The position numbers and the translations under genes were made by a program. This document shows, one piece after another, positions 1-39,082 of a DNA stretch of 39,082 bases. The stretch comes from Kiritimatiellia bacterium (lineage in GTDB: Bacteria > Verrucomicrobiota > Kiritimatiellia > SLAD01). Each line of letters begins with the position of its first letter. Within the stretch, counting starts at the first letter, position 1. A model generated the notes under the pieces. The model made no database searches, was not told the origin of the DNA, and saw nothing but the letters and a program-made list of their open reading frames with translations. The stretch is taken from NCBI GenBank assembly GCA_007126515.1, contig SLBD01000045.1, positions 1 to 39,082 on the forward strand, given 5' to 3'.

Positions 1-909
1 GATCCGCAGCGCCGACTCGATCCCCGCGAAGTCGTGCCGGGTGCCCGCTCGGTCATCATGGTGGCCGTGGATTATTTTGTCGAAGAGCCGCCCGCCGATT
101 TGTGGAATGATCCCTTGCGTGGCCGCGTGGCGCGATACGCCTGGGGGCCAGATTATCACGATGTTCTAACTCCGAAATTGCGCGAACTCGCCGATTGGCT
201 GCGGGCCGAATCGGGCGACGAGGTCGCCACGCGCGCCTACGTCGATACCGGGCCTCTACTGGAACGAACCTGGGCTGCCCAAGCAGGCTTGGGTTTTATT
301 GGTCGCAACAGCCTCTTGATCCGCCCCGGCTACGGCTCCTACTGTTTCCTTGGCGGCATCATTACCACCTTAGAGTTGCCGCCGGATCCGCCAGCCACAG
401 CAGGGGGGGCGAAGCTCGGGCAGGGGAACTGCGGCCAATGCACGCGTTGTCTACAGATCTGTCCCACGCACGCATTTCCTGCGGAGTACATCGTCGACAG
501 CACCCGTTGTATTTCGTATCTGACCATTGAATTAAAGGGCAGCATCCCCGAAGAGCTGCGACCCTTGATGCAGAATTGGATATATGGTTGTGATGCCTGC
601 CAGCAAGTCTGTCCGTGGGTGAAGCGATACTCCCAGCCTCATCCCGACCGCTTTTTGGCCTTTGATGCCGATCGATTCGCCCCCTTTCTGCCCGAGCTGG
701 TCACGATTGATCAGGAAACCTTTCGTCAACGATACCGCGGCACACCCTTGCAACGCACCAAGCGCCGCGGGGTACTGCGCAACGCCGCCGTCGCCTTAGG
801 CAATGCCCGCGACCCTGCCACGCGACCCGCCTTGCGCCAAGCCGCCACCGACCCCGAACCTCTGATCGCCGAACACGCCGAATGGGCCCTGCTCCTGATT
901 TCAGGATAA
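1..909 (+). CDS. queG: Epoxyqueuosine reductase QueG, 5'-truncated by the window edge
   Basis: Frame is open from base 1 (DPQRRLDPREVVPGARSVIMVAVDYF). Two 4Fe-4S ferredoxin-type motifs (CGQCTRCLQICPTHAF, CDACQQVCPW) and a HEAT-like C-terminus. Confidence 0.93.
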   Translation, partial: DPQRRLDPREVVPGARSVIMVAVDYFVEEPPADLWNDPLRGRVARYAWGPDYHDVLTPKLRELADWLRAESGDEVATRAYVDTGPLLERTWAAQAGLGFIGRNSLLIRPGYGSYCFLGGIITTLELPPDPPATAGGAKLGQGNCGQCTRCLQICPTHAFPAEYIVDSTRCISYLTIELKGSIPEELRPLMQNWIYGCDACQQVCPWVKRYSQPHPDRFLAFDADRFAPFLPELVTIDQETFRQRYRGTPLQRTKRRGVLRNAAVALGNARDPATRPALRQAATDPEPLIAEHAEWALLLISG

Positions 910-1164
910 AGCGAGTGATATTGAGTGGTAGTGCGCCCGCCGCGCCCACACCATTGTTTTCTGCGTATCTGGGTCGTGAGCTTCGTCGACAAAGGTTTCG
1001 GCCCATGAAAATCCCGCTACGTTATTAACTGGATGTGATTGAGTTGCAGCGGTAACATTGGTTCAGTGAATGACCACAAGAAAAACGGCTCAATTACTTG
1101 GGCATATTGAATGCAGCTGATTTGATAATGCAACTTATGTACCTTCTCATTATGGAGGTGGCCA

Positions 1165-1431
1165 ATGACTGCAACCAACTACATTAAGCCCTACGCAATC
1201 TTACTCATTTCAGCCTTCGTTATCTACATCCTGCTGACCATTGCCTATGGAATGATTATGATGCACTATCCGATACCTCCCAATCCAGATATCGACGCTA
1301 TTAACAGGGCTTATACTATCAGCGCGCTTGTTTTTGCCGCGATGGGCATCTATGTACTCTATTACGTGTTCAAGGTGGTTATACAAATTTGGATTGAAGA
1401 CAACTCTTCACGAGGGGCTTCTTTTTCCTGA
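1165..1431 (+). CDS. Small membrane protein, 88 aa, two predicted TM segments, unknown function
   Basis: Strong Shine-Dalgarno (ggaggtgg) before ATG at 1165. Two hydrophobic segments. Confidence 0.6.
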   Translation: MTATNYIKPYAILLISAFVIYILLTIAYGMIMMHYPIPPNPDIDAINRAYTISALVFAAMGIYVLYYVFKVVIQIWIEDNSSRGASFS

Positions 1432-1491
1432 AGAAAGAAAATGGGCGACCGTTTTTGATCGCACATTTCCACTAGCAAAACCCGTTACGCG

Positions 1492-1986
1492 TTATTCACC
1501 GGGAAAAATAACGGCGTCGATGACATGAATGACCCCGTTACTGGCCTCGATGTCGGTCGCGATAACTGATGCATTATCGACCATCACACCTTCATCGCTC
1601 ACACTGATCGTGATTGATTGTCCCTGCACAGTTTCAGCGGAAGATAGCTCAACCACATCGGCGGCCATCACTTTACCTGCGATCACATGATAGGTGAGAA
1701 TAGCTTGTAGCATTGCTTTGTTCTCGGGCATAAGGAGCGTCTCTACGGTTCCCGCCGGCAACTGGCTAAACGCTTCGTCAGTCGGCGCAAAAACCGTGAA
1801 GGGTCCCTCACCACGCAATACATCGACTAAATCGGCGGCTTGTACGGCGGCTACTAAAGTAGTAAACGACTCCGCCGCAATCGCGACATCTACAATGTCT
1901 TTCTGAGCTTCGTCTGACTGGTCATACCCGAAGGCGGTACTATTGGTAATGGCTGCAATGGCAAGGATGGTCATGAACTTTTTCAT
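1492..1986 (-). CDS. Secreted fasciclin (FAS1) domain protein
   Basis: N-terminal signal peptide ([20 protein letters not shown]), then FAS1 motifs ([56 protein letters not shown]). Confidence 0.93.
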
Positions 1987-2236
1987 ATGTTTTCTCCGTA
2001 GTTATGTTGATGTTTATTGTGTGCGCACATTGAGGAGTAGGAATAAACAAGCGATTCCTGACTACAAATCTGAAAAAAGCCGAAGCGGTCGCGTCGGGAA
2101 TGCGCCAGCTCCGGTCGATCTGAGAGGAGCCGGGGTCGGACCACAGGTTCCTCAAGATTATCAACGACTTACGACAGCGGAAAGGCACAATTTGGGGGCT
2201 TAGAGGCGTTTTTTGCGAGCGGGGGAAGGGGGCAGT

Positions 2237-2279
2237 CCTTGCAAACTTGCAAAAGCATGTGTTCTGCAACTGTGCAAGG
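2237..2279. repeat. Imperfect inverted repeat, 15-bp arms, 13-nt centre
   Basis: Left arm CCTTGCAAACTTGCA (2237-2251), right arm TGCAACTGTGCAAGG (2265-2279). 13 of 15 positions complementary. Confidence 0.6.
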
Positions 2280-2294
2280 CCCCCTTCTTATTCG

Positions 2295-2316
2295 ATAATA
2301 GCTTATAGGCTATTAT
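2295..2316. repeat. Perfect 8-bp inverted repeat, 6-nt loop, followed by a T-rich stretch
   Basis: ATAATAGC-ttatag-GCTATTAT, then TTGTTTTG. Confidence 0.55.
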
Positions 2317-2358
2317 TTGTTTTGCCTTGTGTGGCCGATTGCCTTGTTCTGTGCCGGT

Positions 2359-2497
2359 TTCCACTCAATGGAAGAAAAAATTGTGGGTTTTCCATTCAAT
2401 GGAAACTTTTTCACCGTTTTTTCCACTCAATGGAAAATATTTGTGCCGTTTTTCCATTCAATGGAAACTTTTTGGCGTGATTTTCCATTCAATGGAA
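2359..2497. repeat. Array of five 15-bp palindromes TTCCA(C/T)TCAATGGAA at exact 31-bp spacing
   Basis: Units at 2359-2373, 2390-2404, 2421-2435, 2452-2466, 2483-2497. All start-to-start distances are 31 bp, so all four spacers are 16 bp. Confidence 0.97.
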
Positions 2498-2682
2498 AGG
2501 GCTCGGCGCGGACAGAGGTGAGGGGCTGTTGTAATCGGAAAGGGGGGGGCAGGTTCCGCAGGGGTGCCCCATTATGTCTTGCGATTCAAAGTCACTGCCT
2601 GATACCGTCCGCTGTGCTGTGGTGGTACGGGATGAAAGAGGTCTGTTGTTTCACCCATCATAGAAGTGAAGACGTTGAGCCG

Positions 2683-5175
2683 ATGAAAATTAAAAGAGAA
2701 TATACGTGGGTCTGGGCAGGGTTTATCCTGCTGGCGTTGCTGGTGTTTCGGGAGGTGTTGCTGCCGGGCAATGCGCTGTTTACGACCGATGATAATCTGG
2801 GTGATCTGATGGCCCGTAAACAACAGTTGCCCTGGGGCTGGTGGCGGGGATGGAACGATAGCGCCTTGCTGGGGTTCGCATCCCCCTTATTCCTGAATGG
2901 TACCAATCTATTGCTTTGGCTGTTCCCTGCAACGACGTTCAACAACTGGATCAATGCGTTTGATCTGGTGGTTGGTTCGGGCTTTCTTTTTCTGTTCTTG
3001 CGCCGTCGCGGTTTGAACGGCTGGGCTGCAGGGTTGGGTTCGTTGGCGGCCTATTGGCTGGCGAGTAATTTTACGCTTACCTATGCTGGACACATTGGTA
3101 AGTTCGGCGTGCTGCTCTGGGTGCCGATCTATTTGTGTCTGGTGGATGAGGCCGCGAAGCGGCGGTCGCTTGCGTGGAGCCTACTGGCGGGCGCGGCGCT
3201 GGGCGCCATGTTTTTGGAGCAGGCGGACGTGGCCTTCTTTTTTGCGTTGGCTCTGGGGCCCTATGCGCTATTGGCGTGGTTCCGAAATCAGGGTCGTGAT
3301 TGGCTGGGTGGCGTGAAATGGATTGCGCCCTTGTTGGTGATGACGTTGATGATTTCTGCGCATCCGTTGCTGAGTGGGTATCAGACTGCGGTTGAAGATG
3401 TGGCGGCCGTGCAATCGGAGGACACGCAAGCGCAATGGGAATTCATTACTCAATGGAGTTGGCCGCCCGGAGAGACCTTAGACTTTATTGCTCCCGGTTA
3501 TTTTGGCTGGCGCAGTAATGATCCAACCGGATTCTACGTGGGCAAGATGGGGAGATCCGCTGGTTGGGAGGAGGCGGGGCAGGGCTTTGCTAATTTTAAA
3601 TTGGAAAATCAATATCTGGGCGCAATCCCGTTAACCTTTGCCTTGTTGGCCGCCTTCTTGGCTGTGCGCTTTCGAGTGGATGCGAAGGCCCGGCTGGATG
3701 TCTGGTTTTGGACGATTGTGATGGCGCTGGCGCTCGTGTTGTCGTTTGGTAAGTATTTCCCTCTCTATCGCCTTTTCTATCAGCTACCGATTGTCTCATC
3801 GATTCGGAATCCGAACAAATTCCTGCAGCTGTTTCAATTGGCGTTGGGGATTTGTGCGGCCTATGGATTCCAGTTCTATTGGGACAAAGCCAAAGCGACC
3901 GGTCAACGGTCTTTGACGGTTGCTGGAGCCTTGCCCGTATTGGCGCCTGTGGCGGTGGTGGGATTGGGACTGCTGCTATGGGGCATTGGAACGCTGTCTG
4001 CGCGCGAGACACTGATCCACTATTTCCTCGATACGTGGGGACCGCTGACTGCGCAAATGGGGTGGAACCACGAGTGGGCGGTGGCGCTGGCCGACAATCG
4101 CATCTGGTCGCTCCTCCACGGGGGAATTATGGCCTTAATGGCCGCACTCTTCCTCTATGTATTGGCCACACAAGATCGGTGGTCACCCCGCCTCTCGCAT
4201 TCCGCTGCCGCGGTTCTGCTGGGGCTGGTGGTGTTTGATGTCTTCTTCTTGGCTCGCCATTATGTGACAACCTTCCAGCCGGGCTCGATGCGGGATAACG
4301 AAGTGATTCGGATCCTGCAGTCGGCTCCAGATCAGCGGGTGGCGCTGACAACGCGGGCTGGATTCTACAATGAATGGCTGTCGATACAATTTCCATACCA
4401 CGGAGTGGCCTCGATTGAGGTGGCGCAAATGCCGCGTATGCCGCAGCGATACCAGACCTATTTGCAACGGGTGGGCGGACATAGCGTGCGGCATTGGCAG
4501 TTGGGCGCTGTGCAATATGTGCTGGGCCCCGCGCAAGTCTGGGCGGAAATCTCGAATCACCCGGAATTCCGCCGCCGCTTCAATTTGGTCTACGCATATA
4601 ATGTGGAGCGGGGAACAGGGCGAGTGCTGCCTGCGACTGAGGATCGGCCGGGCGAGCATGTGGTGATTGAACATACGGGGCCGCGCCAGCGCTATGCCTT
4701 GGTGCCACGATGGCGCGAAGTTGGAGATGAGGAGGCCTTGACGCGACTGGTTGCGGCTGATTTTGAACCGCTTCGCGAGGTGTTGATTGCCTCGGGCCAG
4801 GATCTGTCTGCCTTGCCGGAGTTGTCGGGCACGGAGAATGGCGGGCGTGTGGATCGGCGGGAGCGTCGCCCCGGATATGTGCGATTGCGCGTGGCTGCGG
4901 AGCAACCATCGATTCTGCGGATGGCTGACAAATTTGATCCGCATTGGCAGGCGGAATTGAATGGTAACCCAGTGCCTCTCTGGCGGATGGACTATATTGC
5001 CAAGGGGCTGTATGTCCCCTCCGGCATGCACGAGGTGGTCCTGACGTATCGTCCTCCGCAATTCACGTTTTGGCTGCAACTCGTGGGTATGTTGTTAGCA
5101 GCTGTAGTCGGGGGGTATTTGGCCTTCAAGCGATTCCAGTGCCGGCATGCGGGCGGAGACCAGCATGTCGATTGA
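2683..5175 (+). CDS. Large multi-pass membrane protein, YfhO-like (830 aa from the ATG at 2683)
   Basis: Many TM helices, then a C-terminal soluble region with the WxAxxNGxxxPLxxxxxxxxGLYVPxGxHxVxLxYRP pattern typical of YfhO-like proteins. The ORF-track extension upstream of 2683 runs through the repeat array and is probably not coding. Confidence 0.7.
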   Translation: MKIKREYTWVWAGFILLALLVFREVLLPGNALFTTDDNLGDLMARKQQLPWGWWRGWNDSALLGFASPLFLNGTNLLLWLFPATTFNNWINAFDLVVGSGFLFLFLRRRGLNGWAAGLGSLAAYWLASNFTLTYAGHIGKFGVLLWVPIYLCLVDEAAKRRSLAWSLLAGAALGAMFLEQADVAFFFALALGPYALLAWFRNQGRDWLGGVKWIAPLLVMTLMISAHPLLSGYQTAVEDVAAVQSEDTQAQWEFITQWSWPPGETLDFIAPGYFGWRSNDPTGFYVGKMGRSAGWEEAGQGFANFKLENQYLGAIPLTFALLAAFLAVRFRVDAKARLDVWFWTIVMALALVLSFGKYFPLYRLFYQLPIVSSIRNPNKFLQLFQLALGICAAYGFQFYWDKAKATGQRSLTVAGALPVLAPVAVVGLGLLLWGIGTLSARETLIHYFLDTWGPLTAQMGWNHEWAVALADNRIWSLLHGGIMALMAALFLYVLATQDRWSPRLSHSAAAVLLGLVVFDVFFLARHYVTTFQPGSMRDNEVIRILQSAPDQRVALTTRAGFYNEWLSIQFPYHGVASIEVAQMPRMPQRYQTYLQRVGGHSVRHWQLGAVQYVLGPAQVWAEISNHPEFRRRFNLVYAYNVERGTGRVLPATEDRPGEHVVIEHTGPRQRYALVPRWREVGDEEALTRLVAADFEPLREVLIASGQDLSALPELSGTENGGRVDRRERRPGYVRLRVAAEQPSILRMADKFDPHWQAELNGNPVPLWRMDYIAKGLYVPSGMHEVVLTYRPPQFTFWLQLVGMLLAAVVGGYLAFKRFQCRHAGGDQHVD

Positions 5176-6205
5176 TGCGAATACGCAATTGCCCGAATTA
5201 AGTGTGGTGATTCCTACCGTGGGGCGGGAGACGCTGATTCCGACTGTGAAATCTCTCTTGGCTGCGGACGGGGCTGATCGCATGGAGGTGATTGTTGCCG
5301 GAGCGGTTGGGGACGGTCCAGTTGGCGCCGAGTTGAGGGAACTTTGCGCCGCTCATTCTGCAATCCGGCATTTGCCTGTGCAGTTCGAAAAAGGTGACTC
5401 GAGCGAGAAAAAGAACGCGGGTTGGCGAGCTGCGAGTGCCGATTATGTGGCGTTTTTGGACGATGATGTGGAAGTGGCATCGGATTGGCCGGTGCGGGTG
5501 TTGGAGGCGTTTGCGCAGCCGGGCACGACCTACATCAGCGGTCCGGGTTTGGTCCCGCCCCGCGTTGATTTATTCGCCAGGCTGGCTGGAATTGTTTTGG
5601 CTTCTCCGGCCACGGGGTATGTTGCGTGGCGGTATCGACATGGGGCATCCGCATTGGTCCCGGTAAAGTGGTCGAAGATCATTGGCTGCAATATGGCTTT
5701 TCGGAGGTTGCTCTTGGAGGAAATGAATGGGTTCGATCCTGGTTTCTGGCCTGGCGAGGAAATGATTGCGGCGTACCAAGCAGAACAGCGGGGGCACCAA
5801 CTGAAATTCTATTCGCCCGCCTGGGTCTACCATTATCCGCGGCAGTCACTCGTCCGCTTTTGCCGCCAGATTATTGGATATGGTTCGACCCGAATTCGCC
5901 TCTTGCGGGCGGGCGTTGAATTTGAGCCGACCACGTTGATTCCAGCGGCAGGCGTATTCGCTTTGGTGATGGGCCTGATCGGCGCTTGTTTTTCCCGCGT
6001 GCTCGCCGTTGGCTTGCTGGGGGCTATGGCGTTGTACGCGCTGGCGGCTTTGGGCATTGGCATCTGGATGGCGCTGGAATCACGTCAGAGCCGCGATCTG
6101 TTGTGTGCGCTCCTTGTCCCCGTTGTGCATGTTTGCTATGGGATTGCTGGTTGGTGGGAGATCATCCGCCCCAATCATGATTTCAGCATTAGCCGTCGAG
6201 AGTAG
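5165..6205 (+). CDS. Family 2 glycosyltransferase
   Basis: LSVVIPTVGRETLIPTVKSLL, VAFLDDDVEV (DDD metal site), GCNMAFRR, C-terminal TM helices. Start could be 5147 or 5165. Confidence 0.88.
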   Translation: MSIDANTQLPELSVVIPTVGRETLIPTVKSLLAADGADRMEVIVAGAVGDGPVGAELRELCAAHSAIRHLPVQFEKGDSSEKKNAGWRAASADYVAFLDDDVEVASDWPVRVLEAFAQPGTTYISGPGLVPPRVDLFARLAGIVLASPATGYVAWRYRHGASALVPVKWSKIIGCNMAFRRLLLEEMNGFDPGFWPGEEMIAAYQAEQRGHQLKFYSPAWVYHYPRQSLVRFCRQIIGYGSTRIRLLRAGVEFEPTTLIPAAGVFALVMGLIGACFSRVLAVGLLGAMALYALAALGIGIWMALESRQSRDLLCALLVPVVHVCYGIAGWWEIIRPNHDFSISRRE

Positions 6206-6220
6206 AGCCTATGCCATCAC

Positions 6221-6853
6221 ATGAATCCGTTGCTCATCATATTTGGAAGTTCCTTTGTCGTTGGTTTGTCGGGGGCCTTGATGCCGGGGCCGGTGTTGAC
6301 AGCGACGATTGGGGAAGTGATGAAACGCGGCTTCATTGCGGGGCCGTTGATTGTCTTGGGGCACGGCTTATTGGAATGCTTTGTACTGCTATTGTTCGTG
6401 ACCGGAGCAGGAGATTGGCTGCTGTGGCCCACGGTTCGCGTGGGGGTGGCATGGCTGGGCGGCACTCTTTTGGTGTTGATGGGGGGGCAGATGATATGGA
6501 CAGCGGCCGCTGCTGCCCGGCAAGCATTGGCTAGCTCATCACAGACCTCCATCCCCATACATGGGCCTGTGCTTGCTGGTATCACGACGACGCTCTCAAA
6601 TCCGTATTTCTACATTTGGTGGGGGACAATCGGTCTGGGGTACGCGGCCTGGTCTCTGGAGTATGGGCGAGTGGGCTTGGTGGTGTTCTATGGCGGCCAT
6701 ATCTTGTCCGATCTGGCGTGGTATTCGCTGGTGGCATTGGCGACCGCATCGGGCAGACGCGTCTGTTCCCCTCGTGTCTATCGCTTCGTGTTGCGAACGT
6801 GTGGGGCGGTGCTGGTTTTGATTGGTTGGCTGTTTGTGCGGTCTGCGGGGTGA
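6221..6853 (+). CDS. LysE-family translocator
   Basis: GxxMPGPVLTATIGEVMKRGFIAGPLIVLGHGLLE, SNPYFYIWW and six TM helices. Confidence 0.85.
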   Translation: MNPLLIIFGSSFVVGLSGALMPGPVLTATIGEVMKRGFIAGPLIVLGHGLLECFVLLLFVTGAGDWLLWPTVRVGVAWLGGTLLVLMGGQMIWTAAAAARQALASSSQTSIPIHGPVLAGITTTLSNPYFYIWWGTIGLGYAAWSLEYGRVGLVVFYGGHILSDLAWYSLVALATASGRRVCSPRVYRFVLRTCGAVLVLIGWLFVRSAG

Positions 6854-6880
6854 AGGGGCTAGAGCAATTAAAGTAATCCC

Positions 6881-6954
6881 GTAGCCGCCGTCGTTAGACG
6901 GTGGACGTTCTTGGCCCAGCGGATTGGCATCCACGTCCTAACGGACGCAGCTAC
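6881..6954. repeat. REP/BIME-like element: two inverted 24-nt units, each GTAG plus an 8-bp hairpin with a GTTA loop
   Basis: Plus unit 6881-6904 GTAG-CCGCCGTC-GTTA-GACGGTGG. Minus unit 6954-6931 GTAG-CTGCGTCC-GTTA-GGACGTGG. Confidence 0.75.
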
Positions 6955-6972
6955 ACTTTAATTTAAAACGCC

Positions 6973-7857
6973 CTAATGCGTTCGTTCCACGATATACCGA
7001 GCGATGGCAAGCAGCGGTGTGGTGTCACCGGGAAGTCGGTCCAACGCGTCGCATGCTTCCGCGATTATCTGTTCGGCTCGCTGTCGGGCGGAGTCAAGGC
7101 CGTGTAAAGATACATAGGTCAGCTTGTTGTTTTTCCGATCGCTGCCTACCGGTTTGCCGATGGTTTCGGAGTCAGACGTTTCATCGAGAATGTCGTCGGT
7201 GATTTGGAAGGCGAGGCCGATATTGCAACCATACAGCGAACAGGCATCGAGCTCTTCGCTATTCGCTCGGGCGGCAATGGCACCCATGCGGGTGGCCGCA
7301 CGGATCAACGCCGCCGTCTTATGGAGATGAATGAAATCCAGTAAAGCTGCGTTCGGTGTTTGCATGGGAGCAGCCAAGTCCTCGTATTGTCCCGCGATGA
7401 CTCCGTGACTTCCCCCTGCTTGAGCGAGTTCCATTGAAAATTGTCCCGGTAGATAGGGAGGGGGGGCGGTACACTGAGCCAGCCATTCAAACGCCAACGT
7501 CAACAATGCATCGCCGACCAGAATGGCGTTGGCTTCCCCAAATTGGATATGAGCGGCTGGCTGGCCGCGTCGCATGTCATCATCGTCCATGGCAGGGAGG
7601 TCATCATGAACCAGCGTGGAGGAATGAAACACTTCTAACGCCAATCCCGGCATCAATGCGTCCTGACTATTCGGGTCGATGGCTCGAGCAGTAGCGAGGC
7701 AAAGAATAGGGCGGATCCGCTTGCCTTCTGAAAAGACGCAGTACCGCATAGCTTGGTGCAACACAGACGGACGCTCCGTGTCGGTTGGCATGTGCTCGTC
7801 CAAGGCACTTTCAACCACTCGCCGCTGCTCTGCCAGATATGCTTTCAAATCAAACAT
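6973..7857 (-). CDS. ispA: Polyprenyl synthetase (farnesyl/geranylgeranyl diphosphate synthase type)
   Basis: GKRIRPIL, LVHDDLPAMDDDDMRRG (first Asp-rich motif), QITDDILD (second Asp-rich motif). Confidence 0.92.
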   Translation of the reverse strand: MFDLKAYLAEQRRVVESALDEHMPTDTERPSVLHQAMRYCVFSEGKRIRPILCLATARAIDPNSQDALMPGLALEVFHSSTLVHDDLPAMDDDDMRRGQPAAHIQFGEANAILVGDALLTLAFEWLAQCTAPPPYLPGQFSMELAQAGGSHGVIAGQYEDLAAPMQTPNAALLDFIHLHKTAALIRAATRMGAIAARANSEELDACSLYGCNIGLAFQITDDILDETSDSETIGKPVGSDRKNNKLTYVSLHGLDSARQRAEQIIAEACDALDRLPGDTTPLLAIARYIVERTH

Positions 7858-7957
7858 AGCCGCAGAATAAGAGAGAATGGCATCCGTAGCAAGATTGGAC
7901 AGGCGCATTTTGGGATGCCCATCAGGTGCCTCAGATATCCGTTCAATGATATGCTTT

Positions 7958-7975
7958 TATGCGCATATGCGCATA
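7958..7975. promoter_or_regulatory. 18-bp perfect palindrome in the divergent ispA/ABC-exporter intergenic region; candidate operator
   Basis: TATGCGCATATGCGCATA is identical to its reverse complement. Confidence 0.45.
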
Positions 7976-8040
7976 CATGAATCAAACTCTGTGGGCTTAC
8001 TGGACAGGCAGGCTCGGTGCCGTTATCTTGAGCGCATCTG

Positions 8041-8742
8041 ATGAGTTCAAAACCGTCACCTGTGATCCATTTAGAAGATGTCCATCGTACCTACGTGATG
8101 GGCAGGGAGTCTGTGCATGCGCTCGCCGGAGTGACGTTGTCATTCTTCGCCGGTGATTTTTGGGCGATTATGGGGGCCAGTGGATCGGGTAAGAGCACGC
8201 TGTTAAATCTCTTGGGTTGTCTGGATCGACCGTCCTCGGGGCAGTATCTGTTTGAAGACGAGGATGTGGGGAGCAAAGATGATGATGGTTTGAGCGAATT
8301 GCGTCTGCGCCGGATCGGATTTATTTTCCAGAGTTTCCATCTCATTCCTCAATTGTCGGTACGGGAAAATATTGAGCTGCCGTTGTACTATCAAGGTCTG
8401 CCCGCCCAGGAAAGTGCCCGCCAAGCGGAGGCATTGGCGGAACGGGTTGGGTTGCAGGATCGATTGTCTCATCGCCCCACGGAGCTGTCGGGAGGACAGC
8501 AACAACGAGTGGCGATTGCCCGTGCCTTGGCCAATCAGCCGCGTGTCTTGTTGGCCGATGAGCCAACTGGAAATCTGGATAGTCAGACCAGCGCCCAAAT
8601 CATGGAATTTCTGGCTGAACTCAATCAGCAAGGGGTGACTATTGTGATGGTGACCCATGAGGACGATATCGCCGAATATGCGCATGCTCGCTTGCATATG
8701 CGAGATGGTTTGGTTGATCGCTTGGAGCAAGGTCATGCGTAG
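8041..8742 (+). CDS. ABC transporter ATP-binding protein, MacB/LolD type
   Basis: Walker A GASGSGKST, signature LSGGQQQRVAIARAL, Walker B VLLADEPTGNLD. Confidence 0.95.
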   Translation: MSSKPSPVIHLEDVHRTYVMGRESVHALAGVTLSFFAGDFWAIMGASGSGKSTLLNLLGCLDRPSSGQYLFEDEDVGSKDDDGLSELRLRRIGFIFQSFHLIPQLSVRENIELPLYYQGLPAQESARQAEALAERVGLQDRLSHRPTELSGGQQQRVAIARALANQPRVLLADEPTGNLDSQTSAQIMEFLAELNQQGVTIVMVTHEDDIAEYAHARLHMRDGLVDRLEQGHA

Positions 8743-10000
8743 TTTTCGGGTTGTGCGAGATATTGAGTTGGGCTTGAAGAATTTGCGTTTGCATAAGCTC
8801 CGCTCATTTTTGACCATGCTGGGCGTGGTCTTTGGTGTGGCCAGTGTGATTGCCATGCTGGCGGTCGGTGAGGGAGCCAATCAAGAAGCGCTGGAACAAA
8901 TTCGTCGTCTGGGCAGCAACGTGATCATCTTGCGTTCCGAGAAGCCTGTTGAGGAGACGACGGCGGCGCAGCGAGCCAGCTTCATGAGTGTCTATGGACT
9001 GACGTATGAAGATGAGTCTCGGATACGCGAAACGTTTTCGACTGTGACAAGGACTGTGCCGGCACGGATCATGCGACAAGAAGGTCGATCCGGTGCGCGT
9101 CGGATGGATTTACGCGTGGTAGGAACAACTCCCGATTGGTTTGATTTAGTCGATCGGCCCTTGTTGGCGGGGCGAGTCCTGAAACCTCGCGACATGGATT
9201 TGGCGGCCCCCGTGGTTGTGTTGTCAGAGTCGGTTGCTCGGCGATTGCTGGCTGCGGACGAAGCGACTGGTCAGAAGCTTCGGATTGGTCCGCAGGTATT
9301 TGAGGCGATTGGTGTTCTGGAAGGGGCTGGAGGCGGAGGTGGAGACCAGCGCTTGGATAGCGATGCTGATATCTACATTCCGTTGCACGTGTTTCGGGAG
9401 CGATTTGGCGAGATCCTTGTACAGCGGACAACCGGTGCGCGCCAGGTTGAGCTGGTGGAATTGCATCAAATTATTGTCGAAGTGGACCATATTTCGAACG
9501 TGGAGCAGACGGCTGCAGGGATTGAGGCAATGTTAAATCGATTTCATCCCCGCGGCGGGTACGCCATGGACATTCCGTTAGCGTTGCTGCGTCAGGCAGA
9601 AGCCACGCAGCGGACATTCAATATTGTGTTGGGATCGATTGCTGGTATCAGTCTCTTGGTGGGGGGGATTGGGATCATGAATATTATGTTGGCTTCAGTG
9701 ACTGAGCGAACGCGCGAGATTGGGGTACGGCGCGCCATCGGGGCCCGTCGACATCAAATTATTCGCCAATTTCTGATTGAAACCATCGTTTTATCATCGG
9801 TTGGAGGCTTGATCGGTATCCTGATTGGGATATCTATTCCTCGACTGATCACTCGCTTTGCGGATATGCCGACGATTGTCACGACCTTTAGCTTAATCAT
9901 GGCGGCGGGGATTAGTATGACGATTGGAATCGTCTTTGGCCTGTATCCAGCTATGCGGGCGGCGAATTTGGATCCGATCGAAGCCTTGCGCCACGAGTAG
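8735..10000 (+). CDS. MacB-type ABC transporter permease (FtsX domain)
   Basis: N-terminal LRLHKLRSFLTMLGVVFGVASVIAMLAVGEGA and C-terminal GIGIMNIMLASVTERTREIGVRRAIGARR. Overlaps the ATPase gene by 8 bp. Confidence 0.93.
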   Translation: MRSFRVVRDIELGLKNLRLHKLRSFLTMLGVVFGVASVIAMLAVGEGANQEALEQIRRLGSNVIILRSEKPVEETTAAQRASFMSVYGLTYEDESRIRETFSTVTRTVPARIMRQEGRSGARRMDLRVVGTTPDWFDLVDRPLLAGRVLKPRDMDLAAPVVVLSESVARRLLAADEATGQKLRIGPQVFEAIGVLEGAGGGGGDQRLDSDADIYIPLHVFRERFGEILVQRTTGARQVELVELHQIIVEVDHISNVEQTAAGIEAMLNRFHPRGGYAMDIPLALLRQAEATQRTFNIVLGSIAGISLLVGGIGIMNIMLASVTERTREIGVRRAIGARRHQIIRQFLIETIVLSSVGGLIGILIGISIPRLITRFADMPTIVTTFSLIMAAGISMTIGIVFGLYPAMRAANLDPIEALRHE

Positions 10001-10006
10001 TATGTC

Positions 10007-10753
10007 TTACCTACCTCGTACGCTGCCCAAACCGCCATCGACTCCCAGGATTTGTCCGGTCACCCATCTATTTGCAGGGTCAATGAACCACTCGGCTGCA
10101 GATGCGACTTCATCCGCCTCACCAATGCGGCCGAGGGGATGCATCGCTGTAGATGCCTTCAGAGAGGCTTCATTTTCAGTGATCCGAGCGGTCATGGGCG
10201 TCCGTGTCAGCCCTGGAGAGACCACATTGAAGCGAATCTTTTTAGCTGCATAGGTAGCGGCAGCCGATAATGCCAGTCCATGCAGACCGGCTTTCGCTGC
10301 AGCAATCGCTTCATGGTTGGCCAGGCCAATACGAGCGGCCACGGTGGAAAAAAATACGACAGAGCCTCCCTCCGCAGGAAAGGCTTTGGCAACGGCTCGG
10401 ACGATCGCAAAAGAAGAGGAAAGATTTACTTGCAGTGTTTCGTTCCATTCTTCATCGGTTGTCAGGTGCGCGGGTTTTAGTAGAATGGTGCCGAAGCAAT
10501 TGGCCACGCCATCCACCCGACCGTAAGCCTCAACCGTTGATTGGACAGCTGCCGCGATAGAGGCCGGATCCTCAGGTAGAGCGTGTACCGATTTGCCGTC
10601 GACCGTGTCGGCAAGGTTTCCAAGCGCTTCTTCGTTCCTTCCCGCTAACATGAGCTTCGCTCCTCGCTTGGCAAGTCGTTGACTTAATGCTGAACCAATT
10701 CCTCCATTGGCTCCAAAAATTAAGAATGCGTGGTCGTCTAAAGATGCTTGCAT
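10007..10753 (-). CDS. SDR-family oxidoreductase
   Basis: Rossmann motif IFGANGGIGSALSQRL, SDR C-terminus VTGQILGVDGGLG. Confidence 0.88.
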   Translation of the reverse strand: MQASLDDHAFLIFGANGGIGSALSQRLAKRGAKLMLAGRNEEALGNLADTVDGKSVHALPEDPASIAAAVQSTVEAYGRVDGVANCFGTILLKPAHLTTDEEWNETLQVNLSSSFAIVRAVAKAFPAEGGSVVFFSTVAARIGLANHEAIAAAKAGLHGLALSAAATYAAKKIRFNVVSPGLTRTPMTARITENEASLKASTAMHPLGRIGEADEVASAAEWFIDPANRWVTGQILGVDGGLGSVRGR

Positions 10754-10859
10754 GGCCTATCTCCCTCAGATTGAAATCGGTAGTTACTACAGGGAATGCG
10801 TCGTGCGAGAGCCGCTTTTACTGACAGGAAAGTTCCGCATCCCTGATTTCTTGCCGATT

Positions 10860-11900
10860 TCAAAGCGGCAGATTTGGCTGCACGTCGTCGACGGGAATCA
10901 AGGGGAATCCTTGCATAGCGCGTGCCCCCGCCAACCCTGCAATCATGGCGGCATTGTCGGTGCAATAGGCGAGGGGGGCGACATGGAGGTCGACTGACCG
11001 TCGCGTGCTGAGATCGTCCAATTTTTCGCGTAAGCGTAGGTTTTTGGCAACCCCGCCCACGCAGGCAACACGCTGGCAGCCTGTTTCCAACAGGGCGCGC
11101 TCAAGGCGGTCCAGTAATGCGTCAAATGCCGCTTCTTGATAGGAGGCGGCCAGATCGGGCCCTGCACCTTGTTGCTGCCAATTGGGACAATCTCGCAGGC
11201 GATAGAGGAGAGCGGTTTTGAGTCCGCTGAAGCTGAAACAAAGTTCACGGCTGTATCCGCCAAGGACGATCCCTCGGCCACCTTGTAAGCCACGGGGAAA
11301 CGAGAAACGCTGCGGATCGCCGCTTTTCGCCAATCGCTCGATTTCTGGACCGCCGGGGTACCCCAGCCCGAGAAGCGTGGCCCCTTTGTCCAAGGCCTCT
11401 CCGACCGCGTCATCGATTGTTTGGCCGAGCACAGTCACTTGCTCAATGGACTGGCAATGGGCCAGCAGGGTGTTTCCGCCCGTGACCAGTAATACCAACC
11501 AGGGGCAGTCCGGTGATGCAAGCGGCAGCTCGGAGTTGAGGTGAATCGAGTAGAGGTGCCCGGCCAAATGATTGATGCCGGTGAGTGGGCATCCGGTTCG
11601 CATCGCCAACGCCTTGGCGGCTGTGATTCCGATCAAGAGGGAGCTCGCCAGGCCGGGACCTTGCGTGACGGCAATTTGATCGAGATCCGACCAACCGAGA
11701 CCGGCTTGGTCCATAGCATCCTGGATGACAGGAGCCATGGCTTCCAGATGAGCCCGCGAAGCAATTTCGGGCACCACACCGCCATACGGACGATGACTGT
11801 CAATTTGACTGAGAACAACGTTGGAAAGCACTTCTCGTCCGTCTCGGACGACAGCTGCAGCGGTCTCATCGCAGGAAGATTCGATGCCCAGGACAATCAT
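10860..11900 (-). CDS. tsaD: tRNA N6-adenosine threonylcarbamoyltransferase TsaD
   Basis: MIVLGIESSCDETAAAVV, GGVVPEIASRAH, metal-binding NHLAGHL, GYPGGPEIERLA. Confidence 0.97.
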   Translation of the reverse strand: MIVLGIESSCDETAAAVVRDGREVLSNVVLSQIDSHRPYGGVVPEIASRAHLEAMAPVIQDAMDQAGLGWSDLDQIAVTQGPGLASSLLIGITAAKALAMRTGCPLTGINHLAGHLYSIHLNSELPLASPDCPWLVLLVTGGNTLLAHCQSIEQVTVLGQTIDDAVGEALDKGATLLGLGYPGGPEIERLAKSGDPQRFSFPRGLQGGRGIVLGGYSRELCFSFSGLKTALLYRLRDCPNWQQQGAGPDLAASYQEAAFDALLDRLERALLETGCQRVACVGGVAKNLRLREKLDDLSTRRSVDLHVAPLAYCTDNAAMIAGLAGARAMQGFPLIPVDDVQPNLPL

Positions 11901-11926
11901 GTGCAGCTACAAGCTGGAGCGGTTGC

Positions 11927-13246
11927 TTAGCGATTCGCACGGCTTGCACGCCAACCGCCGGTCTGGCCCTCGTTGTTCGCTTCGAAAATCATCACCCCTT
12001 TGAGGACATCGATGGCCCGTTCCAGTTGGGTGTCCACGGCCTCGTCTAGATCCTCGTCTTCATCAAAATCAAGCGTGGCATTTTCGGGACGCGATCGACG
12101 AATGAGGATGCGCCGCCACTCTTCCGGCTCAATGCTGACCACAATATCGGGTTCGATTCCACGCTCATCGATTACTCGTTCGCTGGGAGTGTAGTAAAGG
12201 GCTGTTGTAATTCGTAGAGCCGATCCATCATCCAAGGGAAGGACACTCTGGACAGACCCTTTGCCAAACGTTTTTTCTCCCACGAGGATGGCCCGGCGAT
12301 GGTCTTGTAGAGCGCCAGCGACAATTTCCGATGCGCTGGCGCTGCCTTCATTGATCAATACGACCATTGGAAAATCAAGCCGCGGATTGCGTTCCCGGGC
12401 CGTGTATCGTTGGCCGCGGCGGCCATCTCGGCCGCGTGTGTATACAATCAAGTTCCCTCTTGTCAGGAACTGCTGGGCCACTTCGATGGCCGAATTCAGA
12501 AGGCCGCCGGGATTGTTGCGCAAATCGAGGACCAAAGCCTCCATTCCTTGCTCTTCCAGATCAGCCAGGGCCGCGCGTAAATCGGTTGCGGTGGGATTGT
12601 TGAATTGGGTAATACGAACGTACCCAATGGAGCCGGATACGAGCTTGGCATCTTTGACGCTTTCAATGGCAATCACGGCTCGGGTGATTGTATGCTCTTG
12701 AATTTCAGAGGTTGCCGGACGGACAACTTTGATGGTCACATCTGTGTCGGGCGGTCCGCGGAGTTTACGGACGGCTTCTTGTAGGGATAATCCTTCTGTA
12801 GATTCTCCATCGATCTCAACGATATGATCGCCCGAGAGCAAGCCCGCTCGGGATCCGGGCGTGTTTTCCATTGGGGCCACGATTGTGAGGATGTTGTTGC
12901 GCATGCTGATGACGATGCCTAAGCCACCGAAATGCCCCGATGTGTCGTCCTGCATGTCGCTGAACATGTCTGGATTCAAAAAGTCGCTGTGAGAATCCAG
13001 CGATTGCAGCATTCCTCGCAGAGCGCCATGTATGAGATCCCGATATTCGGTCTGGTCCGCATTCACATAGTTGCGACGAATTTGTTCAAGAGCCGTCGTG
13101 AATAGGGTCATCTGCTCATAAATGGAGTCCGTTTCCTCGGCGGTCGCTTCCTCTGAATACAGCCGCGCCCCCACTACGAGGTTCCCCACCAGTAGCGCGA
13201 TTAGGAATATCCAACTTATATTGCGTCCAAACCCACGTGTTGACAT
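11927..13246 (-). CDS. S41-family C-terminal processing peptidase (CtpA-like) with PDZ domain
   Basis: PDZ region (GLGIVISMRNNILTIVAPMENTPGSRAGLLSGDHIVEIDG), LRNNPGGLL, GSASASEIVAGALQD and GEKTFGKGSVQ with Ser/Lys dyad. Confidence 0.95.
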   Translation of the reverse strand: MSTRGFGRNISWIFLIALLVGNLVVGARLYSEEATAEETDSIYEQMTLFTTALEQIRRNYVNADQTEYRDLIHGALRGMLQSLDSHSDFLNPDMFSDMQDDTSGHFGGLGIVISMRNNILTIVAPMENTPGSRAGLLSGDHIVEIDGESTEGLSLQEAVRKLRGPPDTDVTIKVVRPATSEIQEHTITRAVIAIESVKDAKLVSGSIGYVRITQFNNPTATDLRAALADLEEQGMEALVLDLRNNPGGLLNSAIEVAQQFLTRGNLIVYTRGRDGRRGQRYTARERNPRLDFPMVVLINEGSASASEIVAGALQDHRRAILVGEKTFGKGSVQSVLPLDDGSALRITTALYYTPSERVIDERGIEPDIVVSIEPEEWRRILIRRSRPENATLDFDEDEDLDEAVDTQLERAIDVLKGVMIFEANNEGQTGGWRASRANR

Positions 13247-13366
13247 CTTGCACTCCCGCATCTGAATCATTGACCTTGCCATGTATTCCCTTGTTCAGGG
13301 ACGCTGGACGATAGCCCACAAATCAATTCTTTGCAACCCGATTGGGAACAAGCTACAGTAGAGAGC

Positions 13367-14734
13367 ATGACCGATAAAAAAGTGTATTCAAATCGAGCAG
13401 AAGACGCCGCCGCAAGCGAGGTGGGGTCGATTTATCGTATGTCGACAGACCGGCGTAGAGGCGCATACCCGCCCCGGACTCCCGGCTCAAGTAGTCGGGC
13501 GAGCCGGAAGCCGGCTCGTCAATCGAATGTGGGGCACTCCATCTTAATTTCGCATGTCCGGACGTTTGCGTTGGTTGCCGTCTTTATGGGCGGGTTGCTT
13601 GGATTAGCCGTGTACGTGACGGGACAGGCATGGCAGCGCCACATTGCGCGAGCTCGTGATTCACGCGCTGAGTCTCGACCCGCTCCCCGCGAGACAGCGG
13701 CGGCATCGGAAGCAGGAGTTGTGGTAGACGAAGCCAGCGGCGTGCGAATTCCTCGGGCCCGAGCGGAATTGGACACCGATGCCATGCGCCGAGCCATGGT
13801 GATGCAGGCGAGAGCGGAGGCTTTACAGAAAGACGGTGAGCTTGAGCAGGCGATTGAGACCTATCGGGAAGCGTTGCGCATTTGGCCGCATTTGAGTCAA
13901 GTATGGCCGCGGAAGGGACAAATTTATTTGGAGTTAGGGCGCTACATTCAAGCCGAGCAAGCGTTCGAACGTGCCGTAGAAACAGATCCCGCGAATGTTG
14001 AGCTTCTCAATGACTTGGGCGTTGCCGTTCTTTATCAAAATCGCATTCACCCGGCTTTGGCCTTATTCGAGGCGGTATTGGATTTGGATGAGGAGTTTGC
14101 TCCGGCTCATTTTAATCGAGCGCTGGCTTTTCTGGTTCTGGATGAATATGAGTCCGCCCAGCAAGAAATTATTGCGTACTTGCAGTTGCGGCCAGATGAC
14201 CCTGTAGCCTTGAAGGAAAAAGCCTATTTACAGGCTGCTCAGATGAACTATGACGAAGCCCGCGCCACGCTGCAAAAGGCATTAGAGCACGCGCCGGAAT
14301 GGGCGGCCTTGTATATTGACGCTGCTGCGGTTGCTGCGTTGCAAGGGGATATTGAATCTGCCATCAGCTACTTGGATGCAGCAGAAGAGTGGGTGGGGCC
14401 AGATGTGATTACTCGCATTTACCAACAGCCGGCCTTTCGTTCTGTCCGGCTTTCGGAGGCAGGGTTGGATTTTCGGGAGTTGCTGGATGCACGGGATCGA
14501 TCCCGTGCGCCGGATGAAGATGCCATTGCCGCGGCATTGTTGGGTAGCGCTCCAATGCCATCTTTAAACCATCAAGGTGTGATACTGCCTGAGGAGCCAG
14601 CCGCATTGAATGCACGCCCGGACCCAGCCGTGTCCGACCCAGAATCTGATCTTCAACCGCCTGCCGTGGAGATCGAAGACCCCCTTGCAGAAGCGAGTCC
14701 CACCGAGGAGGATGTCCTTCGCGATGAAGAATGA
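13367..14734 (+). CDS. Membrane-anchored TPR-repeat protein (paralogue 1)
   Basis: TM segment TFALVAVFMGGLLGLAVYV followed by several TPR units (QAEQAFERAVETDPANVELLNDLGVA). Confidence 0.8.
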   Translation: MTDKKVYSNRAEDAAASEVGSIYRMSTDRRRGAYPPRTPGSSSRASRKPARQSNVGHSILISHVRTFALVAVFMGGLLGLAVYVTGQAWQRHIARARDSRAESRPAPRETAAASEAGVVVDEASGVRIPRARAELDTDAMRRAMVMQARAEALQKDGELEQAIETYREALRIWPHLSQVWPRKGQIYLELGRYIQAEQAFERAVETDPANVELLNDLGVAVLYQNRIHPALALFEAVLDLDEEFAPAHFNRALAFLVLDEYESAQQEIIAYLQLRPDDPVALKEKAYLQAAQMNYDEARATLQKALEHAPEWAALYIDAAAVAALQGDIESAISYLDAAEEWVGPDVITRIYQQPAFRSVRLSEAGLDFRELLDARDRSRAPDEDAIAAALLGSAPMPSLNHQGVILPEEPAALNARPDPAVSDPESDLQPPAVEIEDPLAEASPTEEDVLRDEE

Positions 14735-15836
14735 TATCTATGCATCAAGAGGGAAAGGGGGGCGATCATTGAGTTCCGAGACGGTGGGGGCTGCCAATCC
14801 TCCCGTTGAAAATGTCTGGGTACGATCTTTGCGTCGGCAGCGGATTGTGAATGGGCTCTTGCTGCTTTTGGTTTTTGTGGTCGCGGCATTACTGGTGTAT
14901 ATCGGATTCCAGCAATCAGTGCACAGCGAGCTTGAACATGGGTTTCAGGATCAAGTGGCCGTGCGATCAGGACCTCGAGATGCCCCAGATGCGAGAGGAA
15001 TTCAGATTCGGCCCTTGGCGGCTTTGCCCGGCGAGGATGCGCAGACGGGTCTGATGCTGGATGCTTTGCGGGCGGGAGAGGGATTTGACCTGGCCGGAAA
15101 TGATCTTCCCTTCCATATGGATTGGGTCAAACAGGCCACGTGGCATTTGCTGCAAGCTGAGGAAGCCCGTAGAGATGAAGACTGGTCGCGTGCTTTGGCT
15201 GAATTCGAGCGTGTCAGTCAGATGTTCCCACGAATGGCCGGCGTCCACGGCTCCAAAGGGTTGATTGAAATGCAGGTAGGAGATTATCAGGCTGCCGTGG
15301 CCTCCTTCACGGCTGCGATCCATGTAGAGGGAGCGTCCGCCCCGCTATTGAACAATCAGGCAGTGGCTTTGATCAGGCTGAATCGTTATGAGCAAGCCAT
15401 CGAGATGCTGGAGCGCGCCACACTCGCTGATCCCGAGTACACACCCGCTGCTTACAACCTGGCAGTGGCTCACGCTCGGGTAGGAAATTCGGAACAAGCC
15501 TTGGCCCGTTTCCGGGCGTATTTGCGACGTGCTCCGAATGATTTGGATGGGACGTTGGCCTTTTCCGCCTTGCTGATCGATGCGGGCGATTGGGTTGGAG
15601 CACGAGAGTTGCTGTCAATCGCAGATCGGATGGCACCAGCGACACCGCCGATTCTCTTCCGACTGGCTCAAGCGCATGCCCAAACAGGACAATTGAGAGA
15701 TGCGTTGGCCACCTTGGATCGCGCTTTGAATCGAGCCGATGCTCGACAAGCGGTTCAATGGATCGGCCGACGTGAGTTTGATCCGCTCCGCGACCAACCT
15801 GAATTCCAACGCCTGCTCGAGACGCTGGGCGATTAA
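14724..15836 (+). CDS. Membrane-anchored TPR-repeat protein (paralogue 2)
   Basis: TM segment NGLLLLLVFVVAALLVYIGF, then TPR units (AIEMLERATLADPEYTPAAYNLAVAHA). Start overlaps the preceding stop. Confidence 0.8.
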   Translation: MKNDIYASRGKGGRSLSSETVGAANPPVENVWVRSLRRQRIVNGLLLLLVFVVAALLVYIGFQQSVHSELEHGFQDQVAVRSGPRDAPDARGIQIRPLAALPGEDAQTGLMLDALRAGEGFDLAGNDLPFHMDWVKQATWHLLQAEEARRDEDWSRALAEFERVSQMFPRMAGVHGSKGLIEMQVGDYQAAVASFTAAIHVEGASAPLLNNQAVALIRLNRYEQAIEMLERATLADPEYTPAAYNLAVAHARVGNSEQALARFRAYLRRAPNDLDGTLAFSALLIDAGDWVGARELLSIADRMAPATPPILFRLAQAHAQTGQLRDALATLDRALNRADARQAVQWIGRREFDPLRDQPEFQRLLETLGD

Positions 15837-18049
15837 TCAGGAAGAATGCCCCGGATATAAAGCGGGCTGCTGGTCAATTCAATCTGCTGCCATTGGGGGG
15901 GCTGAACGACGGTTCCGTCTGCGGTTTCGATGCGATCCCAGCTTCCGGGAATCTCCATGTGGACAGGATCGGGGTGAGCGTAGGCGATCCACAGCCGCTC
16001 GCCATCCGTACGTTCGAACTCAAAGGCAAAAGTGCCTGTGGAACTAGTTCGCAATTGGATAAAGCGACTCTCCATGATCGTCCGCAGTAACTGTTGCAGC
16101 ATGGCAAACGCAGGACGCGCTCGCCAATCAGCTCCACTGCGATCATCGATGAGACCGAATCCGTGCGCCACCAGTCGCCACCAATACACTTGGTCCACAT
16201 GACCTGAACACAATGTCTGCAGGTAATATCGCACCATGTAGTGGCCATATACGTCCTCGGTGACACTGGGATTATTATATCGGGGACCTGGCACCACATA
16301 GGGCGAGCCAACGGGAGAGTACTCGCCTGTATCCAGTAACGGCCAATTGACCTCGGAGATGATCAGTCGATCACTGCAATTCGGTGACGTAACGGCTAGA
16401 GCCTTGGCCAGCGCCGCTTTATCGACGGTGCTGAAGCCGGACTGCTGATTTTCAGGAGCGCCCCGGCGATCCACATATAAGTGATGTGACAAGGCATCAA
16501 ACGACAAGACATCTCGTACCCTGTACAGAGCGCCTGCGACATATTGATATTCAAAATCAATTGCAGCCGGTCCCATTAATTTGATGGGGGATCGCTCGCC
16601 GGCAAAGGCTTGAAACGGTTCGCACAGGGCAGCGTACTCGTCCAGCGTCCAGACACCCCATTTGACGCGGTTAATCGTGTGGCCGACTTCCACCCAGTCC
16701 ACAACCCCTTGCAAAGAACCCAGCACACCGGCCACAAACGCCTGCCAACGAGCGGGGTCCAGCACGGCCCGCCGATCTTGAACCATGGCGATCGAAATCG
16801 GATATCCCGCTGAATGAAGCATGTGAATGATATCGATGAGATAATTCCACTCTTGCTCGGTTTCGTGATGATAGAAGCGGATGAGCAGAGGGCACGTACC
16901 CAGTTTTTGTAACCAAGCCCATTCCCGTTCCCATGTGGCAGGGCGAGGATGGATGGTCATGCCTATGCGATTTTGCATGGCAAGCGTCGATGCAAACGAT
17001 GTTGTCTGTAGGTGCCGATAGTGGCGATGCGCAGGTGCAATCATCCGGGCTGTGGCGGCGGCAATTCGCACGGCATTGCTCCGTGGATAGAGCTGCTTCT
17101 TCTCACGTCGCATCAAGGTGCTGACCGCTTGTCCAGACCGCTCGTCCCAAATCCAGAGATCTTGGGTGGGCGGATAGACTCGTTTTGGATCTTTGCCTTC
17201 TTGACGTTGTCGATGCGTGCGGATGGGGTGTCGCCAAGCGCGAGAAGCGGTATGCCGGGCAAACCGACGGCGGTAGCGATCTTCGTATTCATTAAACTCG
17301 TCCGGCACCGGCGTGTCGCCAAAATACATGGCCTTGAAGACGCGCAAGAAGTCTGAGGGTAAATGAATGCGCGATAGATCACGTGCGCGCTGATCGAGAG
17401 ACAGGGTGGGGGCGAATCGCATCCGGTTGAGGTCAATGAACATGACATCCCCCCACGCAGAGGGCCCGTGGCGACGCAACATGATGTTCTGATTGCCCAA
17501 ATCGCCGTGCAAGGCACCGGCCTCATGCAGCCGGGCAATGGCAGTGGCCACAGACTGCATCAGATTCATGACGAGTTCGCAAATCGGTTCGTGGTTGTAT
17601 AAATGAATCAGTTCCCGGCGAAATGAACTGAGATTGTCTTCATGGAGGGAGATAAAAAAACTCTCTTCCAGCCGAGTCCCTTGCCAACGTTCCAGGCAGG
17701 CAACGGGGCGAGGTGTGCCGAGACCATGACGCAGTAAATGGCACGCGGCGAGAAACGAGCGTTTGGCCTTGCTGCCGCGGCGTTGATCTACCTGATCTTT
17801 CCAGCCCGACTGTGGACCAAATGCTTTGACGACGAGATCATGATTGGCATGTTGCAGGCGAAGGACTCGGTGCCGACCTTCCTTGAGAACGACGGCACTC
17901 GCGGAATCGGGCGGATAACCAGACAACCATTCTCGCACTTCTTGGTTTTGGGAAAACTCTGCTGCAATCCAGCCGCTGTATGCGCCCACATGGATGGCTT
18001 CCACGGATGGATCAGTCGGGGGCAGGGTGTGCAGGTTCGATTGCGTCAT
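15833..18049 (-). CDS. Fusion: N-terminal lipopolysaccharide-kinase-like (Kdo/WaaP/InaA) domain plus C-terminal glycoside-hydrolase-like TIM-barrel domain
   Basis: Kinase-like IARLHEAGALHGDLGNQNIMLRRHG and DVMFIDLNRMRF. C-terminal TIM-barrel-like strands (WVEVGHTINR, DALSHHLYVD, LIISEVNWPLLDTGEYSP). Confidence 0.75.
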   Translation of the reverse strand: MTQSNLHTLPPTDPSVEAIHVGAYSGWIAAEFSQNQEVREWLSGYPPDSASAVVLKEGRHRVLRLQHANHDLVVKAFGPQSGWKDQVDQRRGSKAKRSFLAACHLLRHGLGTPRPVACLERWQGTRLEESFFISLHEDNLSSFRRELIHLYNHEPICELVMNLMQSVATAIARLHEAGALHGDLGNQNIMLRRHGPSAWGDVMFIDLNRMRFAPTLSLDQRARDLSRIHLPSDFLRVFKAMYFGDTPVPDEFNEYEDRYRRRFARHTASRAWRHPIRTHRQRQEGKDPKRVYPPTQDLWIWDERSGQAVSTLMRREKKQLYPRSNAVRIAAATARMIAPAHRHYRHLQTTSFASTLAMQNRIGMTIHPRPATWEREWAWLQKLGTCPLLIRFYHHETEQEWNYLIDIIHMLHSAGYPISIAMVQDRRAVLDPARWQAFVAGVLGSLQGVVDWVEVGHTINRVKWGVWTLDEYAALCEPFQAFAGERSPIKLMGPAAIDFEYQYVAGALYRVRDVLSFDALSHHLYVDRRGAPENQQSGFSTVDKAALAKALAVTSPNCSDRLIISEVNWPLLDTGEYSPVGSPYVVPGPRYNNPSVTEDVYGHYMVRYYLQTLCSGHVDQVYWWRLVAHGFGLIDDRSGADWRARPAFAMLQQLLRTIMESRFIQLRTSSTGTFAFEFERTDGERLWIAYAHPDPVHMEIPGSWDRIETADGTVVQPPQWQQIELTSSPLYIRGILPD

Positions 18050-19194
18050 GCCGAGGCTCGCAACTGTTGCAGTTGTTGATAGAACGCCACGACTTTTTCA
18101 GCTTGGTGGACGCGACAAAAACGCTGCTTGGCATCGGTTGCTGCTGCCTCCCGCATACGTTGTCGCCGTTCGGGAGACATGTCCAGCAGCTTCGATAAAC
18201 CACTGGCCAGACCGTTGCCACTGAATTCGGTCACAAATCCTGTTTCACCATTGCGAATCAGTTTGCGAATCAGGCCAAGATCCGTTGCCACCACGGGAAC
18301 ACCACTGGCGAGGGCCTCGCGTACGGTGCGGCAGGATTGATCGGTGCCATGCCGGGGATAGACCAGCGCATCCATGGTGCGATAGGCTCGCACCAAGTCA
18401 TCATTGCGACAATAGCCAGCCAGAATGACTCGATCTCCCAGTCCGAGCTCGCGAACCGGTTTGTGAACGAATTCACCGATCTTGCCTCGTCCGCAAATCA
18501 TCAATCGTAATTGTGGATAGCGCGGGGCCAATTGAGCCAACGCATCGAATACAAGGTCCAAGCGTCGCCGCTTGCCGATCGCAGTCACCATTCCCACAAC
18601 AAACGCATCGTCCGGAATCTGAATAGCATCGAGTGGCCCCCATTCGGGGTGTCCGGTGAATTCTTCAATATCAATGCCGGGGACAATCGTTGCCACTCGA
18701 CCCGATGCTGAACTGAAGCCGCCTGTTTCGCGCAGTTGGTTCGATTCGCGCAGCACAATCACACCATCGGTGTGCGGACGACATCCCCAGCGATAGCGAC
18801 AGGGCCACTCTGGACCTGCGGGCTCATACAAGGTGCGCACGAGAATGGGTTTAGGATCAGATGATCGAATCGCTAGAGCCGCTAATAGATGAGCGTTTGG
18901 CAAATGACAGTGGATGACATCGGGTTGAAACTCATTCAGATAGTTTCGTAAACGGGGCAGATCGCGAAGTGCTGACGCAATCCCTGTGTGTTTCAGTAGC
19001 TCCAAGTGATCGTCAAAGACAAGGCCCTTGCGGGCGGCGCGTCCCTGAATGATGTTTTCCGGAGTCTCTCCTTGGTTGCGTCCACACAAATAGCAAACGT
19101 CGTGACCCAGTGCTTGTTGACCCAAGGCCAAATCTGCAGCGGGCTCGACTCGTTCCGTCCAGCGGAAGTTGCTAACGATATGCACAATCCGCAT
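18046..19194 (-). CDS. Family 4 glycosyltransferase
   Basis: MRIVHIVSNF, GIDIEEF, LRLMICGRGK, ALASGVPVVATDLGLIRKLIRNGETGFV. Confidence 0.9.
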   Translation of the reverse strand: MRIVHIVSNFRWTERVEPAADLALGQQALGHDVCYLCGRNQGETPENIIQGRAARKGLVFDDHLELLKHTGIASALRDLPRLRNYLNEFQPDVIHCHLPNAHLLAALAIRSSDPKPILVRTLYEPAGPEWPCRYRWGCRPHTDGVIVLRESNQLRETGGFSSASGRVATIVPGIDIEEFTGHPEWGPLDAIQIPDDAFVVGMVTAIGKRRRLDLVFDALAQLAPRYPQLRLMICGRGKIGEFVHKPVRELGLGDRVILAGYCRNDDLVRAYRTMDALVYPRHGTDQSCRTVREALASGVPVVATDLGLIRKLIRNGETGFVTEFSGNGLASGLSKLLDMSPERRQRMREAAATDAKQRFCRVHQAEKVVAFYQQLQQLRASA

Positions 19195-19199
19195 AAGGC

Positions 19200-20066
19200 T
19201 TACTCCAACCACGGGATTTTGCGGCGAATCTCTTCAGGGATCGCCGCCGGTGCGGTCATCACGGCACCCCGCAGGGCCTCATGGGCGGGGGAGGGGAAGA
19301 CATCCGGTAAACGGGCAACAAATTCACGCAAGATCGCTTGAGCAAATGTCTTGTTGGCGCGGACATGTCCGGCAACCAAGTCGGCTGTGACGGGGCCTTC
19401 TTCCACGTGCCAGCAGTCATAGTCAGTGATGAGGGCCAAGGAGGTGTAGGGCAGCTCTGCTTCCCGAGCCAGTCGCGTTTCGGGCATGGAGGTCATGCCA
19501 ATCACTTCAAATCCTTGGCGACGATAGAATTCAGATTCGGCTCGAGTCGAAAATGCTGGCCCTTCCATGTTTACATAGGTGCCCCGGCCATGCACATGTC
19601 GATCACCAAACTCCGGATTCGAATCGCGTACATCCGTCGCGACTTCCACAAGCAATGAGTGCATGAAAGGACAGACAGGATCGCTCAGAGAGATATGAGC
19701 GGCCACACCATTGCCGAAAAAGGTGTGTTGCGGCGAACTGCGCATGCGATCGAAATACTGGTCCGGCATCAGGACATCACGCGGTTTGATGGCCTCGGAC
19801 AAACTGCCCACCGCGCTGACAGATAGAATGGCATCAACCCCACACTGTTTGAGGGCAAACACATTAGCCCGATGATTGACTTCAGAGGGAAGCAGTTGAT
19901 GATTGCGTCCATGTCGGGGCAAGAAGTAGACCGTCTTGCCATCGAGAGTCCCCCGTAAAAAATCGTCGGATGTGGGACCCCACGGTGTATCTACAGGAAC
20001 CCAGGTCGCGTCCTGCAAGGCATCCCACTCATAAAGTCCGCTCCCACCAATAATTCCGATACTCAT
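19200..20066 (-). CDS. mtnP: S-methyl-5'-thioadenosine phosphorylase
   Basis: MSIGIIGGSGLYEW, LPRHGRNHQLLPSEVNHRANV, GPAFSTRAE, EVIGMTSMPETRLAREAELPYTSLALITDYDCW. Confidence 0.93.
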   Translation of the reverse strand: MSIGIIGGSGLYEWDALQDATWVPVDTPWGPTSDDFLRGTLDGKTVYFLPRHGRNHQLLPSEVNHRANVFALKQCGVDAILSVSAVGSLSEAIKPRDVLMPDQYFDRMRSSPQHTFFGNGVAAHISLSDPVCPFMHSLLVEVATDVRDSNPEFGDRHVHGRGTYVNMEGPAFSTRAESEFYRRQGFEVIGMTSMPETRLAREAELPYTSLALITDYDCWHVEEGPVTADLVAGHVRANKTFAQAILREFVARLPDVFPSPAHEALRGAVMTAPAAIPEEIRRKIPWLE

Positions 20067-23000
20067 TTGTCTCCTTTTGGGTCGGCTGTCCGCTCAAAGC
20101 GGATGCCAAAGAATAATGCGTGCAACACAGGTGTGAATACCAAACCGACCACCGTGGCTGTTAGCAATCCAAAAATCATTACATTTGCCATCGGAGCCCA
20201 CAAGGCCCCGCCCATCACGGCTAATGGCAAGAGACCAATAATAGCCGTAAATGCCATCAAGAGAATCGGCCGCAAGCGTTTGGTTGCTGCCGTGACAATC
20301 GCGTCGGCGGGCGATTTCCCTTCGCGTTGTTCAATGTTGATTCGATCCAGCAAGAGGATGGCATTGTTGACAATAATCCCGGCCAAACTGATCAGTCCCA
20401 GCATGGCCATGAAGCCGAACGGCGTGCGAGTCAGTAACATGCCCGGTGTGATCCCGACCATCATCGGCAGAATGGACAGCAAAATCAGTAACGTCGTTCG
20501 GAGCGAATTGAATTGGACCAGCAAGACCAAGAACAGCAAAGCTCCTGCTACAGGGACACCTGCCAGAATTGACGCTTGCGCCTTGTCACTTTCTTCATCT
20601 TCGCCACCGATCTCAATTTCGTAGCCGAGGGGCCAGTCATTGGATTGCCGCATGGCGAGGAGTTGAGGTTCGATGTCGGCCAGGGCATCGCTGGCAAAGC
20701 GACCGGTGACATCGGCCTCGATCGTCATCGTCCGAGTTTGATTGCGGCGGCGAATGTTGCTGGGCTGCCAGTCCAGTCGGGCCGATGCCACTTGCAATAA
20801 AGGCACATTCAATCCCGTTGCGTAGGAGAAAACGTGCAAGTCTTCAAGCGAACTGAGGTCATCCCGCCATTCGGATTGGGATCGCATGATAATTGGGATC
20901 AAGTCCCCTTCAGCCCGGAACTCGGTGACGGGGATGCCGGACATTTGAGTCAGCAGGGATAAAGAAATGTCCTTGCTTGTAAAACCGGCCCGCTTGGCTT
21001 GTTCCTGACGAACATCCACCACCATTTTCTGGGTCCACTCGCCCCAGTTGTCATGGATGTTGAAAACGCCGGGGATGGTAGTCAAAAGGGCCCGGATTTT
21101 GTCCGCCAAACTGTACAATTGAGGAATATCCTCCCCGCGGATGCGGATTTGGATCGGGGACCCGACCGGCGGTCCCATTTCCAGGGCTTCGACACGAGCG
21201 CGGACCTCGGGCTGGCGCTGATCCAGTTCAGTCCGCAACCAGGGAATCAAGTGGTCCACATCTCGGATCGATCGCGTATGAATCAGCAATATGGCATATG
21301 CCGGATTGGTTTGTTCGGGAGCCAGCGATAGATACCAGCGGGGCCCACCCGAACCGATCATTGAGCCGACGGAAACAATCTCCTCGCGCTCCAGAAGAAG
21401 TTCTTCCACTTCCCGGGCGCGGGCGGCGGTGACTTCAATATCGGTGCCCGCAGGCAGATCCAGATGCACAAGAAACATCTCCCGTTCCATGGGCGGAAAG
21501 AAAATCGTCGGAACAAAACCGAACGCCCAAATCGCGATGCCGGTAGCCGCAGCCACGCCAAGTGTGACACGGCCGCGATGCTGGAGGGAGGTCAATAGAA
21601 GTCGTCGATAGAACGTCATCCCCTTCGAATCCTTGGCAGACTGGCTGGACTGTTTGGCAGGGCGTTGCATGACGTAACTGAGCAAGGGGGTGAAGGTCAG
21701 CGATAAGATCCATGAGCCGAGTAACGCGATTGCGACCACGATAAAGAGGGAACGAGTAAATTCGCCAACCATCGACTGGGCGGTAGCAATCGGCATGAAG
21801 GCGAAGATGGTGGTCAATTGAGAAGCCAGCAAGGGGAACGCCAATTCCTTCACGGCTCCTGTCGCTGCGCTGAGCCGATCTTCACCTTCGGTCATGCGCA
21901 CCAGAATGTTTTCGCTCATGACAATGCCATTGGACACAAGTAGGCCAAGGGCGATGATCAAGGCGGCAATGGACACCTTTTGCAATTCCACCCCGAACCA
22001 CGGCATCAGCGCCACGGAAAGCAAGACGGCCATCGGCAGAATGGCGCCAGCGATAAGGCCCGTTCGCAGTCCCGTGAAGATCAGCATGATGATGAAAACA
22101 AATAAGACGGCTGTCCCTAGATTGAAGGTGAAATCACGAATCGATTGCTCAACAAAGTCCGGCTGGATGTAGACTTCTTCTAGCTCCATGCCGATTGGCA
22201 GATCGGGCACGATGTCGCGGACGGTTTCACGAATCGATTGGCCGAGATGAATGATGTTATCGCCGGAGACCATGCTGATTGCGATCCAAATGGCGTTTTC
22301 ACCATTGAACCGGGCCATGGGCGCAGCGGGTTCGACATAGCCACGCCGGATTTCGGCGATGTCGCCCAACAGCACGGCATCCTCCTGCCCAGGAAGTCGG
22401 ATCGAGGTGTGGCGCAGATCGTCGATTGATCGAAATTCGCCGGTCGGCTCAATAATGATCCGCTGGCCTGCCACCTTGGCATCTCCGCCGGGTTGGATGG
22501 CATTTTGGGCGCGCAGCATTTGGGCCAGTGTAAACGGACTGATCCCCAGCGCGGCCAGACGAGGATTGGAGATTTCGATGTACATGCGTTCTTCTTGAAT
22601 GCCGTGCAGTTCAACACGGGCCACGGCCGGAATTTGCCGCATCCGGTCCCGGATGCGCTCGGCCTCCTCCTTCAGCTCGGATGGGGTGAAATCATTTCCG
22701 TTTAAGGCCAACAGGATCCCGAACACATCGCCGAAGTCATCGTGTACCACGGGAGGGCGCACGCCATCGGGCAACTCGTCGGCTGCATCGCTGACCTTGT
22801 TGCGCAGGCGTTGCCAGACCGGTTGCAGATCGCGGACATGGTCTTGAATGCGAACACTGATGATGGAGACGCTGTTACGAGACTGTGATTCGACCCGCTC
22901 GAGATCGTCCAACTCCCGGATGTAAGTTTCAAGCACATCGGTGACAAGTGTTTCGACGCGATCGGGGGATGCCCCCGGAAAAATCGTCACGATGACAGCA

Positions 23001-23131
23001 TCTCGAATGGTAAATTCCGGATCTTCGAGTCGCGGCATCGTCTGGAAGGTCGAAATCCCAGCCAGTACGATCATCAAAAACAAGATGATCGTGACACGAT
23101 TATTGCGGATACACACTTCGAGAAGATTCAT
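20063..23131 (-). CDS. RND-superfamily efflux permease (HAE/AcrB-like)
   Basis: 1022 aa, MPRLEDPEFTIRDAVIVTIFPGASPDRVETLVTDVLE. Two 6-TM repeats with large periplasmic loops. Confidence 0.95.
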   Translation of the reverse strand: MNLLEVCIRNNRVTIILFLMIVLAGISTFQTMPRLEDPEFTIRDAVIVTIFPGASPDRVETLVTDVLETYIRELDDLERVESQSRNSVSIISVRIQDHVRDLQPVWQRLRNKVSDAADELPDGVRPPVVHDDFGDVFGILLALNGNDFTPSELKEEAERIRDRMRQIPAVARVELHGIQEERMYIEISNPRLAALGISPFTLAQMLRAQNAIQPGGDAKVAGQRIIIEPTGEFRSIDDLRHTSIRLPGQEDAVLLGDIAEIRRGYVEPAAPMARFNGENAIWIAISMVSGDNIIHLGQSIRETVRDIVPDLPIGMELEEVYIQPDFVEQSIRDFTFNLGTAVLFVFIIMLIFTGLRTGLIAGAILPMAVLLSVALMPWFGVELQKVSIAALIIALGLLVSNGIVMSENILVRMTEGEDRLSAATGAVKELAFPLLASQLTTIFAFMPIATAQSMVGEFTRSLFIVVAIALLGSWILSLTFTPLLSYVMQRPAKQSSQSAKDSKGMTFYRRLLLTSLQHRGRVTLGVAAATGIAIWAFGFVPTIFFPPMEREMFLVHLDLPAGTDIEVTAARAREVEELLLEREEIVSVGSMIGSGGPRWYLSLAPEQTNPAYAILLIHTRSIRDVDHLIPWLRTELDQRQPEVRARVEALEMGPPVGSPIQIRIRGEDIPQLYSLADKIRALLTTIPGVFNIHDNWGEWTQKMVVDVRQEQAKRAGFTSKDISLSLLTQMSGIPVTEFRAEGDLIPIIMRSQSEWRDDLSSLEDLHVFSYATGLNVPLLQVASARLDWQPSNIRRRNQTRTMTIEADVTGRFASDALADIEPQLLAMRQSNDWPLGYEIEIGGEDEESDKAQASILAGVPVAGALLFLVLLVQFNSLRTTLLILLSILPMMVGITPGMLLTRTPFGFMAMLGLISLAGIIVNNAILLLDRINIEQREGKSPADAIVTAATKRLRPILLMAFTAIIGLLPLAVMGGALWAPMANVMIFGLLTATVVGLVFTPVLHALFFGIRFERTADPKGDK

Positions 23132-24201
23132 GGCAGCAGCCTCACCCGCTGCCCCTCGCTGAGGCGGTTGGCGCCACGTGTGACAATGACTTCTCCTGTT
23201 TCGAGTCCCGAAATGACTTCAATCCGATCACCCACCAACGACCCGGTCTCAATGGACCGACGTTCCACCTCTTCTGTTGCTGGTTCCACGACCCACGCAA
23301 AGCGCTGCCCTCCTGTAGCGCCAGTGACAGCCGCAAGCGGGATCGTCATTCCTTGCGACTCATCGCCAAACTCCACTCGCGCTTCGCCTGCTTGTCCGGA
23401 CCGAATGGTTGCGGGTGGTTCTTCAATGCGGATTTGCACAGGAATCGCAGCGAGACCGGTTAGGCCCGCGCCAATTTCGGAAACGTGGCCGACAAATTCT
23501 TGGCCGGGAAATGCTTCCAGCGTCACGGTCGCGGATTGACCAATTTGTAAATCGCCCGCCAGTAACTCTGCGACGGTCACCTCTAGGACGATGCCGCGGT
23601 CCGCCCGCAAGATTGCCACGGGTTGGCCCGGGCCGACAAACTGGAACAAATTGGCGGGTACCGAAATAATGGTGCCGGAATGCGGGGAGTGCCGAGTCCC
23701 GTGCTGCAGTTGAGTGCGAGCTTGATTCAATGCTGCGCCGGCGCTGTCCAATTGGGCTTCCGCCGAATCGCGGGCAGCACGGGCCCGATCGAATTCGCTG
23801 CGACTGGCAGTGTTGGCTTCAAAGAGGGCCTGTATCCGATTGAATTCTGCTGTGGCCTGTCGCACTTGAGATTCTGCCAGCGCTTGTTGGGCTTCGAGCC
23901 GTCTGACGTTGAGTTCCAAATCCTCGGGATCGAGGCGGGCGATCACTTGACCGGTCTCGACTGTGTCTCCTGCTTGAACCAGCAACTCGGCAATTTCCCC
24001 ACCGACGCGAAAACTAATGGGCGTTTCGACTTCGCCACGTGTGACACCCGCAAAGGTGCGGACGCGGCCGGTAACAGGTTCGCCGACCGTTTCGGTGATG
24101 ACGGGGCGTACCGGTTGTTCGATACCTTCGTCACGCGACCGACAACTCGTGATCAGCGAGACTGCCATCAATAGAATGAGAGTTGAGATCATGTGTTTCA
24201 T
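23128..24201 (-). CDS. RND efflux periplasmic adaptor (MFP) lipoprotein
   Basis: Lipobox-like LITSC, barrel-sandwich hybrid GEIAELLVQAGDTVETGQVIARLDPEDLEL, long coiled coil. Confidence 0.95.
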   Translation of the reverse strand: MKHMISTLILLMAVSLITSCRSRDEGIEQPVRPVITETVGEPVTGRVRTFAGVTRGEVETPISFRVGGEIAELLVQAGDTVETGQVIARLDPEDLELNVRRLEAQQALAESQVRQATAEFNRIQALFEANTASRSEFDRARAARDSAEAQLDSAGAALNQARTQLQHGTRHSPHSGTIISVPANLFQFVGPGQPVAILRADRGIVLEVTVAELLAGDLQIGQSATVTLEAFPGQEFVGHVSEIGAGLTGLAAIPVQIRIEEPPATIRSGQAGEARVEFGDESQGMTIPLAAVTGATGGQRFAWVVEPATEEVERRSIETGSLVGDRIEVISGLETGEVIVTRGANRLSEGQRVRLLP

Positions 24202-26573
24202 GGTTGGGTCTCCAAGAAGGTGTGAACATCATCCGCTAATTGTTGGCGGTCGGCAGGGGATTGTAACCAGGCAAACCAAGCGATCGAGCGTTGGAAACGA
24301 GTCAGGTCCTGCAAATATTGATTCACGGCCAGCACGGCTGCTTGATCGGCCGCAAAGGCGCGGCCTTGCACATCCAGCAACTCCAGAATACCTGCCGTAC
24401 CTTGTTGGTAGCGCTCTTGGATGAGCGTCATTGAATCTCGCGCTGCGCGGGCCCGGGTGCGACTGAGGCGGATGGCTGGCTGTGATGCCATGACTTGCTG
24501 ATAGGCTGCGATGACACCCAATTGGATTTGCTGCGCCGCTTCCTCGCGGATCGCCTGCAGTTGCATGAGGTCGGCTCGCTCACGAGCCGCTTCAGCTCGG
24601 CGCAAGCCGCCGTCAAACAGGGGAATATCGAGGACCAGCGCCACGCTCCATTCGTTGTCAGGGGGTGGGGTGGCCTGGAAGGGAATGCCGGCGGCACGGA
24701 ATCCTGCCGCAAGGTCGGGTCCCTCCGTACGTCGATCCAATACATGGTCGTATGTGGCTTGAACGCCCACGGTCGGGACATATCGCGATCGGCGTGTTGC
24801 GTTGGCTTGAATGGTCTGCGCTTCCAGTGCGGCATCGAGCGCCTGCAATTGCGGCGCGGTTTGCAGAGCCATCTGTTCCCAAAAGGTCCCCAAGGCAGCG
24901 ATGGTCTGAAAATCGCCACGAGCAAAGGCAAGCTCATCATCCAGGAAATAGGTTTGCAGGTCATCCAGCTCGACCGCCTCAAGATGCCATTCTCGATCTG
25001 CTGGCAGGCCCATGGCTTGGTTGAGAGCGGCCCGCGCGGCGTTCAGTTGGGCTTGGGCAGCCAGTAATTCGCTGAGTTGGCGGGCTTCCTCTGCCTCCCA
25101 GCGCCAGACATCTTCTGGGCCGGTTTGGCCAACATCGACTCGTAACCGAGCGAACTCAAGGTTATCGCGGATGCGGTCCAGCTCATCGGTGGCAACTCGC
25201 ACCAAAGCGGCTGCAGACAGGGCATCGAAAAAACGCAGCGACACGTGCTGGACCACATCGAGTCGCTGACTTTCCGCCTCCCAGCGACTGCGCTCTGCCA
25301 GCATGCCGGCGGCGCGCAATTGACTGAAGACGCGATCGTGAAAGAGGATCTGGCGAGCTGTCGCACCTGCGCTGAGGCGCGAACGTGGTTGTAAGCCGAA
25401 CGAGGCAGCGGCGCGGTCTTGATCGATTTCTGCATACAGGGCCTGGCCCTCGATTTGCGGCCAGAGAACTGCGCGAGCTTGACGCTGGTCTGCCACAGCA
25501 GCCAGTCGTTGGGCGGCCGCCGCAGCAATGCGAGTGTTTAAGGACAATCCGATGTGAAGCGCATCGATCAAGCTGAGTGGTTCTCCCTCAGGGCCACGGG
25601 CATCGTCTTCAATCAGCGAGGTTTGCAACATGATGCCCAACGTTTGCCGATACCCCGTACGCCGGACGGTGTCTTCGTTAAAAATGAGGTGCTCAGGGAC
25701 ATTAAATTCGCGGGGCAACGTTTCTGCCAAACGACCGTCAGCTAAAGCCAAAAGATTCAGGGCAATGCGTCGCGCCAGTCGAGTCTGCGCCAGAGGAGTA
25801 ATTCCCGACAACGCGCCATGCTGGACATCCAGTTCGCCTAGCAGCGAGAAGCTGAGCACGCCTCGTTCTGCCAACCCGTCAAAAAGATGAGTGCGGGCAT
25901 CCGCATTCATCCGTAACAGGGGGGTGATGTATAGCACCTGCGCATCTGAGGGAATCCCCTTCAGCGCGGCTTCGGGATCATCATCCACTGGAATCAAGTG
26001 CACGGGGATGTCCAGATGAGCGGCCAGTTGTTCGGAGAGCGGTTGCACACCCTCCAGATGCTCGGCGAGAAGACGGTCAATGGCGATCCAGAGAGTGTCA
26101 AAGTCGAACAGGTCCCGCATCTTCGCCACATCGCGCGTGACGCGCTCACGACTGATGACGAAAGAAAAGTTTTCTTTGGTCTCAAAATGGCTCAGAGCTG
26201 AGTCTTGGGGGAACCCCGCTACGACAGGCTTGGATAGAGAAAGGTCCGGTGCCGCTGCGGCTTGAGCCATCAACATGCCCGCTGCGAGGATGAGATCGAG
26301 GTCATCCTCTGTGAGCGCCTCTGACAAAATGTCCGTGATGCGCTCGATTTCCCAGTTGGCATTGAAACGCGGATCGCGGACAAATTCAACAGGGGATTCG
26401 GCTAATTCAGTGACTTCCTGTTCGACCAGATCCACGAGCTCCTCGAAGTACCAGCTCGGCCCATCGAAAAGCACACCCACACGAGTCGTCGCGGGGGGGG
26501 GACCCCCTTCGCCATAAGCCAGGCAGGGGATCAAGAGAAGACTCATGCTCCAGAGTCGATGCAACTGTCTCAT
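24198..26573 (-). CDS. TolC-family outer-membrane efflux protein with an N-terminal ABC-substrate-binding-like domain
   Basis: C-terminal ~450 aa has TolC repeats (SLIDALHIGLSLNTRIAAAAA, YVPTVGVQATYD, ERYQQGTAGILELLDVQ). N-terminal ~300 aa resembles a periplasmic binding-protein fold (LDLILAAGMLMAQAAAAPDLSLSKPVVAGFPQD). Confidence 0.82.
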   Translation of the reverse strand: MRQLHRLWSMSLLLIPCLAYGEGGPPPATTRVGVLFDGPSWYFEELVDLVEQEVTELAESPVEFVRDPRFNANWEIERITDILSEALTEDDLDLILAAGMLMAQAAAAPDLSLSKPVVAGFPQDSALSHFETKENFSFVISRERVTRDVAKMRDLFDFDTLWIAIDRLLAEHLEGVQPLSEQLAAHLDIPVHLIPVDDDPEAALKGIPSDAQVLYITPLLRMNADARTHLFDGLAERGVLSFSLLGELDVQHGALSGITPLAQTRLARRIALNLLALADGRLAETLPREFNVPEHLIFNEDTVRRTGYRQTLGIMLQTSLIEDDARGPEGEPLSLIDALHIGLSLNTRIAAAAAQRLAAVADQRQARAVLWPQIEGQALYAEIDQDRAAASFGLQPRSRLSAGATARQILFHDRVFSQLRAAGMLAERSRWEAESQRLDVVQHVSLRFFDALSAAALVRVATDELDRIRDNLEFARLRVDVGQTGPEDVWRWEAEEARQLSELLAAQAQLNAARAALNQAMGLPADREWHLEAVELDDLQTYFLDDELAFARGDFQTIAALGTFWEQMALQTAPQLQALDAALEAQTIQANATRRSRYVPTVGVQATYDHVLDRRTEGPDLAAGFRAAGIPFQATPPPDNEWSVALVLDIPLFDGGLRRAEAARERADLMQLQAIREEAAQQIQLGVIAAYQQVMASQPAIRLSRTRARAARDSMTLIQERYQQGTAGILELLDVQGRAFAADQAAVLAVNQYLQDLTRFQRSIAWFAWLQSPADRQQLADDVHTFLETQP

Positions 26574-26621
26574 ATTGATTCTCCGCTGATGGATTCGTAC
26601 CCTGTACAGCCAGAGACGATC

Positions 26622-28211
26622 TTAGTTGTCGCCGCTGCCGTTGTACAGTTCTTCGCCGCTGTCGGCGTGAACAATCCGATAGTGCTCAACGTGCATGTTG
26701 TGATCCGACACAAAAGCGAACTGAGCAGAGAATTTATGCTCTAAATCCACGAGCATGTCTTCGTCCTCGGATCGTAAGCGCTCCAGCACGGACGGGTTGA
26801 TGGTGATCCGTAGGTTGATAGGATCCCCCTTCTTGTGAGATCGCATCACTTGACCCAGCCGCCGCTGAATTTCGACGCTCATACTGAGCGCTGATTTGAC
26901 TTTGCCGCGCCCTTTGCAGTAGGGGCAGTCACTGAATGTAGCGGATCGAATACTCTCCTCGGCTCGCTGCCGCGTCATTTCAATGAGGCCTAACTCAGAG
27001 ACAGGTAGCACATTCGTGCGGGCTTTGTCGCTGCGGACGGCTTCTTTGAGGGTGCGGTAAACGGTGTTTTGATGGCGGCGAGATTTCATGTCGATGAAGT
27101 CGATCACCACCAGCCCGCCGATGTTGCGGAGTCGCAATTGCCGGGCCACTTCCTCGGCGGCCTCAATGTTGACTTCAACAATCGCTTCTTCCTGGGTTTT
27201 GCCACCTTTATGCCGGCCCGTGTTCACATCGATGGCGACGAGTGCCTCGGTTTCATCAAAGATCAAGTAGCCACCGGATTTGAGCCAAACTTTGCGCTGA
27301 AAGGCGCTTTCCAATTGTCGCTCCACATCGAAATGCTCGAAAATGGGAGCGCGACCGTCATAGAGTTTGATTTTGTTTCGAGCGCGGCGCGACAGTTTCG
27401 CCACGAGTTCCTTGATGTGATTGTACTGGTCTTTGTCGTCAATGACGATACGATCAATGTCCTCGGTCAAGGAATCCCGCACGACTCGTTCCACGAGGTC
27501 GGGTTCCTTGTACAGGCGGCACGGCGCTGGCAATTCTTTGATCCCTTGATCGATCTCCGCCCATGTTTGGACGAGCGTTCGCGTGTCGCGGACAAAACTG
27601 GTGGCCCGCGCGCCAGCGCCTGCGGTGCGGACGATCAGGCCCAGGTCTTCGGGAGCTGGCAGGCGGCTCAGCACCTTTTTCAGGCGGTCGCGTTCTTTGG
27701 CATCATCAATTTTCTTCGATACGCCTTTCAGCCGGCTGCCGGGCATCATCACCAAGTAGCGTCCCGGTATGCTGAGGTTGGCGGTCACGCGCGGGCCTTT
27801 GGTGCCGATCGCGCCTTTGGTCACTTGGACCACAATTTCGGAGCCCACCGGGAACAATTTGGCCATTTCGCCAGCCGCATACTTCTTTTTCCGACCCCCG
27901 CGAGCGCGAGATACGCCTTCCTCGGCCTCCAGCCGGGCGGCATCTTCTGGGATCATATCCCAATAATGAATAAAGGCATTCTTCTTCATGCCAATATCCA
28001 CAAAGGCGGCCTGTAACGAATCTTCGACATTTTGAATCTTGCCTTTGAAAATGCTGCCGACAATTCGGTCTTCGCTTTCCCGCTCTACATAGAAGCCTTC
28101 CAGCCGTCCCTCTTCCATGACGGCCACTCGAGTTTCCAATCCCTCTTCATTGATGACAATTTCCTTTTTGTCCGCCTTCTTTGATCTGAAGACTTTTAGA
28201 TACTCCAACAT
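26622..28211 (-). CDS. rng: Ribonuclease G/E family endoribonuclease
   Basis: KEIVINEEGLETRVAVMEEGRLEGFYVER, S1 domain, GGYLIFDETEALVAIDVNTGR, GGLVVIDFIDM, zinc-link-like CPYCKGRG. Confidence 0.95.
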   Translation of the reverse strand: MLEYLKVFRSKKADKKEIVINEEGLETRVAVMEEGRLEGFYVERESEDRIVGSIFKGKIQNVEDSLQAAFVDIGMKKNAFIHYWDMIPEDAARLEAEEGVSRARGGRKKKYAAGEMAKLFPVGSEIVVQVTKGAIGTKGPRVTANLSIPGRYLVMMPGSRLKGVSKKIDDAKERDRLKKVLSRLPAPEDLGLIVRTAGAGARATSFVRDTRTLVQTWAEIDQGIKELPAPCRLYKEPDLVERVVRDSLTEDIDRIVIDDKDQYNHIKELVAKLSRRARNKIKLYDGRAPIFEHFDVERQLESAFQRKVWLKSGGYLIFDETEALVAIDVNTGRHKGGKTQEEAIVEVNIEAAEEVARQLRLRNIGGLVVIDFIDMKSRRHQNTVYRTLKEAVRSDKARTNVLPVSELGLIEMTRQRAEESIRSATFSDCPYCKGRGKVKSALSMSVEIQRRLGQVMRSHKKGDPINLRITINPSVLERLRSEDEDMLVDLEHKFSAQFAFVSDHNMHVEHYRIVHADSGEELYNGSGDN

Positions 28212-28224
28212 GTTCTTTCCTCCT

Positions 28225-29337
28225 TCAACGGCGGATCCGCCGTATTGATATACTTTGTAAAATGCCGAATCCCAGCATCATGCTGACCATAAATGAACCG
28301 CCATAACTCATCAGCGGCAGGGGTAACCCAGTAATCGGCATCAGGCCGATCGTCATGGCGGTGTTGACGAAGACATGAAAGAAAATCATGCCCGTGATCC
28401 CCACCGCCATCAGGCGTCCCATTTTGTCCGGGGCAACTAGCGCCGCGCGGGTGCCGCAGAGAAGAATGATCCCATACAGCGTCAGAACCGCAGTGGCTCC
28501 AACAAATCCTTTTTCTTCGGCAATCACCGAATAGATAAAATCTGTTGGGGCTACAGTACGTGGCAGAAACCCCAGAATGTTTTGTGTTCCTTGCAGATAA
28601 CCTTTTCCAGTGAGACCACCCGACCCCACGGCAATTTGCGATTGAATCTTGTTCCATCCCGCGCCAAAGGGATCGCGACTGGAATCCAGAAAGACAAGAA
28701 TCCGTTCCTTTTGATAGTTGCCGAGGCCCAGCCACCCGATGGGGGCCAGCATCAAGCCAATCAAAAAGAGGACCAAAATGAATTTCATCCGAATGCCACC
28801 GGCAAACAGAATAAATAACGTGATGGGCAGCAAGGTTGCGGCTGTGCCCAGATCCGGCTGCCTGGCAATGAGTAGAAAGGGGCCCCCAGCGATGATCAGC
28901 GCGGTTACCAGACTGGCGAGGCTGCTCATATCTCGATCCGGTCGGGCCCAATAGCGCGAGACGGCGAGGATGACGGCAATCTTGGCTAACTCGGCTGGCT
29001 GCAATTGAATATTAAAGACATTCAACCAACGGGTCGCTCCATGAACTTGGTGTCCAATGAAGAGAACGAGAATGAGTAACACCAAAACAACGCTGTAGAT
29101 CCACCACGCGTATTCGGCCAATCGCCGGTAATCCGTCATCGCCAACGTCACATAGCCTGCGATGCCGACAAGCGCCCAGATGATTTGTCGCTGATACATT
29201 TTGCCCACGGGCATGTCGGCGCGCTGAAATGATGCGCTATAGATAAAGAGGATGCCGATCACCATGAGGGCCAGGATTGCGCCGGTCAAGAGCCAGTCTG
29301 AGCGTCGAAGATGCCAACGTATGGTTGCCCACTTCAT
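28225..29337 (-). CDS. rodA: Rod shape-determining protein RodA (SEDS glycosyltransferase)
   Basis: QIIWALVGI, VHGATRWLNVFNIQLQPAELAKIAVILA, GLPLPLMSYGGSFMVSMMLGFGILQSI. Confidence 0.96.
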   Translation of the reverse strand: MKWATIRWHLRRSDWLLTGAILALMVIGILFIYSASFQRADMPVGKMYQRQIIWALVGIAGYVTLAMTDYRRLAEYAWWIYSVVLVLLILVLFIGHQVHGATRWLNVFNIQLQPAELAKIAVILAVSRYWARPDRDMSSLASLVTALIIAGGPFLLIARQPDLGTAATLLPITLFILFAGGIRMKFILVLFLIGLMLAPIGWLGLGNYQKERILVFLDSSRDPFGAGWNKIQSQIAVGSGGLTGKGYLQGTQNILGFLPRTVAPTDFIYSVIAEEKGFVGATAVLTLYGIILLCGTRAALVAPDKMGRLMAVGITGMIFFHVFVNTAMTIGLMPITGLPLPLMSYGGSFMVSMMLGFGILQSISIRRIRR

Positions 29338-31142
29338 GATGACTCTTCTCCTGCGAGCAATTCCTGAAAGATTTGGCCAATCTTCGGAGCGGCCGTCTGA
29401 CCGCCCGATACGCCGTCCTGCACGATCAGAGCAATGGCATAGCGCGGTTGGTCATAGGGCGCAAAAGCAATCATCCAGGCATGTGTGCGGCCTGCATCGC
29501 GAGGACCAAATTGAGCCGTGCCGGTCTTGCCTGCATAGATCAGGCCGGGCACACGTCCGAGCCGGGCAGTGCCACGGTCACCCATCACAGCATCTCGCAT
29601 CCCACCCCTTACAGTACTGAGCGTTTCGGCTGTCCATGGCATGATCAGCGGAGGTTCCGGCGGGATAGAGGTGAAGGAACCCTCACCAAACGGACGGATG
29701 CCACTCACTAAGCGAGGTGAAAACACCGTGCCGCCACTGGCCAGTGTGGCGGCCACGACCGCCATTTGCAGCGGGGTGACGGTAATCGGTCCTTGGCCGA
29801 TGGACAGATTGACAGTATCGCCGTCGCGCCAGGCATCGTTGAAGACTCGCCGCTTCCACGCATCGTTGGGAAGCACGCCACTGACTTCATGATCCAGCGT
29901 AATGCCCGTGCGGCGACCCAGGCCCATCGTCGATGCCATGTGATAAATCGAGTCATACCCCATCACCAGCGACAGTCGGTAGTAATAGACGTTGCACGAT
30001 CGTTCCAGCGATTGACGCATGTTCAGCGGACCGTGTCCCTGCCGGGCCCAACATCGGAAGGAAGCACGACCTAAATGAAAGATACCCGAGCAGTCATAGA
30101 TGGTTTGGGGGCTGACGACGCGATTTTCCAAGGCCGCCACGGCCACGACCGGCTTAAAGATACTGCCGGGAGCAAAGGCTCCGGCGACCGCCCGGTTGAG
30201 CAGGGGATTACGTTCGTCGCCGGACAGCAATCGCCATTCTTCTGTGGTAATGGCGGGGATGAAATTATTGGGATCAAACCCGGGGGCACTGGCGATGGCA
30301 AGGATGTCGCCGCTGCGCGGATCCATAACAACGGCCGCGCTGGGCTCATCGCCGAGAGCGGCTTCAACCGTTGCTTGGACGTGGTGATTGATGGTCAGCC
30401 GAATATCTTGCCCGGCACCTGCCTCGCGGACAGCGATGTCTCCGTGTCGATATCCGACTGCATCGACACGGACCAAACGCGCGCCAGCTGTGGCTCGCAT
30501 TTCGGCATCAAAACGACGCTCCAGTCCGGCCCGTCCCTCCATCTCTGGCATGTAATAGTGGAAGGGTTCAATATCGTCGTGGACCAAGTCGGCCCGTCCC
30601 ACATATCCCAGCGTGTGTGCCGCAAGTGCGCCTTGCGGGTAAACCCGCACGGCTTCGGTGTAAATGTCGATGCCGGGTCGCCCCGCCACTTGCTCGGCCC
30701 AGCGGGCGAGCGTGGTTTCGTCGACATCGCGCCAAGCAACCAGGGGCATCGGTAGTCGTCTACGGATATGAGATTGAATCGCCTCCCGCGTCAGCTCCCG
30801 TTCCACGCCCAAGGTCTCCGACAGCTCGTCCAGCATGTCCTCGAGGTGGTTGATGGTCCGCGTCCACGTCCCGGGTTGCCGCACTTCTTCCAGAAAGATG
30901 ACAATATTGAAGCTCGGCCGATTGTCAGCCAAGACCTGGCCTTGGGTGTCAAAGATGCGTCCGCGCATACCCGGAATGCGAACCCGGCGGACACTTTGAC
31001 GCAACTCATCCCGCTGATATTGGTGACCATGCCGGACCTGGATGCGCCAGAGCATCAAGGAAATAAATCCCAGAGCCACACACATCATCAACGCCAGCAC
31101 GCGGATGCGGATGTATTCTCGATCTAGCGAATTTCTTGCCAT
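29334..31142 (-). CDS. mrdA: Penicillin-binding protein 2
   Basis: RGRIFDTQGQVLADNRPSFN, GAFAPGSIFKPVVAVAAL (SxxK), KTGTAQF (KTG). Confidence 0.96.
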   Translation of the reverse strand: MARNSLDREYIRIRVLALMMCVALGFISLMLWRIQVRHGHQYQRDELRQSVRRVRIPGMRGRIFDTQGQVLADNRPSFNIVIFLEEVRQPGTWTRTINHLEDMLDELSETLGVERELTREAIQSHIRRRLPMPLVAWRDVDETTLARWAEQVAGRPGIDIYTEAVRVYPQGALAAHTLGYVGRADLVHDDIEPFHYYMPEMEGRAGLERRFDAEMRATAGARLVRVDAVGYRHGDIAVREAGAGQDIRLTINHHVQATVEAALGDEPSAAVVMDPRSGDILAIASAPGFDPNNFIPAITTEEWRLLSGDERNPLLNRAVAGAFAPGSIFKPVVAVAALENRVVSPQTIYDCSGIFHLGRASFRCWARQGHGPLNMRQSLERSCNVYYYRLSLVMGYDSIYHMASTMGLGRRTGITLDHEVSGVLPNDAWKRRVFNDAWRDGDTVNLSIGQGPITVTPLQMAVVAATLASGGTVFSPRLVSGIRPFGEGSFTSIPPEPPLIMPWTAETLSTVRGGMRDAVMGDRGTARLGRVPGLIYAGKTGTAQFGPRDAGRTHAWMIAFAPYDQPRYAIALIVQDGVSGGQTAAPKIGQIFQELLAGEESS

Positions 31143-31645
31143 GGGGAATCCGTCGATTCCACCAATCCCATCATCCGATCCAAGTGCGCACAGCCGCGAA
31201 AGAGAATCGGTGTGGCAACAGCGCCCAGCAGGGCGCTACCTGCAACTCGATGAAGTGCCTGGGAGGCACGCAAGTCGATGAGATTAGTAGAGGTTAACAA
31301 AATGTACAAAATTAGAGTGCTACCGACGGCCATGAGGATGCCGAATAGCATATGAGTCAATAGTTCATGCACAAAAACGAGCTCCTTGCATTTGGAGATC
31401 AACACTCCCATGACCCCAAACGCAACGGGTGAATATCCAAAAGGAATCAAGCCCATGCCATCCTGGATCAATCCTGCCAGGATGGCCACGGTGATCAGAT
31501 CGCGCCGATCCCTTGCCAATGCGTAATATACCACAATTGCGGCCAAAGCGGGAATGTTCGCTTGGCCCAGACGCGGAAAGCTGGGGATGACCGCCTGTAG
31601 CAAAGCCGCCAGGATGGTCAAGGATAGCATAACGAGAGCGTTCAT
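31124..31645 (-). CDS. mreD: Rod shape-determining protein MreD
   Basis: Five-helix membrane protein between mreC and mrdA, LIQDGMGLIPFGYSPVAFGVMG. Confidence 0.85.
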   Translation of the reverse strand: MNALVMLSLTILAALLQAVIPSFPRLGQANIPALAAIVVYYALARDRRDLITVAILAGLIQDGMGLIPFGYSPVAFGVMGVLISKCKELVFVHELLTHMLFGILMAVGSTLILYILLTSTNLIDLRASQALHRVAGSALLGAVATPILFRGCAHLDRMMGLVESTDSPWQEIR

Positions 31646-32499
31646 GGCTGGCGACCTCCGTTGGGGCCGCGCAGCAGGAGATCTACGGGATCATGTGATT
31701 CAGCCACGACAAATCCATAGTTGAACCGGCCCAAATCGGCAGCCGGCACAAGCTCGGCCCTTTGGTAGAGTCCCGTATCGTCGCGTTGCACAGTTTCGAC
31801 ATAGCCGATCAAGATGCCGCGCGGAAAAATCCCGCCCAGCCCCGCAGTCAACACTTCATCGCCCATACGGATTTCTGTGTCCTTGTTAATGAAGCGCATC
31901 GTCAACAGCGGCACTCCCTGCAGCGAGAGCCCGCCACCGGAGACAATCCCATGCGAGCCCGAACGCGGTAGCCATGCTGACACCTGACTCATGGAGTCGG
32001 AGATTAGTTTGATATCGGCTGTGCCTATCGACGCATTGAGCGTTCGCCCGACCAGACCGTCGGGAGTGACGACGGCCATACCCGCTTCAACTCCATGCCC
32101 AATCCCTTTGCCGATCCGCACCGTTTGCCACCAGCCGCTGATATCTCGACCAATAATTTCAGCAGGAATCAATGTGCGATCGGGGCGTTGCATAAAATCC
32201 AGTTGCTCGCGTAACTCGGCATTTTCTTGTTCCAAGCCTTCCAAGTAGCGGATTTCGCTGCGCAGCTTGGTGAGCTCTTCCTGCATGTGTTGATTGGCCA
32301 CAGCCATTTCGCCTAATGTGCGGACGGCATCGACCCATTGGCGACTGCCCTGAGTGATTCGAGTCACGACTTCTTGCAAGGGAGCCAGAAATTCTCGAAT
32401 CGCAGCCTTGCCACGTTCTTCGATGGGGGAGGGCAAATTAAGCACCAGCACCAATGCTGCGCCCAATAGCAACCAAACAATAATTGACCGTTCTCTCAC
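31642..32499 (-). CDS. mreC: Rod shape-determining protein MreC
   Basis: N-terminal TM, coiled coil, AEIIGRDISGWWQTVRIGKGIGHGVEAGMAVVTPDGLVGR. Confidence 0.93.
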   Translation of the reverse strand: MRERSIIVWLLLGAALVLVLNLPSPIEERGKAAIREFLAPLQEVVTRITQGSRQWVDAVRTLGEMAVANQHMQEELTKLRSEIRYLEGLEQENAELREQLDFMQRPDRTLIPAEIIGRDISGWWQTVRIGKGIGHGVEAGMAVVTPDGLVGRTLNASIGTADIKLISDSMSQVSAWLPRSGSHGIVSGGGLSLQGVPLLTMRFINKDTEIRMGDEVLTAGLGGIFPRGILIGYVETVQRDDTGLYQRAELVPAADLGRFNYGFVVAESHDPVDLLLRGPNGGRQP

Positions 32500-32613
32500 C
32501 GTACGTTTCCATTCCCACGAGGAGAGGGAAGGGTCAAGGTCGTGTCCACCACCCGCATTGCGAGACCTTTTGTGTGTCGCAGGGCCGGTGGCCGCGAATC
32601 AAGCGAGCAGTGG

Positions 32614-33657
<1,044 letters not shown>

Positions 33658-33708
33658 TCAAAAATAGATAGACTGTGAAAACGGGATGGTCAGTAATTTG
33701 TGGGTATT

Positions 33709-33773
33709 GGTCAAGATAAATTGATGCAGATGTTATCGCTTGACGTACCTGATCGGAAATGATTTTCTTGACC
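33709..33773. promoter_or_regulatory. Candidate regulatory region between mreB and the BMC operon: inverted GGTCAAGA/TCTTGACC with a central CTTGAC
   Basis: GGTCAAGA 33709-33716, CTTGAC 33739-33744, TCTTGACC 33766-33773; about 28-29 bp between cores. Confidence 0.35.
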
Positions 33774-33793
33774 GTTGTTTTACGAGTGTGTGT

Positions 33794-35053
33794 ATGAAGA
33801 TTGCTGTAGGCGCAGATCATGGTGGTTTTGACATGAAACAACGGTTAGTCCCGTTGATTCAGTCGCTGGGTCACATGGTTGTCGATTGCGGTACGGATTC
33901 CAAAGCCGCTGTGGATTATCCCGTGTTTGCGCATGCGGTGGCCAGTAAAGTGGCCAGTGGCGAATGCGATCTGGGGGTAGTCGTCGACGGCGCCGGCATC
34001 GGTTCGGCAATGGCGGCTAATAAGGTCAAGGGCATCCGCGCCGCCGCCTGTTACAACGAAGCCTTGGCCCGGAACAGTCGCGAGCACAATGGAGCCAATG
34101 TCCTGACGCTGGGGGTCGGGCAAAATTCACTGGCGGATGCGCAGGCGATCATCACCACATTCATTAACACAAAATGCACCGAACCGCGTCATCAGCGTCG
34201 TGTGCAATTGATTATGGATATTGAAAAAGGCCGACTGACGCAGTCGGGACAAACGACAAGCAACCAACCTTCAACACGGGGGACTGACGTGGATTTATCT
34301 CCTCAGGACATCGAACGAATTGCCAATCGGGTGAAAGAGCTGATGACCGGCTCAACCGCCACTTCGGGAACAGCTCAGCATATGGATGCTGACCAGTTGG
34401 CACAAATGATTGATCACACCATCTTGAGACCCGATGCCACCCGGGCAGATGTCGAAAAACTCTGCCGCGAGGCGATCGAACACAATTTCTTCTCCGTGTG
34501 CGTCAATTCGACATGGGTCCCCATCGTGCGCGATATGCTTCGCGGTTCGTCCGTCAAGGTGTGTGCTGTGGTGGGCTTTCCGCTGGGAGCGATGCCGCCC
34601 TCGATCAAGGCCATGGAAACCCGCAAGGCGATCCGCGAAGGGGCCAACGAAATCGATATGGTCATCAATGTCGGCGCCTTAAAGAGTGGCGATACCAAGT
34701 TGGTGTTGGAAGATATCCGCGCCGTGGTCGAAGCCTGTAAAGATGGCCGTGCCTTGTCCAAGGTGATTCTTGAGAACAGCCTGCTCACCGATGATGAAAA
34801 AGTCTTGGCGTGCGAACTCAGCATGCAGGCGCGCGCCGATTATGTGAAAACCTCGACCGGTTTTAGCACCGGCGGCGCGACGGCAGAAGATATTGCCTTG
34901 ATGGCGCGAACAGTCGCTCCCAAGAAATTGGGTGTGAAAGCGTCGGGCGGTGTGCGCACGTATGCCGATGCGATGAAAATGATTGCTGCGGGGGCAACCC
35001 GTGTTGGAGCAAGTAGTAGTATTAAAATAGTCGAAGAAGCCCGATCCAAGTAA
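33794..35053 (+). CDS. Fusion: RpiB/LacA/LacB-like sugar-phosphate isomerase domain plus DeoC-like deoxyribose-phosphate aldolase
   Basis: N-terminal [15 protein letters not shown] and [17 protein letters not shown]-terminal DeoC with [61 protein letters not shown]. One open frame. Confidence 0.93.
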
Positions 35054-35076
35054 GATGGGCAGGAAGGAGACATCCA

Positions 35077-35703
35077 GTGGCTGAATTACGTACGTATGTG
35101 TTTTTGGATAGCCTGCAACCCCAGTTTGCCTCGTTTTTTGCGACAGTTTCGCAGGGCTATCTGCCGATTGCCGGACAGGCATCCCTGTTTATTGAAATTG
35201 CCCCCGGTATGGATATCAACCGGATGACGGATATTGCCTTGAAGGCAACCAACGTCACCCCGGGTATGCAAATCGTTGAGCGAACGTTTGGCATGCTGGA
35301 GTTGCACTCCGACTCACAGGCCGATGTCCGCGCGGCGGGCGAGGCGATCCTCAACGAATTGGGATTGAAAGAGGAAGACCGCGTCAAACCGGCTGTCACA
35401 ACCAGCCAAGTGATTCGGCATCTCTCCGATTATCACACGCAATTAATCAACCGGATGCGACACGGCAACATGATTTTGCCTGGCCAGACGCTGTACGTCA
35501 TGGAATGTGCACCGGCGGGGTATGCCGCCATCGCTGCCAATGAAGCGGAAAAAGCGGCGAACATCAACATCCTGGAAGTGCGCACCGTGGGAGCCTTCGG
35601 TCGCATCTATCTGGGCGGTGAAGAGCGAGATATCGAAGTTGGCTACCAAGCTGCTGAGGCCGCCATTCAGGCGATCACAGGGAAAGTGGCCAGTAAGAAG
35701 TAG
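35077..35703 (+). CDS. BMC-T (tandem BMC domain) shell protein
   Basis: GTG start after AGGAAGGAGA. Two BMC-like halves (LPIAGQASLFIEIAPGMDINRMTDIALKATNVTPGMQIVERTFGMLELH; QTLYVMECAPAGYAAIAANEAEKAANINILEVRTVGAFGRIYLGGEERDIEVG). Confidence 0.88.
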   Translation: MAELRTYVFLDSLQPQFASFFATVSQGYLPIAGQASLFIEIAPGMDINRMTDIALKATNVTPGMQIVERTFGMLELHSDSQADVRAAGEAILNELGLKEEDRVKPAVTTSQVIRHLSDYHTQLINRMRHGNMILPGQTLYVMECAPAGYAAIAANEAEKAANINILEVRTVGAFGRIYLGGEERDIEVGYQAAEAAIQAITGKVASKK

Positions 35704-35760
35704 AGGTAAAACAGGTCGGTTTTAACGGTAACCAGAAAACATCAAACAGAGAGGTATAAC

Positions 35761-36060
35761 ATGGCTGATGCATTAGGAATGATTGAAGCGCGCTCGTTTC
35801 CCGCCACTGTCGAGGCGGCGGACGCAATGGTCAAAGCGGCCAAAGTCGAATTGGTTTCATATGAAAAGACAGGTGGGGGCTACACCTCCGTGATCGTCCG
35901 TGGCGATGTCGCGGCCGTCAAAGCCGCTTGCGATGCCGGCCAGATTGCGGCCAGCCGCGTCGGCGAAGTGGTTGCGGTTCACGTCATTGCCCGTCCGCAT
36001 GCGAATGTGGATGCTGTGTTGCCGCTCGGCCGTGCCGAAGCCAAATCCGCAAAGAAATAA
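35761..36060 (+). CDS. BMC-H hexameric shell protein
   Basis: [56 protein letters not shown], canonical single BMC domain. Confidence 0.96.
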
Positions 36061-36074
36061 TCGTCGACCCAAAA

Positions 36075-36109
36075 GCTGTCCGAGCCGGATACATACCGGT
36101 TCGGACAGC
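36075..36109 (+). other. Strong intergenic RNA hairpin between BMC-H and BMC-P genes
   Basis: GCTGTCCGAGCCGG-atacata-CCGGTTCGGACAGC: 14-bp stem with one G.U, 7-nt loop, no U-tract after it. Confidence 0.75.
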
Positions 36110-36171
36110 CTGGGACGGTTGTCTCGGCGGCTCAGTCGCTGGTGCAACCGATTAGAGAAGGAGAGGCGCAT

Positions 36172-36459
36172 ATGAATATGGGCAAAGTCGTAGGTAGCGT
36201 TGTGGCCACCCGCAAAGAATCCTCTCTCGACGGGCTGCGCTTCATGCTGGTTCGACATGTCGATCATGAAGGCAAGGAGTCCGGCGGCAGTGTGGTTGCC
36301 GTGGATGCCGTGGGAGCGGGTCCGGGAGAATTGGTGCTCGTAGCTACGGGCAGTTCGGCGCGACAAACCTTGGCCACCGACAAACGGCCCTGCGATGCCG
36401 TCATTATGGCGATCGTGGATAGCTGGGATGTGGATGGCAAGGAGAAGTACAAGAAGTAG
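36172..36459 (+). CDS. BMC-P (EutN/CcmL) pentameric shell protein 1
   Basis: MNMGKVVGSVVATRKESSLDGLRFMLVRHVD... DAVIMAIVDSWDVDGK. Shine-Dalgarno gagaaggagagg upstream. Confidence 0.94.
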   Translation: MNMGKVVGSVVATRKESSLDGLRFMLVRHVDHEGKESGGSVVAVDAVGAGPGELVLVATGSSARQTLATDKRPCDAVIMAIVDSWDVDGKEKYKK

Positions 36460-36474
36460 GTGGGGATTTCACTC

Positions 36475-37926
36475 ATGGCAACATTATCTGACCGAGACAT
36501 TGAAGCAATTGCCCAGAAAATCGTCGCCGATATCCAAGTCGGTCGACCGGCAGTGATTCCAGGCACAAGCCCCGCTGGGAGCAGCGGCATGCCTGCGGCC
36601 GGGATGGGAATTTTTGACACGGTCGATGAGGCGGTGACAGCGGCACGGGCATCATTTACCGTTTTCTCTGCATTGCCACTGGATCATCGCAATCGCATCA
36701 TTGCCAACATTCGTGCCGTCATGCGCGAGCACAAGACCGCGTTGGCCAAATCGGCGCACGAAGAAACAGGGCTGGGACGATTTGAAGACAAAATTGTCAA
36801 GAACGAGCTCGTCATCGAAAAAACGCTCGGTACAGAAGCCCTTTATCCAGATGCTCGCACCGGTGACCACGGATTGACCCTAACAGAGCCGGCGCCCTAT
36901 GGCGTCATTGGCGCGATTACGCCGTGTACCAATCCCACCTCTACCATTATTAATAATTCCATCGGCATGCTGGCGGCTGGCAACGCGGTTGTCTTTAATG
37001 TCCATCCCACCTCAAAACGCTGTTCGATGGAGACCATTGTCCTCCTCAATAAAGCCATCACTGGGGCAGGGGGACCTCCCAATGTTGTCGTCGGCGTTGG
37101 CAATCCAACCATTGAAAGCGCTCAAGAGTTAATGAAGCATCCGGGTATCCGGATTCTGGTCGTGACCGGTGGCGGGGGTGTCGTGAAGGCGGCCATGGCC
37201 AGCGGCAAGCGGGCCATCTGTGCCGGTCCCGGTAATCCACCCGTCGTCGTGGATGAAACCGCTAACATCGATCAGGCCGGACGTGACATCGTTCTCGGCG
37301 CATCGACCGACAACAACATCATCTGCGCTGACGAAAAAGAAGTCGTGGTCGTGGATTCCGTTGCCGATGGATTGCTGAAGTCCATGGTGCAAAACGGGGC
37401 TGCGTTGATTGATAAAAGTAAGCTCGCAGCCTTGGAGCAAGTCATCTTCACGAAGATGGCCGGTCCGCGCGGTCATGCTGAAATCAACCGCAAATGGATT
37501 GGCAAGAATGCCGATTTGATCCTCCGCGAGATGGGTATGAGCGTACCCAGCACCATCCGCTTGGGTGTGATCGAAGTGGATGTTGATCATCCGCTGATGT
37601 GGACGGAGCAAATGATGCCGATTCTGCCCGTGGCCCGTGTTCGGGATGCCGATTCCGCCATCAATTTGGGCTTGGAAATGGAAGGCAAATGCTATCACAC
37701 CGCCATCATGCATTCGATGCATCTGGGCCGCTTAAGCCGCATGGCGCGAGAATGCAATTGCAGCATTTTCGTCAAGAACGGTCGCTCGCAGGCAGGGTTA
37801 GGCCTCGGAGGAGAGGGACATACCTCGTTCACCATTGCCAGTCCGACCGGTGAAGGCATGACCAATCCAGTCAGCTTTTCCCGCTGGCGGCGTTGCACGT
37901 TGGTGGATCACTTCCGCATCGTGTGA
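36475..37926 (+). CDS. CoA-acylating aldehyde dehydrogenase (PduP/EutE-like) with a putative N-terminal encapsulation peptide
   Basis: APYGVIGAITPCTNPTSTIINNSIGMLAAGNAVVFNVHP, STDNNIICADEKEVVVVD (catalytic Cys), N-terminal amphipathic MATLSDRDIEAIAQKIVADI plus a Gly/Pro/Ser-rich linker. Confidence 0.94.
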   Translation: MATLSDRDIEAIAQKIVADIQVGRPAVIPGTSPAGSSGMPAAGMGIFDTVDEAVTAARASFTVFSALPLDHRNRIIANIRAVMREHKTALAKSAHEETGLGRFEDKIVKNELVIEKTLGTEALYPDARTGDHGLTLTEPAPYGVIGAITPCTNPTSTIINNSIGMLAAGNAVVFNVHPTSKRCSMETIVLLNKAITGAGGPPNVVVGVGNPTIESAQELMKHPGIRILVVTGGGGVVKAAMASGKRAICAGPGNPPVVVDETANIDQAGRDIVLGASTDNNIICADEKEVVVVDSVADGLLKSMVQNGAALIDKSKLAALEQVIFTKMAGPRGHAEINRKWIGKNADLILREMGMSVPSTIRLGVIEVDVDHPLMWTEQMMPILPVARVRDADSAINLGLEMEGKCYHTAIMHSMHLGRLSRMARECNCSIFVKNGRSQAGLGLGGEGHTSFTIASPTGEGMTNPVSFSRWRRCTLVDHFRIV

Positions 37927-38537
37927 TGAAGCGCTACCCGGCCATAGCGACGCTTGAATTTCGGGACATCACCGTCGGTATGCATGCCACGGATGCCCTG
38001 CTCAAGAAAGCTCCCATCTCTTTATTGAAATGCGGAGTCATCAGCCAAGGCCGATATCTCTCCTTGATCGCTGGCAGCACAGCCTCGGTTCAAGAATCGT
38101 ATGAGGAGGGATTGTTTTGGGGCAAGGATGGTGTCATCGACCATGTCTTTCTTCCCGATGTGGCCGACCCGCTCTATGAGGCCGTGTTTGGCCATCGAGC
38201 AGCCTGTCAGGGGGGAGCCATCGGCATCATCGAAACGCAGACCTCTTCTTGCAACATTCTCGCAACCGAACGCATGCTGAAAGGCACGCCGGTCACCTTG
38301 GTCGAACTTCGCATCGCCGATAGTCTGCTGCATGGCAAGGGAGTCAGTATCGTCAGCGGCGAACTGTACGATGTCGAAGCAGCGGTCGAAATGGCCGTCG
38401 ATTTTCTTGCCGCCAAACAACGGCCTGTCCTGCACAAGGTCATCACGCAAACGCATGAAGCACTCGCAGCGCAGATCGAGTGGAATACCTCGTTCGGCGA
38501 CGCCGCCTCCACCAACTTACATGGAGAACTTCCCTAA
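37926..38537 (+). CDS. BMC-T shell protein, PduT-like
   Basis: Two BMC domains (PAIATLEFRDITVGMHATDALLKKAPISLLKCGVISQGRYLSLIAGS; GAIGIIETQTSSCNILATERMLKGTPVTLVELRIADSLLHGKGVSIVSGELYDVEAAVE). ATG overlaps the ALDH stop codon. Confidence 0.88.
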   Translation: MKRYPAIATLEFRDITVGMHATDALLKKAPISLLKCGVISQGRYLSLIAGSTASVQESYEEGLFWGKDGVIDHVFLPDVADPLYEAVFGHRAACQGGAIGIIETQTSSCNILATERMLKGTPVTLVELRIADSLLHGKGVSIVSGELYDVEAAVEMAVDFLAAKQRPVLHKVITQTHEALAAQIEWNTSFGDAASTNLHGELP

Positions 38538-38538
38538 C

Positions 38539-38817
38539 ATGAAACTAGGCAAAGTGATTGGACGCGTTGTTCCCTGTTCGGTGTATGAGGGGCTGGAATC
38601 AGTGCCTTTGTTGTGGGTGCAACCAGTGGATAAAGAACTCAAGCCCAAAGGCAAAGCGCTGGTGTGCGCCGATGCCACACGGATGGCGGGCCCCGACGAA
38701 CTCGTCTATTTCGAAGGGGGCCGCGAAGCGGCGATGACGTTGGATCCTGCGTTTGTGCCTGTGGATCAAGCGGTTGTCGGCATCGTGGACGGCATGGATA
38801 CCGGAGGTGCCAAATGA
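38539..38817 (+). CDS. BMC-P (EutN/CcmL) pentameric shell protein 2
   Basis: MKLGKVIGRVVPCSVYEGLESVPLLWVQPVD... AVVGIVDGMDTGGAK. Confidence 0.93.
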   Translation: MKLGKVIGRVVPCSVYEGLESVPLLWVQPVDKELKPKGKALVCADATRMAGPDELVYFEGGREAAMTLDPAFVPVDQAVVGIVDGMDTGGAK

Positions 38818-39082
38818 TCACCGGGATTGTCAGCGGAAATCTATTCTCCACCATCAATCATCCATTCTATGACGGCAAGAAACTGCTGTTTGTCGACAAG
38901 ATCGACGTCGATGGCACGCGCACAGGGGATACCTTGATTGCTATCGATAGCGGCGTAGCCGCCGGTGTTGGCGACACGGTGTTGATTCTGGATGAAGGGA
39001 CCGGAGCTCGCCAAGTGGTGGGAGATGCTACCGCGCCGCTGCGCGCCATCATTGTCGGGATCGTGGACCGGATGGATGTGGA
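38814..39082 (+). CDS. BMC-P (EutN/CcmL) pentameric shell protein 3, truncated by window end
   Basis: MITGIVSGNLFSTINHPFYDGKKLLFVDKIDVDGTRTGDTLIAIDSGVAAGVGDTVLILDEGTGARQVVGDATAPLRAIIVGIVDRMDVD. ATGA overlap with the preceding gene; no stop before 39082. Confidence 0.92.
   Translation, partial: MITGIVSGNLFSTINHPFYDGKKLLFVDKIDVDGTRTGDTLIAIDSGVAAGVGDTVLILDEGTGARQVVGDATAPLRAIIVGIVDRMDV

Follow-up and report, generated by a model that had tools for sequence, protein, structure and literature searches.

Dispersed intergenic palindromes are an already known kind of element. The parS sites bound by ParB, the Noc sites and the matS sites bound by MatP are dispersed palindromes occupied by dimers that can spread or bridge, and the ComK boxes of Bacillus subtilis are paired AT-rich dyads for which separations of one, two or three helical turns are tolerated. 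REP sequences are reported to follow coding regions, chiefly in the gaps between unidirectional or convergent genes (PMC3733652). In neisserial genomes, the dRS3 element, ATTCCC(N8)GGGAAT, is present in hundreds of copies within intergenic mosaic arrays and serves as a target for the integrase of a filamentous phage (PMC3898611). The array analyzed here lies in a stretch of 39,082 nucleotides (referred to as the window), which is number 19 of the 244 contigs that make up a 2.47-Mb draft genome. It belongs to a family of intergenic palindromes whose neighbouring sites stand whole helical turns apart, and this whole-turn spacing is the strongest result of the analysis.

The array in the window and its copies in the same genome

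An earlier note on this DNA had described five copies of TTCCA(C/T)TCAATGGAA starting exactly 31 bp apart, with perfect 7-bp arms around a central C in the T form (units 2, 4 and 5) and with units 1 and 3 in the C form. The coordinates proved exact, and the two forms are distributed as described (Table 1). When the window was scanned on either strand for further matches with up to three mismatches, nothing was recovered beyond the same five palindromes read in reverse. Both a 31-bp and a 62-bp period were detected by TRF in this array. The 62-bp period, which the note had taken for a higher-order unit, received the top score here, but it is no general rule, because the alternation of C and T forms is missing from most other arrays.

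Table 1. Components of the phased array in the window
Feature	Coordinates	Strand	Identified by
Entire array with 5 palindromes, repeated every 31 bp, and 4 spacers of 16 bp each	2359..2497		unit match, TRF, mismatch scan
Unit 1, TTCCACTCAATGGAA, C form	2359..2373	+	pattern match
Spacer 1, GAAAAAATTGTGGGTT, first-spacer type (GAAAAA...), common to most other arrays of this genome	2374..2389	+	spacer comparison
Unit 2, TTCCATTCAATGGAA, T form	2390..2404	+	pattern match
Spacer 2, ACTTTTTCACCGTTTT, second-spacer type, with the same sequence as spacer 2 in the L055 array	2405..2420	+	spacer comparison
Unit 3, TTCCACTCAATGGAA, C form	2421..2435	+	pattern match
Spacer 3, AATATTTGTGCCGTTT	2436..2451	+	spacer comparison
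Unit 4, TTCCATTCAATGGAA, T form	2452..2466	+	pattern match
Spacer 4, ACTTTTTGGCGTGATT	2467..2482	+	spacer comparison
Unit 5, TTCCATTCAATGGAA, T form	2483..2497	+	pattern match

Between the end of the array and the ATG (position 2683) of a gene for an 830-aa product lie 185 bp. The reading frame of this gene (2317-5175, plus strand) is open upstream through the entire array to a TTG at 2317. Because the start of the orthologues coincides, or nearly so, with the ATG at 2683, the upstream extension across the array is probably not translated. The name "YfhO-like" given to the 830-aa product is unconfirmed, since a Pfam search with it returned no match at E ≤ 0.001. Upstream of this gene and divergent to it is a gene for a fasciclin-domain protein (1492-1986, minus strand). 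For the glycosyltransferase encoded at 5147-6205, the best named relative (67% identity) comes from a Kiritimatiellae metagenome-assembled genome from sediment.

The 15-mer TTCCAYTCAATGGAA is present in 122 copies in this genome, 66 on the plus and 56 on the minus strand, while the pattern read backwards, used as the control, has 0 copies; this rules out a chance origin. The copies sit in about 36 intergenic arrays, and the 36 places retrieved with their flanks contained 138 units in arrays of 1 to 7. The gap between adjacent perfect sites was exactly 31 bp in 90 of 98 cases. Of the 138 sites, 3 fell inside called genes, even though called coding sequence made up about 86% of the retrieved DNA (genes were called by a simple hexamer-based script, and gene starts are therefore approximate), in agreement with the view that the repeat is non-coding. 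The note had also suggested that the repeat could belong to a family scattered over related genomes. Scanning this genome and its relatives for other phased arrays strongly bore this out, with many arrays and regular spacing found elsewhere.

Whole-turn spacing and distribution across the class

In comparisons between genomes, arrays were counted in the general form TTCCA-N5-TGGAA, in which the five central bases are free. With spacings of 29-33 bp, arrays were found in 32 of 58 relatives, and the reversed control gave 0 in every case. In a phylum sample of 390 genomes, most of which are fragmented drafts, the arrays were restricted to the class: 48 of about 130 Kiritimatiellae genomes carried them against 1 of about 260 genomes sampled elsewhere in the phylum (both totals tallied from the list of sampled genomes; array counts refer to the matches listed). 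The single genome from outside the class, G095, belongs to another class of the phylum and has 3 pairs. Array pairs numbered up to about 750 per genome and about 80 in each of G002 and G003; within one genus their number ranged from 0 to 56 (g42) or from 2 to 69 (g20), and genus g9 has genomes with 0 and with 18 pairs.

The five central bases differ by lineage. They are YTCAA in the genome of the window, ATCRT in its sister species G002, mostly AGGCT or AGCCT in G016, and YRNYR in much of family f26. The 15-mer of the window has 0 copies in other genomes of the same genus; between species of one genus the centre has been switched in all copies. The extended site, TTTTCCA-N5-TGGAAAA with a G+C-rich mid-spacer, is common to three lineages.

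Neighbouring sites are spaced by whole turns, at 21-22, 30-32, 41-44, 51-53 or 62-65 bp. When any spacing from 17 to 47 bp was permitted in G016, 748 of 751 pairs fell at 29-33 bp, and this exact spacing is kept despite spacers that are unrelated in sequence. Among the matches listed (plus-strand rows, counted by hand), 77 of 78 direct pairs were 21-22 bp apart when 17-28 bp was permitted; with 34-58 bp permitted, the nine direct gaps among the matches listed, again counted by hand, were 41, 42, 42, 44, 51, 51, 51, 52 and 53 bp. Gaps of 62-65 and 93 bp were also present, and the exceptions seen were 28 and 85 bp. Some lineages have settled on other multiples. In G017 of family f8, whose core is partly identical to that of the window, the gap was 21 bp in 14 of 14 cases (L217-L225), with 42 pairs at 17-28 bp against 1 at 29-33 bp genome-wide, and in G038 gaps of 31 bp occur together with gaps of 41/42 bp. 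Arrays of family f26 (G128 and G141; L161, L162, L201, L185 and L186) have 30-31-bp gaps inside and are capped by 22-bp gaps, as in 22, 30, 31, 31, 31, 22 and in 22, 31, 31, 30, 22. The presence of such caps at both ends gives these arrays a higher-order symmetry. The mean phase of the pooled gaps was about 0 at 10.5 bp per turn. Thus, the sites share one face of the helix, as had been proposed from the window, and lineages differ from one another by whole turns.

The array geometry is also kept in compact phage genomes. The array pattern was matched by 18 IMG/VR contigs, several with low-complexity or coding matches and others with real arrays. Those in L124, L125, L136, L132 and L140 contain 2 to 11 phased units. 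L125 and L136 carry genes for terminase, portal, maturation protease and major head proteins; those of L140 include genes for a Mu-type transposase and a DNA transposition protein. An 11-unit array precedes the terminase region in L124 (3034-3400; gaps of 31, 22, 32, 31, 31, 31, 31, 42, 31 and 31 bp), and a 9-unit array does so in the related L125 (2786-3060; gaps of 31, 31, 22, 31, 31, 31, 31 and 22 bp). Some right arms in the phages read CGGAA instead of TGGAA. A search for similar DNA among annotated plasmids and phages gave no match.

Copying of the arrays and their placement between genes

Within the genome of the window, mean identity was 96% for the cores versus 49% for the spacers, and almost no decayed units were found one period beyond the array ends. 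The spacers nevertheless carry a record of descent: 152 spacer pairs were identical at 13 or more of 16 positions, versus an expectation of 18.8 under column permutation. Across the arrays, the first spacer is mostly GAAAAA(A)... and the second ACTTTTT..., and this order of types indicates that whole arrays descend from one another. It also gives the arrays a polarity, which is not tied to gene direction (in tandem regions, 8 arrays had the same and 5 the opposite direction). The array positions are not shared with the sister species; of 18 arrays in G002, 0 had flanking orthologues of an array in the genome of the window. Turnover of positions, together with shared spacers, shows that the arrays are copied. 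Target-site duplications flanking the arrays were not found above the level in shuffled controls, and comparison of G128 with G141 gave no clean empty site, as one G128:C1 flank aligns to array-free G141 DNA and the other flank is unaligned.

The main rival to the explanation that we prefer (see below) is that the arrays are selfish or mobile intergenic repeats, non-autonomous and copied in trans by a putative recombinase or transposase that recognises phased palindromes, so that spacing and cores would be kept for the needs of the enzyme and not for use by the host. The relatedness and constant order of the spacers, the turnover of positions, the wide variation in copy number inside one genus and the carriage of arrays by phages all speak for such an origin, and an enzyme needing phased sites would account for the spacing rule equally well. 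However, flanking target-site duplications are lacking, the spacers of G016 are unrelated though their spacing is exact, and a parasite should leave some dead copies, whereas almost none were seen. Nor do Y1/RAYT transposases (PF01797) co-vary with the arrays across the 58 genomes: PF01797 had no match in the array-rich G024, G053 and G042, and had 21 matches in G027 and 11 in G012, both array-free. This excludes transposases of the RAYT type as the common cause, though a different enzyme may be responsible. A scan of the fetched loci for HUH enzyme motifs found none. We consider a mobile origin of this kind unlikely on balance, although it is the alternative to be taken most seriously.

A second alternative is that a global transcription regulator uses the palindromes as operators to control the promoters of flanking genes. 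Palindromic, dimer-type sites in phased clusters, one of them 185 bp ahead of a gene start in the window, are what might be expected of operators. However, among intergenic regions of at least 100 bp in the sampled array-bearing genomes, arrays occupied 45 of 256 tandem (18%), 23 of 128 divergent (18%) and 14 of 71 convergent regions (20%; p = 0.92), meaning that arrays are as frequent in convergent regions, where there is no promoter to regulate, as in divergent ones. Within tandem regions there was no significant bias toward the stop or the start, and no enrichment was seen upstream of gene starts. The neighbours are also without a functional theme. The 58 array-flanking proteins of the genome matched 146 Pfam families, none of which was matched by more than 4 proteins, and the array neighbours are unrelated, mostly housekeeping genes, including those for DnaJ, PNPase, GlmS, PheS, threonine synthase, ClpB and fumarate reductase. 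Between sister species the arrays are conserved with no gene. Equal occupancy, unrelated neighbours and unshared positions leave the promoter-operator reading unsupported, here or in general, and we regard it as improbable.

The same evidence bears on the specific idea, raised in the note, that the array belongs to the membrane-protein/glycosyltransferase cluster downstream. The orthologues of the YfhO-like gene that occur within the genus and family (seven clear ones with 51-60% identity and a weaker one with 39%) had no array within about 1.5 kb, and a relation to this cluster is rejected. A regulator of the cluster is likewise argued against by the absent promoter preference and the unrelated neighbours.

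Hairpins acting at the RNA level, as terminators or mRNA stabilisers, are a very improbable explanation. A transcript of the window array is predicted to fold better than shuffled sequences (z = -4.28), and T runs follow the palindrome in some spacers. However, spacing by whole turns of DNA is meaningless for RNA, A runs and not T runs come after the palindromes of G016, divergent regions are occupied as often as others, the number of terminator-like sites (a G+C-rich stem followed by a T run) between positions 1900 and 2800 was 0, and an Rfam search gave no family at or near threshold. Least probable of all is a neutral tandem repeat with its period as a relic of slippage duplication, which would fit the spacer types common to arrays in one genome but is refuted by the spacing data (exact phasing despite unrelated spacers in G016; 21, 31 or 41/42 bp, all whole turns, in different lineages) and is at odds with cores far better conserved than spacers.

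A putative dimeric protein and comparison with known systems

We lean, with some reserve, towards the explanation that the arrays are helically phased platforms for a putative class-specific dimeric DNA-binding protein that has a chromosome-wide role, the platforms having spread by copying. Palindromic cores, whole-turn spacing and conservation confined to the cores point to a dimeric protein whose copies bind next to each other along a single DNA face, although the protein, its cooperativity and its function are all things that we infer from the arrays. Each TTTTCCA-N5-TGGAAAA palindrome would be the site for one sequence-specific dimer. With 2 to about 11 sites at whole-turn spacings, bound dimers would be placed on one helix face and be able to touch, and such contact might lead to cooperative, filament-like or looping binding. 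The arrays are spread over the chromosome regardless of the function of neighbouring genes. As they lie between genes whatever the orientation or function of these genes, and show no preference for promoters, a chromosome-wide role, such as nucleoid architecture, insulation, or road-blocking between adjacent genes, is most likely, ahead of one at particular promoters. A nucleoid- or segregation-type role, as had been suggested for the array in the window, is possible. The arrays would spread and turn over as copied blocks, selection would then keep the core sites intact as the spacers diverge, and the central five bases presumably track the specificity of the protein as it varies by lineage. 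Several observations count against this platform explanation: no regulator was found to recur beside arrays across lineages, and no gene family did so in more than two of them; a range from 0 to more than 50 pairs inside genus g42 is odd for an essential architectural system; and array positions differ between sister species.

We would put forward more tentatively that Kiritimatiellae possess a novel chromosome-organising or insulating system, in which a putative dimer occupies hundreds of one-face arrays with sites two, three, four or more turns apart, protein and site centre evolve together from species to species, and the same arrays are carried by the transposable phages of the hosts. The whole-turn rule predicts that protein molecules bound along one DNA face are in contact with their neighbours, and the switch of the site centre could show how a protein and hundreds of its sites change specificity together. 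If the arrays are architectural or insulating, they would be genome organisers of a new type, in a class that has been little studied; if they are selfish, they would represent a parasite with an unusual geometric requirement.

No description of such repeats in Kiritimatiellae was found in the literature, in a search whose coverage of subscription journals was thin. The arrays resemble REP/BIME elements in that both are high-copy intergenic palindromes with composite arrays and lineage-specific sequence families (PMC3733652, PMC2817692). They differ in having a short symmetrical core of 15-19 bp and whole-turn spacing, and, unlike REPs, they neither avoid divergent regions nor prefer the 3' side of genes, as the equal occupancies above demonstrate. 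The GTAG/CGTC tag, a feature of REPs, is absent beside the palindromes, which have only T-run or A-run flanks in the genome of the window, G002 and G016. The nearest system in form is dRS3, with a variable centre between fixed inverted arms and a phage connection in both cases. However, dRS3 has other arms and another centre length and alternates with RS repeats of 30-160 bp, whereas the present arrays combine a TTCCA-N5-TGGAA core with fixed spacers of 6-16 bp, and they do not fall within the dRS3/NIME type. No rule of helical phasing is known to us for dRS3. ComK boxes are the sites of a promoter-bound activator, with two boxes only and another sequence. We are aware of no other family that keeps its sites whole turns apart throughout a bacterial class, with lineages at two, three or four turns. 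Finally, parS, Noc and matS sites are similarly palindromic, dispersed over the chromosome and independent of the function of neighbouring genes. They are mostly single, fewer, conserved in sequence and regionally placed, whereas the arrays described here are helically phased and turn over in both their positions and their central bases.
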